Positions 1-64,000 of a stretch of DNA of 64,000 nt are shown here, in pieces. Under the pieces are notes generated by a model that worked only from the letters and a program-made list of their open reading frames with translations, made no database searches and was not told where the DNA came from. Numbering within the stretch: the first letter of the stretch is position 1; each line of letters begins with the position of its first letter. Position numbers and translations under genes: made by a program. Location of the stretch: the NCBI GenBank assembly GCA_019637805.1, contig JAHBVB010000001.1:571875-635874 (forward strand). Reading direction: 5' to 3'. This DNA comes from Anaerolineales bacterium (GTDB lineage: Bacteria; Chloroflexota; Anaerolineae; Anaerolineales; UBA11579).

Positions 1-1938
1 TTGCAAGAACAGGACGGTCTCAAAACCTTCGCGATAGACGCTGGTGAAGCCGAGCGAAACCAAGCCCAGCAGCAAACCCGTCTCGCCGGAGAGCAAGCTG
101 CGCTTGCGGGCATGGAAGCGCGCCAACCAGCCGTCCCAGTAGCTTTTATGGAAGAACCAATTGGTGATCAACAGCAAGACGATGATGGCGATCAGCGAAA
201 TCACCGCCTCCAGCTTTTCGCCATAGCGCGCCAGGGCTTGCAACACCTCGCGCGCCAGGGTCCAGGTCAGCACAGTGGCCAGCAAGGCCAGCCCGCTGCC
301 CAGCCATAGCGGCTGGCGATATTTGCGGCCTTCAGCGGCTTTGAAGCTGCCCATCAGCGAGGCCAGGATCAGCACCGCCTCCAAGCCCTCACGGAAGACG
401 ATCACGGCCGCATTGCTCAGAATAGAAGCCGGCGTGCTGGAGCCTGAGAGCAGGGTTTCCACCTCGGCCAACTGGGCATCCAGGGCGACGCGCACGGAGC
501 GCACCTCTTGCAGGGGGGCCTGCTCAGACAGCAGACGGCTGAGGCCCACGGTTTGGCTGTTGCCGTTCCAGAACAGCTCCTCCACGCGCAGCTTGAGGTC
601 CGGCGCCATGGCGATCAGGCGCGCCTCCGGCCCGCTTTCCATAATGGCATAGGCCTCGATGCGGGCCGATTCGGCCGCGGCATAATCGCCGCCCCGTACA
701 GCATTCTCCATTTGGTCCAGCATCGAATCGATCACATCAAAATCGCCGGAGGTGCTGCCTTGTTTCCACTCGGCAGGGATGACTTCGTTCAATAGGGCCA
801 ACAGTTGCTCGGCGCTGGTGCGCATGTCGGCGGCGCTGGCCACCGCGCCGCCGCTGTTGGCGCTGCGCAGCATGGCGTTCAGTTCACTGAGGTGCGTCTG
901 GGCCTGCTGGGTAGCTGGCGCATCCAGCTCGGCCAGCAGGTCGCGCAAATCATCGAAGGCGGCCTGGGCCGCTTCCTGAAAAGTGACCGCTTCCTGGATC
1001 TCGAACTGCAAAGTCACGCGCCCATCCGAGACGCCGCGGCCGTATTCGACCGAAACCAGATTGACATAGCGCAGCAGCTGACCCGCCCGGCGGGATTGCT
1101 CTGCCGGGCTCAGCGGTGCGGCGCGGAAGCCTTCCAGGACCGCGGTCACCGCCTCCAAGCGCGCATCCAGCGGCTGGCCGGCTAGGGCTGCCACAGTCAG
1201 CTGCTGGAAGGCCTGCTGGGCGGTCTGCAACGCGGCCGCGCCGCGCTGCTCCTGGTACGCCGCGCTCAGCAGGCCAAAGTAGCCCTGTGCCAGGCCGGCC
1301 AGTTCAGCGCGGCGCACGGTGAAGCCGCTGGCCTCAGCCAGCTGCAACTCACGCAGCGCCTCGCCCAGGCGGGCCTGATAAGCATCAAACAGATCCGCCC
1401 GCAAGAACTGCAGGGCGGTCTCGGCATCCATTTCAGATGCGGCCAGGCGCTGCACGGCCAGGGTCGCATCCGCATTGGGGCGCGCAAAGCGGTTAACCGT
1501 ACGGTACTCGCGCAGAGCCAGCCAGGCTTGAGCCTGGCCATGCTCGCCCGCCCGCATGGCCTGTTCGACCATGCGGTAGCTGCCCGCCAGCACAGCCGTC
1601 CAAGCCAGGGAACGCTGGGTGGCAAAAGCGGGCGCATCGGCGCCGGCCAGCGCGTCTTCCATGGCGCTAAAGGCCTGGTCAGCGGATACCGCCGCGTCGG
1701 CCGCAGGGCCAGCCAGCAGAGGCCGCAAACTGCCATAGGCCGCTTGGGCCTGCGCAAAAGCGGCCAAGCCATCGCCGCCCGCCAGCAGATCGCGTTGGGC
1801 GGCAAACAGCGCGGCGCGCATCTGCTCCGCCAAGTCCTGCGGAGCGGTTGAGGCCGCGGCCTGGACCGGGCTGGCGCACACCGCCAGCAAACTTACACAA
1901 ACAAGCAGAATAAAGGTGTTAAACGCAATGCGTCTCAC
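1..1938 (-). CDS. FTR1-family iron permease with N-terminal extracytoplasmic domain (3' end outside window)
   Basis: A membrane permease for high-affinity iron uptake. The GTG start at 1938 follows an AAGGA box and opens a signal-peptide-like hydrophobic stretch. About 480 residues of Ala/Leu-rich helical sequence precede the permease part, as in EfeU-type proteins with a fused helical ectodomain. Both FTR1 hallmarks are visible: REGLEAVLIL near residue 516 and REGFETVLFL at the window edge. The acidic Glu residues of these motifs coordinate iron in the family. The stop codon lies beyond base 1. It sits downstream of the EfeO-like lipoprotein gene on the same strand, so the two probably form one iron-uptake system. 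The FTR1 assignment is firm; iron over another cation is inferred from the family. Confidence 0.88.
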   Translation of the reverse strand, partial: MRRIAFNTFILLVCVSLLAVCASPVQAAASTAPQDLAEQMRAALFAAQRDLLAGGDGLAAFAQAQAAYGSLRPLLAGPAADAAVSADQAFSAMEDALAGADAPAFATQRSLAWTAVLAGSYRMVEQAMRAGEHGQAQAWLALREYRTVNRFARPNADATLAVQRLAASEMDAETALQFLRADLFDAYQARLGEALRELQLAEASGFTVRRAELAGLAQGYFGLLSAAYQEQRGAAALQTAQQAFQQLTVAALAGQPLDARLEAVTAVLEGFRAAPLSPAEQSRRAGQLLRYVNLVSVEYGRGVSDGRVTLQFEIQEAVTFQEAAQAAFDDLRDLLAELDAPATQQAQTHLSELNAMLRSANSGGAVASAADMRTSAEQLLALLNEVIPAEWKQGSTSGDFDVIDSMLDQMENAVRGGDYAAAESARIEAYAIMESGPEARLIAMAPDLKLRVEELFWNGNSQTVGLSRLLSEQAPLQEVRSVRVALDAQLAEVETLLSGSSTPASILSNAAVIVFREGLEAVLILASLMGSFKAAEGRKYRQPLWLGSGLALLATVLTWTLAREVLQALARYGEKLEAVISLIAIIVLLLITNWFFHKSYWDGWLARFHARKRSLLSGETGLLLGLVSLGFTSVYREGFETVLFLQ

Positions 1939-1956
1939 GCAGATCCTTAATCAAAA

Positions 1957-1991
1957 GCCTGGCAAGGCCGTTCGGAACGGCCTTGCCAGGC
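1957..1991 (-). terminator. Strong intercistronic hairpin with T-run between the EfeO-like and FTR1 genes
   Basis: Two perfect 16-base arms (1957-1972 and 1976-1991) enclose a 3-base loop. On the minus strand the hairpin is followed by TTTTGATT, and then directly by the AAGGA ribosome site of the permease gene. It looks like an intrinsic terminator placed inside an operon. It would let the lipoprotein be made in excess of the permease by partial read-through. Confidence 0.75.
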
Positions 1992-2006
1992 GCATGCTAC
2001 ATACTC

Positions 2007-3086
2007 TTATTCAGCGATCTCGATATCCAGCGCAGCCGCCACCTGGGCCACCTGGCCGGCCACAGCCGTGGCGCGGTCCTGGGCTTCCTGGCCCAGCGTG
2101 TCAGCCTCTTCCGCGCTGAACTGCTTGCCGCTCTGCTCTTCAGCATACACGCCAGCCACAAAGGCTTTCAGGTCGGTCATGCCTTGCTCGATGGCGTCCG
2201 CCTGAGCAGCGTCATAACCAGCCACCAGCGGCTTGACTTCCGCATAGACCACTTCCAGGCTGGTCAGAATGTCCTGGATGTCCGCCAGGCGGGAGATGAC
2301 CACGAAGTCGCGCTGGGTGGAGTCGTCGCCGGCCACAAAGCGCGAGTTCTTCCACGATTCAAAGTACTCGCTCATCGTCGGCACCATCACCACCAGGGCG
2401 GTGAAAGCATCTGACTCGCTGGGCGTCCAGGCTTGGGAGGCTTCCTTGAGCTCGACCGCGTAGGCATAGGTCAAGTCAGCCGCCGCCTTCAACACGTTGG
2501 CATCCGGCAGCGTCTCGCCAAAACCGATCTGGCCGTTGCCGTCCAGGTCAGCTTCCACGCCAGACAGGTAGTCATCGTAGGTGCCCCACAGGGTGCTTTC
2601 CAGCACGCCGAACAGGTTGCCCGGCTGTGGGAAGACGCGCCCATCCGGCAATTCCAAGTCGAAGGGCACGGCACCCTCGGGGTCCTCGTCACCGGCGGCA
2701 CCCGCGTCGAGGATCACGTCATAGTCAGCCAGGGTCGGCACACCGGCCACAATGCCTTCCATCTGCTCATAAGCAGGCGCGGCCACGATCCAGGCGTCCT
2801 TGGCGGACTGCAACGCGGCGCTGACGGCGGCTGCATCGGCGTCCCACATGGCGGCGTAATCAAAACCGGCCGTTTCGGCCAGGTCATAGTAGGCCTGTGC
2901 GGCGGCCTGCAGGTCGCCGCTGGCGGCCTCCAGCTCATCCGTCTTGCCCAACAGATAGTCCTTGATGGGGGCTAGGTTCACAGCCGAGGTTTCTCCCGCG
3001 GCTGCTGGCGCCGCCGCGCCAGGCGCACAGGCCGCCAGAGCCATAGCAAACAGCATTAACAACAGAATACCTTTTCGTGCGGTCAT
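2007..3086 (-). CDS. EfeO/imelysin-like iron-uptake lipoprotein
   Basis: A 359-residue exported protein with a lipobox (LAAC, Cys20), so it should be anchored to the outer face of the membrane. The rest is helical and resembles the EfeO/EfeM (imelysin-like, M75) proteins that hand iron to FTR1 permeases. The FTR1 gene lies directly downstream on the same strand. Residues 180-191 read as a canonical EF-hand loop (Asp at 1 and 3, Asn at 5, Gly at 6, Ile at 8, Glu at 12), so calcium binding inside the fold is plausible. The start has a purine-rich AGAGAGAAG just upstream. Family placement is by pattern and context; the sequence is divergent. Confidence 0.75.
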   Translation of the reverse strand: MTARKGILLLMLFAMALAACAPGAAAPAAAGETSAVNLAPIKDYLLGKTDELEAASGDLQAAAQAYYDLAETAGFDYAAMWDADAAAVSAALQSAKDAWIVAAPAYEQMEGIVAGVPTLADYDVILDAGAAGDEDPEGAVPFDLELPDGRVFPQPGNLFGVLESTLWGTYDDYLSGVEADLDGNGQIGFGETLPDANVLKAAADLTYAYAVELKEASQAWTPSESDAFTALVVMVPTMSEYFESWKNSRFVAGDDSTQRDFVVISRLADIQDILTSLEVVYAEVKPLVAGYDAAQADAIEQGMTDLKAFVAGVYAEEQSGKQFSAEEADTLGQEAQDRATAVAGQVAQVAAALDIEIAE

Positions 3087-3822
3087 TCTCTTCTCTCTTT
3101 CAAAATGTGTTTGAGGGAATAGGGTTAGAAATTACCGAATTCTTTCGGCGAAATGGGTCAGGTTAGTACGTATGCGTAAGCACCTCCAGAAAACAGGATT
3201 GGCATCCCAATATGTGAACTAACTATATGAAGCTCAGAATCAGAAGGCTAGACCCCTGGGAGAAGACTGTGTATCCTGCAGGTGCGCACCAAGCACACCA
3301 TTATTGAAAATTTCTCTGGAGGTTTTGACAGGTTTGGAGATGGATCTGGGCGCAAAAAACGAGATTCACAAACTGCGAAGTTAGTTTCTCGTACAAGGCG
3401 CGGCTCGCATCCCAAGGCCTTTTAAGTTTGCTCTTGCAGCTTGCTTTGGGCGCCGCTCCCAAGCATAAAGATACGCTGTGTAGGGCTTTTGTCCGTGGCA
3501 ACCCCCATCCCTAGGCTCAAACAAATGAGCTAAAAGGTTTTGGGCCGGCCGAAAATGTGCGGCTCTATCCAGCTGATTCTTTAACATTTCAAATTCTTAA
3601 AGAATGGGGTTTTTTTAGGCAAGCGTAGGGCGTTGCGCATGGTCAGCGGGGTTTATTGATTTAGAATCACGCCCCTGCACATCAAGATGTGTGGCTGCTG
3701 GACACCAATACAAAGCAATGGAATAGCTGGCGAATTGCGATCGTCACCGCATGACGACGATGGGTTCATTCTCCCTAGCTACTCACTGCAAAGACATCTT
3801 AGCAAAGGAGGTTGCATCCCAT
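3087..3822. other. 736-bp non-coding gap upstream of dnaA
   Basis: No convincing gene is present. The gap is less GC-rich than its flanks and separates divergent transcription units. It contains an inverted repeat with arms ATTCTTTAA (3576-3584) and TTAAAGAAT (3597-3605), followed by GGGGTTTTTTT. I searched for the DnaA box TTATNCACA on both strands and found no good match. It could hold the dnaA promoter and long leader. A replication origin is possible from position alone but is not supported by motifs. Confidence 0.5.
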
Positions 3823-5184
3823 ATGAACGCCAGCCAAGCATGGCAAGCCGCCCTAGGCCAGCTGCAAGTGGACATGCCCAAAGGCACGTTTGACACCTGG
3901 GTGCGCGACGCCGAGTTGGTGGCGTATGAGGATGGCTCCTTTGTGATTGGCGTGAACAACGCCTATGCGCGTGACTGGCTGGAAAGCCGGTTGAAGAGCG
4001 TGGTGACCCGCCTGCTGACCGGCATGATGAACCGCAGTGTGGAAGTGCGCTTTGTGGTCTGGCAGGCCTCCAATCCGCCCGAGACGCTCAGCGAAGCCCC
4101 GGCCAGTGAACCTGAGCCGGAAAAGCAGATCGAACTCAGCAGCGCTTACGGCTCGGGCAACTTCACTGTCAATCCGCGCTATACCTTCGAGACTTTCGTG
4201 GTGGGCGGCAGCAACCGCCTGGCCCATGCGGCCGCCCTGGCCGTGGCCGACAACCCGGCCAAGTCCTACAACCCGCTCTTCCTCTACGGCCGGGTCGGCC
4301 TGGGCAAGACGCACCTGCTGCGCGCCATCGGCAATGCCGCCGTGCAAAGCGGCTTGCAAGTGCTGTATGTCTCCTCCGAAGAGTTCACCAACGATCTGAT
4401 CCATGCCATCCGCAGCCACAGCACCCAGGCTTTCCGCGACAAATACCGCCGCACCGACGTGCTGCTGATCGACGACATCCAATTCATCGCTGGCAAGGAA
4501 TCTACCCAGGAAGAATTCTTCCACACCTTCAACACCCTGCACGGGCAGAACAAGCAGATCGTGCTGACCTCCGACCGTTCGCCTAAGGGCCTGGTCACGC
4601 TGGAGGAGCGCTTGCGCTCCCGCTTCGAGTGGGGCCTGACCGCCGACATCCAGTCGCCGGACTACGAGACCCGCCTGGCGATCCTGCGCAGCAACGCCGA
4701 GCGCCTGGGCAAGCAGGTGGACCCGGCCGTGCTGGAGACGATCGCCGCGCGCATGCAGTCCAACATCCGCGAGCTGGAAGGCGCCCTCAATCGCATCATC
4801 GCCTACGCCTACCTGCGCAACATGCCGCTAACCCCCAACCTGGTGGACAGCGCCTTGGCTGACCTGCTGCCCGACCCACAGCCGATGGAGCCGGAGCAGC
4901 TGGTCGAAGCCGTCAGCCGCGCCTTCAGCATTTCCATGGAGCGCTTACTCTCCCGCGAGCGCTCGGCCGAAGTGGCCTTGGCCCGCCAGGTGGCCATGTA
5001 CCTGCTGCGCGAGGAAGCCCAACTCTCACTGCCGGCGATTGGCGAACTGCTGGGCGGCCGCGACCACACCACCGTGATGCACGGCTGCCAGAAGATCAAC
5101 GAACTGCTGGAGCACGACGAACGCCTGCGCCGCCAGGTCAGCAACTTGCGCGAGCAGCTCTACGGCGAGCGCGTGCGCATCTAG
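3823..5184 (+). CDS. dnaA: Chromosomal replication initiator DnaA
   Basis: A 453-residue initiator that binds origin DnaA boxes and, with ATP, opens the duplex. The ATG at 3823 was chosen over an in-frame ATG at 3751 because AAAGGAGG lies 9 bases before it and domain I starts right after. Walker A (GRVGLGKT) is near residue 156, Walker B (LLIDDIQF) near 213, and the domain IV signature GGRDHTTVMHG near 411. The second Gly of the usual GGVGLGKT is Arg here, at a variable position of the P-loop. None of the usual neighbours (dnaN, recF, gyrB, rpmH) is next to it; the following gene is a DinB-fold protein 7 bases downstream. Confidence 0.97.
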   Translation: MNASQAWQAALGQLQVDMPKGTFDTWVRDAELVAYEDGSFVIGVNNAYARDWLESRLKSVVTRLLTGMMNRSVEVRFVVWQASNPPETLSEAPASEPEPEKQIELSSAYGSGNFTVNPRYTFETFVVGGSNRLAHAAALAVADNPAKSYNPLFLYGRVGLGKTHLLRAIGNAAVQSGLQVLYVSSEEFTNDLIHAIRSHSTQAFRDKYRRTDVLLIDDIQFIAGKESTQEEFFHTFNTLHGQNKQIVLTSDRSPKGLVTLEERLRSRFEWGLTADIQSPDYETRLAILRSNAERLGKQVDPAVLETIAARMQSNIRELEGALNRIIAYAYLRNMPLTPNLVDSALADLLPDPQPMEPEQLVEAVSRAFSISMERLLSRERSAEVALARQVAMYLLREEAQLSLPAIGELLGGRDHTTVMHGCQKINELLEHDERLRRQVSNLREQLYGERVRI

Positions 5185-5191
5185 GAGCCGC

Positions 5192-5680
5192 ATGCAACCC
5201 GAAACCGCACTGACCGTGCTCTTCCGCCATCATTTGTGGGCTAATTTGCGCCTGCTGGAACACTGCGCCAAGCTGAGCGCCGAACAGCTTGAGGCGCGCA
5301 TCGCCGGGTCGTATGGCAGCATCTACGAGACCCTGCAGCACATCACCACTTCCGAGCGGTCGTATTTCTCGCGCATCAGCACCGGCCAGCCCTACGCACA
5401 TCCTGAGGACGCCCCGCCAATGAGCATGGCGGAAATGGCGGAGGCGCTGCGCCAGACCGGCGAGGGGCTGATCGACTGGGCGCCCAGGGTGCAAGCTGGG
5501 GACGCGGTGGAAGTCAACTGGCGCGGAACACCGCGGCAGGTGCCCAAAAGTATCATCCTCACCCAGGTGATCAACCATGCCACCGAACATCGCGAACAGA
5601 TCAAAGCGATTCTGACCGAGCTGGGCATTGAACCCCCAGACCTGCAGAGCTGGGTCTACTTCAACGAAACCGACCAATAA
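5192..5680 (+). CDS. DinB-fold (DUF664-type) putative metal-dependent protein
   Basis: A 162-residue four-helix-bundle protein of the DinB/YfiT superfamily. These use three His residues to bind a metal and often act as thiol-dependent S-transferases or have unknown roles. Candidate ligands are His in LQHITTSE (around residue 50) and the two His of NHATEHREQ near residues 130-134. It starts 7 bases after dnaA with TAGGAG as ribosome site, so it is probably co-transcribed. That is an unusual partner for dnaA, and its substrate cannot be read from the sequence. Confidence 0.8.
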
Positions 5681-5693
5681 CCGCCGAGTCCGC

Positions 5694-5699
5694 TACAAT
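5694..5699 (+). promoter_or_regulatory. Leaderless-type -10 box of rnhA
   Basis: TACAAT ends exactly 6 bases before the rnhA ATG at 5706. There is no ribosome-binding site and no clear -35. Transcription should begin at or next to the start codon. Confidence 0.55.
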
Positions 5700-5705
5700 G
5701 CGGTC

Positions 5706-6140
5706 ATGCAATCCCCCATCACCATCTACACCGACGGCTCCTGCCTGGGCAACCCCGGCCCGGGCGGCTGGGCGGCGTTGCTGCGCAGCCCCGAGGGCGA
5801 GCAGATCCTCAGCGGCGGTGAGCCGGACACGACCAACAACCGCATGGAACTGACCGCCGCGCTGCGCGCCCTGCAGGCTTTGCCGGCCGGCAGCCAAGTG
5901 GAGTTCTATACCGATTCACAGTATCTGCGCAAAGGCATCACCGAATGGCTGCCGGGCTGGCAGGCGCGCGGCTGGAAACGCAAAGGCGGCGCGCTGGCCA
6001 ATGTGGAACTGTGGCAAGCGCTGGCCGCCGCCATCAAAGGCCACCAGATCCACTGGAATTGGGTCAAAGGCCACTCGACCAACCGGGACAACCAGCGCGT
6101 GGATCAGCTCGCCCGCCAGGCCATGTGGAAACAAAAATAG
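5706..6140 (+). CDS. rnhA: Ribonuclease HI
   Basis: A 144-residue RNase HI, which cuts the RNA strand of RNA-DNA hybrids such as R-loops and primers. All four catalytic acids are visible: Asp in YTDGS near residue 10, Glu in RMELTAAL, Asp in YTDSQY, and Asp in QRVDQLA near the C-terminus. The length fits the stand-alone bacterial enzyme. The ATG at 5706 was chosen because the catalytic strand follows at once and because of the TACAAT box 6 bases upstream. A bidirectional terminator overlaps the stop codon. Confidence 0.95.
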
Positions 6141-6161
6141 CAGCCGTTGGGCTGCTATTTT
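6134..6161 (+). terminator. Bidirectional intrinsic terminator after rnhA and tRNA-Cys
   Basis: Twelve-base arms (6134-6145 and 6150-6161) with loop GTTG are T-rich on both exits. It overlaps the rnhA stop codon and lies 14 bases past the 3' end of the minus-strand tRNA-Cys. Confidence 0.85.
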
Positions 6162-6175
6162 CTTATTCCTTTTAG

Positions 6176-6246
6176 AGGCGACGACGGGATTCGAACCCGT
6201 GGTCAGGGTTTTGCAGACCCTTGCCTTACCACTTGGCCACGTCGCC
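6176..6246 (-). tRNA. tRNA-Cys(GCA)
   Basis: A 71-nt cloverleaf. Acceptor strands GGCGACG/CGTCGCC pair fully. The anticodon loop is CTGCAAA with anticodon GCA, the T-loop is TTCGAAT, and the discriminator is U73, as expected for Cys. CCA is not encoded. First of three minus-strand tRNAs, each separated by about 75-125 bases. Confidence 0.97.
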
Positions 6247-6284
6247 AAACGTCGTGATTATACCGAGCAAACTTGACCGAAACA

Positions 6285-6314
6285 AAAAGAAACGGGAAGC
6301 TTCCCGTTTCTTTT
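6285..6314 (-). terminator. Terminator of tRNA-Gly
   Basis: A 30-base perfect palindrome centred between 6299 and 6300 (AAGCTT core). On the minus strand it is followed by a T-run (TTTGTTT). It lies directly past the 3' end of tRNA-Gly. Confidence 0.8.
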
Positions 6315-6321
6315 GTACCAG

Positions 6322-6394
6322 AGCGGGCGACGAGACTCGAACTCGTGACCTTCTCCTTGGCAAGGAGACGCTCTACCAACTGAGCCACGCCCGC
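6322..6394 (-). tRNA. tRNA-Gly(GCC)
   Basis: A 73-nt cloverleaf. Acceptor strands GCGGGCG/CGCCCGC pair fully. The anticodon loop is TTGCCAA with anticodon GCC, the T-loop is TTCGAGT, and the discriminator is U73, as in bacterial Gly tRNAs. CCA is not encoded. Confidence 0.97.
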
Positions 6395-6518
6395 AAGTTA
6401 GGCCGGAAATTATAACCCAGCCATTTCCAATTGTGGAGTCTGCCTTACTGCTGGAGAACCGTTACCAGGCAAAGCCCGGTAGTTTCTCCCTTGGTTGCTG
6501 CGCCAGCAGCAACATAGG

Positions 6519-6591
6519 TGCCGAGAGCCAGACTTGAACTGGCGACCCCACGATTTTCAGTCGCGTGCTCTACCAACTGAGCTACCTCGGC
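6519..6591 (-). tRNA. tRNA-Phe(GAA)
   Basis: A 73-nt cloverleaf. Acceptor strands GCCGAGG/TCTCGGC pair with one G-U. The anticodon loop is CTGAAAA with anticodon GAA, the T-loop is TTCAAGT, and the discriminator is A73. An 8-bp hairpin (6494-6513, loop GCCA) lies just past its 3' end. It has no T-run, so it is only a possible processing or termination element. Confidence 0.96.
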
Positions 6592-6649
6592 AAGGAGGGG
6601 AATTGTACAGGCGCGGCGAGTGCCTGTCAAGAAAGCGGCGAAATTAGGC

Positions 6650-7096
6650 TCATCCCTCGCGCCGGCCCACACGCTTGGCGGGGACCCCAGCCCACACTTC
6701 GCCCTCGCCGGTGGACTCGAGCAGCACCGCATTAGCCCCCACGATCGTGCCGCGGCCCACGCGCAATATCCCTTGCTTACAGAGCACCTTGCTGCCCGGC
6801 GAGAGGATCACTTCGTCGCCCAGTTCGATGCCTTCGAACTTGGATCGCTCGATGGGCAGGTGGATGTCCGCCCGGCCCAGGGTCACGCCTGGGTAGATCT
6901 TGACATTTCGGCCGATACGGCTGCGCGGATGAATCACTACGCCGAAGCCGCCGTGCACCAGGGTGAAGCCGGGGCCGATCTCCACGCTGCGCGGGATCTC
7001 GGCGCCGAGTAGCTTGAGCAATCCATAAGCCAGGCGGCCCCACAGCGGATGGCGGCCGGCGTAAGCCAGGCGGGTATACAGATCGCGAGCGGCCAT
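6650..7096 (-). CDS. Hexapeptide-repeat acyltransferase, serine acetyltransferase-like
   Basis: A 148-residue left-handed beta-helix protein. Repeats such as IGPGFTLVHGGFGVVI and IGRNVKIYPGVTLG match the C-terminal catalytic part of CysE-type serine acetyltransferases, including the catalytic His in VHGGFG. The N-terminal helical domain of classical CysE is missing, so it is a short form and the acceptor is uncertain. Its ATG overlaps the elp3 stop by one base (TAATG), so it is translationally coupled to elp3. Whether that reflects a shared pathway is unknown. Confidence 0.78.
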   Translation of the reverse strand: MAARDLYTRLAYAGRHPLWGRLAYGLLKLLGAEIPRSVEIGPGFTLVHGGFGVVIHPRSRIGRNVKIYPGVTLGRADIHLPIERSKFEGIELGDEVILSPGSKVLCKQGILRVGRGTIVGANAVLLESTGEGEVWAGVPAKRVGRREG

Positions 7097-8712
7097 TACA
7101 AGTCTTTGACCATATAGGTCTCACCCAGGCGGTAGCCGCGGCCGGCGTAATAGTCGCGCGTGCCCACGGCGGCGATGACCGCCATACGGCGGAAGCCCGC
7201 CGCCCGCGCTTGCTCCTCAGCCGCGGCCAGCAGGCGGGTGCCCAGGCCGGCGTGCTGGGCGGCGCCCTGCTGCTCGGCGCCCATCTCCAGCGACTGGCCG
7301 TAGACGTGCACCTCACGCACCAGCGCGGCCCCATCCAGGTCGGTCAGGCCCGTGGCGGGCGAACTCGGCCCGGGCAGCGAAAGGCGCAGGAAACCGGCCA
7401 GTTTGTCCTCCGGAGTCACGAAGGTGAGGAAATGTTCCTGGGCCGAGCCGGCACTGTAGGCCACGTCGCGCAGTTCCAGTTGGTCGGCCTGTACGCGGCT
7501 GCCGCGCACCTCGCGGCAGCGGATGCAGCGGCAGCGCTGGCCGCGCGCCTGCATGCGCTCATGCACATCCATACGCAGGCTGGTGCGGCGGTTGCCTTCG
7601 ACCACGTTGTTGGAAGGGATGTCGCGGATCACGCGGTTGATGCGGCAGTACTCGGGGATATCGGCTTTGAGGTCGGCCAGCAGTTCGACAAGTTCTTCAG
7701 AGGTATAGGGTTGGTATTCGCCGCGCTGCCAGTGCAGGTACAGCTCGGCGTTCTCCAGCAATTGGGTGGGATAGACCTTGAGCTCGTCCGGACAATAGCC
7801 CTCCCACAGTTTGGTGAAGTCGGCCCGGTCGCTCTCCAATGTGGCCCCCAGTAAATTGGGCATCCAGTGCAGCACGATCTTGAAGCCGGCCGCCCGCAGC
7901 AGCTGCACCGCCTGGCGGGTCTCTTCCGGCGTGTGGCCGCGCTTGTTGAGCTCTAGAATGCGCGACTCAAAGCTCTGTGCGCCGAGCTGCACCTTGGTGA
8001 CTCCCAAATAGCGCAGCCAGGCCAGCTCCTCCGGGTTGACGTGGTCGGGACGCGTCTCGATCGCCAAACCCACACTGCGGTGGGCGGCGCGCTGGTTCAA
8101 GCGCTGGGCGGCGGCCATATCCAGGCTGGCCTCGCCATTCAGCGCGGCGAACATGCGCAGCACAAAGTCTTCCTGGTAATCCCGGCGGTACGAAGACCAG
8201 GTGCCGCCCAAGATCAGCATTTCAATCTTGTCGGTGGGGTGCCCCACCGCGTCCAACGCCTGCAGCCGGCTGGCCACTTGCTGGAAGGGGTCGAAGTCGT
8301 GCTGAAGGGCGCGCATCGCCCCCGGCTCGTCCGGCAGGTAGCTCTTGGGCATGCGCACATCTGTGGGACAGAAGACACACTTGCCCGGGCAGGGGTAGGG
8401 CTTGGTCAGCACCGTCACCACGCTGACCCCCGAGAGGCTGCGCATCGGCTTCAGCCGGATGCGCGCCAACAAAGCCGGGTCCTCAGCCCACTCGCCGCTG
8501 TCCACCAGCTGGCGGTAGACCGCCACCAGCATTTGCTTGCCCACGAAGCCGCCGCCCGCCAGCGGGTGGCGGCTGAGCGCTTCGAAGACCGGCTTGCCGG
8601 CGCGGATATCCTCCAGCGCGGCGCGCGCCAAGGCCAAGCGCTCCGGAGTGGCCCGCTTGGCCTGCTCCCAGCTGCGAATGCGGGGTTCTTGGTTGCCGGT
8701 GAGAGTCATCAT
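7096..8712 (-). CDS. elp3: Elp3: radical-SAM/GNAT tRNA U34 carboxymethyltransferase
   Basis: A 538-residue Elp3, which uses S-adenosylmethionine and acetyl-CoA to make 5-carboxymethyluridine at wobble U34 of certain tRNAs. The radical-SAM cluster is CPGKCVFC (Cys108, Cys112, Cys115), followed by PTDVRMPKSYLPDEPG. The GNAT domain occupies roughly residues 390-538. A few bacteria, including Dehalococcoides, have this protein without the other Elongator subunits. Two ATGs (8712 and 8709) could start it. Divergent, only 13 bases away, is a methyltransferase gene with Trm9-like motifs. A hexapeptide acyltransferase is coupled downstream. Confidence 0.95.
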   Translation of the reverse strand: MMTLTGNQEPRIRSWEQAKRATPERLALARAALEDIRAGKPVFEALSRHPLAGGGFVGKQMLVAVYRQLVDSGEWAEDPALLARIRLKPMRSLSGVSVVTVLTKPYPCPGKCVFCPTDVRMPKSYLPDEPGAMRALQHDFDPFQQVASRLQALDAVGHPTDKIEMLILGGTWSSYRRDYQEDFVLRMFAALNGEASLDMAAAQRLNQRAAHRSVGLAIETRPDHVNPEELAWLRYLGVTKVQLGAQSFESRILELNKRGHTPEETRQAVQLLRAAGFKIVLHWMPNLLGATLESDRADFTKLWEGYCPDELKVYPTQLLENAELYLHWQRGEYQPYTSEELVELLADLKADIPEYCRINRVIRDIPSNNVVEGNRRTSLRMDVHERMQARGQRCRCIRCREVRGSRVQADQLELRDVAYSAGSAQEHFLTFVTPEDKLAGFLRLSLPGPSSPATGLTDLDGAALVREVHVYGQSLEMGAEQQGAAQHAGLGTRLLAAAEEQARAAGFRRMAVIAAVGTRDYYAGRGYRLGETYMVKDL

Positions 8713-8713
8713 C

Positions 8714-8719
8714 TATACT
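8714..8719 (+). promoter_or_regulatory. Leaderless-type -10 box of the Trm9-like gene
   Basis: TATACT ends exactly 6 bases before the ATG at 8726, with no ribosome site. The 13-bp gap to elp3 means its upstream promoter DNA lies inside the elp3 coding start. Confidence 0.6.
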
Positions 8720-8725
8720 CAAGCC

Positions 8726-9484
8726 ATGCAAGACGCCGTTGCCGAACGCTTGATCGCCTTGAACAAGCAATTCTATCAGGCGCTGGCGCAACCGTTTTCC
8801 GCCAGCCGCGCCCGGCCGCAAACCGGCGTGCTGCGCGTGCTGGAAACCGTGCCGGCCGGGGCCAGCATCCTCGACCTGGGCTGCGGCAACGGGGTACTGG
8901 CGGCGGAGCTGGCCCGCCGCGGCCACACCGGCCGCTACTTGGGGCTGGATTTCAGCACGGAACTGCTGTCCGCCGCCCGCCAGCGTGCGGTCGGCCTGGA
9001 AGCCGAATTCGCCCAGGCCGACCTAAGCGCGGCGGACTGGGCAGGCGGGGTGTCAGCCGGCTTTGACTTCGTCTTCGCTTTCGCCGTGCTGCACCACATC
9101 CCCGGGCAGACCAGACGGCTGAGCTTTCTGCGCCAAGCCCGGACGTTGCTACGGGACGCGGGACGCCTGGCGCTGTCCAATTGGCAATTCCTCAACAGTC
9201 CCCGGCTGCGGGCGCGTATCCAGCCCTGGGAAGCAGTCGGGCTGCGCGCCAGCGATGTGGACCCGGGCGACTATCTGCTGGACTGGCGCGGCGGCGGCCA
9301 CGGCCTGCGCTATGCGCACCACTTCAGCGAAGACGAGTTGACTGAACTAGCTGCCGAGGTTGGCTTCACCGTCGAGGAAAGTTTTCTCTCAGACGGCGCT
9401 GGCGGAAATTTGGGGTTGTATCAGTGGTGGGGACCGGATGCCCAGATTACAACTGCTTCACCGGATGCCGTAGCACCGTCTTGA
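8726..9484 (+). CDS. Class I SAM methyltransferase, Trm9/ALKBH8-like candidate
   Basis: A 252-residue Rossmann-fold methyltransferase. Motif I is ILDLGCGNG (residues 48-56). The Trm9-like features are FSASRARPQ before the fold and the block VLHHIPGQTRRLSFLRQA (121-138), followed by LLRDAGRLALSNWQF. In Trm9/ALKBH8 the matching segments are the start-proximal F-T-R-P region and HHxxTxxRRxxAL, then a GG and a tryptophan-containing strand. Trm9 methylates the carboxymethyl group that Elp3 installs on U34. Adjacency to elp3 supports the same role, but a general small-molecule methyltransferase cannot be excluded. The ATG at 8726 is set by the TATACT box and a good N-terminus. Confidence 0.7.
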   Translation: MQDAVAERLIALNKQFYQALAQPFSASRARPQTGVLRVLETVPAGASILDLGCGNGVLAAELARRGHTGRYLGLDFSTELLSAARQRAVGLEAEFAQADLSAADWAGGVSAGFDFVFAFAVLHHIPGQTRRLSFLRQARTLLRDAGRLALSNWQFLNSPRLRARIQPWEAVGLRASDVDPGDYLLDWRGGGHGLRYAHHFSEDELTELAAEVGFTVEESFLSDGAGGNLGLYQWWGPDAQITTASPDAVAPS

Positions 9485-10085
9485 GCTTATCGGGCGCGGT
9501 GCGGCGCGGGTCGCCCAGGTAGATCTCGTGGTGCTTACCGTGGGCGCTATAGCCGTGCTCTTCGCCGAAGGCGATCATGCGCTTGATCGTGGCAGGTTCC
9601 TCGGAATACGGGCCGATGTGCATGATCTGCATCACCAGCCCTTCCTCAAAGGCTTCGAAGCGTGCCAGGTCCAGGCTGCGCAGTTCTTTCTTCTTGCGCA
9701 GCTGCTCGCGTGCTTCGGAAAAATGCGCCGCCGTCACCGGTTGGGGCTGCATGATCATAGCGGTGAAGTACCAGATGTCCTTGCGGCTGGGCGTGAACTC
9801 ACGGCTGCTGGTAGCAGACCACCACAAACCCTCCAGCGGCATCACGGCATAATCCACCGGGTTGTGTGAGTCTTTCTTGCACATGAACTTAAGCGTGTAC
9901 GAATAGCTATACAACGCCTCGACCGCATGCTGGTAATCCGGCGCATCGTCCACTGCCATGTTGGCCGGCACCTGGCCGTCGATCATGATGAAGTTGAAGC
10001 GTGGCACCTGCACGATGGAGACTTCTCTGGTTCCCGGGTTGTAAAGGTGCTTGTAGTCTTTCTTCAGGTCTAGCTTCTGCATCAT
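9447..10085 (-). CDS. GyrI-like small-molecule-binding protein
   Basis: A 212-residue protein of the GyrI-like (SOUL/BacR effector-binding) fold. Proteins of this fold bind hydrophobic or cationic ligands, either in regulators or as hydrolases of reactive compounds. Family traits are the start-proximal PRFNFIMIDGQVPAN, the GLWWSATSS segment and the late MQIMHIGPYSEEPATI. AGGAG precedes two tandem ATGs (10085 and 10082); either could start it. It begins 5 bases after the padR-type gene on the same strand, so the regulator probably controls it. The 3' end overlaps the convergent methyltransferase by 38 bases. Confidence 0.8.
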   Translation of the reverse strand: MMQKLDLKKDYKHLYNPGTREVSIVQVPRFNFIMIDGQVPANMAVDDAPDYQHAVEALYSYSYTLKFMCKKDSHNPVDYAVMPLEGLWWSATSSREFTPSRKDIWYFTAMIMQPQPVTAAHFSEAREQLRKKKELRSLDLARFEAFEEGLVMQIMHIGPYSEEPATIKRMIAFGEEHGYSAHGKHHEIYLGDPRRTAPDKLKTVLRHPVKQL

Positions 10086-10090
10086 CACTC

Positions 10091-10624
10091 CTATTGATCG
10101 AGATGACTTTCCAGACGCGGGATGTAACGGTCCAGCCACTCGATCTCGGTTTGCAGCAAATTGAAGCTGTATTCGAACATGCCATCCAGGAAATAGGGCA
10201 GCTGCCCGCCAGACTGCCAGGCCGCTTCGACCTCGTCCCGGCGCAGCAGCAGGCCGCGGCGGTACTGCCGCAGGGCGGCCAGCGCCTCGCCTGCCGGCAG
10301 GCCGGGCAGGCCGGCCAGCCCCAGCAGGAACGGTCGCGACTGCCCCGGGTCGGCCAGCAGCTGCAGGGTGGCTGCGGCCCAGGCTTTGCGGCCGGCGGGC
10401 CGGGCCGCATAGACCTTGCGCTGCGGCCCGCGGCCAGCCGCCGGCTGGCTCCGGCTGCTCAGCCAACCGCGCCGCTCCAATTTGCTGAGAATGTAGTAGA
10501 TCGAGGAGAAGCCGATCTCGGTCCACGAGCGCATATTGCGCTGTTCGATCAGCTGCTCGATCTCGTAGCCGTGGCGGGGGGCCTCGATGATCAAACCAAG
10601 TATGGCCAGTTCAGTATGGGTCAT
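10091..10624 (-). CDS. PadR-family transcriptional regulator
   Basis: A 177-residue regulator. Residues 1-80 form a winged helix typical of PadR (ELAILGLIIEAPRHGYEIEQ, then SSIYYILSKLERRGWL). The C-terminal helices match the PadR dimerization region (Vir_act_alpha_C type). It heads a two-gene unit with the GyrI-like gene. Its own promoter carries a palindrome that overlaps the -10 box, consistent with auto-repression released by a small molecule. The ATG at 10624 has no ribosome site, so the message is probably almost leaderless. Confidence 0.88.
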   Translation of the reverse strand: MTHTELAILGLIIEAPRHGYEIEQLIEQRNMRSWTEIGFSSIYYILSKLERRGWLSSRSQPAAGRGPQRKVYAARPAGRKAWAAATLQLLADPGQSRPFLLGLAGLPGLPAGEALAALRQYRRGLLLRRDEVEAAWQSGGQLPYFLDGMFEYSFNLLQTEIEWLDRYIPRLESHLDQ

Positions 10625-10625
10625 A

Positions 10626-10666
10626 TATTCTATCGCTAGAATAATATAGAGCCGCAGCTTTGTCAA
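10626..10666 (-). promoter_or_regulatory. padR promoter with overlapping operator
   Basis: On the minus strand, TTGACA (10666-10661), a 17-base spacer and TATTCT (10643-10638) form a near-consensus promoter. The -10 is one arm of the inverted repeat TATTCTA-GCGA-TAGAATA (10643-10626), which ends 1 base before the ATG. Repressor bound there would block polymerase directly. Confidence 0.75.
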
Positions 10667-10677
10667 GCAAAAAAGAA

Positions 10678-10702
10678 AAGCTCCCGCCGCTGGCAGGAGC
10701 TT
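10678..10702 (-). terminator. Terminator of the VOC gene
   Basis: Arms AAGCTCC/GGAGCTT plus GCC/GGC with one mismatch and a 3-base loop. On the minus strand a run TTTTCTTTTTT follows. It insulates the padR promoter from the gene upstream. Confidence 0.85.
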
Positions 10703-10721
10703 GAAAATCTCTGCAAGGAAG

Positions 10722-11096
10722 TTAACGGTGCTGGTCCACCAGGATCGGGTTGCCGTCCGGGTCCACAAGCGTAAAGAATCCGGGTCCGGCTTCTACTGTC
10801 GGATCCACCTCCCCGTCCAATTCCACTCCACGCTCTTTGATCATCTGCTGCAGCTGGCGAACATCAGTGAATTCGGGCAGGTCATTGCCTACCGCATCCC
10901 ACCCCGGGTTGAAGGTGAGCATGTTCTTGTCAAACATGCCTTGGAACAAACCGATCACCGCATTGCCATTCTTCAACATCAACCAGTTGTCCTCTTCTTT
11001 GCCGCCAAACGCTTCGAAACCCAGTTTTTCATAAAACTGGCGAGAGGCTTTAACATCTTTTACGCTCAAACTGATCGAAAAGGCGCCCAAATCCAT
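10722..11096 (-). CDS. VOC (glyoxalase/bleomycin-resistance) family protein
   Basis: A 124-residue vicinal-oxygen-chelate protein with two beta-alpha-beta-beta-beta modules (SISLSVKDVKASRQFYEKLGF, and PGFFTLVDPDGNPILVDQH). The fold binds a metal and a substrate or toxin; the substrate cannot be told. The ATG at 11096 has GGAGGA 5 bases upstream, and a TATAAT at 11130-11125 gives a leader of about 22 bases. It is divergent from recO and ends at a strong terminator. Confidence 0.82.
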   Translation of the reverse strand: MDLGAFSISLSVKDVKASRQFYEKLGFEAFGGKEEDNWLMLKNGNAVIGLFQGMFDKNMLTFNPGWDAVGNDLPEFTDVRQLQQMIKERGVELDGEVDPTVEAGPGFFTLVDPDGNPILVDQHR

Positions 11097-11150
11097 TGCC
11101 GTCCTCCAAAATCCGAGATGACAAATTATACAGGCGACAAAACGCGCTGA

Positions 11151-11156
11151 TAGAAT
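11151..11156 (+). promoter_or_regulatory. Leaderless-type -10 box of recO
   Basis: TAGAAT ends exactly 6 bases before the recO ATG at 11163, with no ribosome site between them. Confidence 0.5.
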
Positions 11157-11162
11157 CACCCT

Positions 11163-11933
11163 ATGCCGCGTGAAGCCCGCTCGCAGCGCGTCGAAGCGAT
11201 TGTGCTCAAGCACAGCGACTACGGCGAAGCTGACCGCTTGCTGACCCTGTTCACCCGTGAGCAGGGCAAGCTGCGCGCCCTGGCCAAGGGCGCCCGCAAG
11301 CCCGGCTCACGCAAAGGCGGCCACCTGGAGCCTTACAGCCGGGTGCGCCTGCAGCTGGCCAGCGGCCGTGACCTGTACATCGTCAGCCAGGCGGAAGCCA
11401 TCGAGATCAACAGCGGGCTCAGCAACAGCCTGGAAAGCCTGGGTTACGCCGCCTACGCCGCCGAGCTGGCCGAGAAATTCAGCCTGGAGGGCGAAGCCCA
11501 GCCCGGCCTCTACCGGCTGTTGGCCGAAACCCTGGCCCGTCTGGCCAGCGGCGAAGGCGGGCAACTCTCGGTGCGCTATTACGAAGTGCGTCTGCTGGAC
11601 CAGGTGGGGTTCCGGCCTGAGCTGCAAGAGTGCCTGGGCTGCCGCCAAGAGATCCAGCCGGTAGACCAGTTCTTCTCGTTCGAGCAGGGCGGCGTACTCT
11701 GCCCGCGCTGCGGGCGGGGACGCAGCGGCTCGCGTCCCATCTCCATGCCTGCGCTCAAGGTCCTGCGTCATCTGCAGCGCAGCAATTACACCCAGGCCCA
11801 GCGCGCTGCCCCCAGCCCCAGCGTGCTGCGCGAACTGGAAACCCTGATGAACGCCTATATCACCTACCTGGCAGAACGCAGCCTGAACACGCCTCGTTTT
11901 CTGGAACGGGTGCGGCGCGAAGCCGCCCAATAG
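11163..11933 (+). CDS. recO: DNA repair protein RecO
   Basis: A 256-residue RecO, which anneals single strands and with RecR loads RecA at SSB-coated gaps. The N-terminal OB-fold begins RVEAIVLKHSDYGEADRLLTLF, and the conserved GKLRALAKGARKPGSRKGGHLEP follows. A zinc site of four Cys (CLGC near residue 157, CPRC near 180) is complete. RecF and RecR are not in the window. A small membrane protein follows after 9 bases. Confidence 0.95.
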   Translation: MPREARSQRVEAIVLKHSDYGEADRLLTLFTREQGKLRALAKGARKPGSRKGGHLEPYSRVRLQLASGRDLYIVSQAEAIEINSGLSNSLESLGYAAYAAELAEKFSLEGEAQPGLYRLLAETLARLASGEGGQLSVRYYEVRLLDQVGFRPELQECLGCRQEIQPVDQFFSFEQGGVLCPRCGRGRSGSRPISMPALKVLRHLQRSNYTQAQRAAPSPSVLRELETLMNAYITYLAERSLNTPRFLERVRREAAQ

Positions 11934-11942
11934 GAACTACGC

Positions 11943-12293
11943 GTGAATAGCCAAAAGATCGTCACTGGGCTGGCCGCGGTACTGGCGGCGGCTGTGTTCG
12001 CCTATGCGCTGTGGCTGCTGGCGGCCGGTGTGGGCATCACCAGCATGATGGAGAATTCATCCATCACAACCTCCTCACGCGCCCCGGCACCCGCGGCCTG
12101 GCTGCCGTTACTGGCAGCCGGCGGCATCCTTTGGGGCCTGTGGAGGAAACAGGCCGGCGCCTACTGGGTTGGGGCCGCCGCATTGTTGGCATTCTCGCTG
12201 TTGTTTCTCTTTAGCATCGGCGGCATTCTGTTGCTGCCTGCCCTGGCGCTGGTCGTCCTGGGCCTGATGGCCAAATCTTTTAAGGAGATGTGA
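11943..12293 (+). CDS. Small membrane protein of unknown function
   Basis: A 116-residue protein with three or four hydrophobic helices (residues about 6-30, 50-65, 73-92 and 92-108). I recognise no family. The GTG start at 11943 follows the recO stop by 9 bases, and its stop overlaps the start of the next gene (TGATG). It is therefore the middle gene of a recO-led unit. Confidence 0.7.
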   Translation: MNSQKIVTGLAAVLAAAVFAYALWLLAAGVGITSMMENSSITTSSRAPAPAAWLPLLAAGGILWGLWRKQAGAYWVGAAALLAFSLLFLFSIGGILLLPALALVVLGLMAKSFKEM

Positions 12294-12667
12294 TGAAACT
12301 GACCCACACCCGCCTGTTGTTGGATGAGATCGAAGCTTGCCGGGCTTTTTACAAAGAGGTGCTTGAGCTGGAGGAAGTGGTGGCGGTTGACGGCATCTAC
12401 TACGAATTCCTGGCCGGCGACTGCCGCCTGGGCCTCTATTCGCGCGAGCTGATGGCGGGCGTGCTGGGCGCCCAGCCTGCAGCATCCGGCGACCAGGCCG
12501 CCCTAACTTTCCAGGTGCCGGATGTGGACGCCGCCTTTGAAGCCCTCAAAGCCAAAGGCGCCCAGTTCGTGCGCCAGCCGCACGACCAGCCCGCCTGGGT
12601 ATTGCGGGTGGCCCACCTGCGCGACCCAGCCGGCACGCTGATCGAGATCAACGCTTCGCTGAAGTAA
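12293..12667 (+). CDS. VOC (glyoxalase-like) family protein
   Basis: A 124-residue single-unit VOC protein (THTRLLLDEIEACRAFYKEV at the start, LRDPAGTLIEINASL at the end). The ATG at 12293 was preferred to the GTG one codon earlier because AAGGAG lies 5 bases before it and the A is shared with the upstream TGA. It belongs to the recO unit. The substrate is unknown. Confidence 0.82.
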   Translation: MKLTHTRLLLDEIEACRAFYKEVLELEEVVAVDGIYYEFLAGDCRLGLYSRELMAGVLGAQPAASGDQAALTFQVPDVDAAFEALKAKGAQFVRQPHDQPAWVLRVAHLRDPAGTLIEINASLK

Positions 12668-12853
12668 GGCAACCAGCACGATAATCGGTCATTGCTTCAC
12701 ATCCGCTGCGCTTAGATACATCGCGGGTATACACGGGCATATTCCGTGAACAATACTCGCACCCATATACTTGCGTGGTTTGCAGGCCGGCTGCTCCTGT
12801 AAGGGTCGGAACATTTGGCTAGCACACGAGCTATAAACCTCCTTAGGATGCAG
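12668..12853. other. Intergenic region, nothing recognised
   Basis: These 186 bases separate convergent genes. They contain no terminator-like hairpin, repeat or gene that I can support. Confidence 0.5.
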
Positions 12854-13432
12854 TTATAGATCTTCAGGCCAAACAACAATATGGTAATCCTTATGCAAAT
12901 GCTTCTGAAAATAAGCTAGCAAGTTCTCTGGAACATCAAACGCATAAATTTGCGGTGAATAGTCGGGGTACAAGACTGCTAGGTTTTTGACAAAAATATA
13001 AACTATCTCGTCATACACTCGCAACAAAGTTAAGTGCATTACTGAATAGGCCGTTTCACCATATTTATTTGGTGCATAAAAATCCGACAATTCATTAAAA
13101 AGATTTGCTAACGCTGGATCATCCAAAAGCTCTGTTTTAAAGAATCTAAGGCGTTCAGATTTGGCTCCAAGCGCAAGAAGGTTCGCCAACGCATGTGTTC
13201 TTCCAAAGACTATCCCTTCCATAACAAGAAAGGCTTTGATGAAGGTCTCTACCGAGTGGTGCATCAAAGTGAATACTATTGAGTAATGAAACAACGTAAC
13301 CCCCATATTCAGATAAGACCTTGATAAAACATAACTCCCTTTTGCAATATTTAATAACAAAGGACCCTTCAACGCATGGTTTTCTGGAAAGGGTGAAAAC
13401 CGTATTGGCCCCTCTTGTTTATTTGGATCCAT
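12854..13432 (-). CDS. HEPN-like domain protein, AT-rich and probably acquired
   Basis: A 192-residue all-helical protein. The middle (YSIVFTLMHHSVETFIKAFL, then GRTHALANLLALG, then LFNELSDFYAPNKYGETAYS) follows the HEPN pattern: a helix with lysine, a T-H-D/A-L turn, and an aromatic-rich helix ending in an RYP/KYG-like motif. HEPN proteins are RNases, toxins or partners of nucleotidyltransferases, but no MNT partner is adjacent and no clear R-x4-6-H RNase motif is visible. Base composition is much lower in GC than the surroundings. It starts 18 bases after fused glyQS on the same strand, so it may be expressed by read-through. Confidence 0.6.
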   Translation of the reverse strand: MDPNKQEGPIRFSPFPENHALKGPLLLNIAKGSYVLSRSYLNMGVTLFHYSIVFTLMHHSVETFIKAFLVMEGIVFGRTHALANLLALGAKSERLRFFKTELLDDPALANLFNELSDFYAPNKYGETAYSVMHLTLLRVYDEIVYIFVKNLAVLYPDYSPQIYAFDVPENLLAYFQKHLHKDYHIVVWPEDL

Positions 13433-13450
13433 ATCTCCCGCCGGAGCTGC

Positions 13451-16400
13451 CTAAAACCCTTCAAGCTTCGAAAAATCGCCCACGCCGTCCGCCAAAGCGG
13501 CGATGGCCTGCAGCAAGCCCAGACGGTTGTTCTTTACGCCTGGGTCTTCAGCCATCACCAGCACTTCCTCAAAGAAACGGTTGATGGCCGGGATCATGGG
13601 CATAAAGGCTTTGAGGAAATCATCCACCGAGCCCGCCCGGCGCTCCACCGCCCCGGCGGTTTGTAGGGCCGCGTAGAGCACCTTCTCGGCCTCGTCCTGC
13701 AGCAAGGCCGCGTCCAGAGCGTAGCGCTGCGGCAGTTCACGCGTGATGCGCACACAGCGGGCGAAAGCGGGCAGCACCTGTGCCCAGGCTTTGTGGGCGC
13801 TGTGTGCCGCCAGCTGCTGCACGCCGCGCGCCGCGGCGGCTGGGTTGTGGCCCTGGGCCGCCAGCACGGCGTCCACCACGTCGTGGCGGGCGCCACCTTC
13901 CAGCAGTAGGGCCCGCAGACGCTGCACGACAAATTCAGCGGCGCGCCCCTGCGCTTCAGCGCTGACCGGTACGGGCTGGGCGGCGGCCGCCGCGGCCAGC
14001 CCGGCGCGCAAGTCGAAGTCGGCGTCGCGGGCAATCAGGCTTTGCACCAGACCGATCGCCGCCCGGCGCTGGGCAAAGGGATCTTTGGCGCCGGTCGGCT
14101 CCAGGCCGAGAGCGAACAAACCCGCCAGACTATCCAGGCGGTCGGCCAGGCTCACAACGAAACCGGCTGCCCCTTTGGGCGTGGCGTCCCCAGCATAGCG
14201 CGGCAGGTAATGTTCAAAAATCGCTTCGGCCACTTCGGCGGGTTCGCCGGAGTCGAGGGCATAGTATTTGCCCATCACGCCCTGCAGCGAGGTCATCTCG
14301 ACCACCATTTTGCTCACCAGGTCAGCCTTGCTCAGTTCGGCGGCACGCTCAGCCGTGGCTTGCTCGGCGGCGCTCAGGCCCAAACCCGGCCCCAGCTCGG
14401 CCACCAGTTTGCGGATGCGCCCCGCCTTGTCGTACATGGAACCCAGGTCCTTTTGGAAGGTCAGGCCCCGCAAAGGCTCCAGGTAGCTGGCCAGCGGCTG
14501 TTCGCGATCGCGCCGCACGAAATAGGCCGCGTCGGCAAACCTGGCCCGGATCACGGCGGCGTTGCCGGCTGTAACCGTGGGCACATCAAAGTCGCCGTTG
14601 CCTACGGCAATGAATTTGTTCAGCAGCGCTCCATCCTTCTCCAGCGGGAAGCAACGTTGGTGCTTGCGCATCACCGCGATCAGGACTTCGCGCGGCAGCT
14701 GCAAATACTCCGCTTCAAACTCGCCGACCAGGGCCGCCGGCGCCTCGACCAAGTGGGTGACCTCGTCCAGCAGGCCGGGGTCGGCGGGCACGCTGCCGCC
14801 GGCCGCTTTGGCCAGTTTGGCGATCTGTGCTTCAATGGCCGCCCGGCGTTCAGCCGGGTCCAGCAATATGGCCTGTTTCTTCAGTTGAGTCTGGTAATCC
14901 GCCGGCGACTTGACCGCGAACTCGGCCGCGGCGCCCAGGCGCAGGCCGCGGCTGGCCGCCGCGCTGTGCAGCCCGGCATACTCAAAAGCCACCAGGTGCT
15001 CGCCGTGCAAGGCCAGCAGCCAGCGGATGGGGCGTGAGAAATGCACTGCGCTGGCGTTCCAACGCATGGATTGTTCGAACTTGAGGCCGGCGATCAGCTT
15101 GGGCAGTTCGGCGGCCAGCACTTCGGCGGCCGGGCGGCCTTTTTGGTGCACTTTAGCCACCACGTATTCCCCGCCGTCGATGGTCTCGACGGCCAGGTCA
15201 GCCGCATTGACCCCCTGGCCGCGGGCGAAGCCCTCGGCGGCCGGGGTCGGCCTGCCGTCGGCGCCAAACGCGCGCGCCGCCGGTGGGCCTTTGACCACCT
15301 GATGACGGTCCGGCTGGCCGGGAGCCAGACCGCGCACCTGGGCGGCAAGGCGGCGCGGCGTGCCGCCCACCCCCAGGCTCTGGTACTCCAGGTGCTGGTT
15401 AGTCAGCAGGGCGGCGAGCGCCGCCTCCAACTGGGCAATGGCCGCCGGCACTTCGCCGGCCGGCAGTTCCTCGGTACCGATCTCGAGGAGGAAGTCGGCC
15501 GCAGAGGTTGGCATGGCAGTCGCAGGGGCGGGTTTGGAACCCGTCCTTGCCGCGGCGGATTCGGTTTCCAGCCAGGGGAACTCCTCATGCTGGCGCTGAG
15601 CCAGGTAGGCTTCCGCCACCTGGTTGGCCAGCCCGCGCATGCGGCGGAAATAGGCCTGGCGCTCGGTGACGCCGATCGCCCCGCGCGCATCCAATACGTT
15701 GAAGGTGTGCGAAGTCTTCAGCAGGTAATCGTAGGCGGGCAGCAGCACGCCCGCCTCCAGAGCGGCTTTGGCCTCTGCCTCATACAGCTCGGCCAGCTTG
15801 CGGTTGCGCTCCACACTGGCGACTTCAAAGTAGTACTTGCTGTGCTCGCGCTCCCCTTGCATATACATATCGCCCCAACTGCGGCGGCCGTCCCAGCGCA
15901 GGTCGCCCACGAACTTGACGCCCTGCATCGCCATGGCGATTCGGTCCAGACCGTAGGTGATCTCGACCGAGACCGGGTCCAGGGCGATGCCGCCCGACTG
16001 CTGGAAATAGGTGAACTGGGTGATCTCCAGACCGTCCAGCCACACTTCCCAACCCAGGCCCCAGGCGCCCAGCGCTGGAGAGGCCCAGTTATCTTCCACG
16101 AAGCGAATATCGTGCTTGTGCACATCCACGCCGATGGCTTCCAGCGAACGCAGATAGATATCCTGCGGGTTGCCGGGGTCCGGTTTGAGGATCACCTGGA
16201 ACTGGGTATGCTGCTGCATGCGGTTGGGGTTTTCGCCGTAGCGGCCATCGTCCGGGCGCACGGAAGGTTCCACGTAGGCCACGTTCCAGGGCTCCGGCCC
16301 CAGCACGCGCAAAAAGGTGGCCGGGTTCATCGTGCCCGCCCCCACCTTTTCATTGTAGGGCTGCCAGACAACGCACCCCGCATCCGCCCAGAACTGTTGT

Positions 16401-16453
16401 AGACGAGTGATGAGAGTTTGGAAGTCAGGCGAGGTTGGGGCTGATGTAGTCAT
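13451..16453 (-). CDS. glyQS: Glycyl-tRNA synthetase, alpha and beta subunits fused
   Basis: A 1000-residue enzyme that charges tRNA-Gly. Residues 1-285 are the alpha (catalytic, class II) subunit, with [40 protein letters not shown] and [10 protein letters not shown] Pro/Ala-rich linker (about 295-318) leads to the beta subunit, which begins [17 protein letters not shown]. Most bacteria encode glyQ and glyS separately; single-chain forms occur in Chlamydiae and some other groups. The ATG at 16453 replaces an upstream ATG whose extension has no homologous look. A TATAAT box sits 7 bases before it. Confidence 0.95.
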
Positions 16454-16460
16454 TGGCACG

Positions 16461-16466
16461 ATTATA
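16461..16466 (-). promoter_or_regulatory. Start-proximal -10 box of glyQS
   Basis: On the minus strand TATAAT ends 7 bases before the ATG at 16453, with no ribosome site. The message should be leaderless or nearly so. Confidence 0.5.
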
Positions 16467-16591
16467 AGCGAGGGAGAAAGGCGGGGTTTGAATCTCCATT
16501 TCTGATCTCTAGCGCCGCACACGGCTGTGCGCCCTACTGGCATGTGTGCCTATCCATTGACCAATTCCCCCGTCCCTGATTTACTTCCCCC

Positions 16592-17632
16592 ATGCCTATT
16601 CGCATGCTTTACGATGGCTGGCCGCTGGCCTACGCGCCGCTGAGCCCGGCGGCCTGGCACTTGCGCACGCTGCTGGCCGCCGCGCCAGAGGGCGTGGAGC
16701 CGCTGCTGGCCCTGCCCACCGACCCGCAGAACGCCCCGCTGCCGGATGGGCCCAAGGCGGTCTACTGGCACAGCCACGCCCGCGGCGACTGGGAGCAGCG
16801 CATCCTGCCGCAGCTGGCGGCCGAGCACGCTGCAGACGCCATCCACACCTGTGGGCTGGGCGCCAGCCTGCTCGGCAAAACGCCCAGCGTGGCCAGCCCG
16901 GCCGAGCCGGAAGTCCCCGGCGGGCGCAGCCTGCTGCAAGCCGCCATGGGCCGCGGCGGCCTGGCCCGCGCCCATATTCTGTGGCCTCAAGATCTGCCCG
17001 CGCCGCGTCTGCCGGGGGTGCTGCAGCGCCTCAGCCCGGCCGTGCACCCCAGCTTCACTCCGACCCGGCCGCGGCAGGCTCCCGCCGGGCTGCCGGACGA
17101 ATATGTGCTGGTCTTGGGCTTAGTAGATGAAGCCGCGCTGAGCGCCCTGCTGGACAGCTGGAGCTGGGCCTCCGCGTCGATCGGCGAGTACTACCCCCTG
17201 CTGCTGGCGCCCACCGATGCCCGGCACGCCGCCTGGCTGCAAAGCCAGCTGGAGGCCCAGCACGCCAGCGACACGCTGCAGGTGGCCCCACTGCTGGACC
17301 CGTCTGAGCAGGCTGCGCTGCTGCAGTGCAGCACGGCGGTGGTGTGCGCGGCACCGCCGCTGGCCTGGGGTGACCCTTACCGCCAGGCACTGGCCTGTGG
17401 CAAAGCCATTGTGGCGTTGCAGAACGCGTCCAGCGAAGCGCTGCTCGGCTCAGCAGGCTACCTGCTGCAGCCCGGTGACTCGCGCGCCTTCGGGGCCGCG
17501 ATCATCACCGTTGTAGTGGACGAGAAAGTGCGCGAAGAGCTAGAAGACTCGGCGATCAAACGCAGCGCCGGTTGGACACAGGCAGTTTTCGCCGGGCAAC
17601 TGGCAGAGCACTACCGAAAGCTGGGGGCCTGA
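16592..17632 (+). CDS. Glycosyltransferase-like (GT4-type fold) protein
   Basis: A 346-residue protein resembling group 1 glycosyltransferases. A late segment (VAPLLDPSEQAALLQCSTAVV, then WGDPYRQALACGKAIVAL and GSAGYLLQPGDSRAFGAAI) follows the usual donor-binding region of GT4 enzymes. The classical E-x7-E is degenerate (W-G-D-P instead of E-G-F-G), so catalysis is uncertain. It is divergent from glyQS and ends at a bidirectional terminator. No other cell-envelope sugar gene is adjacent. Confidence 0.6.
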   Translation: MPIRMLYDGWPLAYAPLSPAAWHLRTLLAAAPEGVEPLLALPTDPQNAPLPDGPKAVYWHSHARGDWEQRILPQLAAEHAADAIHTCGLGASLLGKTPSVASPAEPEVPGGRSLLQAAMGRGGLARAHILWPQDLPAPRLPGVLQRLSPAVHPSFTPTRPRQAPAGLPDEYVLVLGLVDEAALSALLDSWSWASASIGEYYPLLLAPTDARHAAWLQSQLEAQHASDTLQVAPLLDPSEQAALLQCSTAVVCAAPPLAWGDPYRQALACGKAIVALQNASSEALLGSAGYLLQPGDSRAFGAAIITVVVDEKVREELEDSAIKRSAGWTQAVFAGQLAEHYRKLGA

Positions 17633-17648
17633 CCAGCCGGATAAAGCA

Positions 17649-17675
17649 AAAGACCAGGCGAAGCACCTGGTCTTT
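17649..17675 (+). terminator. Bidirectional terminator between convergent genes
   Basis: Arms AAAGACCAGG (17649-17658) and CCTGGTCTTT (17666-17675) with a 7-base loop. Both exits are T-rich. It serves the glycosyltransferase-like gene and the convergent LysM gene. Confidence 0.85.
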
Positions 17676-17700
17676 CTTCTAAGTGTAATAGGCCGCGCGG

Positions 17701-18528
17701 CTAACGCCGCCGCGACAGCTGCAAGGTGTAAAAGCCCAGGCCGCCACCCGCCAGCAGCAGCACAATGCCCAGCAGGCCCATCAGGGGCGAGCGGCCGCCC
17801 TCTTCAGGCGAAAGCACATTGAAGCCGCCGGAAGAACTCTGCTGAGCGCCGAAGTTGATGTCCTGGGTCTGGCCCGGGGCGATCTGAATGGTGATGTTGG
17901 GGGCAGTGGTGGGGTTATAGCCGTCGGGGATGGCGACACTGATCGTATATTCGCCGAGCGGCAGGTCTTCGAAGCAGCTGCGCGCCGGTTCGCCGTTTTC
18001 GTCCAGGCCGCTTTGGGTCGCCAGGGTGCGGCTGGCCAGGCCGGTGCGCTCACTCACGCTGGCCTGGCCGCCGGAAATGCCGAATTCCGTTTCCTGGCGC
18101 ATGGCATCTCCATTGATGTCATCAAACAGCAATACGCAGATCACACCCGTGCCGGGGTTGTCCAGCGGACCTTCAGGCGTGGCCGTCGCCACCACCGAAT
18201 CTTGCGGGTCTGTGGTCGGGGTAGGCTCTTCGGCCAGACCCAGCAAGATCACCTGTCCTTCGGCAACCACCGCATCGGGGCCCCAGTTGTTCAGGCTTTG
18301 CAGCGTTTGCAGGGGGATGCCAAACCGGGCGGAAATCGCCCACGGCGAATCGCCGGCCTGCACGGTATACAGAATACGGCCATCCTCGCCGGCTGGTGGC
18401 AGGGGCTGCGGCGTGGCCTGCTGGCTCAGATCAGCCGCCAGCACAGGCGCAGGCAGGCTGAAGGCCACAGCCAATAAAATCGTCAAAACAGCAAAAAGGG
18501 ACCAGAATTTCGATTTGGCAACGAGCAT
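17701..18528 (-). CDS. LysM and SdrD B-like domain surface protein with C-terminal membrane anchor
   Basis: A 275-residue exported protein. A signal peptide (residues 1-31) is followed by a LysM module (about 52-97, YTVQAGDSPWAISARFGIPL), which binds N-acetylglucosamine polymers such as peptidoglycan. A Thr/Pro linker and a Cna-B/SdrD-B-type beta-sandwich (about 125-225, ICVLLFDDINGDAMRQETEF) come next. A final transmembrane helix (about 250-268) with an RRR tail stays in the membrane. The layout suggests a wall-binding stalk. A TATAAT lies 8 bases before the ATG. Confidence 0.78.
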   Translation of the reverse strand: MLVAKSKFWSLFAVLTILLAVAFSLPAPVLAADLSQQATPQPLPPAGEDGRILYTVQAGDSPWAISARFGIPLQTLQSLNNWGPDAVVAEGQVILLGLAEEPTPTTDPQDSVVATATPEGPLDNPGTGVICVLLFDDINGDAMRQETEFGISGGQASVSERTGLASRTLATQSGLDENGEPARSCFEDLPLGEYTISVAIPDGYNPTTAPNITIQIAPGQTQDINFGAQQSSSGGFNVLSPEEGGRSPLMGLLGIVLLLAGGGLGFYTLQLSRRR

Positions 18529-18536
18529 AATTCGTA

Positions 18537-18559
18537 ATTATATCGCGCAGGAATATAAT
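18537..18559. promoter_or_regulatory. Back-to-back promoters of the LysM and GNAT genes
   Basis: TATAAT on the minus strand (18542-18537) ends 8 bases before the LysM start. TATAAT on the plus strand (18554-18559) ends 11 bases before the GNAT start. Neither gene has a ribosome site, so both leaders would be only a few bases long. Confidence 0.45.
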
Positions 18560-18570
18560 TGACGGGTCGC

Positions 18571-19566
18571 ATGAATTCCCAGGCCATTGCCCTTCCCCAA
18601 GACACATCCCATCATGTACGCCGCTTCGATCTGCGCCGCGACCTGAACCCCGTGGCCGATCTGGTGGAGCTGTGTTTTGCCGACACACTGGATGCAGACG
18701 GCCGCCTATACATCGACCAAATGCGCCAGGCCGCCCGCGGCGGCCCGCTGCTGGACCTGGCGGCCAGCGGTGGGCGCACCGACCTGCCGATGAATGGCTT
18801 TGTTTGGCAGGAGGGTGAGCAGGTGGTTGGCAACCTGAGCCTGATCCCCCAGCAGCATCAGGGGCAGAAACTGTACTTGATCGCCAATGTGGCCGTGCAC
18901 CCCAGCCAGCGCCGCCGCGGCATTGCCGCGGCGCTGACCGTCGCAGCCTTGCAAGAGTTGCAGCGCCGCGGCCGGCCAGCCACTTGGCTGCAGGTGGATG
19001 CCAAGAACCCGGCCGCCATCCAGCTCTACGCGCAAATCGGCTTCCGTGAACGCATGCGCCGCACCAGTTGGCGGCTGGTCTGGCAGCCCACCCCCAGTTG
19101 GCCGGCTACAACAGCTACAGCCGGCCCGCGTAAGAGCGAAGACTGGGCGCAGCAGCAAGCCTGGCTGGACGCTAACTACCCCGCTGATCTGCGCTGGCAG
19201 CTGCCACTGGACCCGCGCCTGCTGCAGCCCGGCTGGCGCGGCAGCCTGGAACGCGCCCTCAGCGGCCGCCAAGTGCAGCAATGGAGCGCGCGGCAGGGCG
19301 AACAGCTGCTGGGCACCCTGGTGTGGCAATCCTCCGGCCTGGAAGCCGACAACTTATGGCTGGCGGCCCCTGCCGAAAGCGAGGCCGCCGCCCTGCCCGC
19401 TCTGGTGCAGCTGGCCAACAAGCACCTCTACAGTTACCGCCCGCTTACGCTAAACTATCCTGCCGGACGAGCCGCAGAAGGGCTGCAAAGCTGTGGCTTC
19501 CGTGCCATACGCACACTGATCTGGATGGACTATCCCTGGAAGGAAATCACTTTTAATGGACAATGA
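18571..19566 (+). CDS. GNAT-family N-acetyltransferase
   Basis: A 331-residue acetyltransferase. The acetyl-CoA site is visible near residues 110-130 (YLIANVAVHPSQRRRGIAAAL, the R-R-x-G-I/A motif), followed by LQVDAKNPAAIQLYAQIGF, both typical of GNAT motif A and B. A second, weaker domain makes up the C-terminal half, so it may be a two-GNAT protein with one inactive copy. The ATG at 18571 was preferred to an in-frame TTG at 18559 that overlaps the -10 box. It overlaps the next gene by 11 bases. Confidence 0.82.
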   Translation: MNSQAIALPQDTSHHVRRFDLRRDLNPVADLVELCFADTLDADGRLYIDQMRQAARGGPLLDLAASGGRTDLPMNGFVWQEGEQVVGNLSLIPQQHQGQKLYLIANVAVHPSQRRRGIAAALTVAALQELQRRGRPATWLQVDAKNPAAIQLYAQIGFRERMRRTSWRLVWQPTPSWPATTATAGPRKSEDWAQQQAWLDANYPADLRWQLPLDPRLLQPGWRGSLERALSGRQVQQWSARQGEQLLGTLVWQSSGLEADNLWLAAPAESEAAALPALVQLANKHLYSYRPLTLNYPAGRAAEGLQSCGFRAIRTLIWMDYPWKEITFNGQ

Positions 19567-19957
19567 AGCCCGCAAGACCCTGCTCAACCAGGCCAAAACC
19601 ATCGCTGTGGTGGGCCACTCAGACAAGCCGCACCGCACCAGCTACCGCATTGCAGAATATTTGCGCCAGGTAGGCTATCGCGTTTACGCCGTCAACCCGA
19701 TGATCACCGAGGTGGCCGGCGAACGCGCCTACCCCAGCCTGGCAGACCTGCCGGAGCAGGTCGATATCGTCAATGTCTTCCGGCGCTCTGAGGAGCTTGA
19801 CGCGGTCGTCGCCCAGGCAGTTGCCGCAGGGGCCGGCAGCGTGTGGGCCCAGTTGGGCGTGGCCGACCAGGCTGCCGCCCAGCGAGCGGACGCGGCCGGG
19901 CTGCCGATCGTGATGGACCGCTGCATCATGGTGGACCACCGCGCCTTGCTGGGCTAG
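19556..19957 (+). CDS. CoA-binding domain protein (YccU-like)
   Basis: A 133-residue single Rossmann domain of the CoA_binding_2 family. The nucleotide loop is IAVVGHSDKPHRTSYRIAEY, and YRVYAVNPM and DIVNVFRRSEEL follow as in YccU. Related domains form the CoA-binding part of succinyl-CoA synthetase, but the stand-alone protein has no settled role. Its ATG lies inside the end of the GNAT gene, so the two are coupled. Confidence 0.85.
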   Translation: MDNEARKTLLNQAKTIAVVGHSDKPHRTSYRIAEYLRQVGYRVYAVNPMITEVAGERAYPSLADLPEQVDIVNVFRRSEELDAVVAQAVAAGAGSVWAQLGVADQAAAQRADAAGLPIVMDRCIMVDHRALLG

Positions 19958-19980
19958 CGCGGCAACCCGAAGATCGAATC

Positions 19981-20011
19981 AAAACTGGGCCTGCAGTGCA
20001 GGCCCAGTTTT
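19981..20011 (+). terminator. Terminator between convergent CoA-binding and DoxX genes
   Basis: A near-perfect palindrome with arms 19981-19995 and 19997-20011 and a GC-rich core GGGCCTG/CAGGCCC, flanked by A-run and T-run. Confidence 0.82.
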
Positions 20012-20050
20012 GTGAAGGAGAGAAACCCTTAGCCTTGGAGGGGCTATAAA

Positions 20051-20617
20051 CTAGCTCTTAGGTTTTCGTTCGGAAACCCAACCCCACGGGGTGCCGATCA
20101 GGGGCAGCAGGAAGTAGTCCAGGCCGATGTAACCGGCGATCTTCCAGGCCATCACCAGGCCGAGGGAGGCCACGAAGAGCAGGGGGTTGCTGCTCGCCGA
20201 ACCAGCCATCATGAAGTTCCAGTTCATCAGGCCACCGAAGAAGGCGGCAATGCCGGTGAAGGCGCCCAGGATCAGGGCGATACCGATCAGGACCTCGCCG
20301 TAGGCCACCAGCGGGCCAAACCAGGTGTGCGATTCGCTGTCCAGCAGGAACTGAATAAAGCTGCGGTACCAGTCGAAGGTGATCGGAGCGCGGCCACCCT
20401 CAGGGATAGCTACCGCGCCGGTCCAAAAGCCCTTGATCGCGTCGCCGGTCTGCGTCCAAGCCGGGCTCTCAACCTTATGCAGGCCGGCTTCCAGCCACTC
20501 GTAGCCCAACCAGATCCGCACCACCAGCCACAGCCAGGCCATGCGGGTATCGTTGAACAAGGTGCGCACGAAATTTGGGTCTTGGATTACACGTCCACGT
20601 TGCAGTATAGATGCCAT
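20051..20617 (-). CDS. DoxX-family membrane protein (TQO small-subunit DoxD-like)
   Basis: A 188-residue protein with four hydrophobic helices. The family marks RMAWLWLVVRIWLGYEWLEAG at the start and PLVAYGEVLIGIALILGAFTG in the middle are those of DoxX/DoxD proteins, which are linked to quinone-coupled sulfur or redox reactions. The DoxA partner is absent. AAGGAG lies 6 bases before the ATG at 20617, which fixes the start. The C-terminal GTPWGWVSERK is cytosolic. Confidence 0.8.
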   Translation of the reverse strand: MASILQRGRVIQDPNFVRTLFNDTRMAWLWLVVRIWLGYEWLEAGLHKVESPAWTQTGDAIKGFWTGAVAIPEGGRAPITFDWYRSFIQFLLDSESHTWFGPLVAYGEVLIGIALILGAFTGIAAFFGGLMNWNFMMAGSASSNPLLFVASLGLVMAWKIAGYIGLDYFLLPLIGTPWGWVSERKPKS

Positions 20618-20744
20618 CTTAATCTCCTTGATTCGCATAAGGCGAATCTTTATCAAGTTGCGCTAACTATAAATACTGTCGGGGTTGTCAAACAGGTACA
20701 GCTGTCCGCGCGCTTGTCCCGACTTTTTGGGACATTATGCCCGG

Positions 20745-22136
20745 TCATTGAGCCTTCTCCACCGGGGGCACAGGCACCAGCAATTCCAGATGAGTGCCTT
20801 TGCCAGGCTGCGACCACAAACGCAGGCTGGCGCCCAGCCTTGCGGCGCGCTCACGCATGTTGCGCAGCCCGTTGCCGCCGCCTTCGCCAGCCGTTTCCGG
20901 GTCAAAGCCGCTCCCATCATCATCAATGCGCAGGCGCACGCCCGCTTCGTGGCGCTCCAAACCCAGATCTACATTACGCGCGTAGGCGTGTTTGCGAATA
21001 TTGTTGAGCGCCTCCTGCACAATGTATATGAGTTCATCGGTCTGCTCTTCACTCAATCCCAGCGGCGCGGCTTTGGCAGGCGGAGTAAAGCTCACTTGCA
21101 TCAGTGTATTGGCATGCAGTTCCCGGGCCATCTGGCCCAGGCTGGTGGCCAGGTCCTGCCCCTGGTAGCGACCGGTGCGCAGGCCCAGGATGTAGTTGCG
21201 CAAATCGCGCAGGATCTGGCTGAGGTCTTCGATCGATTGGGCAATGCGCTCGCCAGCCTGCTGCGGCTGCTGGTCGCTGATGCGGCGTTGGGCCTCCTGC
21301 AGCGCTAGGCCGGTGGCGTAGACCTGCTGCATGATGCCATCATGCAAGGCCATGCCAAAACGCTCCCGTTCCTGCAGAACGGCCAGTTCCTGCGTCTTGC
21401 GGTAGAGCTGGGCGTTCTCGATGGCGATGGCGGCCTGGGTGGCAAATTTCTCTAGCAACTGCTGGTCGCTGGGGTCAAAGTTCAACAAATGCTCGCCGGT
21501 GCTGGAATTCTCGTACTTATCCGCCAGGTAAAGATTGCCGAATAATTCTCCCTTGGAACGGATGGGCACACCCAGCAAGGATTGCATTGGCGGATGGTTG
21601 GGCGGGAAACCGCGCGAGCGCGGGTCTTTGCTGATGTCGTTGACCAGCAGCGGCTGGCCGCCGGGGTTAAGCACCCCCAGCAGGCCGTGGCCCTGCGGCG
21701 GCGCACCGATGCGGGCGCTCACCTCGTCGCTGATGCCGGAGGTGAGGAACTGGCGAATGCGGTTGTTCCCGGAGTCCACCACGCCCAGGGCGCCATATTT
21801 GGCATTCAGCAGCTGGCGGCTGAGATCCACCACTTTTTGAAGCACAGACTGCAAGTCCAGCTCGGTGGTCAGCGCCAGGGCCGCCTGGTGCAGAGCCTCG
21901 AGTTGGCTGTTGGTCTCATACAGCGCTTCCTGGCTGCGCTCGATGGCGCTGAAGACGAAGATGGAAAAGACGATCGCCCCCAGCATGACCGCCAGGATCG
22001 CATACACATTGGCGGCCAATTCATGTTCTGTGGGCGCACGGAAGCGCAGATACAGAACCAGCGCCAAAAACAGCGTGGGCAGTATGACCGCCAGCCAGCG
22101 GAGTTGGCGGTTGTTCATTGGCCCAAACCTACGCAT
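20745..22136 (-). CDS. Sensor histidine kinase, GAF + HisKA_3 (NarL type)
   Basis: A 463-residue kinase. Two N-terminal membrane helices (about 12-30 and 42-66) are followed by a coiled stretch and a GAF domain (about 85-240). The dimerization/phosphoacceptor part has His in RFGMALHDGIMQQVYATGL (about residue 265). The ATPase part shows the N-box QEALNNIRKHA and G-box DDDGSGFD, GNGLRNMRERA. It would phosphorylate the divergent response regulator 48 bases away. An in-frame ATG at 22118 is an alternative start. The GAF ligand is unknown. Confidence 0.92.
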   Translation of the reverse strand: MRRFGPMNNRQLRWLAVILPTLFLALVLYLRFRAPTEHELAANVYAILAVMLGAIVFSIFVFSAIERSQEALYETNSQLEALHQAALALTTELDLQSVLQKVVDLSRQLLNAKYGALGVVDSGNNRIRQFLTSGISDEVSARIGAPPQGHGLLGVLNPGGQPLLVNDISKDPRSRGFPPNHPPMQSLLGVPIRSKGELFGNLYLADKYENSSTGEHLLNFDPSDQQLLEKFATQAAIAIENAQLYRKTQELAVLQERERFGMALHDGIMQQVYATGLALQEAQRRISDQQPQQAGERIAQSIEDLSQILRDLRNYILGLRTGRYQGQDLATSLGQMARELHANTLMQVSFTPPAKAAPLGLSEEQTDELIYIVQEALNNIRKHAYARNVDLGLERHEAGVRLRIDDDGSGFDPETAGEGGGNGLRNMRERAARLGASLRLWSQPGKGTHLELLVPVPPVEKAQ

Positions 22137-22184
22137 GCTATAATCACGCTCTCATTATAAACTTTCGCCCATTCGGGAATTTGC

Positions 22185-22844
22185 ATGCTGAAAATCCTGT
22201 TAGTTGATGATCACGAAGTAGTCCGCTTGGGGCTGAAGTCGCTGCTCTCTAATTATCCCAAATTCGAAGTGGTGGCTGAGGCGGGCAACGCCGAGCAGGC
22301 CATCCGCCTGGCAGCGGAATACAAGCCAGATGTGATCGTGATGGACATTCGCCTGCCCGGCAAGAGCGGCATCGAAGCCACCCGGGAGATTACCACCGCC
22401 CAGCCGGACACCAAAGTCATCATGCTGACCACCTTCGCCGATGATGATCTGCTCTTCGACGCCATTTCCGCCGGAGCTTCCGGCTATGTGCTCAAGCAGA
22501 TCGACAGCGGCGAGCTGATCAACGCCCTGGAACGCATTGGCCGCGGCGAATCGCTGCTGGACCCGGCGGTGACCCAGCAGGTCTTCAAACGCATGCGTGA
22601 AACCCAGCGCAAGGCGGAAACCGAGGCTTTTTCGCCCCTGACCGACCAGGAATTGCGCATTTTGGGTCTGGTGGCGCAGGGAAAACGCAATAAAGAGATC
22701 GCCAGCGAGGTATTCTTGAGTGAGAAAACGGTGCGCAATTACGTTAGCTCTATACTCAGCAAGCTCAGCCTGGCGACCCGGGCCGAAGCCGCGGCCTATG
22801 CGGTGAAACACCACATAGAAAATTTTGCCCCTGAGGAAAACTAG
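22185..22844 (+). CDS. NarL/LuxR-type response regulator
   Basis: A 219-residue regulator. The receiver domain (1-120) has the acidic pocket DDH, phospho-acceptor Asp in [10 protein letters not shown] (about 54), Thr in MLTTFAD and Lys in YVLKQID. The C-terminal LuxR helix-turn-helix ([20 protein letters not shown], then [13 protein letters not shown]) binds DNA. It pairs with the divergent GAF histidine kinase. The shared 48-bp gap contains two TATAA-like boxes, so the pair may control itself. A holin-family gene follows 14 bases later. Confidence 0.94.
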
Positions 22845-22858
22845 GAGGTTTTTGAATT

Positions 22859-23263
22859 ATGGAAAGTCTTTGGATCGTTCGCCTGGCAGTCAACGCAGTG
22901 GCGCTGTATGCCGCCATCTACCTGGTGCCGGGCCTGCAAGGTGCGGTGACCGACCCACAGAACTGGGTGACGTATGTGGCCCTGGGCTTGATCTTCGGCC
23001 TGGTGAATGTGCTCATCCGCCCGCTGCTCAAATTGGTCACCTGTCCGTTCTACGTCCTGACCCTGGGCCTGTTCAGCCTGGTGGTGAACACGCTGCTGTT
23101 CTCGCTGACCTTTTGGATCGGCTCGCAGTTTGGCGTGACCAGCACCATCCAAATGTGGCCGGACGCCTTCTTTGGCGCCATCATCGTCAGCCTGGTGAGC
23201 ATGGTGCTGTACGCCATCATTCCGGATGGCAAGCCGCGCTCCAGCGCCAAGCGCCCGCGCTAA
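22859..23263 (+). CDS. Phage-holin-family-4 (YvlD-like) small membrane protein
   Basis: A 134-residue protein with four transmembrane helices. It matches the chromosomal YvlD group (LGLIFGLVNVLIRPLLKLVT, PFYVLTLGLFSLVVNTLLF). The family name is historical; members are ordinary chromosomal genes, often near stress regulators. GGAGG precedes the ATG, 14 bases after the response regulator, so it may be a co-transcribed target. It ends at a strong terminator. Confidence 0.85.
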   Translation: MESLWIVRLAVNAVALYAAIYLVPGLQGAVTDPQNWVTYVALGLIFGLVNVLIRPLLKLVTCPFYVLTLGLFSLVVNTLLFSLTFWIGSQFGVTSTIQMWPDAFFGAIIVSLVSMVLYAIIPDGKPRSSAKRPR

Positions 23264-23280
23264 ATAACGCCGATAAAAGA

Positions 23281-23304
23281 AAAGAGCGCCTCACGGCGCT
23301 CTTT
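23281..23304 (+). terminator. Intrinsic terminator after the response-regulator unit
   Basis: Arms AAAGAGCGCC and GGCGCTCTTT with loop TCAC, followed by a T-run. Also usable by the convergent aminotransferase gene. Confidence 0.9.
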
Positions 23305-23324
23305 TTTGTTTTCGCTGAGTTCAG

Positions 23325-24395
23325 CTACAAGGTCTCCAGGTAACCGTCCATGGCGGCCAGCAGTTCCTCCACGTCAGTGGGGTGCAGCTCACCCATGTGG
23401 CCGATGCGGAAGGTCTTGCCCTTCAGGGGGCCGTACCCGTTGGCGATGCGCATGCCGCGCTCGCCCAGATACGCATTGAGGGCGGCGATGTCGATCTGGC
23501 GCTGGTTGTCCACGGTGGTGACGGTTTGCGAACGGTAGCCTTCCGGCGCGTAGAGCTGGAAGCCGCGCTGCAAGGCCCACTCCCGGGTCATCTGCGCCAT
23601 GGCGGCGTGGCGGGCGAAGCGCGCCTCCAGGCCTTCGTCCAAGATGCGGCGCAGCTGCACATCCAACGCGTAGATCAGGCTGAGCGCCGGCGTGGCCGGT
23701 GTGGAATCTTTGATGCGGTGTTTTTCCATGCGCAGCAGGTCGAAGTACCAGCCGCGGTTCTTGACCGTCTCGGCCTTGGCCATGGCGCGGTCGCTGACCG
23801 CCGCCAGGGCCAGCCCGGGCGGCAAAGCCAGCGCTTTCTGCGAAGAGGTCAGCACGAAGTCCAGCCCCCAGGCATCCATCTCGATCTTGTCCCCGGATAG
23901 GGAGGAGACCGCATCCACGCAGATCAAGGTGTCCGGGCTGACCTCACGCACCGCGGCGGCGATCTCTTTGATCGGGTTGACCAGGCCGGTAGAGGTTTCG
24001 TTGTGCACGATCAGGATGGCTTCGTAACGCTCGCCCTTAAAGGCCTCACGCACCAGGTCGGGCGTGATCGGCTCCTGCCATTCGGTTTGCAGCACCGAGG
24101 CTTGCTTGCCGTTGGTCTCGGCGACCTGCTGCCAACGGGCGGCAAAGGCGCCGTTGACACAGCACAGCAGCCGCTCTTGGGCCAGGTTGCGCACAGCCGC
24201 CTCATGCATGCCGGTGCCGGAAGAGGCGCTGATCAGCACCCGGCTTTCGGTATAAAAGAGTTGGCGGGCGGTGTCGCCCACCCGGCGATAAATTTCCTCG
24301 AACTGGGCGCTGCGGTGCCCCAGCATAGGCTGGGTCTGGGCAGCGGCCACTTCTGGGTCGACATCTACCGGACCGGGAATAAACAAACGAGCCAT
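23325..24395 (-). CDS. Class V aminotransferase, alanine/serine-glyoxylate type
   Basis: A 356-residue PLP enzyme. It begins LFIPGPVDVDPEVA and has GHRSAQFEEIYRRV, the substrate-side Asp/Ser cluster CVDAVSSLSGDKIEMDAWGL, and the Schiff-base Lys in TSSQKALALPPGLA (about residue 194). The group includes alanine-glyoxylate and serine-glyoxylate transaminases, and archaeal-type phosphoserine-forming relatives, so the exact amino donor is uncertain. GGAGG lies before the ATG. It is a single-gene unit that ends at the shared terminator. Confidence 0.87.
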   Translation of the reverse strand: MARLFIPGPVDVDPEVAAAQTQPMLGHRSAQFEEIYRRVGDTARQLFYTESRVLISASSGTGMHEAAVRNLAQERLLCCVNGAFAARWQQVAETNGKQASVLQTEWQEPITPDLVREAFKGERYEAILIVHNETSTGLVNPIKEIAAAVREVSPDTLICVDAVSSLSGDKIEMDAWGLDFVLTSSQKALALPPGLALAAVSDRAMAKAETVKNRGWYFDLLRMEKHRIKDSTPATPALSLIYALDVQLRRILDEGLEARFARHAAMAQMTREWALQRGFQLYAPEGYRSQTVTTVDNQRQIDIAALNAYLGERGMRIANGYGPLKGKTFRIGHMGELHPTDVEELLAAMDGYLETL

Positions 24396-24460
24396 TCAGC
24401 CTCCAGAATCACACTTGGGTTCCCTAAGGGAAACTGCTCCCATTGTAACGCCGCAAGAAA

Positions 24461-24486
24461 AAAGCCCCTGTTTGCACAAGGGCTTT
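24461..24486 (-). terminator. Terminator of the FHA gene
   Basis: Arms AAAGCCC/GGGCTTT extended by TG/CA with a 6-base loop. On the minus strand TTTTTTCTTG follows. Located 3 bases past the FHA stop. Confidence 0.85.
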
Positions 24487-24489
24487 GGG

Positions 24490-25170
24490 TTAGCGGCAGG
24501 CGGGGATGATCCCGCCGAAGACATCACACCATAAGAAGTTGGCGTCCACATACCAAAAGAAAAAGGTCAGGGCGCAGGCGCCCAATAAGCCAAGGATCAG
24601 CACCGGGGCCACCCAGGGTTTGTCCAGCGGCAGGCGCAGACCCTTGCGCCGTTCACGGCGGCGGGCGGCGCGGCTGGCGGCCGGCTCGTACTCCTCAGCC
24701 TGAGGCATGGGCAGCGGAGCAGCGGCCGGCGGCGGGGCCATGTGCGCTTCCGGCTGAGCCATGGGCAGCGGCGGCGGGGCGACCGGCGGGGCTGGGGGCA
24801 GCGGCTCCGGTTCCTCAGGCGCCACCTGCCAGACGGGGAAGCTGCTGGTGGCGCCTTCGCCGGCAGCAGGCACAGCTTCATAGCGCAGGGTGATCTGGTC
24901 ACCCAGGCGGATCTGGTCGCCGGGGCGCAGCGGCAGCAAGCTGCGCACCGGACGCTCATTGACGAAGGTGCCGTTGGTGGAGCCCAGGTCCTCGATGGCG
25001 TAGCCGCTGCTCTGGGCGATCAGGCGGGCGTGGCGGCGGGAGACCTCCAAGTCTTCCACCATAATGTCTGCGCTGGGGTCACGGCCCAACAAAAGGCTGG
25101 GGCCGCTAATCTCGAAGCGCTGGCCCGGGTTGGGCTGGGTCTGCAGGGTCAATACGAAGTTCATGCTCAT
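24490..25170 (-). CDS. FHA-domain membrane protein
   Basis: A 226-residue protein. The FHA domain (residues about 5-98) has all phosphothreonine-binding marks: LLLGRDPSADI, SRRHARL and GSTNGTFVN. A Pro/Ala/Met-rich linker (about 105-165) and a basic stretch (RAARRRERRKG) precede one transmembrane helix (about 190-212). The FHA domain is cytosolic and should dock a protein phosphorylated by a Ser/Thr kinase, none of which is in the window. Two short Met codons (25170 and 25164) could start it. Confidence 0.88.
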   Translation of the reverse strand: MSMNFVLTLQTQPNPGQRFEISGPSLLLGRDPSADIMVEDLEVSRRHARLIAQSSGYAIEDLGSTNGTFVNERPVRSLLPLRPGDQIRLGDQITLRYEAVPAAGEGATSSFPVWQVAPEEPEPLPPAPPVAPPPLPMAQPEAHMAPPPAAAPLPMPQAEEYEPAASRAARRRERRKGLRLPLDKPWVAPVLILGLLGACALTFFFWYVDANFLWCDVFGGIIPACR

Positions 25171-25231
25171 AGTGGATCGGGTTTGAGTCTACAAAGGATT
25201 GTGAGGGGTGTCAAACGAAGCCGGGCAGCAA

Positions 25232-25990
25232 CTAAATCTGCAGCACGCCTTCGGCGAGCTGCATTTCGTAGCCAAAGCTGGCCCCGAATGTCTCCACGAT
25301 CTGGTCTATTACACGATCCATGCCAGGTGCGGGGTCCAGCAGGTAATCCAGGCTGATCTGGTTCTGGTTTTCCAGCCCGCAGGCGATGATGCCGTCCCAA
25401 TAACTCATCTGCGGGGCGACGTTGAGCGCAAAGCCATGGCGGGAAATGCCGCGGGCGTCCACTTTGACGCCGATGGAGGCGATCTTGCTGGGCGCCTGCT
25501 TGAGTTCCGGCGGGCAGTGGCGGCAGCGTGAGGCCACATCCGGCTGCACCCACACGCCGGTCTGGCCGGCCACCTGGCCAGCCGGCACGCCCAGATGCGC
25601 CAAGCTGGCGATCAGCATGTACTCCAGCTTGCGCAGGTAGCCGACGTAGTCGCCCTGCGCAATGCGGGTCTTGCCCGTTTCGGGGTCGACGCGCACCTCG
25701 CCCAGCGGCAGCAGCGGGTAACCGACCAGCTGGCCCGGGCCGTGATAGGTGACATCCCCGCCGCGGTCCACCCAGTGCACGTCCACCTGCTGGGCTTGCA
25801 GCTTGGCTTGCTCCCAGAGCAGGTTCTCGGCCTGGCCGCGGGTGCCAAAGGTGTAGACGTGCGAATGCTCCAGCAGCAACAGGGTAGGCGGCTGTTCGCC
25901 GGCGGCGATCTGGGCGGCCAGCTGGTTTTGCAGGTGCCAGGCCTTTTGATACTCGGTGACACCCAAGCGGAAAACTTGGCAAGTGGTCAT
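25232..25990 (-). CDS. lipB: Octanoyl-[acyl-carrier-protein]:protein N-octanoyltransferase
   Basis: A 252-residue LipB, which moves octanoate from ACP to the lipoyl domains of 2-oxoacid dehydrogenases and the glycine cleavage H protein. Signatures are LLLLEHSHVYTFGTRG, WVDRGGDVTYHGPGQLVGYP (family motif R-G-G-x2-T-x2-G-P-G-Q), the catalytic Lys in KIASIGVKVDARGISRHGFAL, and ALNV. The usual catalytic Cys region falls at DGIIACGLEN (Cys present). LipA is not in the window. The start at 25990 is chosen by family length; there is no ribosome site. Confidence 0.93.
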   Translation of the reverse strand: MTTCQVFRLGVTEYQKAWHLQNQLAAQIAAGEQPPTLLLLEHSHVYTFGTRGQAENLLWEQAKLQAQQVDVHWVDRGGDVTYHGPGQLVGYPLLPLGEVRVDPETGKTRIAQGDYVGYLRKLEYMLIASLAHLGVPAGQVAGQTGVWVQPDVASRCRHCPPELKQAPSKIASIGVKVDARGISRHGFALNVAPQMSYWDGIIACGLENQNQISLDYLLDPAPGMDRVIDQIVETFGASFGYEMQLAEGVLQI

Positions 25991-26016
25991 TTTGTTGAGG
26001 GGATGATACCATTCGC

Positions 26017-26043
26017 AAAAGGGCGCGAACTTTGCGCCCTTTT
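26017..26043. promoter_or_regulatory. Perfect hairpin in the lipB/MFS divergent region
   Basis: Arms AAAAGGGCGC (26017-26026) and GCGCCCTTTT (26034-26043) with a 7-base loop look like a terminator, but no gene ends here. It lies 23 bases before the MFS start, so it could act as a leader attenuator or insulate the two promoters. Confidence 0.5.
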
Positions 26044-26066
26044 CATTGTTTGAGGAGACAAGACCC

Positions 26067-27371
26067 GTGGATGTACCCGCCCAAGCCGATACGATCAGCC
26101 CCAGCCTGAAAGAACGCCTGGCCGACTTCAACAAACTGTGGTTCGCCACCACGCTGGGGGTATTTGGCATGCAGGTCACCAACCTGGCGATCCCGCTGGT
26201 GGCGGTGACCCTGCTGGGCGCCAACGCCTGGCAGATGGGTCTGCTGCGCACTTTCAGCACCCTGCCCTTTCCGCTCTTCAGCTTGTTCGCCGGGGTGTGG
26301 CTGGACCATGCGCTGCGCAAGCCGGTGATGGTCACGGTGGACCTGCTGCGGGCAGCGCTGCTGTTCTCCGTGCCGCTGGCGGCCTGGCTGGGCTGGCTGA
26401 GCCTGGAGCAGCTGTACCTGGTGGTGTTCGGCGTGGGCACGCTCTCCGTAGTTTACGACGTGGCTCATTTTGCTTTCGTGCCTGCGCTGGTGACGCGCAG
26501 CCGGCTGATCGAGTCGAACAGCCGGCTGCACGCCAGCCACTCGCTGGCCGAGCTGGGCGGCCCCGGCCTGGGCGGCCTGCTGGTGCAGTGGATCGGCGCG
26601 CCCTTCGCCGTGCTGCTGGACGGCATGGCCAACCTGGGGTCGGCGCTGACCATCGCACGCATCCGCACGCCGGAGGCGATCAAACCGCAGCAGCCCGCCG
26701 AGCGGGAGAACGTGTGGCAGGGCATCCTGGCCGGGCTGCACGCCCTGCTGGATACGCCGGCGCTGCGGGCCATTATCGTCTCCTCGATGATCCTGGTGCT
26801 GTTCAACTCGGCAGGCATGTCGGTCTATTTGCTGTACCTGGTGCAAGACCTGGCGTTCTCGCCCGCCACGATCGGCCTGATCTTCGCCAGCAGCGGCGGC
26901 GCGGCGGTGGCCGGCGCAGCCTTGGCCAAACCGGTGGCCCAACGCATCGGCGTGGGCCCGGCGATCATTCTGGGCTGGCTGATGCAGAGCCTGGCGCGCC
27001 TGATGATCCCCTTTGCGGGCGGCTGGGCGCTGCTGCCCGGGTTGGTCGGCGTTCATCTTGTGATGGGCGTGTTCGGCACGATCGCCAATATCCACCAGTG
27101 GACCTTCCGCCAGAATACGGTCACCGACGATTTTCTGGCGCGGGTGACCGCCGGGCATCGCTTTGCCGTGTTCGGCACGGCGGCGCTGGGTTCGCTGCTG
27201 GGCGGGCTGTTAGGCACCTGGCTGGGCGACCTGCGCACCACCCTGATCATTTGCGGCGTGGGCGGCCTGCTAGGCCCCTTGTATGCCTACCTTTCGCCGC
27301 TGAGCAAAGTGCGCCAGCAGCCGGGAGAACCCAACCCGCCGACTTCGCCGGCGGAACGGGCCAAGCCGTAA
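26067..27371 (+). CDS. MFS transporter (enterobactin-exporter/EntS-like group)
   Basis: A 434-residue transporter with about 12 hydrophobic helices. The loop after helix 2 (FSLFAGVWLDHALRKPVMVT) is the MFS D-R/K-x-G/R-R/K-x type motif A, and SLTRSRLIESNSRLHASHSL-like sequence in the centre is typical of the drug/siderophore-exporter MFS_3 group. The start is the GTG at 26067, with GAGGAG 9 bases upstream; a TTG 21 bases earlier overlaps the ribosome site and is rejected. The substrate is unknown. It stands alone. Confidence 0.82.
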   Translation: MDVPAQADTISPSLKERLADFNKLWFATTLGVFGMQVTNLAIPLVAVTLLGANAWQMGLLRTFSTLPFPLFSLFAGVWLDHALRKPVMVTVDLLRAALLFSVPLAAWLGWLSLEQLYLVVFGVGTLSVVYDVAHFAFVPALVTRSRLIESNSRLHASHSLAELGGPGLGGLLVQWIGAPFAVLLDGMANLGSALTIARIRTPEAIKPQQPAERENVWQGILAGLHALLDTPALRAIIVSSMILVLFNSAGMSVYLLYLVQDLAFSPATIGLIFASSGGAAVAGAALAKPVAQRIGVGPAIILGWLMQSLARLMIPFAGGWALLPGLVGVHLVMGVFGTIANIHQWTFRQNTVTDDFLARVTAGHRFAVFGTAALGSLLGGLLGTWLGDLRTTLIICGVGGLLGPLYAYLSPLSKVRQQPGEPNPPTSPAERAKP

Positions 27372-27527
27372 CCCCTCTAGTCAAAAAGATATATTAATCC
27401 TTTCGGGGGCGGGGGGTAAGTTTGATTAATGGCTTGACAAGCTGCCCCTTTGCGCTGGCCAGGATACAGGCAAAAGGCTGGTTGGGGTGATTCTTGGACG
27501 AAATTTCAAGCGGGCGGCAATCAGCGA

Positions 27528-28949
27528 CTAGTCAAACCAGCGCCGGTACAGGTCGCTTTGCAACAGGTTGTGCGGGTCGGTCTTGGTTTTGAGCTTTTTG
27601 AACTCAGCCACGGCGCGGCGACCCAAGAAACGCTTGGCACTGCCCGCCCGCAAGGTGCTGTCTTTGACGAAATACAACCGCCCGCCCGCACCAAGCACAA
27701 CTTCATCCAGTTCAACGGCCAGGGCCGACAACCGCGCCCGATTGGCCGGGGTGACCTTGAAGTCCAGGGCCAGCGAGTAGCCATCCAGGGCGTGGGTCAG
27801 CAGGAACGGGTCGGGCCGGTGGCGCTTGAGCACGCCCAGGTAAGAGGGCAGCCCGGCCTTTTGGCACAGGCGCAGAATTTCGGCAAAGGCGTCCGCGGCG
27901 CGCGCTTTGGGGATAAAGCTCTGGTATTGGATCAGCCCATCGCGGCCGTAACTGCGTTCCCAGCCGGGGATGTAGTCCAACAGAAAGTTGAACTCGATCA
28001 GCGATTGGCGGTAGGTCTTGTGGTGGCTGATGGTGCGGCTGGCCAGGTACTTGGCGGTGTTGACCGCCCAAACGCTGAGATTGTTCATGAAGGGGGCCAT
28101 CAATTTGGGCAGCCAGCCGCGCGGCACCAGGCCGAACATGCGCGCCGGCAGGACCTGCGCGTCCACGCGCAGGCTGGCTTCGGCCTGAGGGTCTTCGGCG
28201 GCGTGCAGGTAGCGCGCCGTGTGGATTTGGCCGCGACCCAGCACCCGGCCGCCGGCAGTGCAGTCCACCCAACCCACCACGTAGTCGCGGTCTTTGTGCG
28301 TGTCGATCGCGGCCAGCATGGCGTCCAGATTGGGCTCGGCCCAAGCGTTGACTTCCAGCCGGCCGGATTCGATGGGCTTGAGCTGCAGGGTGATGCTGGT
28401 GAAGACGCCCAGCATGCCCAGGCCGCCGATCATGGCGCGGAACAAGCCGCCATTCTTGCGCGGCGTGCAGGTCACGCGCCGGCCGTTGGGCAACAGGGCG
28501 CTGAACTCCAGCACATGCTCGCCGATGGGGCCGGCGACCCAATTGTTCTTGCCGTGAATATTGGCCGAGAGACAGCCGCCGATGGTGGGAAACATGGTGC
28601 CGGGCACCACCGGCGGCCACCAACCATCGGCCAGCACGTAGTTCCACAGATCTTCAATGGTCACGCCGGGTTCGACGGTGATGCGGCCGCGGGCCGGGTC
28701 CCAGGCCAGGACGCGGTTGAGACGGCGCAGGTCGAGCACAATCTGGCCGCTGTTCAGGGCGGCGTCGCCGTAGCTGCGGCCGGAGCCGCGCAAGGCGATG
28801 CTGAGGCCTTGTTGGCGGGCGAGCTTGAACAGGGCCGGCAGTTCACCGGCCTGCTCCGGCTGGTAGAGCCAGGCACTGCTGCGCAGCGAATGGCCAAAAT
28901 TTTCCAGGCCCGACAGGGACTGCAGCGACAGGCTGGGGTCGGGACTCAA
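27528..28949 (-). CDS. DprE1-like FAD-dependent oxidase
   Basis: A 473-residue vanillyl-alcohol-oxidase-fold enzyme. It matches mycobacterial DprE1 along its length: ALRGSGRSYGDAALNSG (FAD loop), PGTMFPTIGGCLSANIHGKN (His132 at the DprE1 flavin-contact position), YGRDGLIQYQSFIP, and GGRLYFVKDS (Lys429). DprE1 oxidizes the 2'-OH of polyprenyl-phospho-ribose. The residue that aligns with DprE1 Cys387, in GWNICVDF, is Ala394 here (GYSLALDF). The TTG start at 28949 overlaps the upstream stop as TTGA, with GGAGA 8 bases before. The pair with the SDR gene supports a lipid-linked epimerase. Confidence 0.83.
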   Translation of the reverse strand: MSPDPSLSLQSLSGLENFGHSLRSSAWLYQPEQAGELPALFKLARQQGLSIALRGSGRSYGDAALNSGQIVLDLRRLNRVLAWDPARGRITVEPGVTIEDLWNYVLADGWWPPVVPGTMFPTIGGCLSANIHGKNNWVAGPIGEHVLEFSALLPNGRRVTCTPRKNGGLFRAMIGGLGMLGVFTSITLQLKPIESGRLEVNAWAEPNLDAMLAAIDTHKDRDYVVGWVDCTAGGRVLGRGQIHTARYLHAAEDPQAEASLRVDAQVLPARMFGLVPRGWLPKLMAPFMNNLSVWAVNTAKYLASRTISHHKTYRQSLIEFNFLLDYIPGWERSYGRDGLIQYQSFIPKARAADAFAEILRLCQKAGLPSYLGVLKRHRPDPFLLTHALDGYSLALDFKVTPANRARLSALAVELDEVVLGAGGRLYFVKDSTLRAGSAKRFLGRRAVAEFKKLKTKTDPHNLLQSDLYRRWFD

Positions 28950-29743
28950 AAGGACAGTCTCCGAAAGATGAAGGAGGGCACCAGGCGAATGACCAACATA
29001 ATGTAGCGCCAGAACCAGGGCACATAGACCAACTGCTGGCGGGCGCGCAGCGCTTTCCAAATGCCATCGGCGGCTTTTTCCGGCGAGATGACGCCGAAGG
29101 TGCGCGGCGAGCCTTTGAGCTGGTCAGTATCCACAAAACCGGGCTTGACGGTGAGCACATGCACGCCGCGGCGGGTGAGCCGGTTGCGCAAGCCTTCCAG
29201 GTAAGCGTCCAGGCCCGCCTTCGAGGCGTTGTAGGCCGGGTTGAGCACCCGGCCGCGGTCACCGGCCACAGAGGAGATGCCCACCAGCTGGCCGCGGCCG
29301 GCGCCCTGGAAGAGCGCCGCCGCACAGCCCAGCCAGGCCAGGGCGCCGGCCAGGTTGGTTTGCAGCATCTGCTGGTCTTTGTGACTGTCGAACTCGTCGA
29401 TCTTTACCGGAAGGGTAACCCCGGCGCAATAAACGAACAGGTCTATGCCGCCCAGGTCCTTGACCAGGCGCTGGAACAAGACCGGGACGGCCTTGAGGTC
29501 AGTGACGTCGTGCGCATAGGCCGCGGCGCGGGCTTCGCCGTGGGCGCGGTTAATGTCCTCACACAGCGCGTTGAGGCGGGCCTTGTTGCGGGCCAGCACG
29601 GCCACACGGTAGCCTTCGGCGGCCAGCCGCGCCGCCAGGGCGGCGCCAATGCCGGAAGAGGCGCCGACGATGACGGCGCGCTGGCGGCGCAGCAGCGGCG
29701 GCTCAGCCGGGAAGCGAGAGGGGGTAGTTTTGGTCTGGGGCAT
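28946..29743 (-). CDS. DprE2-like short-chain dehydrogenase
   Basis: A 265-residue SDR. The NAD(P) loop is VGASSGIGAALAARL, catalytic Ser is in GISSVAGDRGR, and the YxxxK motif is YNASKAG (about residue 180). The C-terminus ends in a hydrophobic membrane-associating stretch (WRYIMLVIRLVPSFIFRRL), as in the DprE2/SDR group of lipid-linked substrates. It would reduce the keto product of the oxidase encoded next, together inverting C2' of a polyprenyl-phospho-sugar. It is translationally coupled to that gene by a 4-base overlap. Confidence 0.78.
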   Translation of the reverse strand: MPQTKTTPSRFPAEPPLLRRQRAVIVGASSGIGAALAARLAAEGYRVAVLARNKARLNALCEDINRAHGEARAAAYAHDVTDLKAVPVLFQRLVKDLGGIDLFVYCAGVTLPVKIDEFDSHKDQQMLQTNLAGALAWLGCAAALFQGAGRGQLVGISSVAGDRGRVLNPAYNASKAGLDAYLEGLRNRLTRRGVHVLTVKPGFVDTDQLKGSPRTFGVISPEKAADGIWKALRARQQLVYVPWFWRYIMLVIRLVPSFIFRRLSF

Positions 29744-29791
29744 GGTCGCCTCGTATTATACGTGGCCCATGCGCCCCCTCGGCAGCCGCTA

Positions 29792-29797
29792 TATAAT
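29792..29797 (+). promoter_or_regulatory. Leaderless-type -10 box of the cyclase-fold gene
   Basis: Consensus TATAAT ends exactly 6 bases before the ATG at 29804. There is no ribosome site. Confidence 0.65.
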
Positions 29798-29803
29798 TCT
29801 GGC

Positions 29804-30754
29804 ATGCTGGAAGCGGACAAACAGGTGCTGGCCTGGCTACTGGAGGGCGACCCGGCGGTGCGCTGGCAAACCCAGCGCGACCTGCTGGATAAGAGCCCGG
29901 CTGTCTACGAAGCCGAACGCGCCAAAGTGGCCGAGGAAGGTTGGGGCGCCCGGCTGCTCAGCCTGCAAGACCCGCAGGGCACCTGGGCGGGCGGTCTTTA
30001 CACGCCCAAGTGGACCTCGACCCACTACACTTTATTGACCCTGGCCTTTTTGGGGCTGCCGGCGGCGAATGCGCAGGCGCAGAAAGCCTGCCAGATCCTG
30101 CTGGAGGACGGTTTCTTGCCGGACCACGGCATTCGCTATAACCTCAAAAAGCCCGACAAACACGGTCACGCCGAGACCTGCATCACCGGCATGGCGCTGG
30201 GGTTGTTCTCTGCCTTCGAATTGGATGATGCCCGCGTGGACCAGATCGCCAGCCATTTGCTGGCCCAGCAAATGGCGGATGGAGGCTGGAATTGCCGCTC
30301 GTATCGGGGCGATACGCACAGCTCATTCCACACCACTCTGCTGGTGCTGGAGGGATTGCGCCGCTATTGGCAGGCCAAACCAGCCGCTCCGCAAACGATT
30401 ACGGCGGCCATGGCCGCCGGCCGGCAATTTCTGCTGGAACACAGCTTGTTCCGTTCGCATCGCAGCGGGACAATCGTGAAGGCGGCTTTCCTGCGCACGC
30501 CGGCGCAGCCCAGCTGGCAGTACGATATTCTGCGCGCCCTGGATCACTTCCAGGCCACTGGCGCCGCCCGGGACGAACGCCTGGCAGAAGCGATCGGGCT
30601 GCTGCAGAAAAGCCAAAGTGGTGACGGCCGTTGGGATGAACAAACCCCGGCCAGCGGCAAGCTGTGGTTCCGCATGGAGACCCCGGGCAAGCCGGGGCGT
30701 TGGAACACCTTGCGCGCGCTGCGGGTATTGAAGTGGTGGCAGGCCAGCCGCTAA
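29804..30754 (+). CDS. Prenyltransferase/squalene-cyclase-like alpha-alpha barrel protein
   Basis: A 316-residue protein with repeats of the terpene-cyclase/prenyltransferase barrel type: LLSLQDPQGTWAGGLYTPKW, LLAQQMADGGWNCRSYRGD, and LLQKSQSGDGRWDEQTP are QW-like repeats. It is far shorter than a triterpene cyclase and lacks the catalytic DXDD motif, so it is not a squalene cyclase. The neighbourhood (a DprE1/DprE2-like pair) would fit a polyprenyl- or lipid-linked role, but that is inference. It ends 4 bases inside the convergent CelD-like gene. Confidence 0.65.
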   Translation: MLEADKQVLAWLLEGDPAVRWQTQRDLLDKSPAVYEAERAKVAEEGWGARLLSLQDPQGTWAGGLYTPKWTSTHYTLLTLAFLGLPAANAQAQKACQILLEDGFLPDHGIRYNLKKPDKHGHAETCITGMALGLFSAFELDDARVDQIASHLLAQQMADGGWNCRSYRGDTHSSFHTTLLVLEGLRRYWQAKPAAPQTITAAMAAGRQFLLEHSLFRSHRSGTIVKAAFLRTPAQPSWQYDILRALDHFQATGAARDERLAEAIGLLQKSQSGDGRWDEQTPASGKLWFRMETPGKPGRWNTLRALRVLKWWQASR

Positions 30755-31755
30755 GCGCGGGTAAGCCTGAGGCGCTGTACAAAGCGGTTTTGGGCGCCGA
30801 AGTGGTATTTGTATTCCTCGTCGCCGCGCATGAAGTCGAAGACGCTGCGACCCTGCGCAATGCACCATTCGATCATGTAGGCCAGCAGCACCCAGCCGGG
30901 GGACAGACGTGCGTGCTGGCTGCTGAAGCCGGAGTTGTAGGCCCAAATGCGCCCCAGATAGTCAAAGTTCATGAAGCCCGCCACACGTTCCGCGCCGACC
31001 GTGAGGAAAGCCAGCTGCAGCCAGCCACCAGCCGCGGCGGCCTGGGCGATGGCGCGCATCTGCACCTGCATATCAGGGGTGAGGAAAGCAGCCTTGTCGG
31101 CTTCCTGGGCCATCAGGGCAAAGAAGTCGTCCAGGGCGGCGGCCAGCTGTGGGTGCCGGCTGTCGACGATCTCCAGGTCGACCGCCACCGGGTACTTGGC
31201 GGCGTTGCGCAGTTTGCGGCGCAGTTCGTGGGCCTGTTTGCTATCCAGCATCTCGCCGTAGGCGTCAAAACTGTCCGGCAGGGTAATGTACGGGCTGGGC
31301 TGCAGCGTCTCCAGCTCGGCGGCCCAACCGGCGGCTGCGGCGGCCGACTGTAGGGCGACGGGGGTGGCCGACTCGTCCAGCAGATTGTGCAGCTCCAAGG
31401 CCGCCCAATCGCTGCCGGCCAGGTGAGCCAAGAGCGCCTGCACGAAGGCCGGCAGGTCGGCGGGCCGGACGATGAGATCAAGGAAATCGGCGATCTCGTG
31501 AGCGCCGATGAAACGCAGCGTGTCGCCGACAGCGAACAAGGGGGCGATGCCGCGCAGCTGACCCGCCTCGTCGCGGCCGGTGAGGATGTGCAACTGCGCA
31601 GCTTGCCACTCGCCGCCGCCCAGGTGCTGCCACCAGGCGCGCTGGAAGTCATAGGTCAGAAAGGGGGAATTTTGATGTGTGCTTTCAAGCAAAGACTGCC
31701 AGTCTGCTTGCAGGGCAGCCCAATCCTCCACCGTGTGGATGGTTTCGATGCGCAA
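30751..31755 (-). CDS. CelD/BcsL-type acetyltransferase (GNAT, Acetyltransf_6)
   Basis: A 334-residue GNAT of the CelD/FemAB-like group, linked in other bacteria to exopolysaccharide or envelope acylation. Marks are QNSPFLTYDFQRAWWQHLGG at the start and, in the C-terminal GNAT half, RVAGFMNFDYLGRIWAYNSG, then GWVLLAYMIEWCIAQG and VFDFMRGDEEYKYHFG. The TTG at 31755 has GGAG 5 bases upstream; a TTG at 31770 is the alternative. It starts 104 bases from the divergent membrane propeller gene. Confidence 0.78.
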   Translation of the reverse strand: MRIETIHTVEDWAALQADWQSLLESTHQNSPFLTYDFQRAWWQHLGGGEWQAAQLHILTGRDEAGQLRGIAPLFAVGDTLRFIGAHEIADFLDLIVRPADLPAFVQALLAHLAGSDWAALELHNLLDESATPVALQSAAAAAGWAAELETLQPSPYITLPDSFDAYGEMLDSKQAHELRRKLRNAAKYPVAVDLEIVDSRHPQLAAALDDFFALMAQEADKAAFLTPDMQVQMRAIAQAAAAGGWLQLAFLTVGAERVAGFMNFDYLGRIWAYNSGFSSQHARLSPGWVLLAYMIEWCIAQGRSVFDFMRGDEEYKYHFGAQNRFVQRLRLTRA

Positions 31756-31824
31756 TACAGCTCCGATCAAGTTGAGTTGGGAATGAACACAGGGCGGCAG
31801 GAAAAGCCAACCAAATTTTACCTG

Positions 31825-31830
31825 TATAAT
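31825..31830 (+). promoter_or_regulatory. -10 box upstream of the membrane propeller gene
   Basis: TGTATAAT lies 29 bases before the ATG at 31860. This promoter gives a normal leader. Confidence 0.45.
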
Positions 31831-31859
31831 TTTTCAAGACGAAGCAGGCCTCGTCTCGC

Positions 31860-34025
31860 ATGTCAGCCAAATTGGATCTAACCGTAGTTTCGCTGTATAG
31901 AGTGGACGGGCAAGATGAAGCTTACTTGCCCGGTTTGTTTTGCGCGCCCGCCCCGCGGCGGGCGGCCCGCGGCCGGGGCGAAGACCGCCTGGTGCTGCAA
32001 TTGTTCGCCCCGCCCGAATTGGGGTTAAGCGCTGAGGCGCAGGCCAGCCTGCTGCAAGATATGGCCAACGGCTACTTCCGCACGGCGGGCGCGGTGACCT
32101 CGGCCCTGCGCGAGCAGGTGGAACGACTGAACACTTACTTGTTCCAGCGCAACCAGGGGTCGCCGCCGGCCGGCGCGGCGCAGCTGAGCCTGATGCTGCT
32201 ACGCGAGGAGCGCCTGACGCTGGCGCAGTGCGGCCCGCTGCACGGCTTCCAGTTGAGCAAGTCGATCCACCATTATTACGATGCGCAGGGCGCCGGCCGC
32301 GGGTTGGGCCTGGGCCAGAATGCGCAGATGCGCTTTTACCAATTCGAGCTGCACCCGGGCGAACGCCTGCTGAGCCTGGCGCAGCTGCCGGCCAGCTGGA
32401 ACGAAAGCACGCTGGCGGACAGCGAGCAGGCTGAGCTGGGCGCATTAAGCCAGCGCCTGCTGGACCAAGCCGGCGAGCAGCTGACGGCAGTGCTGCTGGA
32501 AGTGCAACCCGGCACGGGCAGTCTGCAGCAAGTGAGCGCAAGCCAGCTGCGGCCGCAACCCAAGCCAACCGCTGCAGCCGCGGCTGACGTGCCGGCCCCG
32601 GCGACGCTGAGCGATACGGCGCCGGTCCGGGCGCAGCCGCTGGCCGGCGCCTGGGTAGAGCCGCCTCTGGCGGCTGCCACGACGTATTCCGACCCCCCTG
32701 AGCCAGAAATGGCGACGCCAACGCCAATTTCTGAACGGCTGCGGGATCTTTCCGGGCGCTTTGTGCCGCCGCTACGCCAGTTCCTGGAGCGCATTCTGCC
32801 GGAAGAGCCGATCTTCAACCTGCCGCCGCGGGTGATGGGGTTGATCGCCCTGCTGGTGCCGATGGCGGTGGTGATCCTGGTGGCGGTGGTGTATTTGCAG
32901 TTTGGCCGCCAGCAGCTGTATGTCAACTATTTGGAACGCGCCCAGGCCGCGGCGGCCATCGCCACAGCCAGCGGCGACGCGGGCGAAGTGCGCCTGGCCT
33001 GGGAAGGCGTGATGTACTACGCCGAGCGCGCCGCCCATTATGAAGAAGACCAAGCGGTGGCCTTTGAGCTGCTGAGCCGGGCCAATGCCGCCCTGGATGA
33101 GATGGACGTCATCCGGCGCTTGGAATTCAACCCGATCCTCAGCCAGCCGCTGGCCAACGATGCGCAGATCACGCGCATGGTGGCCACCAACAACGAGATC
33201 TATCTGCTGGACAGCAGCAGCGGCAACATCCTGCGGCTGTTCCTGGCCGGAGACGGCAACCTGGGCCGCTACCAGCAGGACGCCAACTTCCGCTGCGGCC
33301 CCGGCCAGTACGGCAGCTTCATCGTCTCGGCGCTGGTGGACCTGGCGCTGCTGCCGCGCGGCAACGCGGCCAATGCCGAGCTGATCGCCATGGACGCCAA
33401 CGGCAACGTGCTGTATTGCGCCCAGGGCCAGGCGCCCTCGGCGCAAACCCTGACACCGCCCAACAACCACTGGGGGCGGCCGCGTTCACTGCGCATCGCC
33501 AACGGCGACCTGTACATCCTGGACCCGCAAACCAACGCGGTGTGGCTGTATGAAGGCGAGGACCACGCCTTTGGCGAAGCGCCGCGCTTCTTCTTCGGCG
33601 CCGAGGTGCCCAGCCTGCGCGACGTGCAAGACATGGCGGTGAACGGCAGCGACATCTACCTGCTGAGCAGCGATGGGCGCATGGTGCGCTGCACGCTGGG
33701 CACCAGCGTCAACAACCCGACCAGCTGCGAGAACCCGGCCACCTACACCGACACACGGCCGGGTTTCGGCAACGGGCCGCAGATCGAGGGCGCCAACTTT
33801 GAGCAGGTGCGGATCAGCGAACCGCCCCAGCCGGCGATGTATATGCTGGACCCAGTGGCGCGCGCCGTGTATCGCTTGAGCCTGACGCTAAGCTTGGATA
33901 CGCAGTTCCGCAGCCTGAACGACCTGCCCGCCGGGCTGGCCACGGCCTTTGCGGTGACCCCCAACCGCGCCATTCTCTTGGCGATCAGCAACGACGTCTA
34001 CATCGGCTTTTTGCCCTCTGAGTAA
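31860..34025 (+). CDS. Membrane-anchored protein: cytosolic PP2C-like domain, one TM helix, outer beta-propeller
   Basis: A 721-residue protein with three parts. Residues 1-240 resemble a PP2C-type phosphatase fold (LSLMLLREERLTLAQCGPLHG, GLGLGQNAQM), but the metal-binding Asp-Gly motifs of active PP2C are not visible. A Pro/Ala linker (240-310) leads to one transmembrane helix (about 324-347). Residues about 410-715 are repeated blades (NNEIYLLDSSSGNILRLFL, NGDLYILDPQTNAVWLYEG, GSDIYLLSSDGRMVRCTLG) of an extracytoplasmic propeller. It could sense outside ligands through a catalytically dead phosphatase. priA follows 4 bases later. Confidence 0.7.
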   Translation: MSAKLDLTVVSLYRVDGQDEAYLPGLFCAPAPRRAARGRGEDRLVLQLFAPPELGLSAEAQASLLQDMANGYFRTAGAVTSALREQVERLNTYLFQRNQGSPPAGAAQLSLMLLREERLTLAQCGPLHGFQLSKSIHHYYDAQGAGRGLGLGQNAQMRFYQFELHPGERLLSLAQLPASWNESTLADSEQAELGALSQRLLDQAGEQLTAVLLEVQPGTGSLQQVSASQLRPQPKPTAAAAADVPAPATLSDTAPVRAQPLAGAWVEPPLAAATTYSDPPEPEMATPTPISERLRDLSGRFVPPLRQFLERILPEEPIFNLPPRVMGLIALLVPMAVVILVAVVYLQFGRQQLYVNYLERAQAAAAIATASGDAGEVRLAWEGVMYYAERAAHYEEDQAVAFELLSRANAALDEMDVIRRLEFNPILSQPLANDAQITRMVATNNEIYLLDSSSGNILRLFLAGDGNLGRYQQDANFRCGPGQYGSFIVSALVDLALLPRGNAANAELIAMDANGNVLYCAQGQAPSAQTLTPPNNHWGRPRSLRIANGDLYILDPQTNAVWLYEGEDHAFGEAPRFFFGAEVPSLRDVQDMAVNGSDIYLLSSDGRMVRCTLGTSVNNPTSCENPATYTDTRPGFGNGPQIEGANFEQVRISEPPQPAMYMLDPVARAVYRLSLTLSLDTQFRSLNDLPAGLATAFAVTPNRAILLAISNDVYIGFLPSE

Positions 34026-34029
34026 CGCC

Positions 34030-36552
34030 ATGCCAGACTATCTGCGCGTTGCGGTTAACCTGCCCCAGGTCTCAGGCGTATTTGACTATCACAGCCCGCC
34101 TGAACTGAGCGGGCGGCTGCGACCCGGGCACCTGGTGCTGGCCCCGTTTGGGCCGCGCCAGGTGCAGGGCGTGGTGCTGGAGCAGGTGGCCCAGCCCGAG
34201 GTGGCCGAAACCAAGGCGATCGCCCTGCTGCTGGACGAAGACCCCGTGCTGACCGCCCTGCAGTTGCAGCTGGCGCAGCACCTGGCCGAAAGTTGCCTGG
34301 CGCCGCTGGCGGCCTGCATCGGCCTGATGCTGCCGCCCGGCCTGGGCGGCAACCCCGAAGTGGAATTCAGTCTCAGTGAAGAAGGCCGCCAGTTCAGCGG
34401 CAGCCTGCCGGCCGGGCAGCAAACCCTGCTGGACCTGCTGCGCCGGCGTGGCGCACTGCGCGACGGGCAGATCAACCATGCGCTGCCGCGACGCAATTGG
34501 CGGGCGGCGGCCGCGGCGCTGGCGGCCAAGGGCCTGCTCACCCGGCGCGGCCTGCCGCCCAAGCCGGGCATCAAGGTCAAAACCCTGCCCACCGCCGAGT
34601 TCGCCGCGGCCCCGGAGGATGAAAAAGCTCTGGGGCGGGACGAGGCCACCCGCGGGCGGCGAGGGCGGGCGCTGGCGGTGCTGCAGAGCGAACCGGGGCC
34701 AATGGACAGCGAATGGCTGCTGGCCGAGAGCGGGGCGACGGCAGCCGACCTGACCTATTTGAACAAGCGCGGCTGGCTGCGCCTGGGCAGCCGCGAGAGC
34801 CTGCGCGACCCGCTGGCCGACGCCGTGCCGGAAGCCGGGCTGGAGCCCAAACTGACCCCGAAGCAGGCGGCGGTTTGGGAGGCGATCCACAAGGCGATCG
34901 CCGCCAGCGCCAGCAAGCACGCCACGCCTTTCCTGCTGTACGGCGTGACCGGCTCGGGCAAGACCGAAATTTATTTGCAAGCTGTCTCACGCGTGCTGGC
35001 GCAAGGCCGCAGCGCGATTGTGCTGGTGCCGGAGATCTCGCTGACCCCGCAGACCGCCGGGCGCTTTTTGGCGCGCTTCCCCGGCCAGGTGGGCCTGGTG
35101 CACTCGCAGCTTTCCGAGGGCGAGCGCTACGACACCTGGCGGCTGGCGCGCGAGGGCAAACTGCGCGTGATCGTCGGAGCGCGCTCGGCGCTGTTCGCCC
35201 CGCTGGCGGACATCGGTCTGATCGTGGTGGACGAAGAGCACGACGAGAGCTACTACGAAGCCGGGCAGCTGCCGCACTACCATGCCCGCCAGGCGGCGGT
35301 GGCCTATGCCCAGCTGGCGGGGGCGGTGTGCCTGTTGGGCTCGGCCACGCCGGACCTGGACAGTTACACACGCACGCAGCGCGGCGGCTGGCAACTGCTC
35401 GAATTGCCTGAGCGGGTGCGCGCCCACCGCGGCGCGGCCCGCAGCCCGCAGCCGGAAGAGGGCGCCCTGGCGCTGCCGCCGGTGGAGATCGTGGACATGC
35501 GCAGCGAGCTGCGCGGCGGCAACCGCTCGATCTTCAGCCGGCGCCTGCAAGCCGCGCTGGAGGAGACGCTGGCCGCCGGACAGCAGGCGATCCTGTTCCT
35601 CAACCGGCGGGGCAGCGCCACCTACGTCTTCTGCCGGGACTGCGGCTATGTGCTGCGCTGCCCCAACTGCGACATCCCGCTGACCCAGCATTTCGAAAGC
35701 ACCCCAAGCAAGCGGACAGGCGAAGAGAAACGCGAAGCGTTAAATCAACCGAGCTTCGCTCGGTTGATATGTCACCATTGCAATTACAGCCGGCAGTCGC
35801 CGCAGGCCTGCCCCAACTGCGCCAGCAGCCAAATTCGGTATTACGGCACCGGCACCGAGAGCGTGGAAGCCGAGGTGGGCAAGCTGCTGCCCGGGGCGCG
35901 CGTGCTGCGTTGGGACCGCAGCACGGCGGCGCGCAAAGGCGCCCATGAGCAGATCCTGCAGACCTTCAGCCGGGGCGGCGCGGACGTGCTGGTGGGCACG
36001 CAAATGCTGGCCAAAGGGTTGGACCTGCCGCGAGTGACGCTGGTGGGCATGGTGCTAGCGGACGTGGGCTTGAACCTGCCGGACTACCGGGCCGCCGAGC
36101 GCAGCTTCCAGCTACTGACCCAGGTGGCCGGGCGGGCCGGGCGCAGCCCGCTGGGCGGCCGGGTGGTGCTGCAAACCTTCCAGCCGGAGCATTACGCCAT
36201 TCAAGCCGCCGCCCAGCACGATTACGCCGCCTTTTACGCACAGGAAAGCGAGCGGCGGCGCGAGCTGCGCTATCCGCCTTTTGCGCAGCTGCTGCGCCTG
36301 GAATACCGGCATGCCGAGGCGCAAAAAGCCGAAGACGAGGCGATGGCCTTGGGGGCAGTGATCGAGGGCTGGCTGGAAAAGGAACAGCGCAGTAGCACGC
36401 AGATGACCGGACCGGCGCCGTGCTTCTTCGCCCGGCGCAACCGGGAGTACCGCTGGCATATCCTGCTGCGCGGGCCAGACCCAGCCTCACTGCTGCGCCA
36501 GCGGCTGCCCGCCGGCTGGCGGGTGGAGGTCAACCCGCCGAACGTGCTTTAG
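34030..36552 (+). CDS. priA: Primosomal protein N' (PriA helicase)
   Basis: An 840-residue helicase that reloads the replisome at stalled forks. Walker A is GVTGSGKTEIYL, the Walker B box is VVDEEHDESYYE, and helicase motifs include GSATPDLD, GTESVEAEV, GTQMLAKGLD and QVAGRAGR. The zinc-binding region has four CxxC pairs (CRDC, CPNC, CHHC, CPNC). Between the second and third pairs there are 33 residues where E. coli PriA has about 14. The extra stretch encodes a palindrome. It follows the propeller gene by 4 bases and overlaps the convergent EIIA stop by 4. Confidence 0.96.
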   Translation: MPDYLRVAVNLPQVSGVFDYHSPPELSGRLRPGHLVLAPFGPRQVQGVVLEQVAQPEVAETKAIALLLDEDPVLTALQLQLAQHLAESCLAPLAACIGLMLPPGLGGNPEVEFSLSEEGRQFSGSLPAGQQTLLDLLRRRGALRDGQINHALPRRNWRAAAAALAAKGLLTRRGLPPKPGIKVKTLPTAEFAAAPEDEKALGRDEATRGRRGRALAVLQSEPGPMDSEWLLAESGATAADLTYLNKRGWLRLGSRESLRDPLADAVPEAGLEPKLTPKQAAVWEAIHKAIAASASKHATPFLLYGVTGSGKTEIYLQAVSRVLAQGRSAIVLVPEISLTPQTAGRFLARFPGQVGLVHSQLSEGERYDTWRLAREGKLRVIVGARSALFAPLADIGLIVVDEEHDESYYEAGQLPHYHARQAAVAYAQLAGAVCLLGSATPDLDSYTRTQRGGWQLLELPERVRAHRGAARSPQPEEGALALPPVEIVDMRSELRGGNRSIFSRRLQAALEETLAAGQQAILFLNRRGSATYVFCRDCGYVLRCPNCDIPLTQHFESTPSKRTGEEKREALNQPSFARLICHHCNYSRQSPQACPNCASSQIRYYGTGTESVEAEVGKLLPGARVLRWDRSTAARKGAHEQILQTFSRGGADVLVGTQMLAKGLDLPRVTLVGMVLADVGLNLPDYRAAERSFQLLTQVAGRAGRSPLGGRVVLQTFQPEHYAIQAAAQHDYAAFYAQESERRRELRYPPFAQLLRLEYRHAEAQKAEDEAMALGAVIEGWLEKEQRSSTQMTGPAPCFFARRNREYRWHILLRGPDPASLLRQRLPAGWRVEVNPPNVL
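35744..35768. repeat. 11-bp inverted repeat inside priA
   Basis: Arms 35744-35754 and 35758-35768 (ATCAACCGAGC and its complement) with a 3-base loop form a perfect hairpin. It lies inside the extra segment of the PriA zinc region, in frame, encoding NQPSFARLI. The flanking bases (35705-35743) are A- and G-rich. Confidence 0.7.
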
Positions 36553-37025
36553 GGCTGCAGGGTCTCGCGGATCAGCTGCAGGGCCGCCGCCGGGCTGGCC
36601 GCCTGGGTGAGGCCTTCGAGCAATCCGGGGTTCTGAATGGCGCCGATCAGCTGGCCGATCATCTCGACCTGCTTCTCCTGTTCCTTGATCGCCAAGAGAA
36701 AGACCAGCCGGGTCTGCACCAGGGTGGACCCGTCCGTGCCCATCTGGCCGAAAGCCACCGGCTGGGCCAGCACAGCCAAGCCAATGGCGGAGCGCAGCAC
36801 CTGCGGCGGGTCGGCATGGGGAATGGCCACCGCCAGCGGTTCGGTGGGCAGGCCGGTGGGGAAAGTCTGTTCGCGGGCGATCACATCGTCCGCATAGGCG
36901 GGGGTCACGGCGCCGTTGGCCGCCAGACGATCCACCAAGCTGCGGATGACGCCTTCAGCATCGGCCGCCTGCAGGTCAAGCACGATCTGGTCTGCTTGAA
37001 GCAGATCGGTGAGGGTGTACTGCAT
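36549..37025 (-). CDS. PTS EIIA component (fructose/galactitol type)
   Basis: A 158-residue EIIA of the PTS_EIIA_2 fold, which passes phosphate from HPr to EIIB. The phosphorylated His is His70 in LAVAIPHADP. It is the last gene of a deoR-EIIB-EIIC-M42-EIIA unit and starts 2 bases after the M42 gene. HPr and enzyme I are not in the window. The order and set resemble the frv and sgc operons of E. coli. Confidence 0.88.
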   Translation of the reverse strand: MQYTLTDLLQADQIVLDLQAADAEGVIRSLVDRLAANGAVTPAYADDVIAREQTFPTGLPTEPLAVAIPHADPPQVLRSAIGLAVLAQPVAFGQMGTDGSTLVQTRLVFLLAIKEQEKQVEMIGQLIGAIQNPGLLEGLTQAASPAAALQLIRETLQP

Positions 37026-37027
37026 GC

Positions 37028-38128
37028 TTACCCGCGGCTTAGGTCAAGGTCCGGGCTGAACTGGCGCACACAGGCTTCCAGCAGATCAACGCTCTGGTTA
37101 ATGTCGGTCTCGTGGCAGGTGGAGATGGAAGCATGTGAATAGCGATGCGGGATCGAGAGGGCGGCGATGATGTAACCGCGTTCGCCCAGGTAGAGCTGGA
37201 AGGCCGGGTCGGTGATCACACCCACGATGACTTCGCGCTGCAGGGGGATCTTGTTCTCGGCCGCTTGCTTCTCGATGAAGCGCCGCAGCTTGGGGGAAGA
37301 CATCATGCCGGCCAGAGTGCCGCGGCCGTGGAAGTCCATCATCTTGATCGCCGGGCCCTGGCCCATCTTGACGGCTTGCAAATTGTTGTCGGTGTCCGGC
37401 GTGTCGGCGGCAATGGTGATGTCCAGTGAAATGATGGCGTCCGGCTTGCTGAAATTCACCGTGGGCAGCGAGCCGCGGATGCTGAATTCTTCCAAGACAG
37501 TCAGGGCGAAGACGACGGTCACGTCAGGCCGCTTTTTTGCCAGCTGCTCCAGCACCATCAGCAGGATGTAGACGCTGACGCGGTTGTCCAGCGCCTTAGA
37601 GCAGATCTGTTTGTCGCCAAAGCGATGGAAGTTGGGGTGGTAGGTGATCGGGTCGCCGACCTGCACGCCGGCCTGCTCCACCGCGGCGCGGCTGCGCAGG
37701 CCCAGGTCGATGTACATGCTGTGGATCCGAGGCACCACGAATTTCTCGTCGGGCTGCACGATGTGATGCGACTTGGAGCCCACGTAGCCCGGCAGCAGGT
37801 CACCCGCGTCGGTCAGCACGTCCACGCGCTGGCCCAGCAGGCTCTTCTCGGGCACACCGCCAATGCGCTCGATCAGCAGGTAACCGTCCTCGGTGATGTT
37901 GCGGACGATCAGCCCGAGTTCGTCCATGTGGGCCTGCAGCATCAGGCGCGTGTCTGGGTGCTTGGCGCCGCGTAAAATGCCGACCACATTGCCCAGGTTG
38001 TCCACATGCACCTCGTCCACCAAGGGCGTGAGGTGGTCTCGCAAAAAGGCGGTCATGGCGTCTTCCCGGCCGCTGACGGCGTGGATGGCGCAAAGCTGCT
38101 CCAACAAGTTCCAATTCTCTTTAGCCAT
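37028..38128 (-). CDS. M42-family metallopeptidase/hydrolase (FrvX/SgcX-like)
   Basis: A 366-residue M42 enzyme, cytosolic, with two bound metals. Ligand motifs are LMLQAHMDELGLIV (His and Asp-Glu), CSKALDNRVSVY (Asp), VLEEFSIRGS (catalytic Glu-Glu), SLDIT (Asp) and PHRYSHASISTCHETDI (His). M42 proteins are aminopeptidases, though those in PTS operons (FrvX, SgcX) have been suggested to act on imported glycosides. GGAG lies 5 bases before the ATG. A strong hairpin separates it from EIIC. Substrate is unknown; the operon suggests a sugar or sugar conjugate. Confidence 0.88.
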   Translation of the reverse strand: MAKENWNLLEQLCAIHAVSGREDAMTAFLRDHLTPLVDEVHVDNLGNVVGILRGAKHPDTRLMLQAHMDELGLIVRNITEDGYLLIERIGGVPEKSLLGQRVDVLTDAGDLLPGYVGSKSHHIVQPDEKFVVPRIHSMYIDLGLRSRAAVEQAGVQVGDPITYHPNFHRFGDKQICSKALDNRVSVYILLMVLEQLAKKRPDVTVVFALTVLEEFSIRGSLPTVNFSKPDAIISLDITIAADTPDTDNNLQAVKMGQGPAIKMMDFHGRGTLAGMMSSPKLRRFIEKQAAENKIPLQREVIVGVITDPAFQLYLGERGYIIAALSIPHRYSHASISTCHETDINQSVDLLEACVRQFSPDLDLSRG

Positions 38129-38153
38129 CGTTCTCCAACTTTAGCGCATTTGT

Positions 38154-38195
38154 GCCTGTGGGGCGGGGAGCATTTGCGCGCCCCACCCCACAGGC
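38154..38195 (-). promoter_or_regulatory. Intercistronic hairpin between EIIC and M42 genes
   Basis: Arms GCCTGTGGGG (38154-38163) and CCCCACAGGC (38186-38195) extend, after one mismatch, by GGGG/CCCC (38165-38168, 38181-38184). There is no T-run, so it is more likely an mRNA-stability or processing element that separates EIIC and M42 levels than a full terminator. Confidence 0.6.
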
Positions 38196-38202
38196 TTAGA
38201 GG

Positions 38203-39486
38203 CTAAGGCTTAGCGCCGAACAGCCGGCCGATCGAAGTGAGCAGCCAGGCGATCCAGTTGCCGCCGGAGAGGCCGGTGATGCTGGTCGCGCCGCCGGTGT
38301 CGAAGCCGATGTTGGCGGCCGTCTGCGTCAGCAGCGGGGCCAGGTCACCGGCTACATACAGGATCATGGTCATGATCACCGCACCGTACAGGATGGAGCG
38401 GAACAGGTTGCCCTTGGTCAGCGGGGGCACCATGGCCACGAAGAAGGCGGTGGCCGCCAGGTCTGCGGCGGGCAGCACACGGTTGCCCGGCAGGATGGCC
38501 GCCAGCAGCAGCGTAACCGGAATGAGCACAATGGCGGCGGCGATCGTGATCGGGTGACCGATCAGGATGGCCGAGTCCAGACCAATGTGAAATTCGCGGC
38601 CGGCAAAGCGCTTCTTCATGAAGTTGCGGGCCGCCTCCGAAATGGGGGTCAGGCCTTCCATGAACAGGGAGATGATGCGCGGCACCAGCAACATGACCGC
38701 AGCCATCTGCACCGCCAGGGTCAGCACGCTGCTCCAGGCGGCGTAGTCGCCCACGCCGTAAGCCAGCACGCCCAGCAGCAAACCGAGCAGACCGCCGAGG
38801 ATGATCGGCTGGCCGACAACACCCAGACGCTTCTGGATCGTGTCGGCATCCCAGTTGATGTCGCGCAGGCCGGGGATCTTATCCACCAGCCAGTTGAGAC
38901 CCAGGATGATGGGCACACTGGTGATGGCCCAACCCTGCGGGATGGAGATGCCCGGCAGGTTAAAGAACTTCTGCACGCGTTCGGCGGTGAGGTCTGCGAT
39001 CAAGAGCGAGACGACCGCATGGATGGCCGCAGCCACCAAGCCGAAGAGCAGATTGCCGCCAGTCACCAGGAAGACCAGGGAGCCGGTGTAGGCATAGTGC
39101 CAGAAGTTCCACATATCCACGTTGAGCGTCTTGGTCCAGCGCATGGCCAGCATCAGGATGTTGACGCCGAAAGCCAGCGGAATAACCAGAGCGCCCACCG
39201 CAGTGCCAAAAGCGATCGCCGCCGCCACACCCCAACCCACATCGACAACGTCGAGCTGCAGGCCGGTGTTGGCAATCAGCCGCTGGCTGGCGGGGTCCAG
39301 AGCGCCGATCAGCAGGCCGATGACCAGGCCCAGGCCGACAAACGCAACGCCCACCGTCAAAGCGGAGATCAGCGCCTTGCCGGGCTTCAGACCCAGGACG
39401 AGGCCCAAAATGAAGATCACAATGGGCAACATGACCGGGGCGCCGAAACCGGTAAGGAAATCACTGATCGCTTGAATAGTTTCCAC
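38203..39486 (-). CDS. PTS EIIC, galactitol type
   Basis: A 427-residue membrane carrier with about ten hydrophobic helices (PTS_EIIC_2 / GatC group: GFGAPVMLPIVIFILGLVLG at the start, GWGVAAAIAFGTAVGALVIP, and GHPITIAAAIVLIPVTLLLA). It transports and helps phosphorylate the substrate. The start is GTG at 39486 with GAGGAGG 5 bases upstream. Polyol is the likely class; the exact sugar cannot be told. It lies between EIIB and the M42 gene. Confidence 0.9.
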   Translation of the reverse strand: METIQAISDFLTGFGAPVMLPIVIFILGLVLGLKPGKALISALTVGVAFVGLGLVIGLLIGALDPASQRLIANTGLQLDVVDVGWGVAAAIAFGTAVGALVIPLAFGVNILMLAMRWTKTLNVDMWNFWHYAYTGSLVFLVTGGNLLFGLVAAAIHAVVSLLIADLTAERVQKFFNLPGISIPQGWAITSVPIILGLNWLVDKIPGLRDINWDADTIQKRLGVVGQPIILGGLLGLLLGVLAYGVGDYAAWSSVLTLAVQMAAVMLLVPRIISLFMEGLTPISEAARNFMKKRFAGREFHIGLDSAILIGHPITIAAAIVLIPVTLLLAAILPGNRVLPAADLAATAFFVAMVPPLTKGNLFRSILYGAVIMTMILYVAGDLAPLLTQTAANIGFDTGGATSITGLSGGNWIAWLLTSIGRLFGAKP

Positions 39487-39522
39487 TACTACCTCCTCAA
39501 AGGTATTGCTGAATGATAGTTG

Positions 39523-39831
39523 TTAGGGAGTATCCAAATAGATGCGTTCGAGCTGGTCTATCACCTCCTCCTCCCCAATGCCTGTCAAGAAAGGTAAGCC
39601 ACTAAGTGTGGGGATTTGTACATCGTCGTAAGGCACCTGGGCGGTGGCCACCACCGCATCGGCGCCGGAAAGCTTGTGCGGCACTTCGGGCACCCGGCAC
39701 TGCACCGTCTCCACCGGGACACCGCGGGCGGCCAACATCTCCTGGATCTTGATGGCGACATGGGTCGAAGTGGCGATCCCGGTGCCGCAAGCCACCACGA
39801 TCCTGAGCGCACGGCCGTCGGCTTTGCTCAT
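39523..39831 (-). CDS. PTS EIIB, galactitol type
   Basis: A 102-residue EIIB. The phosphorylated Cys is Cys15 in VVACGTGIATSTHVAIKI, and PVETVQCRVPEVP matches GatB-like proteins. It takes phosphate from EIIA and passes it to the sugar at EIIC. It starts 57 bases after the DeoR stop with GGAG upstream, and EIIC follows 36 bases later. Confidence 0.9.
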   Translation of the reverse strand: MSKADGRALRIVVACGTGIATSTHVAIKIQEMLAARGVPVETVQCRVPEVPHKLSGADAVVATAQVPYDDVQIPTLSGLPFLTGIGEEEVIDQLERIYLDTP

Positions 39832-39888
39832 GGCCCGCTCCGTTGTGGTTGCATCATGTTCTTCATAAGGTCGTCCTTCCAGAAATGT

Positions 39889-40668
39889 TCAATCGGCAAT
39901 GATGACAGTCACCCCCGCAGCTTCGATCTCTTTGAGAATGTCTGCGGGGGCCGAGGAATCTGTGACGATGGTGTTGATCTTGGAAAGCGGGCCGACATGG
40001 GCAAACGTGGTCTGGCCAAACTTGCTGCCGTCGGCCACGATGATCTTCTCTCGGGCCTGTTCCAGCAGTACCTGCTTGATGCGCGCGTCCTCGATGTTGT
40101 ATTCGGTCAGCCCGTCGCGCGGGCTGATGCCGCCCATGCCTAAAAAGGCCTTGTCCACGTGCAGCTCGCGATGGGATTTTTCGGGGATCGGCCCGGTCAT
40201 GGAAAGCTCACCGGGACGCACAATGCCGCCAGTCAGGATCAGCCGGGAATGGTTTTCCAGGGGAAGGGTGCGCACGACTTCGTTGGCGATCTGCAGGGAG
40301 GAGGCCACAATCGTCAGGTTGCGCTTGCTGGCCAGGCCAGGGACGATCTCCAGCGTGGTGGTGCCGACATCCAAGGCGATGCTGTCTCCATTGAGGATCA
40401 GCTCGGCCGCCTTAAGGCCGATGCGGCGCTTTACTTCAGTTTGATTGTTTAATCGGCTGCGGAAAGGGGGTTCAAAACTGCGTCCCAGACTGACGATGGC
40501 GCCGCCATGCACGCGGCGCACCAAACCATCGCGATCCAGAGCACTCAGATCGCGCCGGGCGGTCATCTCAGACACACCGAATTCCGTGGAGATATCGGCA
40601 ATTGTGATATGGCCTGCCGATATGACTTGTTCGGAGATCCAGCGCCTACGTTCCGCAGTAGTGGTCAT
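39889..40668 (-). CDS. DeoR-family transcriptional repressor
   Basis: A 259-residue regulator. Residues 1-60 are the DeoR winged helix (ITIADISTEFGVSEMTARRDLSALDRDG), and the rest is the sugar-phosphate sensor (IALDVGTTTLEIVPGL, then ILTGGIVRPGELSMTGP, and KAFLGMGGISPRDGLTEYNI). It heads the PTS operon and should repress it until a phosphosugar binds. GTTCGATT repeats upstream are the likely operators. GGGAG lies 5 bases before the ATG. Confidence 0.93.
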   Translation of the reverse strand: MTTTAERRRWISEQVISAGHITIADISTEFGVSEMTARRDLSALDRDGLVRRVHGGAIVSLGRSFEPPFRSRLNNQTEVKRRIGLKAAELILNGDSIALDVGTTTLEIVPGLASKRNLTIVASSLQIANEVVRTLPLENHSRLILTGGIVRPGELSMTGPIPEKSHRELHVDKAFLGMGGISPRDGLTEYNIEDARIKQVLLEQAREKIIVADGSKFGQTTFAHVGPLSKINTIVTDSSAPADILKEIEAAGVTVIIAD

Positions 40669-40680
40669 AAAGCTCCCCGT

Positions 40681-40720
40681 TGTTCGATTTTGTTTACTTA
40701 CACACTATAAATGTTCGATT
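40681..40720. promoter_or_regulatory. Direct-repeat operator of the DeoR regulator
   Basis: TGTTCGATT occurs at 40681-40689 and again at 40712-40720, 31 bp apart (about three helical turns). TGTTCGAT is like the GlpR/DeoR half-site. The repeats flank AT-rich DNA with a TATAA box and lie 13 bp upstream of the deoR start, as expected for autoregulation. The divergent PRTase start is 118 bp away. Confidence 0.65.
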
Positions 40721-40838
40721 ATTTATTTGCAAGGGGCAAATGTCGCTAAGTTGCTTTCCGAAAATCCTATCTTGATTGGGCTTTTGCGCCCAGGGGATGC
40801 GCTATACAATCAAAGAATCCTGAATTGAGGTATCTGCA

Positions 40839-41339
40839 TTGGCCATCCGAAGAGAACTGGTCAGCTGGGACGAAGTCACCAAGCTGGTCGATCATTTAAT
40901 CGTGCAATTCGAGCATGAGTTCAGCGCCATGCTGATGATCACACGCGGCGGGATCGTGCCGGGCGGCATGTTGGCCGAGCGCATGGGTTTGCAAGACATC
41001 TTGACGGCGGCTGTGGACTTCCCGGCCATGCTGGACAACCCGCGCGACAACATGCTGGTCTGGCCGCAGTTCTTGCAGTTCCCGGAAGACAGCTTAGTCA
41101 GCGGGCGGCGCATTCTGGTGGTGGACGATGTATGGGGTTCCGGCCGCACCAGCACGGCGGTGAAGAACAAGGTTTCGGCAGGCGGGGGCATCCCCTTCAC
41201 CAGCGTGCTGCACTTCAACCCGCAGCGCAACCTGTTCGGCAATGCCCGTCCGGACTACTTCGCGGCCAGCACGGACGCCTATATTGTGTATCCCTGGGAG
41301 CAGCTGCCCAGCACCGGCTGGGCCATGCGCGATTATTAG
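40839..41339 (+). CDS. Phosphoribosyltransferase (PRTase type I)
   Basis: A 166-residue type I PRTase, which joins a base or related acceptor to PRPP. The PRPP loop is RRILVVDDVWGSGRTST (about residues 89-106), and MLMITRGGIVPGGMLAERMG matches the hypoxanthine/xanthine PRTase group. The acceptor is not certain. The TTG start at 40839 has GAGGT 7 bases upstream. It is divergent from the deoR operon, and TATACAAT about 30 bases upstream is its probable promoter. Confidence 0.82.
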   Translation: MAIRRELVSWDEVTKLVDHLIVQFEHEFSAMLMITRGGIVPGGMLAERMGLQDILTAAVDFPAMLDNPRDNMLVWPQFLQFPEDSLVSGRRILVVDDVWGSGRTSTAVKNKVSAGGGIPFTSVLHFNPQRNLFGNARPDYFAASTDAYIVYPWEQLPSTGWAMRDY

Positions 41340-41463
41340 CCGCGACCCATCAATGCGCCGCGTGTCGCTCAGAGCGAAGCGAAGAGTTTTTGCTGCATCG
41401 AGTTAACCCAGAAGATGGCAAACAAGTAATGAATCCGCTCGGAATAACACGGAGGTCAGGGCT

Positions 41464-41487
41464 AGGGGCGCATCATGCTGCGCCCCT
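41464..41487. terminator. Hairpin between convergent PRTase and msrA genes
   Basis: Arms AGGGGCGCA and TGCGCCCCT with loop TCATGC. No T-run follows on either strand, so termination is probable but not certain. Confidence 0.45.
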
Positions 41488-41508
41488 GCAAGTCACGGCA
41501 ATGACCAA

Positions 41509-42039
41509 TTAGCGCGCCAGCAACTCAGCGTATTGTTTGCGCAGCTTGGCAAGCTTTGGGGGAATGACGGCCTGGCAGTACCCAGAGCCGGGATTCTTCT
41601 TGAAATAGTCGTGGTGGTATTCCTCGGCCACATGAAAGATATCCAGCGGGGTCAGCTCGGTCACAATGCCGCCGCCCAGCTCTGCATTGAGCTCGGTGAT
41701 GAAGCCCTCTGCTTCGGCTTTCTGCGCCTGGTCTAGATAGAAGATGGCCGAGCGATACTGAGTGCCGATGTCGTTGCCCTGGCGGTTGAGCGTGGTGGGG
41801 TCATGCACGGTGAAGAAGACGTTGAGCAGGTCGTGGTAGCTGATCTGCTCCGGGTCATAGTCGACCTGCACCACTTCGGCATGGCCGGTACGGCCAGTGC
41901 AGACCTGCTCGTAGGTCGGATGGGGCTGCTGGCCGCCGGCGTACCCGGGCTGCACGCGCTGCACACCGCGCAGGGGCTGAAAGGCAGCCTCGGTGCACCA
42001 GAAACAGCCGCCGGCAAACACGGCGGTTTGGGTGGCCAT
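41509..42039 (-). CDS. msrA: Peptide methionine sulfoxide reductase MsrA
   Basis: A 176-residue reductase that repairs S-methionine sulfoxide in proteins. The catalytic motif GGCFWCTE is near residue 10-17 (Cys12). YEQVCTGRTGHAEVVQVDYD, YHDLLNVFFTVHDPTT and the C-terminal HHDYFKKNPGSGYCQ match the family; the last Cys is a resolving candidate. It overlaps the epimerase stop by one base (TGATG), so the two are coupled. No regulation is visible beyond that. Confidence 0.96.
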   Translation of the reverse strand: MATQTAVFAGGCFWCTEAAFQPLRGVQRVQPGYAGGQQPHPTYEQVCTGRTGHAEVVQVDYDPEQISYHDLLNVFFTVHDPTTLNRQGNDIGTQYRSAIFYLDQAQKAEAEGFITELNAELGGGIVTELTPLDIFHVAEEYHHDYFKKNPGSGYCQAVIPPKLAKLRKQYAELLAR

Positions 42040-42977
42040 CAGGCGCCCTCCACCTGGGCGAAGCGCGGGTCCTCTTGCAGCGTCTGGCGCAAGCCGTCTT
42101 CCAGCGAAGTGCGCGGGCGGAAGCCGAGCATCTTAGCGGCCAGCGTAGTGTCGGCGCACATGCGTGAGGCGCCGGCTTCGCTGCGCGGCGCATCCAAGAT
42201 CTCGGCGCTGCTGCCGGTGATGCGCAGGATCGCCTCGGCCAGCTCGCGCATGCTGGTTTCCTGACCGCTGCCCACGTTGAGCACCAGCTGGTTCACGTCC
42301 GGCGCAGTGGCGGCGGCGGTCAGGGCGCGCACCACGTCGTTGACGTAGACGAAGTCGCGGGTCTGGTTGCCTTCGCCGTGCACCACCAGGGAGCCGCCGC
42401 GCGCCGCCTGGCGCAGCCAGTTGGGCACCACCGGCGGGTGCGAAGGCGGCAGGTGCTGGCCGGGGCCATAGGCATTGAAGATGCGCAGGCAGACGGTTTC
42501 GATGCCCCACAGGGAGCCGATGGTGCGCACGTAATATTCGGCGGACAGTTTGGAGACCGCATAGGGTGAGCGCGGGTTGGGGGTGGCGGCTTCGCTGAGC
42601 GGCTGTTCGTGCTGGTCGCCGTACACCGCGCCCGAGGAGGCGAAGACCACCCGGCGCACGCCTACATCACGCATGGCTTCCATCAAGCTGACCGTGCCGC
42701 CCACGTTCACATCGGTGTATTCGCGCGGGTACAGTAGCGATTCCGCCACGCGCACGCGGGCAGCCAAGTGGTAGACGCAGTCCACATCCTGCAGCAGCGA
42801 CCACAACTTGGGGCGATCGTTGACATCGCCGCGGGTGAAATGCACGTCCTTATACAAAGCATCGGGGTCGCCGCTGGAGAGGTCATCCAGCCCGCGTACC
42901 AGGTGGCCCTCACGGGCCAGTTGGTTGGCCAGGCTGGAGCCAAGGAAACCGGCCGCGCCGGTGATGAGAAAGTTCAT
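42039..42977 (-). CDS. NAD-dependent epimerase/dehydratase (UDP-glucose 4-epimerase-like)
   Basis: A 312-residue extended SDR. The NAD loop is ITGAAGFLGSSLA, Asp in the next strand is GLDDLSSG, the active-site Ser is in VFASSGAVYGD and YxxxK is YAVSKLSAEYY (about residue 150). RIFNAYGPGQ and HGEGNQTRDFVYVNDV are typical of nucleotide-sugar 4-epimerases. The exact sugar is uncertain. TATAAT lies 8 bases before the ATG at 42977. It is co-transcribed with msrA. Confidence 0.88.
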   Translation of the reverse strand: MNFLITGAAGFLGSSLANQLAREGHLVRGLDDLSSGDPDALYKDVHFTRGDVNDRPKLWSLLQDVDCVYHLAARVRVAESLLYPREYTDVNVGGTVSLMEAMRDVGVRRVVFASSGAVYGDQHEQPLSEAATPNPRSPYAVSKLSAEYYVRTIGSLWGIETVCLRIFNAYGPGQHLPPSHPPVVPNWLRQAARGGSLVVHGEGNQTRDFVYVNDVVRALTAAATAPDVNQLVLNVGSGQETSMRELAEAILRITGSSAEILDAPRSEAGASRMCADTTLAAKMLGFRPRTSLEDGLRQTLQEDPRFAQVEGA

Positions 42978-43034
42978 GCGCGGCGATTATAGCATTCGGC
43001 CCCTGCGGATTTGACGCGCGGATTCTCTGGCAGT

Positions 43035-43040
43035 TATCAT
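43035..43040 (+). promoter_or_regulatory. Leaderless-type -10 box of the HExxH gene
   Basis: TATCAT ends exactly 6 bases before the ATG at 43047, with no ribosome site. Confidence 0.5.
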
Positions 43041-43046
43041 CACGGC

Positions 43047-44270
43047 ATGCGCCGTCTGATCGCCATTGTGCTTTTGGTCACCCTCAGCCTACCGCTGCGC
43101 GATTCCGCCATTCGCCTGCCCGGCCCCGAAACGATCCGCCATTACACCTGGGACGTGGAGTTTGACTACCTGACCTGGGTGGCCCATGCGGCGGCGCTCA
43201 AGATCGGCCAGGGCCGGCTGCAGCCCGAGCGCTTTTTGGATGAGGAATCCCAAAGCGCGCACGTGCGCGCCACCATGGCGCTGGTGCAGCGTATTTTGGA
43301 CGCCGAGAACGAGCTGCGCCGCCTGCATGCCGACCCGGCCGCCAGCGCGGCGGAGCGCAGTGCCCTGGCGGCGCAGTTGGAGCAGCTCTACCAACAGCGC
43401 CAGCAGGCCGCGCCGCTGGCTGAGAGCATTCTGCAGGCCCAGGTGAGCGCCGTCTTCAGAGAGCAAGGCTTCGTGGTCTTTCCTCCGCTGCTGTACCACA
43501 GCACCCCGCTGCCCTGGGCGCTGATCGTCTCGCCGCGCGACAGCATCGCCCAGCAGCACAACCTCTCGCTGCGCACCGAGCTGACCCTGGAGGAGCACAT
43601 CCGGATCGAAGATCAGGTGGCAGTCGGGATGAACGTCTCGACCCTGGTGGTGCCGGTAGGCGGGATTGGCGTGTACCCCACCATGGTGGCGCAGAGCAGC
43701 AACCTCAACTGGCTGGCCGAGACGATCGCACACGAATGGCTGCACAACTACTTGACGCTGCGGCCGCTGGGGTTCCTGTATTATCACAGCCCGGAACTGA
43801 CCACCATGAACGAAACCACCGCCAACCTGGCCGGCCGCCAGATCGGCGAGGCGGTCATCGCGCGCTACTACCCCGAACGCGTGCCGGCGCCACCGCAGCC
43901 GGCGCCAACACCAACCACACCGGAGGAGGCGCCGGCCCCGCCCGCCTTTGATTTCCGGGCCGAGATGCACGAAACCCGGCTGCAAGTGGACGCCTTGCTG
44001 GCGGAAGGCAGGCTGCACGAAGCCGAAGACTATATGGAAGCGCGACGCCTGATCTTCTGGGAGCACGGCTACATCATCCGCAAGCTAAACCAGGCCTACT
44101 TTGCTTTTTACGGCAGCTACGCAGACAGCCCCACCGGCCCGGCGGGAGCCGACCCGGTGGGCGCGGCGGTGCGCGAGCTGTACGCCCGCAGCCCAGACCT
44201 GCGCAGTTTCGTGGATCAAATGGCCTGGCTGACCTCCTTTGAGGGTCTGCAAAGGCTGTTGGCAGACTAA
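43047..44270 (+). CDS. Putative secreted zinc metalloprotease (HExxH), uncharacterized
   Basis: A 407-residue protein with an N-terminal signal or anchor helix (residues 1-17). It has HEWLHNY (His229, Glu230, His233), and Glu256 in MNETTANLAG lies 23 residues later, the spacing of a gluzincin third ligand. I know no family that fits the whole chain, which also has an Arg/Gln-rich coiled coil (about 75-125) and a Pro-rich insert (about 285-305). The start at 43047 was chosen for the signal peptide and the TATCAT box. It leads a run of envelope genes. Confidence 0.65.
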   Translation: MRRLIAIVLLVTLSLPLRDSAIRLPGPETIRHYTWDVEFDYLTWVAHAAALKIGQGRLQPERFLDEESQSAHVRATMALVQRILDAENELRRLHADPAASAAERSALAAQLEQLYQQRQQAAPLAESILQAQVSAVFREQGFVVFPPLLYHSTPLPWALIVSPRDSIAQQHNLSLRTELTLEEHIRIEDQVAVGMNVSTLVVPVGGIGVYPTMVAQSSNLNWLAETIAHEWLHNYLTLRPLGFLYYHSPELTTMNETTANLAGRQIGEAVIARYYPERVPAPPQPAPTPTTPEEAPAPPAFDFRAEMHETRLQVDALLAEGRLHEAEDYMEARRLIFWEHGYIIRKLNQAYFAFYGSYADSPTGPAGADPVGAAVRELYARSPDLRSFVDQMAWLTSFEGLQRLLAD

Positions 44271-44296
44271 GCGGCTTGGGGCTACAATCATGGCTT

Positions 44297-45547
44297 ATGC
44301 GTACTTCCCTCCTGGCGGCGCTGGCCCTGCTGCTGGCCGCTTGCGCCGCCCCAACCCCGCCGGAAAACAACATCACCGCTCCCCTGGAACCGCTCCCCGC
44401 CAGCGGCTACCCGGCGGCCGCCTGCACGGCCGTCACCAGCCCGCCGCAGCCAGGCGGCGATTACCTGGCCGGCCTGCCATTTGACAGCCTTAGCGCGGCC
44501 GACTGGCAACGCGGCCCGGAAGACGCTTTCATCACCATCCTGGAATACAGCGACTTCGAGTGCATTTTCTGCGCCCAGCTGAGCGGCGTGCTGGACGAAC
44601 TGCTGGCGCGTTACCCCGACGAGCTGCGCGTGGTCTACCGCCATTACCCGCTGACCGGCACGCCCGAACAGCCGCTGCACCCCAAAGCGGCGCTGGCCAT
44701 GCAGGCCGCCGAGGCGGCGGGCAAGCAGGGCAAGTTCTGGGAAATGCACGACCTGCTGTTTGCGCAGCAGGCCAGCTGGTCTGCCCTCAGCCAGGCGGAA
44801 TTTAACGGCTGGCTGCTGAACGAAGCCGCCGCCGAACTGGAACTGGACGCCAACGCATTCAAGGAAGACCTGCACAGTGAAGAACTGAGCGCCGCGGCCC
44901 AAGCCGCCTGGGACTGGGGCCAGGAGATCGGCCTGCCCGGCACGCCCTTCCTGGTGATCAACGGCCAACTGTATTACGGCGGCCCGCTGGACATCCTCAG
45001 CCTGGACAACATTATTCAAGCCAAGCTGTTGGCGCAGCGCCAGTTCCACTTCTGCCCGGAGATGGCCCTGGAGCCTGGGGCACGGTACACCGCCACGCTG
45101 CACACAGAGCACGGCCAGATCGTGGTGGAACTGCTGCCGGAAGTGGCCCCGATGGCGGTCAACAGTTTCCTGTTCCTGGTGGAGCAAGGCTGGTATGAGA
45201 ATGTCACCTTCCATCGCGTGATCCCCGGCTTCGTGGCCCAATCCGGCGACCCTTCCAATACGGGCTACGGCGACCCCGGCTATTTTTACGCCATCGAAAC
45301 CAGTCCCAACCTGAGCTTTGACCGCGCCGGCCTGTTTGCCATGGCCAATTCCGGCCCGACGGCCAACGGCAGCCAGTTCTTCATCACCCTGGGGCCGGCG
45401 CCCCATCTGAATGGCGGCTACACGATCTTTGGAGAAGTCATTCAGGGGATGGACGTCGTCGAACAGATCCAGGCGCGGGATGTGTCGCAACAAGCCGACC
45501 TGCCGCCGGGCGACATGCTGTACCGCGTGAGCATTGAGGTCCATTGA
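44297..45547 (+). CDS. Lipoprotein fusing a DsbA-like thiol oxidoreductase and a cyclophilin PPIase
   Basis: A 416-residue exported lipoprotein (lipobox LLAAC, lipidated Cys about residue 16). Residues 60-245 are a Thioredoxin_4/DsbA-type domain with CIFC (Cys89, Cys92) and the cis-Pro loop GLPGTPFLVING. Residues about 262-416 are a cyclophilin-type peptidyl-prolyl isomerase (FHRVIPGFVAQSGDPSNTG, FAMANSGPTANGSQFFITLG, TIFGEVIQGMDVVEQI). One protein therefore couples disulfide formation to proline isomerization outside the cell. The start at 44297 lies 8 bases past TACAAT. The next gene overlaps by TTGA. Confidence 0.88.
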   Translation: MRTSLLAALALLLAACAAPTPPENNITAPLEPLPASGYPAAACTAVTSPPQPGGDYLAGLPFDSLSAADWQRGPEDAFITILEYSDFECIFCAQLSGVLDELLARYPDELRVVYRHYPLTGTPEQPLHPKAALAMQAAEAAGKQGKFWEMHDLLFAQQASWSALSQAEFNGWLLNEAAAELELDANAFKEDLHSEELSAAAQAAWDWGQEIGLPGTPFLVINGQLYYGGPLDILSLDNIIQAKLLAQRQFHFCPEMALEPGARYTATLHTEHGQIVVELLPEVAPMAVNSFLFLVEQGWYENVTFHRVIPGFVAQSGDPSNTGYGDPGYFYAIETSPNLSFDRAGLFAMANSGPTANGSQFFITLGPAPHLNGGYTIFGEVIQGMDVVEQIQARDVSQQADLPPGDMLYRVSIEVH

Positions 45548-46719
45548 GTCAGGTCCCTGCCCCAACCGTAGACAAGCACCCCTTTGACTGGCTGACGCTG
45601 CTGCAGTTTGGCAGCAGCGGCTTTGCGCTGGCCAGCGGTCTGACCACTGCACTGGGGCTGGCGGTGGCGGCGGCTTTTGTGCCCCGCGCCAGCAGCCTGG
45701 ACGGCCTGGTCCAACTGAGCAGCCTGCTGGGCATCCTGGCGGCGGCCCTACTGTTGCTGCCCTCCACCTACTATGCGCTGCGGCGCATTCTGGGCAAGCC
45801 CGGGGCGGTCTTCCGCCCCTATGGGCGCGCCTTTGCCTTCAGCATCTTGGCGCTGCCCCTGTGCATCGGGGCCTCCTACCTGGCGCTGGAAGCCCGGCTG
45901 GACTGGCTGGTGGCGCTGCTGTACCTGGGGCCGGCCATCCTGGTGGTGGCCTGGCTGGCCTGGCTCGCCCTGCGCAAGCTGGGGCCGCTTTCTGCGCAGC
46001 GCATTTGGGGCGGTCTGGCCGCCGGTTTGATCGGCGTGACCAGCTTTTCCCTGGCCCTGGAGGCCGTGGCGGGTGTAGTGGTGCTGGCCGGGTTGGCGGT
46101 GTATGTGCAGGTGACGCCGGAACTGACCCGGGCGATCGAGGCGCTGCTGCAAGCCTCAGAAAACCTGGACGATGTCAGCCTGCTGGCGCCGTTCATGAAC
46201 GACCCGGTGATCTTGCTAACCGGGCTGTTTTCGTTGTCCGCGGTGGCGCCGCTGGTGGAAGAATTCTTCAAGCCCCTGGCCGTGGTGCTTTTGCTGCGCC
46301 GGCCGCTGACCCCCGCGCAGGGTTTCGCCCTGGGGGCGCTGAGCGGGGCCGGCTTTGCCCTGGCGGAAAATCTGTTCCTCTCCGCCCCGGCGGAGACCTT
46401 GGCGGTGGCCGTGGCGGGACGGGCCGGGGCCAGCGCCATGCATGTGCTCACCGGAGCGCTGGCGGGCCTGGCGCTGGTGCAGGCCAGGCAACAGCGGCGC
46501 TATGTGCGCCTGTTGGGCATCTATCTGCTGAATGTCGTGATCCACGCCGTATGGAACGGCCTGGTGCTGCTCAGCGCGGCTGGAGCGGTAACCCTGGCGG
46601 CCGCAGAGGGTCTGGTTCCGGCGGCTTTTGCCATGATCGGCCCCGTGCTGCTGGTGGGGCTGGGCAGCACCTGCATTTTGGCCATCTGGCGCATTAACCA
46701 AAGACTGCAACCGAACTAA
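45544..46719 (+). CDS. PrsW-family intramembrane metalloprotease
   Basis: A 391-residue membrane protein with about ten helices. The PrsW motifs are visible: EE-x-x-K in PLVEEFFKPLAV (about residues 235-246), Glu in GAGFALAENLFLS, His in SAMHVLTGALAG, and His in NVVIHAVWNGLVLL. PrsW-type proteases cut membrane substrates such as anti-sigma factors; none is recognised here. The TTG start overlaps the previous stop by 4 bases (TTGA). A DedA gene follows after 30 bases. Confidence 0.88.
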   Translation: MSQVPAPTVDKHPFDWLTLLQFGSSGFALASGLTTALGLAVAAAFVPRASSLDGLVQLSSLLGILAAALLLLPSTYYALRRILGKPGAVFRPYGRAFAFSILALPLCIGASYLALEARLDWLVALLYLGPAILVVAWLAWLALRKLGPLSAQRIWGGLAAGLIGVTSFSLALEAVAGVVVLAGLAVYVQVTPELTRAIEALLQASENLDDVSLLAPFMNDPVILLTGLFSLSAVAPLVEEFFKPLAVVLLLRRPLTPAQGFALGALSGAGFALAENLFLSAPAETLAVAVAGRAGASAMHVLTGALAGLALVQARQQRRYVRLLGIYLLNVVIHAVWNGLVLLSAAGAVTLAAAEGLVPAAFAMIGPVLLVGLGSTCILAIWRINQRLQPN

Positions 46720-46749
46720 AATTTGTTCTAACGAGGAGCCCCAACCTAT

Positions 46750-47436
46750 ATGTCCCAAATTCTTGATGCGATGATCGATCTGCTGCACACGCTGGCCACC
46801 AGCTTGCCGCTGCCCCTGTTCACCGTGGTGGCCGCCTTCGTGGAAGAAGTGATCGCCCCGATCCCTTCGCCGCTGGTGATGACCCTGGCCGGTTCGCTGG
46901 CCGCCTCCGCCGGTTATGCCCAACCGTACTTGCTATGGCTGGCCGTGATCGGCGCCATCAGCAAAACGATCGGCAGCTGGGTGGTGTACATCATCGCCGA
47001 CCTGGGGGAAGATTTTGTGCTGGGCCGCTTTGGCAAGTTCCTGGGCATCTCGCACGAAGAAGTGGAAGCCTTTGGCAAGCACCTCAACCAGGGCCGGCGT
47101 GACGGCCCGGTGATGTTCCTGCTGCGCGCCATCCCGATCATCCCCACTGCGCCGGTTTCGCTGGTGGCCGGCTTGATCAAGCTCAACCTGCGTTCGTACC
47201 TGTTCTCGACCCTGTTGGGCACACTGGTACGCAATGTGCTCTACCTGTATTTTGGCTACACCAGCCTGCAAGCCGCCACCTCGGTCAGCGAAGGCTTCGA
47301 GAGCCTGGAAGGCATTGGCTATCTGGTGCTGGCGCTGATGATGGCGACCGGCATCGGCTATTTCTATTACCTGCGCAAGAAGGGCGCCGGCCTGGCGATT
47401 ACCAAGCGCCTGACCGAGAAAAAGAGCAAGTCATAA
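46750..47436 (+). CDS. DedA/VTT-family membrane protein
   Basis: A 228-residue membrane protein. DedA marks are FVEEVIAPIPSPLVMTLAGS, GAISKTIGSWVVYIIADLG, and FLLRAIPIIPTAPVSLVAGL (the conserved R-x-I-P/PxxP reentrant region). DedA proteins help flip polyprenyl-phosphate or phospholipid carriers. Here it follows a PrsW gene, with TAACGAGGAG before the ATG as ribosome site. It ends at a strong terminator. Confidence 0.9.
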   Translation: MSQILDAMIDLLHTLATSLPLPLFTVVAAFVEEVIAPIPSPLVMTLAGSLAASAGYAQPYLLWLAVIGAISKTIGSWVVYIIADLGEDFVLGRFGKFLGISHEEVEAFGKHLNQGRRDGPVMFLLRAIPIIPTAPVSLVAGLIKLNLRSYLFSTLLGTLVRNVLYLYFGYTSLQAATSVSEGFESLEGIGYLVLALMMATGIGYFYYLRKKGAGLAITKRLTEKKSKS

Positions 47437-47450
47437 AGATCCAGGCAAAC

Positions 47451-47481
47451 AAAAAGGCCCTGCATAATGCAGGGCCTTTTT
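47451..47481 (+). terminator. Bidirectional terminator after DedA
   Basis: A 14-bp perfect stem (47451-47464 and 47468-47481) with loop TAA, A-run before and T-run after. It serves the convergent acylase gene too. Confidence 0.92.
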
Positions 47482-47494
47482 TTGTTGCAGCGTA

Positions 47495-50005
47495 CTAGGG
47501 CAGCAGACGCAGATGGTCGGGTGCGGCGGCCTCGATAGTGGCCCGTTCCCAGTAGAGCGGGTTGAAGAGCACATCCGCCCAGGGCTGGGCCATGTCAATG
47601 TAGTGGGGCGCATTGGCATGGCCGGACTGGCCGGTGGTGTGGATCTGCAGGGAGTTGTCCCAGTTGGACAGGTCAAAGATGCTGCGCTTGGAGGGCAGGC
47701 TGGTGACGGCAAAGCTGTCATTGGCGGCGCTCCAGTTGTTGGCGTTGACGATGGAACTGCCGCCATGAACGGCAAAGGGGCCGCGGTTGAACAGGCTGTC
47801 GATCAACGGGAAGTTGCTCATGACCTCATGTTCGAAGGTCATGGTGTGCTCGCTGCCCCAGGCCCAGCCCGCCGGGTCGTTGCCGTGGGCGGCGGTGATG
47901 TCGGCCACGGCGGCTTCGAAGGCGGCAGCCAGGATATCTGTGCTGGTTTCCCTGGCGGCCGTAGTAACATCGTCCCACCACGGGTTGGCCGGGTCAGCCA
48001 GCAGGTTCTTGACGGTGACGAAGGAGGGCGAACTGCCGCCCGGCCAGTAATCCTCAGGCAGTTCATCGTGGAAGATGTCTGCCAAGAGCTGGCGCCAGAA
48101 GTAGTTGAACAGCAGCGCCTCAGAGGAGTCGCGGTGCTGGTCGCCATTCCAGGCCAGCAAGGTGTCACGCAGTTCCGCGCTGCGCTGGTCAGCAAAGTCC
48201 AGGCCAGCCAGGCTGGGGATGATCTCCAGCGCGCCCAGGTTGGCGCTGTCCTTGAGCATTCCCTGGTAGTAGGCCGAATCGATGGGGCCGGGAGCCGCCA
48301 GGATCAGGTCTTCAATGCGTTTGGCGCGATAGCCGTAGTCCCAGATGTCGGCGATGTGGAAAGGATAGTCCGGGCCGACAATGGCGTTGTTGGCGGCCAC
48401 AATGTAGCCCGCCTCGGGGTTGAGGGCGTAGGGCAGATGGTCAAAGGGAATGTAGCCCTGCCAGGCAAAGTCGCTGGTCCAACCGGGGACAGGATAACGC
48501 CCATCCGACATGGTGCGCACGGGGATATGGCCGGGCAGCTGATAGCCGATGTTGCCATCGATATCGGCGTAGAGCAGGTTCTGCGAGGGGGCCACAAAGT
48601 CGCGAGCGGCCTGGCGGAACTCGTCAAAGTCCTGGGCTCGGTTGATCTTGAGGATCGATTGGAAAGTGCGCCCGGGTTCGAGGGCCGTCCAACGCAGGGC
48701 GATGGCGTAGTCCTGCGGCAGGTTGAGGCCAGAGGTCTCGTGGAAGTCCTCCAGGTCGCCAAAGGCGCCGGAGATGATCGGGCCGAATTCCGTGATGCGC
48801 ACCTTCAGGTCCATGGTCTCGGAGCTTCCGATCTGGATCTGTTCGGTGACGACTTGCATGTCCACCCACTGGCCGTTCATCTCGTATTGGTCCGGGTTGT
48901 CCGGGTTAACCCGGATGACGTACAGATCCATCACGTCAGCGCCGACGTTGGTCAGGCCCCAGGCGATCTGAGCGTTGTGGCCGATGACCACGCCGGGAGC
49001 ACCGACGAAGGAGACGCCGATACTCTCGTATTGACAGTCGGGGCCCACCGGCTGGCAGTGCAAGCCCACCTGGTACCAGAGCGAAGGGATGCCCGTGCTG
49101 AGGTGCGGATCATTGGCGAAGAGCGGCGCGCCGCTGGCGGAGAGCTCGCCGGAGACCACCCAACTGTTGGAACCCAACTCGGCTTCGGGGTCACCACCCA
49201 GCCAGTCGTCCACCGTGTTCAGGTCGCGCAGCACCTTGGAAAGCAGGGGCTGCAAGCCCTGCGGCAGGCCGGGTTGGCTTTGCAGTTCAGCAATCACAGC
49301 CGACTCGTTGAACTCATATTCCGGCAGGATCAGCGGCTGCTCCTCGGGGTAGGCAGGATACAGTTCGGCGATGCGCTCGGCAGGCAGGCTGGCCAGCAAG
49401 ATCGAGCGCTTGATCTCGTCGTCCATGTTGTCACGCAGGTCCCAGGCCATGGCCTTGGCCCAGGTGAGCGTGTTGAGCGGCTCCCAAGGCGCCGGCTGAT
49501 AGCCGGGGTTGAGCAGACCGAGGAAAAGGTATTCCAAAGAGATCTGGGTACCCTGGCGGTCAGCCAGATAGGCATTGACGCCGTCGGCGTAGGCTTGCAG
49601 GGTGGCTGCGCTCTCATCGTCGAGCAGATCCAGCTCCAGGCGGGAGACGCGTTCCCAACCCACCGTGCGCAGGAAGATGTCGGTGTCGATGGTGTTGCTG
49701 CCCAGCATCTCAGACAGACGCCCGGCACCGACATGGCGCTGGAAGTCCATCTGCCAGAAGCGGTCCTGGGCATGCACATAACCCTGGGCGAAGAACAGGT
49801 CATATTCGCTGGAGGCGAAGATGTGCGGCACGCCAGCCGCATCACGATACACATCCACCGGGCCGTTCAGGCCGGTCAGATTGATTTCGCCCTGGGTTTG
49901 CGGGAAAGAATCATCGATGGAAAGATAGACATATATGCCTGCGCCGACCACCACGAGCAGCAGTACGGCAAGCAGACCTAACAGGATACGACCAACGGTT
50001 CGCAT
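47495..50005 (-). CDS. Penicillin-acylase-family Ntn hydrolase (putative quorum-signal or beta-lactam amidase)
   Basis: An 836-residue exported amidase of the S45 family, made as a precursor that self-cleaves. A signal/anchor helix (about 7-30) is followed by the A-chain (SSEYDLFFAQGYVHAQDRFWQ), and the B-chain starts at the Ser in ELGSNSWVVSG (about residue 270). Later signs are NDPHLSTGIPSLWYQVGLHC and SPSQNLLYADIDGNIGY-like sequence. Such enzymes cut amide bonds of acyl-homoserine lactones, penicillins or other N-acyl compounds. The ATG at 50005 has GAGG 6 bases upstream. Confidence 0.9.
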   Translation of the reverse strand: MRTVGRILLGLLAVLLLVVVGAGIYVYLSIDDSFPQTQGEINLTGLNGPVDVYRDAAGVPHIFASSEYDLFFAQGYVHAQDRFWQMDFQRHVGAGRLSEMLGSNTIDTDIFLRTVGWERVSRLELDLLDDESAATLQAYADGVNAYLADRQGTQISLEYLFLGLLNPGYQPAPWEPLNTLTWAKAMAWDLRDNMDDEIKRSILLASLPAERIAELYPAYPEEQPLILPEYEFNESAVIAELQSQPGLPQGLQPLLSKVLRDLNTVDDWLGGDPEAELGSNSWVVSGELSASGAPLFANDPHLSTGIPSLWYQVGLHCQPVGPDCQYESIGVSFVGAPGVVIGHNAQIAWGLTNVGADVMDLYVIRVNPDNPDQYEMNGQWVDMQVVTEQIQIGSSETMDLKVRITEFGPIISGAFGDLEDFHETSGLNLPQDYAIALRWTALEPGRTFQSILKINRAQDFDEFRQAARDFVAPSQNLLYADIDGNIGYQLPGHIPVRTMSDGRYPVPGWTSDFAWQGYIPFDHLPYALNPEAGYIVAANNAIVGPDYPFHIADIWDYGYRAKRIEDLILAAPGPIDSAYYQGMLKDSANLGALEIIPSLAGLDFADQRSAELRDTLLAWNGDQHRDSSEALLFNYFWRQLLADIFHDELPEDYWPGGSSPSFVTVKNLLADPANPWWDDVTTAARETSTDILAAAFEAAVADITAAHGNDPAGWAWGSEHTMTFEHEVMSNFPLIDSLFNRGPFAVHGGSSIVNANNWSAANDSFAVTSLPSKRSIFDLSNWDNSLQIHTTGQSGHANAPHYIDMAQPWADVLFNPLYWERATIEAAAPDHLRLLP

Positions 50006-50084
50006 AGATAACCTCACATTTTCGAGCTGGGAGTCTGTAGTATAAACCCCGAAAGTGGCAAAAGTAGCGCGGCCAGGAGGAAAC

Positions 50085-50963
50085 TTGATAAGCAGCCTTC
50101 GAAGCCCGATCTATCTGTGCTGGTCTCTGCTCCTGCTCGGCCTGTGGCTGGCGGCCTGCGCCCCCGCGGCTGCCGCCCAAGCCACCAGCCTGCCAGCGCC
50201 CAGCGCCACTTTGCCGCCCACCCCATCACCCCGGCCGACACATACAGCCTCTGCCACTGAAATTGCGCCGCTGACCCTGGTGTTTTACGGCGACAGCCTG
50301 CTGAAAGTTGGCGAAGTGGGCCGCCAGGGACAGTCCGGCGTATCCTTTGTGGATGAACTGCCCGCCTACCTGCAGCCTAATTCAGCCTACACGCTGATCT
50401 TCGCCAACTACGGCGGTCGCAAAGCGCGCTGGGCGGCGCAGCACCTGGAAGAGACTGTGCTGATCCACGACCCAGACATCGTGACCATCTGGTGGGGGAT
50501 GAACGATCTGGACGGCTGTCCGGGCATCTTTGACCGCGAGAGCAACCGCCTGATGGAGTACAAGCTGCGCGCCTACGTCGAAGAACACAGCCTGGCAATG
50601 CGCAAACAGATCGACGACCTGCTGGCGCAAGACATTGATGTCTTTGTCGTCTCGGCCATGCCGGTCCTGGGCGGCAACCTGCCCTGGAGCCACCGCGGGC
50701 CGAACGGCGAAGTTATCTGGGAGGAAGGCCGCTGGTGCCATTACAACCTCGGCCTGGAACAACTGGCCCAGGCGCAGCGCCAGCTGGCGGCGGACTATGC
50801 GGCGGCCGGCAAAGCAGTCTTCTGGGTGGACGTGTGGGAACTGTATATGCAAAACCGGCAAACCGAGCGAATGTATATGGATGTCGTGCACCCGGGAACT
50901 CAGGGGGCCGCGCTGATCGCACAAGCCTGGATGGACGCTTTTAACGCCTCCGGGATCCGCTGA
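50085..50963 (+). CDS. SGNH/GDSL-type hydrolase lipoprotein
   Basis: A 292-residue lipoprotein (lipobox LAAC near residue 20) with a Pro/Thr-rich spacer. SGNH marks are FYGDSLLKVGE (Ser block I), WWGMNDLDGC (Asn block III) and DVVHPGTQGAALIA (catalytic Asp-x-x-His at the end). It should be an esterase, lipase or acetyl-hydrolase on the cell surface; the substrate is unknown. The TTG at 50085 has AGGAGG 4 bases upstream and replaces a GTG at 50055 with no ribosome site. Its stop abuts the convergent acpS stop. Confidence 0.82.
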   Translation: MISSLRSPIYLCWSLLLLGLWLAACAPAAAAQATSLPAPSATLPPTPSPRPTHTASATEIAPLTLVFYGDSLLKVGEVGRQGQSGVSFVDELPAYLQPNSAYTLIFANYGGRKARWAAQHLEETVLIHDPDIVTIWWGMNDLDGCPGIFDRESNRLMEYKLRAYVEEHSLAMRKQIDDLLAQDIDVFVVSAMPVLGGNLPWSHRGPNGEVIWEEGRWCHYNLGLEQLAQAQRQLAADYAAAGKAVFWVDVWELYMQNRQTERMYMDVVHPGTQGAALIAQAWMDAFNASGIR

Positions 50964-51329
50964 TTAAGTAGCCACCACCATGGCGATGGCGTGAATGTGG
51001 GTGTGGCTGAGGCTGATGGACCAGTTGCGGATGCCGCGCTGGGCGGCCAGCTGTTGGGCGGCGCCGTAAAGGTTGAGCACCGGCTCACGCGCCGGGCCGC
51101 GCAGAATTTCGATCTCCTGCCAGCTGACCGGGCCGATGCCGGTGGAAAGCGCTTTGGCCACGGCTTCTTTCCCGGCGAAGCGGGCGGCCAGTGAAGGCAG
51201 GTTGCCCTCCAGCTGCTCCAGCTCACGCGGGGTGTAGACCCGCCGCAGGAAGCGCTCGCCATGCCGTTCGATGACGAGCTGCAGCCGCTGCACTTCGATC
51301 AGGTCGACGCCGGTGAGCAATAACCCCAT
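50964..51329 (-). CDS. acpS: Holo-[acyl-carrier-protein] synthase
   Basis: A 121-residue AcpS, which transfers 4'-phosphopantetheine from CoA to acyl carrier proteins. Marks are GVDLIEVQRLQLVIERHG at the start, RFAGKEAVAKALSTGIGPVSW in the centre (metal and CoA region) and SISLSHTHIHAIAMVVA at the end. It is the last gene of a unit with two M16 proteins and overlaps the upstream stop (TGATG). The length fits the bacterial trimeric type. Confidence 0.95.
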   Translation of the reverse strand: MGLLLTGVDLIEVQRLQLVIERHGERFLRRVYTPRELEQLEGNLPSLAARFAGKEAVAKALSTGIGPVSWQEIEILRGPAREPVLNLYGAAQQLAAQRGIRNWSISLSHTHIHAIAMVVAT

Positions 51330-52612
51330 CAGGACTCCAACGGCGGCCCGGCGATGGCCACGGCCAGCTGATCCGCCGGCAGGTATTTGACGGCCACATC
51401 ACGCACCTGCTCACGGGTGACGGCGCGCACCTTATCCGGGAAAAGACGGTAGTGGTCCAGGCCCAGTTGGTAGCGTTCCATGTTGAGCAGGGCTTCGGCG
51501 ACACCGCCGTTGCTCTCCAGTGAGAGCGGCATGCTGCCGATGAAATTGGACTGGCTGTCGCTGAGCTCTTCTTCACTGACCAGCTCAGTCGTGAAACGCT
51601 GGATCTCTTGCAGGATCAGGTCCACGGCTTTTTGCTCATTGGCCGGGTTGACCCCGGCGTAGATCTCCCAGGCGCCCGGCCCCAGGCCGCCGCCGACCCC
51701 GCTGGCGGCGTAATAGGCCAGGCCGGCCTTCTCGCGCACAGCATCGCCGATGCGGCCCATCAGACCGAAGCGGCCGAGGACGCTGTTGCCCAGGTTGGCG
51801 GCCATGAAGTCCGGCGAGCGGCGCGGCGGGCCGGCGGTGCCAACGATCAGATCGCTCTGGATCATGCCGGGGATCTCATGGCGTTTGGCCAGGCGCTCAG
51901 GCAGCGGCTGCCAGGGGGGCAGCACGACTTCAGCGGGCTGCTGGGGGTTGGTCCAGTCCTCCAGGGCAGCGCGCAGCTGCTCCACGGCCTGCTCGGCAGG
52001 CACGCCGCCGACCACGGCAACGACCATGCCGCGCGGGCCGTAGACCTGCTGATGGAAGGCGGCCAAGTCGTCCCTGACGATGGCGGAGATGCTCTCCACG
52101 TTGCCGTCATCCGGGCGGCTGTAAGGATGGCCCCGGTAGACCAGCTCGTCAAAGACCAGGGAAGCCATTTCACGCGTGTCCTGGGCGCGCAAGGCCAGGC
52201 CAGTGAGCAGTTGGGCGCGCAGTTTTTGGACCTGGTCCGCCGGAAAGGCCGGTGTGCGCAGACTGGAATTGAGGATGTCCAAAAGCAGGGGCAGATCCTC
52301 GGCCAGTGATTTGCCGCCAAACGAAGTGGTGTGCGTGCCGCTGTTGAACCCGAAGCTGGCGCCGATCGACTCGAGCGAGTCGTAGATCTCCTGGAAGCTG
52401 CGTCCACCGGCGCCGTGCATCAGCGCGTCGGCGGTGAAGTCTGCCAGGCCCAGCTTTTCGTCCGGGTCAAACAGGCTGCCGGCCTGCAGGTAACCGCGCA
52501 GCGTAATGGCCGGGCTGTTGGGGTTGTGGCGCGCCAGCACGACAATGCCGTTGGCCAGCTCGACGCGAGTGATGTCGTCGCTGCCGGGGATGGAGTTGCG
52601 CGCCGGGCTCAT
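51329..52612 (-). CDS. M16-family peptidase homologue lacking the zinc motif
   Basis: A 427-residue M16 fold protein, probably the non-catalytic partner of the M16 encoded just upstream. It has the M16 order (VELANGIVVLARHNPNSPAI, and QVYGPRGMVVAVVGGVPAEQ) but no HxxEH: the site reads FTADALMHGAGG. Pairs of an active and an inactive M16 occur in many bacteria. Its ATG overlaps the upstream stop (ATGA) at 52609-52612. acpS follows with a one-base overlap. Confidence 0.85.
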   Translation of the reverse strand: MSPARNSIPGSDDITRVELANGIVVLARHNPNSPAITLRGYLQAGSLFDPDEKLGLADFTADALMHGAGGRSFQEIYDSLESIGASFGFNSGTHTTSFGGKSLAEDLPLLLDILNSSLRTPAFPADQVQKLRAQLLTGLALRAQDTREMASLVFDELVYRGHPYSRPDDGNVESISAIVRDDLAAFHQQVYGPRGMVVAVVGGVPAEQAVEQLRAALEDWTNPQQPAEVVLPPWQPLPERLAKRHEIPGMIQSDLIVGTAGPPRRSPDFMAANLGNSVLGRFGLMGRIGDAVREKAGLAYYAASGVGGGLGPGAWEIYAGVNPANEQKAVDLILQEIQRFTTELVSEEELSDSQSNFIGSMPLSLESNGGVAEALLNMERYQLGLDHYRLFPDKVRAVTREQVRDVAVKYLPADQLAVAIAGPPLES

Positions 52613-53895
52613 GCGGGCTGCTCCGGGCGGCCATCCGGCTGGTAGACGCCCAAGACGCGGCGCTGGGGTTGCAAATAGGTCTGGGCGGCGCGCTGCACAT
52701 CGGCAGGGGTGACCGCCGCCAGGCGCTGCAGATAATTTTCGAACCAGGCATAGTCGGCAAAGATCTCGGCGAAGCCCAGCCAAAAAGCCTGGTTGGTGAT
52801 GCTTTCGCTGCCGTAGGCGAAGAGCGCCTGGGCCTGCTTGACGGCGCGGGCCAGCTCTTCGGCCTTGGGCGGGCTGTCCTGCAGGCGGGCGATCTCGCCA
52901 TCCAGCGCGGCGATGACTTCGTCAGCGCTGCGCTCCGGGTGCACCACGGCGGTGATGTCGTAGAGGAAAGGGTCAATCGTGGCCTGCAGGCCGCCGCTGA
53001 CGCCCACGGCCAGCTCTTTCTCCACCAGGTTCTGGTAGAGCCGTGAGGTCTTGTTGGAAATGCCACCGCTGAAAAAGTTCAGGTTGCTGGGGCCGGCCAG
53101 CAGGCTGTCGGCCACGCTGAGGGCGAAGAAGTCCGGATCCTGTGCGTGCGGGGCGCGGTAGGCGGCGCGCACGAAGACGGTTTCGCCGGGGCCTTGGGTT
53201 AGTACGCGGCGCTCGGCGCTGAGCGGCGTCTCGGGGGCGGCCACGCGGGCCGGCGACGGCCCGGCGGGGATGTCCTCGTAGAGTTGGCGGATGCGTTCCA
53301 GCATTTCGGCGCTGTCAAAATCGCCGGCCATCGCCAGGATGGCGTTGTTGGGTGTGTAAAAGCGCTTGTAGTGCTGGTAGAGATCGTCGCGGGTCATGCT
53401 CTCCAGGTCGGCCATGCGGCCAATCACCTCGTGCCGGTAGGGGTGCTGGTCAAAGGCGGCGGCTTGCACGTCCTCGTCCAGGCGGAAGATGGGGCTGTTC
53501 TCGTGCCCCTGGCGTTCGGAGATGATCACGGTGCGCTCGGAGGCGACTTCGTCCGGGTCGAAGTCGCTGTTGATCAGCCGGTCGGCTTCCAGGCGTAGAC
53601 CCAGGTCGATCTTCTCGGCCGGCATGGTCTCATAATAGGCGGTCCAGTCGATGTAGGTCATCGCATTCCAGAAGCCGCCGTCGCGGGAAATGTCTTTGTC
53701 CAGGCGGCCGGCGGGGAACTGCTGGGTGCCTTTGAACTGCATATGCTCAACCCAATGCGAAGCGCCGGTGATGCCCGGGATCTCATCGCGGGAACCGACC
53801 CGCACCCACAACCAGTGGCTGATGATGGGCGTGGTGTGGATTTCCTTTAAAAAGATGTTCAGGCCGTTTGACAGGGTGGTTTTCAGGACATCCAT
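52609..53895 (-). CDS. M16-family zinc metallopeptidase
   Basis: A 428-residue M16 (pitrilysin-type) peptidase. The inverted zinc motif HxxEH is HWVEHMQFKGT (about residues 47-51), with downstream Glu in the SERTVIISERQGHENSP region. FYTPNNAILAMAGDFD and GPGETVFVRAAYRAP are M16 marks. AGGAAAG lies before the ATG. With the next gene it probably makes a heterodimer that degrades peptides; the substrate is unknown. Confidence 0.92.
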   Translation of the reverse strand: MDVLKTTLSNGLNIFLKEIHTTPIISHWLWVRVGSRDEIPGITGASHWVEHMQFKGTQQFPAGRLDKDISRDGGFWNAMTYIDWTAYYETMPAEKIDLGLRLEADRLINSDFDPDEVASERTVIISERQGHENSPIFRLDEDVQAAAFDQHPYRHEVIGRMADLESMTRDDLYQHYKRFYTPNNAILAMAGDFDSAEMLERIRQLYEDIPAGPSPARVAAPETPLSAERRVLTQGPGETVFVRAAYRAPHAQDPDFFALSVADSLLAGPSNLNFFSGGISNKTSRLYQNLVEKELAVGVSGGLQATIDPFLYDITAVVHPERSADEVIAALDGEIARLQDSPPKAEELARAVKQAQALFAYGSESITNQAFWLGFAEIFADYAWFENYLQRLAAVTPADVQRAAQTYLQPQRRVLGVYQPDGRPEQPA

Positions 53896-54030
53896 AACTT
53901 TCCTAGTTTAACGAAACGCCACAAACTATAGCACAGTGTGACCCATAGTGAATTCGCCCCAGGCAAGCGGTGCGGTCACAGAACCCGCACCAAATCACGA
54001 TACAATGCCCAGCGGGCAACGCAGAGGACC

Positions 54031-55374
54031 ATGAACGAAAAAGACTACTCCCCCTATAGCGCAGCGGTCATCGGCGCCGGGCCGGCTGGATTGTACGCGG
54101 CGCGTGAGCTGGCCAACGCGGGCCTGCAAGTGGCCCTGATCAACCGCGACATCAAAGCCGGCGGCCTGGCCGAATACGGCATTTATCCCAACAAGTATAA
54201 AATGAAGGACGGCCTGCGCCGCCAAACACGCAACATCCTGACCGAGCCCAATATCCATTATTTCGGCAACCTGAAAGTGCGCCAGGACGGGCCGTTGAGC
54301 CTGGAACAGCTGCAGGCCATGGGTTTCGACGCGGTGGTGGTGGCGGTGGGCGCCCAGGGCACCAAGCAGCTGGGCCTGCCCGGCGAAGACCTGCCCGGGG
54401 TCTACCACGCCAAGGACCTGGTCTATCACTACAACCGCCTGCCGCCCTTTGGCCGCCAGCAGTTCCCGGTGGGCCAACGCGTGGTGTGCGTGGGCGTGGG
54501 CAACGTCATGTTGGACATCGCCCACTGGCTGGTGCGCGAGCTGCAGGTGGACGAGGTGGTGGCCGTGGCGCGGCGCAGCCCGGCGGATGTCAAGTTCACC
54601 AAAAAAGAGATGGAAGCCGTGGTCCACAATCTGGACCAGGCGGCGCTGGACGCGGAAATTGAGCGCACGCGCAGCGTGATGCTGGCCGCCGGGCAGGACC
54701 CGGAAGCGGCGCGCGCTTTCATTCTCTCGGCGCTGGCGGGGGCGGAGGAGAAGATCTCCGACACGCGCTTCCGTTTTCACTTCCTGGCCTCGCCGCACCA
54801 GATCTTGAGCGACGAGCAGGGCCGGGTGCGCGCCCTGCAGGTGGAGGAAACCAGCCTGGAGCTGCAAGCGGACGGCCGCACCAAAGCGGTGGACCTGGGC
54901 AGCTACCAGGAAATCCCTTGTGATACGGTGATCTTCTGTATTGGCGACCGGGTCAACCCGGAGCTGGGTTTGCCGCTGGACAAATGGGGCGACTTCGCCA
55001 AAGAACCAGCGCCGCGTTTTCCTGTCGACGAGAAATCTTACGAGGCCGCCGGCTTGGACGGCGTCTTCTTGACCGGCTGGGCGCGCGAGGCCAGCACCGG
55101 CCTGGTGGGCACGGCGCGCAAAGACGGCACCAACGCGGCGCACGCCGTGCTGGCCAGCCTGCAAGGCAAGCCGGCACGCGGCGGCCAGCCGCTGGCGACC
55201 CTGGCCGCGGCGGCAGCCAGCCAGACGGAACCAGTGGTGAGCAAAGCCGATCTGCTACGGCTGGAAGCCGCCGAAGCGGCGATCGCCACAGGGCAGGGTC
55301 TGCCCGATTTCAAGTTCGACAATAATGAAGAAATGCTGGGCGTGATCGGGAAACTGCTGGCGGAACAGCCTTAG
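54031..55374 (+). CDS. FprA-like ferredoxin/adrenodoxin-NADP reductase-type flavoprotein
   Basis: A 447-residue two-dinucleotide-domain flavoprotein. The FAD loop is AVIGAGPAGLYAARELANAG, the NADP loop is VVCVGVGNVMLDIAHWLV, and the FAD-closing block is FLTGWAREASTGLVGTARKDG, which matches FprA/adrenodoxin reductase GWIKRGPTGVIGTNK. It would move electrons between NADPH and a ferredoxin. The N-terminal and C-terminal extensions are short. The ATG at 54031 has GAGG 3 bases upstream, and TACAAT lies 25 bases before it. No ferredoxin gene is next to it. Confidence 0.88.
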   Translation: MNEKDYSPYSAAVIGAGPAGLYAARELANAGLQVALINRDIKAGGLAEYGIYPNKYKMKDGLRRQTRNILTEPNIHYFGNLKVRQDGPLSLEQLQAMGFDAVVVAVGAQGTKQLGLPGEDLPGVYHAKDLVYHYNRLPPFGRQQFPVGQRVVCVGVGNVMLDIAHWLVRELQVDEVVAVARRSPADVKFTKKEMEAVVHNLDQAALDAEIERTRSVMLAAGQDPEAARAFILSALAGAEEKISDTRFRFHFLASPHQILSDEQGRVRALQVEETSLELQADGRTKAVDLGSYQEIPCDTVIFCIGDRVNPELGLPLDKWGDFAKEPAPRFPVDEKSYEAAGLDGVFLTGWAREASTGLVGTARKDGTNAAHAVLASLQGKPARGGQPLATLAAAAASQTEPVVSKADLLRLEAAEAAIATGQGLPDFKFDNNEEMLGVIGKLLAEQP

Positions 55375-55395
55375 CGATCCAGTCACTGAAAGCGG

Positions 55396-55431
55396 CCACC
55401 CGGAAGTAATCCTATTTCCGGGTGGTTTTTT
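55396..55431 (+). terminator. Terminator of the FprA-like gene
   Basis: Arms CCACCCGGAA (55396-55405) and TTCCGGGTGG (55416-55425) followed by TTTTTT. It overlaps the 3' end of the convergent membrane gene. Confidence 0.88.
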
Positions 55432-55942
55432 GTTTCTGGCTGGCGCTGTTTTCCCTGGATAAGGCCGAGCGAAGCCGGGCAGCCAGGCGGCCCAAGTTAA
55501 CCCGGGCCAACCAGGGCGACATCATGAACAAGCCCAGGAAGATCACCATTTGGCCGATGAGCACGCCGCGGCCCTGCCAGTAGCCAAAGAAAGGCACCGC
55601 CGGCAAAGGGCGGGTGCCCAAGCCGAAGACGTCTGCCATGCCCGAGGTGAGCGCGATCACATAGCCGGTGCCCACCAGGCGGGCGCCTAACTCCGTGATG
55701 ACCAGCTTGTCCTTGTGGCTCCACAGCGCTTCCATAATTAGATAGCCGCCCAGCGCGATCAGCCCCAGGCCCAGCATGAATATTTGGATCTGGATCACGC
55801 CCACCACCGGGCTGGCGGGCCAGCCGAACCAGTGCGGCTGCGCGCCGAGAAGAAAGATGATGAAGCCCAGCAGGGCAATACTAGCGCCGACGCGTTTGCG
55901 CAGCGTGCGGGTGGAAATTTGGGCAATCAGGGGTTGGCTCAC
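55412..55942 (-). CDS. Four-helix membrane protein of unknown function
   Basis: A 176-residue protein with about four hydrophobic helices (residues 17-35, 45-65, 85-105 and 125-145) and a basic C-terminal tail (SRENSASQKQKTTRK). I recognise no family. The GTG at 55942 lies 6 bases past TACAAT and has no ribosome site, so it appears leaderless. Neighbours on each side are enzymes of different kinds, so context gives no clue. Confidence 0.72.
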   Translation of the reverse strand: MSQPLIAQISTRTLRKRVGASIALLGFIIFLLGAQPHWFGWPASPVVGVIQIQIFMLGLGLIALGGYLIMEALWSHKDKLVITELGARLVGTGYVIALTSGMADVFGLGTRPLPAVPFFGYWQGRGVLIGQMVIFLGLFMMSPWLARVNLGRLAARLRSALSRENSASQKQKTTRK

Positions 55943-55948
55943 GTGGGG

Positions 55949-55954
55949 ATTGTA
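55949..55954 (-). promoter_or_regulatory. Leaderless-type -10 box of the four-helix membrane gene
   Basis: On the minus strand TACAAT ends exactly 6 bases before the GTG at 55942. Confidence 0.5.
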
Positions 55955-55983
55955 CCCGTAGGCTGCGGCTTGTCTGCCGGTTC

Positions 55984-57207
55984 TCAGAACTCGAAAGCCG
56001 CCTTGATGATGCCATGCGAACCTTTTTGGGCCAAGTCACCCAAAGCGCGCTTGTATTGGCCCAAGGGATATTTCCTGTTGACCAGCCAGCCCAGGTCGGC
56101 TTTGCCCTGGCTGATCAGATCGAGCGCCAAGTCGTAGGTCTTCCGGGTCTTGCCCTGGTACTGCTCAGCGTGGTTGTATTCCGTGGCGGCCAGCACGCGC
56201 AGCTCTTGGCTGAAGATGGCGGTCCAGTCCACGCCTTTGGCGATGCCGGGCACGCCGACCAGCACCACCGTGCCGCCGCGGCGGGCCAAGCGGTTGGCGT
56301 CGTCCAGGGCGCTGTCGGCCCCGGTGCACTCGTAGACGCGGTCCACGCCGCCTTCCAGCACGCGCTTGCCGATCAGCGGCTGGAGCAGTTCGGCGCCTGT
56401 CAATTCGGCCACCTGGGCATACAGGTCGCCGCCCTGCAATACCTCGTCGGCGCCCAGGCGGCGGGCGGCCTCGGCCTGGTGGGCGTAGCGGGCGGAGACC
56501 AGCACCCGAGCCCGGCTGCCCAACGCGCGCAGGGCGGCTACGGTCACCAAGCCAATCGTGCCGGCGCCCAGGATCAGGATGGTCTCGTTTTCCGCCGGCA
56601 GGTCGAGCAGCACGGCGTGCAGGCCGCAGGCGAAAGGCTCGACCATCAGGGCGGCTTCGTCGCTGAGCGCGTCGGGCACGGCGTAGAGCTGGCTTTGGTG
56701 GGCCACAAAGGCCGGGCTCCATGAGCCGCCGGTGCGCGGGCTGGCGCCGATGAACATGCCGCGGCCCAGTGGACCGGCGCGGCGGTTGAGGCAGCGGTTG
56801 GTGAGGCCCTGCCGGCAGTTGGCGCACCACTCGGCCGGGGCAAAGCCGCGCGGGGCGCACCACAGGGTCGGCTCGGCGATCACGCGCTGGCCGGGTTGAA
56901 AGCCGCTGACGGCCCCGCCCAGTTCACTGATCACGCCCACGTTCTCGTGGCCGAAGGTGAAGGGAAAGGCGCTGTACGGCGAGTAATAGGGGCTGGTCTT
57001 GAGGGTAATGTTGCCCAGATCGGTACCGCAGATGCCGCCCAGGCGGGTGGCGATGCGCACCCAGTCCGGGCCGGGCAGGTCTGGCTCGGGCAGGTCACGC
57101 AGCACGGTGCAGGACGCCCCGCTCCATAAGATGCCGGGGGCCAGGCCGCCCAGCGCCAGGCCCAGGCCATAGCGCGGGTAGGAGAAGGTGAACTGCACGG
57201 CTTGCAT
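55984..57207 (-). CDS. Zinc-dependent alcohol/polyol dehydrogenase (MDR family)
   Basis: A 407-residue medium-chain dehydrogenase. The catalytic-zinc region is GGICGTDLGN, with GHENVGVI as second ligand region; the structural-zinc Cys set is partial (WCANCRQGLTNRCLN). The NAD(P) loop is ILILGAGTIGLVTVAALRALG. It resembles threonine/sorbitol or glucose dehydrogenases; the substrate is unknown. The ATG at 57207 is 6 bases past TATAAT. It lies behind the nirK cluster but has its own promoter. Confidence 0.85.
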   Translation of the reverse strand: MQAVQFTFSYPRYGLGLALGGLAPGILWSGASCTVLRDLPEPDLPGPDWVRIATRLGGICGTDLGNITLKTSPYYSPYSAFPFTFGHENVGVISELGGAVSGFQPGQRVIAEPTLWCAPRGFAPAEWCANCRQGLTNRCLNRRAGPLGRGMFIGASPRTGGSWSPAFVAHQSQLYAVPDALSDEAALMVEPFACGLHAVLLDLPAENETILILGAGTIGLVTVAALRALGSRARVLVSARYAHQAEAARRLGADEVLQGGDLYAQVAELTGAELLQPLIGKRVLEGGVDRVYECTGADSALDDANRLARRGGTVVLVGVPGIAKGVDWTAIFSQELRVLAATEYNHAEQYQGKTRKTYDLALDLISQGKADLGWLVNRKYPLGQYKRALGDLAQKGSHGIIKAAFEF

Positions 57208-57213
57208 GGCGCG

Positions 57214-57219
57214 ATTATA
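57214..57219 (-). promoter_or_regulatory. Leaderless-type -10 box of the dehydrogenase gene
   Basis: On the minus strand consensus TATAAT ends exactly 6 bases before the ATG at 57207; no ribosome site. Confidence 0.62.
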
Positions 57220-57229
57220 CGCCAGCCAC

Positions 57230-57661
57230 TTAGTTGGCGGCGTCCCTCAGCGCCTTGCCGGTCTCGGTGGGCTTGGCCCGGCCCCACAGGCTGGCCGCCA
57301 GCAGGCCAGCGGCAGCGACTTGCAGGCCGCGGGCCGGCAGCTGCCAGGCCGGTTCAAGAGCCAGGCTGGCGGCTGCCAATAAGGCCAAGCTAAGGTTGAG
57401 CGCGGCCAGGGCCGCCCAAGCCAGCTGGGGGCGGCCGCGCTTGGGCTCGCTGCGGAAGCGCGGAAAGATCCAGTAAGCCACGGCAAAGACCAACTGCACG
57501 ATCCAGCCGATGAGCAGGAAATCGATATGCAGCGGCAGCAAGGCCCACAGGGCCGGGTGCAGCGGGAAGGCCTTGTTGACCAGCAGGATGGCCCCGAAAG
57601 TGATGCCGACCAGGAAGTAGAGGAGGGCCAGGCGAATGCCCCAAACGCTGAAGCGCGGCAT
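57230..57661 (-). CDS. Four-helix membrane protein, heme-copper-oxidase-subunit-I-like, paralogue of the next gene
   Basis: A 143-residue membrane protein with four helices. The segment PLHIDFLLIGWIVQLVFAVA followed by YWIFPRF matches its neighbour (SPVYFHLFLVGWVTQMIMGV then GLWFFPKY). Both contain a conserved His two positions into a helix and a W-x-x-Q, patterns seen in proteins annotated as cytochrome-oxidase-subunit-I or NnrS-like. The function is not known. Its ATG overlaps the previous stop (TGATG). It is the last gene of the nirK unit. Confidence 0.68.
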   Translation of the reverse strand: MPRFSVWGIRLALLYFLVGITFGAILLVNKAFPLHPALWALLPLHIDFLLIGWIVQLVFAVAYWIFPRFRSEPKRGRPQLAWAALAALNLSLALLAAASLALEPAWQLPARGLQVAAAGLLAASLWGRAKPTETGKALRDAAN

Positions 57662-58074
57662 CAGCGTTCCTTGATGCGCGGCCAGACGTTGAGCACGAAC
57701 AACAGCGCCGCCAGCCACTGGGCCACGGCTGAGAGCACCAGGGCCCACAGCCAGATGGCTGCCGGCTGAGCGCTGGCGGCGGGCTCGGCCACGGCGCGCA
57801 GCAGCAAGCCGAGATTGAGCAGCCAAAAGCTGGCCCACGCCGCGGTCTGGCTGCCGCGTGGGCGCGCTTGGCTGTACTTGGGGAAGAACCACAAGCCGAC
57901 GCCCATGATCATCTGGGTCACCCAGCCCACCAGGAACAAGTGAAAGTAGACCGGCGACAAGCCGCTGATGCTCAGACCGAGCAAGGGCTGCAGCGCCTGA
58001 AAGACGGCCAGGCCCATGGCCAGCACCAGGTAGAGCAGCGAGGCCTTGATGAACCCGCGCGTAATGGGCGGCAT
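57661..58074 (-). CDS. Four-helix membrane protein, heme-copper-oxidase-subunit-I-like
   Basis: A 137-residue membrane protein, tandem paralogue of the downstream gene. Conserved His is in PVYFHLFLVGW and a W-x-x-Q-x-I-M-G pattern follows in helix 2. AGGA lies 5 bases before the ATG at 58074, 7 bases after the cupin stop. It may bind heme or quinone, or serve as an NO-related sensor or electron carrier for the nitrite reductase; the sequence cannot decide. Confidence 0.7.
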   Translation of the reverse strand: MPPITRGFIKASLLYLVLAMGLAVFQALQPLLGLSISGLSPVYFHLFLVGWVTQMIMGVGLWFFPKYSQARPRGSQTAAWASFWLLNLGLLLRAVAEPAASAQPAAIWLWALVLSAVAQWLAALLFVLNVWPRIKER

Positions 58075-58081
58075 GCCGGTC

Positions 58082-58456
58082 CTATTCCACCTGGATCGGC
58101 GCCGCGCCAGCCGGGCGGCCGTGCGGCAGCGCCACGCCCGCCGGGGTTTGACGCAGGATGGCCAGGAAGACCAGTTCCTCATCCAGGGCTTGCGCGCCGT
58201 GCAGCTCACCCACTTCGAAGACCAGCATGGTGCCGGGGCCGCACTCGACCGGGGTGTCATCTTCGCCGCGGAACAAGCCTCTCCCCCGCAGCACGATCAT
58301 CAACAAGGCGATCTGTGGGCCGCGGTGCGGCTTGATCTTTTGGCCGGGCTTGAGCGCAAAGCGCATCACCCGGCCGCTCTCATCCACCAGCATGGGTTGG
58401 ATATTGGCAGCCTCGTCTTTAAAGACAATATCTTCCAAAAGAGAAACAGGTTTCAC
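58082..58456 (-). CDS. Cupin-domain protein
   Basis: A 124-residue single cupin. The first motif is KPHRGPQIALLMIVLRGRG (His plus a weak Glu position) and the second is PGTMLVFEVGELHGAQAL. A GTG start at 58456 has AGGAGG 5 bases before it. Related cupins near denitrification genes are small sensors or metal-binding proteins; here it lies between a CopD-like gene and two oxidase-like membrane genes. Its ligand is unknown. Confidence 0.82.
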   Translation of the reverse strand: MKPVSLLEDIVFKDEAANIQPMLVDESGRVMRFALKPGQKIKPHRGPQIALLMIVLRGRGLFRGEDDTPVECGPGTMLVFEVGELHGAQALDEELVFLAILRQTPAGVALPHGRPAGAAPIQVE

Positions 58457-58500
58457 AACAGCCTCCTTAAAGGCGAATGGCAGACTGAGCAGCCTGCGAG

Positions 58501-58971
58501 TTAGTAGCCGCGCGCGGCGACCATCATCAAGATGAAGGCCAGGCTGACCACCAGCAGACCGACCTTGGGCACGATCTGCATCAGGCGCAGGGTTTTGGCC
58601 TGCTGGTCCCCGGCCGCAAAGCGGGCTTCAAACTGGCCTAGCACGCCAAAGTGCACCAGCGCGATCAGCAGGCCCAGCGCGCCGCCCGCCAGCACCAAGA
58701 GCCCATGCCGGCTGGTCAGATAGACATGCATGTTGCGCCAGCCGGTCATCAGATAGTTCAGCCACAGGCCGGAGAGCATAGTGACGACGATGAGGTGCGA
58801 GGCCAGGCGCGAGATGCGCGGGAAGAAATGGGTCATAAACTGGCCGCGCCCCTCGGCCGGCATTTTGGTCACCTGGGGGATGAGCACAAAAGCCATCAGG
58901 CAAATTTCTCCCAACCAGGCGGCGGCACTCAGAATGTGCAGCCAGCGAGCGATATTGATCCAACTGGGCAT
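58501..58971 (-). CDS. CopD-like four-helix membrane protein
   Basis: A 156-residue protein with four hydrophobic helices. HILSAAAWLGEICLMAFVL near the start and SRLASHLIVVTMLSGLWLNY follow the CopD/DUF2269 pattern, with His residues that could bind heme or copper. Location directly behind nirK suits a copper- or heme-linked membrane role. No ribosome site is visible at the ATG. The nirK stop lies 63 bases upstream. Confidence 0.72.
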   Translation of the reverse strand: MPSWINIARWLHILSAAAWLGEICLMAFVLIPQVTKMPAEGRGQFMTHFFPRISRLASHLIVVTMLSGLWLNYLMTGWRNMHVYLTSRHGLLVLAGGALGLLIALVHFGVLGQFEARFAAGDQQAKTLRLMQIVPKVGLLVVSLAFILMMVAARGY

Positions 58972-59034
58972 GGCAGAGCACGGCGAAGGCGGGCGCAGGG
59001 AGGGCGGCCCTAAAGCCGCCCTCCCAAAAACCGC

Positions 59035-60486
59035 TTACGGGTTGGCCGGTCCTTCGTGGAAGATGTTGGGGTTCTGTTGACCTTCGACATGCAGGATGCC
59101 CATCAGGCCGCGCTCGGCCCGGCTGAGGGCGTGGTCAACCAGCACGTAGTGGCCGGGCACGTCCAGGCCGAACTCGACCATCACCGCGCCGCCGGGTGGG
59201 ACGGAGATGGTCTGCACATCGGTCAGCGGCGGGCTGCTGAGCGAACCGAAGGCATAGGCCCGGTCAAAGATCTCACCGATGACGTGGAAAGAGCTGGTGA
59301 AGTTGGGACCGCCGACACCGACGAAGATGCGCACGCTTTCGCCCACGTTGGCGGTCAGCCAATGCTCTTCGGTGGTCAGGGCCGCCGCGGCGCCGTTGAA
59401 GACGAAGTACTCAGGCTGTTCATGGGACATCTTCTCATGGCTGAAGTTGAGCAGGCCCGGTGTGCCATAGGGTTCGGCGGTGTAGATCTCGCCCTGCATG
59501 ACATAGAACTCACGGTCCACCGGGGGCAGGCCGCCGGCCGGCTCGATTAGGATCAGCCCATACATGCCGCTGGCGATGTGGTGCGGCACGCTGGGCGTGG
59601 CGCAGTGGTAGACGTAGATGCCCGGCTGCAGAGCCTGGAAGGTGAAGGTCTTGGTTTCCCCCGCCCCGACTTGGGTGACCTCACCACCGCCGCCCGGGCC
59701 GGTGGCGGCGTGCAAATCCACGGAGTGGGTGAAGGCGCTGTTGGTCTCATTGCGCAGGGTGATCTCGACCATGTCGCCCACCCGGGCGCGGATGAACGGG
59801 CCGGGCACGGTGCCGTTGAAGGTGAAGTAGGTGTAGGCGCTGCCGCTCGCCAGCTGGCCGACCACTTCCTGGGCCACCAGTTCCGCCTGGACCAGCTGCG
59901 GGCCGCGGGCGCCAACAGGGGCGGGCAGGTCTGTGGGGTGCTTGATGATGCTGACCGCATCCACCGCCGCGCTGCCGGCGCCGACCTGGATCGTGCCGAA
60001 CATGCCGGCAGCGCGGTGGCCAATGACGCTGCAGTAATATTCGAAGCTGCCTTCCTGGTCGGCGACGAAGGTCAGGGTGACGCGCTCGTCCATCTGTTTA
60101 ATCGAGGCGCTGTGGACGCCAAATTCGTCAATGACGATATCGTGTTCGGCGGCCTGGCCATTGATCAGCGTGATCTGCACCACGTCGCCGGGCTGGACAA
60201 CCAGGGTCGGGTTGATCTGGCCGTCAATCTCGCCGCCCACGCCGCGGAATACCAAGTTGTGTCCTTCGGCATCCGTGCGCAAGGTGAATTCGATCGTGGC
60301 TTCGCCCACGTCGCCGCTGGGGACGTGGCCGGGTTCATGGCTGACGCCGCCGTCCAATTCGTCCAACCGAGCAGCCATCGAATCGAGGGTAGGCTGGACC
60401 TGGGCCAGGTCCGTCGATTCGATGCAGGCCAGCGCCGAAAGCGCCAAGACTGCCAAAACCGCCAACAGGGAATACGTTCGCTTCAT
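59035..60486 (-). CDS. nirK: Three-cupredoxin copper nitrite reductase (NirK) with N-terminal blue-copper domain
   Basis: A 483-residue exported enzyme that reduces nitrite to nitric oxide. A signal peptide ends at Cys21 (imperfect lipobox LSALAC). The N-terminal cupredoxin (about 70-170) has type-1 copper ligands His115, Cys152, His157 and Met162. The NirK part has type-1 ligands His254, Cys295, His303 and Met308 and type-2 ligands His259, His294 and His401, with catalytic Asp257 and His375. All are present. N-terminal cupredoxin fusion is known, as in Hyphomicrobium, and may replace an external electron donor. The ATG at 60486 has GAGG 8 bases upstream. Confidence 0.95.
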   Translation of the reverse strand: MKRTYSLLAVLAVLALSALACIESTDLAQVQPTLDSMAARLDELDGGVSHEPGHVPSGDVGEATIEFTLRTDAEGHNLVFRGVGGEIDGQINPTLVVQPGDVVQITLINGQAAEHDIVIDEFGVHSASIKQMDERVTLTFVADQEGSFEYYCSVIGHRAAGMFGTIQVGAGSAAVDAVSIIKHPTDLPAPVGARGPQLVQAELVAQEVVGQLASGSAYTYFTFNGTVPGPFIRARVGDMVEITLRNETNSAFTHSVDLHAATGPGGGGEVTQVGAGETKTFTFQALQPGIYVYHCATPSVPHHIASGMYGLILIEPAGGLPPVDREFYVMQGEIYTAEPYGTPGLLNFSHEKMSHEQPEYFVFNGAAAALTTEEHWLTANVGESVRIFVGVGGPNFTSSFHVIGEIFDRAYAFGSLSSPPLTDVQTISVPPGGAVMVEFGLDVPGHYVLVDHALSRAERGLMGILHVEGQQNPNIFHEGPANP

Positions 60487-60509
60487 AATCAGCACCTCTT
60501 AAGGGTCAT

Positions 60510-60527
60510 CTTCTGACGAATCAGAAG
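60510..60527. promoter_or_regulatory. Inverted repeat upstream of nirK
   Basis: CTTCTGA (60510-60516) and TCAGAAG (60521-60527) with spacer CGAA form a perfect 7-bp palindrome, 23 bases before the nirK ATG. No FNR/NnrR-type TTGAT-N4-ATCAA is present. A repressor or activator site is possible. Confidence 0.5.
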
Positions 60528-60673
60528 GCGAATGGTTTCGATGACTCTAGTGGATGCACCGGTAAACGCTTATTGATAGCTGTCTCTTAAAAATAGGGGC
60601 AATTGTCCCGAGACCTTGCAGGCCAAAAGTGCTACTCAGGCCGGTTGATTTGCCACGGAAGCCAATACTTGCA

Positions 60674-60679
60674 TATACT
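60674..60679 (+). promoter_or_regulatory. Leaderless-type -10 box of the ArsR gene
   Basis: TATACT ends exactly 6 bases before the ATG at 60686. Confidence 0.55.
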
Positions 60680-60685
60680 TTAGGG

Positions 60686-60970
60686 ATGGATGCGTTGTTC
60701 AAAGCCCTGGCGGACCCGACCCGCAGGGCCGTGCTGGATGAGTTGACGGAAAATGACGGCCAAACCCTCTTCGAACTCTGCCAGCGCCTGGTGGTGCGCC
60801 ACCAGATCAATTCTTCCCGGCAGGCGATTTCGCAGCATTTGGATCTGTTGGAGGATGCCGGGCTGGTGAAGGTCAAACGGCAGGGTCGCTACAAGTTTCA
60901 CTTCATCAACACCACCCCGCTGGAAGACATCCAACGGCGTTGGCTGGACAAAGGCAAGGAAACCCAATGA
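60686..60970 (+). CDS. ArsR-family transcriptional regulator
   Basis: A 94-residue winged-helix regulator. It starts MDALFKALADPTRRAVLDEL, the classical ArsR opening, and the recognition helix is SRQAISQHLDLLEDAGLVKV. Metal-binding Cys pairs of the ArsR type are lacking (only one Cys, in FELCQRL), so it is of the non-metal type that often pairs with SRPBCC or VOC genes. The start is fixed by TATACT 6 bases upstream. The VOC gene overlaps its stop (ATGA). Confidence 0.93.
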   Translation: MDALFKALADPTRRAVLDELTENDGQTLFELCQRLVVRHQINSSRQAISQHLDLLEDAGLVKVKRQGRYKFHFINTTPLEDIQRRWLDKGKETQ

Positions 60971-61365
60971 GAATGTACATCCTCAGCATCCCGATCAGCA
61001 ATTACGACAAGGCCCTCAAGTTCTATACCGAGATCCTTGGATTTGTGAAGAAGCGCGATAGCGAAATGGCGCACGGCATTCGCTTTATCACGCTGGTATC
61101 GCCCGAAGACCCGAACGGGCCGGAGCTGCTACTGGAGCCCAACGCCAAGTATCACGGCATCAAAGCCTTGCGCAAGGCATTGGCCGAAGATGGCATCCCG
61201 ATCGCTTCGTTCGCCGTGCAGGACGTACAAAAGGAATACGAGCGCTTGAATGGACTGGGGGTTAAGTTCACCCAGAAGCCGATGAGCGCAGGCGGTTGGA
61301 CCAGCGCCGTGTTTGATGACACCAATGGCAATCTGATCGAGATCGCCGAGGTGCCGGCCACGTAA
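60967..61365 (+). CDS. VOC (glyoxalase-like) protein of an ArsR unit
   Basis: A 132-residue VOC protein with two modules (ILSIPISNYDKALKFYTEIL and KFTQKPMSAGGWTSAVFDD then TNGNLIEIAEVP). His at the H-G-I-R-F-I-T segment and Glu in IEIAEV are usual metal positions. It starts inside the ArsR stop codon, so regulator and enzyme are one transcript. The substrate is unknown; such pairs often handle toxic or antibiotic compounds. Confidence 0.88.
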   Translation: MRMYILSIPISNYDKALKFYTEILGFVKKRDSEMAHGIRFITLVSPEDPNGPELLLEPNAKYHGIKALRKALAEDGIPIASFAVQDVQKEYERLNGLGVKFTQKPMSAGGWTSAVFDDTNGNLIEIAEVPAT

Positions 61366-61372
61366 AGAATGA

Positions 61373-61401
61373 AAAAAGGCCATGCAGTGCATGGCCTTTT
61401 T
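61373..61401 (+). terminator. Bidirectional terminator between convergent VOC genes
   Basis: Arms AAAAAGGCCATGCA (61373-61386) and TGCATGGCCTTTTT (61388-61401) flanked by A-run and T-run. Both the VOC gene and the frameshifted gene end here. Confidence 0.9.
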
Positions 61402-61418
61402 GTTGCCGCAGATCTTGA

Positions 61419-61836
61419 CTAAGCGCCGACGCTGACCAGCCAGTGGGTGCCGAACTTGTCCGTCAGCATGCCCAGCTCCTGCCCCCACACCTGCTTCTCG
61501 AAGGGCATCAGCACGGTGCCTTCCCGGCCAGTTTTTCAAAGAAAGGGGCCAGTCTGGCGCCGTCAGTGCCGTCAGTGCCGTCAGGGTAACGCGCACGTTA
61601 TCCCCAAAAGTGGTGGTGCTGCCTGGCACGGTGTCGTTGGCGAACAGCGATACGAACTCATTTTCCAGGGCGGCGTGCATGACCTTGTGCTTATCCGCCT
61701 CTGGCATTTCCCCATACACATCGGCAAACAGATTGATGGTCAATTGACCGCCAAAAATCCCGTGATAGAACTCCATGGCTTTTTGGCAGGTGCCATCAAA
61801 TGTCAGGTAAGGCAGGATCTGTATTTCAGGTTTCAT
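61419..61836 (-). pseudogene. PhnB-like VOC gene with two frameshifts
   Basis: The first half reads as a PhnB-type VOC protein (IQILPYLTFDGTCQKAMEFY, then FADVYGEMPEADKHKVMHAA). At the GCCGTCAGT tandem repeat (61560-61585) the frame shifts, and the expected DGARLAPFFEKLAG lies in another frame. A second shift near 61520-61530 is needed to reach the expected C-terminus (MPFEKQVWGQELGMLTDKFG, THWLVSVGA and stop at 61419-61421). As written, the protein would lose the conserved end. Either it is a pseudogene or the assembly has errors in the repeat and at a G-run. Confidence 0.75.
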
Positions 61837-61945
61837 GATCTTCGGCTTCCTCAAGAGCCTACAATAGGCAAGCATATACTTGCATATTGTAGGCTGTCAA
61901 GATGAGCCGCATAACCCGGCGGGCAATCATGGTAAGCTCAAAAAC

Positions 61946-63016
61946 ATGGAAAGACCGCTGCCCGGTTCGGGACGCCCGGAAGACACCCCGCTGGTCCGGC
62001 AGACCTATCGCCAGTTAACCCACTTCACAGCCCTGCTGGCAATTCTGGTGAGCCTGTGCCATGCGATTCTGCTCTACATCTTGGACAGCCCGCTTTGGCT
62101 GCTGTGCCTGGCCTTTGTGGGGTTGTGCACCATCTTGCTGTGGGCGCTGGATGAAGCGCGACCCTTTCTGATCTTCGTGATCGGGCTGATGGCTTTCCTG
62201 GGCATCTTTCTGACCTCGGTCAGTATTCTGGCGCTTTCGCTGGGGCGAGCGGCCGGTTTCGAGATCCTGTTTGTGCCCATGTTCCCTCTGGTGGTGGTCA
62301 CCGGTCGGATCGGGGTGTGGAGCAAGATCCTGATCATCCTGGTGCTGGGCGCTTTTGTGATCGGCCTGCAGGAGTACACGGGCAGCTACCGCGCCATCGT
62401 CGACCTGGAAGAAAACTCGCTGATGGCGATGCGAGCGATCAACTTTGGTTCGGTGATCCTGGCCGTCTCCGGGATCGTGTGGCGCTACTTCCAGATCGTC
62501 ACCCAGCAGCAGGCCGACCTGCAGGCCTTTGCGACGGTCGACCAGCTGACCGGGTTGTACAACCGCCACAGCATGAACGAGATCGCCTCGCGGGAGATCG
62601 TGCGCGCCAAACGCTATGAAAGCCCGCTGTCGATCCTGATCTGCGATCTGGACCGTTTTAAAGCCATCAATGACCAACACGGGCATGATGCCGGAGACAC
62701 GGCGCTGATCCACGCCGCCCGGCTTCTAAAGACCAGCGTGCGCGAGAGCGAAGTGGTGTGCCGCTGGGGCGGCGAAGAATTTGTGCTGCTGCTGGCCAAT
62801 ACCAACGCCAAAGGCGCCGAAGCGCTGGCGGAGCGCATCCGCGCCCGCTTTGAAAGCTCGCCGCTGGAGTTTGCCGGCAAGCAGATCCCGCTGACCCTGA
62901 CGCTGGGCAGCGCCAGCTTGCAGCCGGCCGACGCCTTTAGCGATCTGGTCAGCCGGGCGGACCAAGCGCTGTACAAGGGCAAGCTGGCCGGGCGCAACCG
63001 GGTCAGCACTGCATAA
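61946..63016 (+). CDS. Membrane diguanylate cyclase (GGDEF)
   Basis: A 356-residue protein that makes the messenger c-di-GMP. An N-terminal membrane domain has about six helices (residues 25-190). The GGDEF domain (about 195-356) has DQLTGLYNRHSMNE, the substrate loop DLDRFKAINDQHGHDAGD and the active site RWGGEEFVLLL, with GGEEF an accepted variant. No I-site RxxD upstream of the active site is evident (RESE). The ATG at 61946 lies 7 bases past TAAGCT. Nothing in the window shows an effector for the signal. Confidence 0.92.
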   Translation: MERPLPGSGRPEDTPLVRQTYRQLTHFTALLAILVSLCHAILLYILDSPLWLLCLAFVGLCTILLWALDEARPFLIFVIGLMAFLGIFLTSVSILALSLGRAAGFEILFVPMFPLVVVTGRIGVWSKILIILVLGAFVIGLQEYTGSYRAIVDLEENSLMAMRAINFGSVILAVSGIVWRYFQIVTQQQADLQAFATVDQLTGLYNRHSMNEIASREIVRAKRYESPLSILICDLDRFKAINDQHGHDAGDTALIHAARLLKTSVRESEVVCRWGGEEFVLLLANTNAKGAEALAERIRARFESSPLEFAGKQIPLTLTLGSASLQPADAFSDLVSRADQALYKGKLAGRNRVSTA

Positions 63017-63045
63017 AAAAGGCGTTGCTTGCGCAACGCCTTTTT
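63016..63045 (+). terminator. Bidirectional terminator between the diguanylate cyclase gene and thrS
   Basis: Arms AAAAAGGCGTTGC and GCAACGCCTTTTT with loop TTGC; T-run on both exits. It overlaps the GGDEF gene stop. Confidence 0.92.
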
Positions 63046-63053
63046 GTTTTCTC

Positions 63054-64000
63054 TTACTCGCCGCTTTCGATGTCGGCCTGGGCGCGGGCGATAAAGTCCG
63101 CCACCGGGATGGCGCCAAGATCTTCGCCGGAGCGCAAGCGCAGGGCGACTGCGCCGGCCTCGGCCTCTTTGTCGCCCATGACCAGCATGTAAGGCACCTT
63201 CTGGCCCTGGGCGTCGCGGATCTTGGCGCTCATGCGGTCACTGCCGGCGTTGACCTCGGCACGCAGGCCGGCGGCGCGCAGCTGCTCGGCCACGCCTTGG
63301 GCGTAGTCGTTGTGCCGGTCGGCGATGGGGATCAGTACAGCCTGCACCGGAGCCAGCCAGACGGGGAAAGCGCCGGCGAAGTGCTCGATGATGGTGGCCA
63401 TGAAGCGCTCGGTGGTGCCGGTGACGGCCCGGTGCAGCAGCACCGGCGTGTGCTCCTGGTTGTCCTCGCCGATGTAGGTCAGGCCGAGGCGGGCGGGCTG
63501 GATGAAGTCCACCTGGATGGTAGAAAGTTGCCACTCGCGGCCGAGCACGTCTTTGGCGATGAAGTCGGCCTTGGGGCCGTAAAAGGCGGCCTCGCCCTCG
63601 GCTTCCCAGTAGTCCACCTTGTTCTTGTCCAGCGCGGCGCGCAGGGCAGCTTCGGCCAGGTCCCACTTCTCGGGGTCGTCCACGTATTTGCCCTCCTCGC
63701 CGCGCAGTGAGAGGCGCACCGAGTAGTCGCTGAACTTGTAGCGGTCGAGCACTTCGCGGATGAGCTGCAGCGCCAGGGTGAACTCGCTCTCGATCTGGTC
63801 CGGGGTGCAGAAGACATGGCAGTCGTCCTGGGTCAGGGCGCGCACGCGGGCCAGGCCGGAAAGTTCGCCGGACTTCTCGTAGCGGTAGAGCGTGGCGAAC
63901 TCGCAGAAGCGCATGGGCAATTCCCGGTAGGAGTGCAGGCCCATCTCCTTGTAGAGCGTCATGTGGCTGGGGCAGTTCATCGGCTTGAGCCGGTAGCTGA
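63054..64000 (-). CDS. thrS: Threonyl-tRNA synthetase (5' part outside window)
   Basis: The C-terminal 315 or so residues of ThrRS, which charges tRNA-Thr. The first codons seen (SYRLKPMNCPSHM) include the core Cys-Pro-Ser-His, then motif 2 (RYEKSGELSGLARVRALTQD), the zinc site residue in DDCHVFC, and motif 3 (LHRAVTGTTERFMATIIEHF). The anticodon-binding domain ends at the stop at 63054. The N-terminal TGS and editing domains, if present, lie past base 64000. It ends at a bidirectional terminator. Confidence 0.95.
   Translation of the reverse strand, partial: SYRLKPMNCPSHMTLYKEMGLHSYRELPMRFCEFATLYRYEKSGELSGLARVRALTQDDCHVFCTPDQIESEFTLALQLIREVLDRYKFSDYSVRLSLRGEEGKYVDDPEKWDLAEAALRAALDKNKVDYWEAEGEAAFYGPKADFIAKDVLGREWQLSTIQVDFIQPARLGLTYIGEDNQEHTPVLLHRAVTGTTERFMATIIEHFAGAFPVWLAPVQAVLIPIADRHNDYAQGVAEQLRAAGLRAEVNAGSDRMSAKIRDAQGQKVPYMLVMGDKEAEAGAVALRLRSGEDLGAIPVADFIARAQADIESGE

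What the first reader, a model, noticed from the sequence alone, without database searches (positions are those of the whole stretch)
57230..60527. nirK unit with tandem paralogous membrane proteins and no NO reductase nearby
Copper nitrite reductase carries its own N-terminal cupredoxin. It is followed by a CopD-like protein, a cupin and two short four-helix proteins that are paralogues of each other (PLHIDFLLIGWIVQLVFAVA against SPVYFHLFLVGWVTQMIMGV). Both keep a His and W-x-x-Q as in heme-copper oxidase subunit I or NnrS relatives. Together they could be an electron-supply or NO-response module for the enzyme.
Basis: partly seen in the sequence, partly recalled or inferred. Interest (0 to 1): 0.6.

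Follow-up and report, generated by a model that had tools for sequence, protein, structure and literature searches.

The report
Paired mini-oxidase-like membrane proteins near nirK
Next to a copper nitrite reductase gene, this Chloroflexota bacterium carries two small, always-paired membrane proteins, each about one third of a respiratory-oxidase core, that probably clamp one haem between them and help the cell cope with nitric oxide.

Summary
A three-domain copper nitrite reductase (NirK with N-terminal cupredoxin) is followed by a CopD-like protein, a cupin and two tandem four-helix paralogues (B1, B2), with no haem-copper-type NO reductase in the genome. B1 and B2 are single four-helix units of the haem-copper oxidase (HCO)/NnrS fold. 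The B1 profile aligns with all three four-helix units of a NnrS protein, and a predicted B1+B2 model overlays two of the three units of CcoN (Z 21, 261 of 277 residues). Each has one invariant histidine. Set on the same helix, B1 H45 falls on the TM10 low-spin-haem ligand of HCOs and B2 H45 on the TM2 ligand, so the pair plausibly holds one bis-His haem b and cannot build the haem-copper site. B1 and B2 are obligate partners (73 of 74 loci, the 74th truncated). NirK is adjacent in only 10 of 74, but 25 of 28 pair-bearing genomes have NirK or NirS (62 of 273 without), and NnrS-like, DUF2249, Crp/Fnr and cupin genes recur nearby. Best reading: a mini-NnrS for NO handling, not dedicated to this NirK. 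The kind, single-unit HCO homologues, was named by Pei et al. 2014 (not readable here).

The parts
59035..60486 (-). nirK: lipoprotein signal (lipobox ALAC), N-terminal cupredoxin domain, two-domain copper nitrite reductase; likely start ATG at 60486 (ORF opens with GTG at 60495)
   Evidence: TIGR02376 337.6 bits over cut-off; full-length match to PDB 6tfd/2dv6; the T1, T2 and catalytic His/Asp motifs and the cupredoxin Cys-His-Met are readable in the translation
60511..60526 (.). perfect palindrome TTCTGACGAATCAGAA upstream of nirK, possible operator
   Evidence: one match in the window, 0.8 expected at 2 mismatches; exact copies found only at the nirK leaders of the two relatives with adjacent nirK
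58998..59025 (-). GC-rich 12-bp hairpin right after nirK, terminator- or 3'-end-like
   Evidence: -35.1 kcal/mol, z -3.8; a comparable hairpin with a different stem in L064 and a near-copy in L059; no T-run follows
58501..58971 (-). CopD-like four-helix membrane protein, 156 aa
   Evidence: weak CopD/DUF2269 matches below cut-offs; another CopD-family gene precedes the pair in 7 other loci
58082..58456 (-). single-domain cupin, 124 aa
   Evidence: PF07883 over cut-off; stays with B1-B2 in the genus when nirK does not
57661..58074 (-). B1: single four-helix HCO/NnrS unit, 137 aa; invariant H45, G50, W51, Q54, W62, P65, N87, E97, W131, R133
   Evidence: PF00115 over cut-off; conservation; NnrS/HCO unit alignments
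57230..57661 (-). B2: paralogous four-helix unit, 143 aa; invariant H45, K30, G52, P67, R128; start overlaps the B1 stop (TGATG)
57940..57942 (-). codon of B1 His45 (register of the TM10 low-spin haem ligand of HCOs)
57527..57529 (-). codon of B2 His45 (register of the TM2 low-spin haem ligand of HCOs)

Best explanation
B1 and B2 are two separately encoded four-helix units of the HCO/NnrS fold that assemble, as a heterodimer or as part of a heterotrimer, into a reduced NnrS-like membrane protein. One haem b sits in the pore between them near the periplasmic face, ligated by B1 His45 (equivalent to the second TM10 His of HCOs) and B2 His45 (equivalent to the TM2 His). No CuB or FeB site can be built, so the pair does not reduce O2 or NO by the HCO mechanism. 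It most likely acts in NO handling, protecting against or sensing the NO made by NirK/NirS, as NnrS does in other bacteria. Shown here: obligate pairing, paralogy, HCO/NnrS unit homology, high-confidence HCO-like docking in a predicted model, His registers, nir co-occurrence. Inferred: haem binding, stoichiometry, NO role.
For: B2 follows B1 in 73 of 74 named loci although only B1 was used to find them, usually 1-3 bases apart. The B1 profile matches all three units of a NnrS protein that itself passes PF05940 (E 1e-15, 2e-10, 2e-8). B1 best aligns with HCO arc III with H45 on the second TM10 His; B2 H45 aligns with the first TM10 His and, in a weaker alternative, with the TM2 His; the only PDB sequence hit is CcoN TM9-12 (E 0.09). 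AlphaFold2 of 19 in-frame B1+B2 pairs: pLDDT 93.4, pTM 0.89; VIA-align Z 21.0, 261 aligned, 3.2 A to CcoN 157-466, Z about 20 to aa3 residues 12-336. Charge bias puts the His end of TM2 at the periplasm. NirK or NirS in 25/28 pair genomes vs 62/273 others, p 3e-12, uncorrected for phylogeny. A 12-TM NnrS/HCO-fold gene lies within 5 kb in 25 of 74 loci, DUF2249 in 14, Crp/Fnr in 11.
Against: No haem binding, expression or phenotype is known. The third arc of the fold is missing. The pores of the three-arc fold are pseudo-symmetric, so a five-coordinate haem is nearly as compatible as a bis-His one. 35 of 74 loci have no recognised NO-type neighbour within 5 kb (many are short contigs). The window's own genome has no DUF2249 and no PF05940 NnrS. 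Three pair genomes lack both NirK and NirS.
Confidence: 0.5

Rival explanations
1. Electron supply: B1:B2 is a small membrane cytochrome b passing electrons from the quinol pool to the periplasmic cupredoxin/NirK or a cytochrome c.
For: Predicted haem position near the periplasmic face; NirK carries its own cupredoxin; ferredoxin-type or multihaem cytochrome genes adjoin the pair in 5 loci each.
Against: Only one candidate haem and no recognisable quinol site; the pair is far from nirK in most loci and in four same-genus genomes; some nirK genomes of the same genus lack the pair (G008, G011).
Confidence: 0.2
2. A minimal NO reductase replacing NorB in nir-plus, nor-minus genomes.
For: 11 of 28 pair genomes have only one HCO, a Tyr-type O2 reductase, and all 11 have NirK; no flavodiiron protein in the window genome.
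Against: Only two invariant His in the pair and no His-His in TM3, so no second metal site; about ten pair genomes also carry eNOR-type enzymes (Gln for Tyr in those read in full), so the pair does not track absence of NOR.
Confidence: 0.07
3. Assembly or copper/haem-maturation factor (in company of cupin and CopD-like genes) rather than an NO protein.
For: Cupin genes (16 and 10 loci for two groups) and CopD-family genes (7 and 2) recur within 5 kb; nos accessory genes (nosD, nosF, nosY, nosL) in several loci.
Against: No conserved Cys or Met cluster; a single buried His per subunit in a haem-ligand register.
Confidence: 0.13

Closest known systems
Single-unit haem-copper-oxidase homology proteins (Pei, Li, Kinch, Grishin 2014, Protein Sci 23:1220; full text not held, content recalled from memory)
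   Same: Four TM helices, separately encoded, homologous to each of the three units of HCO/NOR, most like TM9-12; proposed homo- or heterotrimers; linked to denitrification and NO detoxification.
   Different: Whether this exact tandem pair is in that paper could not be checked. Added here: obligate B1-B2 pairing, complementary His registers, two-unit docking model, nir co-occurrence.
NnrS (PF05940)
   Same: Same four-helix unit, three times; His in the TM2-type helix of units 1 and 3; NO context. NnrS protects the iron pool from dinitrosyl iron complexes without removing NO (PMC9246220).
   Different: One 12-TM chain; B1 and B2 are single units in two chains and do not pass PF05940.
cbb3 oxidase subunit CcoN and NorB (PF00115)
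   Same: Fold of two of three arcs (Z about 21) and the low-spin haem His registers.
   Different: No binuclear site, 8 not 12 helices in the pair, two chains.
Three-domain NirK with N-terminal cupredoxin (PDB 2dv6, 6tfd)
   Same: Full-length domain order and metal motifs.
   Different: No material difference seen.

Membership tests
Single-unit HCO homology proteins (Pei et al. 2014) | Independent gene with four TM helices homologous to one HCO unit | tested here: met
Single-unit HCO homology proteins (Pei et al. 2014) | Strongest similarity to TM9-12 | tested here: met
   B1: HCO arc III best, CcoN 310-403, NnrS unit 3 best. Pfam COX1 alone places it on TM1-4.
Single-unit HCO homology proteins (Pei et al. 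2014) | Assembly into homo- or heterotrimers | not testable with these tools
   Only single-chain prediction available; the two-unit pseudo-fusion docks as two HCO arcs
HCO/NOR catalytic subunit | 12 TM helices and six conserved His including the haem-metal site | tested here: not met
   One invariant His per protein, 4 helices each
NnrS (PF05940) | Score over the family cut-off | tested here: not met
   No match in the window genome; the B1 of G014 reaches 23.7 bits against 28, on model positions 255-365
NnrS (PF05940) | Haem/copper content and NO protection | not testable with these tools
   Needs biochemistry
Copper nitrite reductase with N-terminal cupredoxin | TIGR02376 over cut-off plus N-terminal cupredoxin | tested here: met

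The most novel reading that the evidence does not exclude
B1 and B2 are a split, heteromeric low-spin haem b site of the HCO superfamily: each subunit keeps one of the two axial His in the register of its HCO helix (TM10 and TM2), giving a living two-gene model of how three-unit oxidases were assembled from four-helix units, used as an NO-handling module in nitrite-reducing Chloroflexota.
Probability: 0.4. Interest if true: 0.65.

Novelty: new member of a known kind. Interest (0 to 1): 0.45.

Why it matters
If right, a widespread unannotated gene pair gets a concrete, testable role in NO handling, including in NirK-bearing bacteria that have no recognisable haem-copper NO reductase and could therefore leak or must tolerate NO. 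It also offers a small system for testing whether haem-copper oxidases arose by joining four-helix units, because the two haem ligands sit on two separate genes.

Tried and rejected
Single NirK-dedicated operon: rejected by locus counts and by same-genus separation. NO reductase substitute: no second metal site; co-occurs with eNOR. A mixed alignment of single and fused B1/B2 rows stacked the paralogues on each other and was replaced by 19 paired in-frame read-through rows. Viral contigs hold no relatives. NCBIfam gives no name to B1, B2 or the 12-TM neighbour. The sigma-70 scan shows nothing for the minus strand of the cluster. PMC8756737 describes NirS and eNOR in Chloroflexi; the passages read do not mention this pair. 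Pei et al. 2014 was found through PMC11218638 but is not held.

Full report
Observation. The window lies in a 2.34-Mb, 95% complete Chloroflexota assembly whose named close relatives are Anaerolineales MAGs. On the minus strand stand nirK (60486-59035), a CopD-like gene (58971-58501), a cupin (58456-58082), B1 (58074-57661) and B2 (57661-57230), then a zinc alcohol dehydrogenase. The B1 stop and B2 start overlap by one base. NirK is an ordinary three-domain enzyme with an N-terminal cupredoxin. A strong GC hairpin separates it from copD, so one transcript is not assured.

No NOR. PF00115 finds a single full-length HCO in the genome; it has HPAVY in TM6 and HH in TM7, the marks of an O2 reductase. 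No PF05940 NnrS, flavodiiron domain, cd1 NirS, or NosZ of the TIGR04246 type over its cut-off was found. Hmp, Hcp and other NO-removing enzymes were not searched. The assembly is incomplete, so absence is provisional.

The pair. B1 and B2 are paralogues and match the first four helices of COX1 in Pfam. A profile from nine B1 relatives pulled 74 loci out of 84,980 species genomes: mostly Anaerolineae, Ardenticatenia and Caldilineae, a few labelled Nitrospirae, Omnitrophota, Poribacteria, Bacteroidetes and others (MAG labels). In 73 of 74, B2 follows B1, commonly by 1-3 bases; the 74th contig ends inside B1. B2 was not used in the search, so this is a real linkage.

Relation to NnrS and HCO. Larger frames hit weakly by the B1 profile proved to include NnrS proteins over the PF05940 cut-off. 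hhalign places B1 on each of their three successive four-helix units: E 1e-15 (unit 3), 2e-10 (unit 1), 2e-8 (unit 2); B2 likewise but weaker. Against 31 Chloroflexota HCOs, B1 aligns with TM9-12, with B1 Y43 on the first TM10 His and H45 on the second; B2 H45 aligns with the first TM10 His and, as a weaker alternative, with the TM2 His (E 3e-4, 0.013, 0.2, single comparisons). The B1-B2 alignment is ungapped there, so B1 H45 and B2 H45 are two residues apart in register. In HCOs the TM2 His and the second TM10 His are the two axial ligands of the low-spin haem (established knowledge).

Structure. In 19 loci B1 and B2 are in frame with one stop between them; reading that stop as a residue gives natural-sequence pseudo-fusions. 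AlphaFold2 on that alignment, led by L067 of the same GTDB family as the window, gives eight helices, pLDDT 93.4 and pTM 0.89; both His45 fall in the second helix of their unit. Foldseek ranks cbb3 CcoN chains first. VIA-align gives Z 21.0, 261 of 277 residues, 3.2 A, to CcoN 157-466, and Z about 20 to aa3 12-336: two adjacent arcs of the three-arc fold. Loop charges put N- and C-termini inside and the His end of TM2 outside. Coordinates could not be inspected, so haem geometry is inferred.

Context. Within 5 kb of the pair: a 12-TM protein of HCO fold in 25 of 74 loci (model pLDDT 90, Z 29 to CcoN over 355 residues), cupins, DUF2249 (14), Crp/Fnr (11), NirK (10), nos accessory genes, protoglobin (5). 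DUF2249 genes are induced in haloarchaeal denitrification and sit by nirK and nor (PMC11218638); nnrS belongs to NO-responsive regulons (PMC1274295). In one 301-genome Chloroflexota sample the pair occurs in 28; NirK or NirS in 25 of these against 62 of 273. Phylogeny is not corrected for. In the window's genus the cupin-B1-B2-ADH locus is constant beside thrS, with nirK beside it in three genomes and elsewhere in four.

Function. With one His per subunit, no conserved Cys/Met cluster and no His pair in TM3, a haem-copper or haem-iron site is not possible in the known way. One haem between the two units is the economical reading. NnrS, its nearest characterised relative by fold and context, protects iron from NO without removing NO (PMC9246220). 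That role is favoured, at moderate confidence, over electron supply or NO reduction; about ten pair genomes also carry eNOR-type enzymes, eleven have only an O2 reductase.

Known kind. Pei et al. 2014, cited in PMC11218638 and PMC4602095, defined such single-unit HCO homologues; PMC4602095 says a four-helix homotrimer resembles the HCO core. From memory, that paper proposed homo- or heterotrimers and a denitrification link. It could not be read, so whether this pair is in it is open; hence 'new member of a known kind'.

Noticed in passing
L067:5352-6461 and relatives in 24 other loci: Unannotated 12-TM protein (no Pfam or NCBIfam hit in the members scanned) beside the pair; predicted model has HCO fold (Z 29 to CcoN) and its last unit matches the B1 profile (hhalign E 1e-5): an unnamed NnrS-like family.
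   Followed up: yes
L122:4977-6664: Two complete B1-B2 pairs in tandem.
   Followed up: no
L124:1432-3154: A protoglobin gene is inserted between B1 and B2.
   Followed up: no
L170:5111-5947 (minus): 279-aa protein next to the pair with the unit motif HLAIYGWISGMILTVNYHMLP: possibly a natural two-unit protein.
   Followed up: no
L171:2059-2529 and L172:2394-2789: Solitary single-unit relatives; L171 matches COX1 positions 303-402 (arc III), L172 positions 3-143.
   Followed up: partly
window 58998-59025: 12-bp GC hairpin just after nirK without a T-run; near-copy in L059, different stem of similar strength in L064.
   Followed up: partly
window 60629-60970: ArsR/SmtB-family regulator transcribed divergently from nirK.
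   Followed up: no
L237-L244, L247 and L248: HCOs of about 580-660 aa with TM6 HPAQQ or HGAQQ in the two read in full (Gln for Tyr): eNOR-type enzymes in pair-bearing genomes; the others share their TM7/TM10 motifs.
   Followed up: yes
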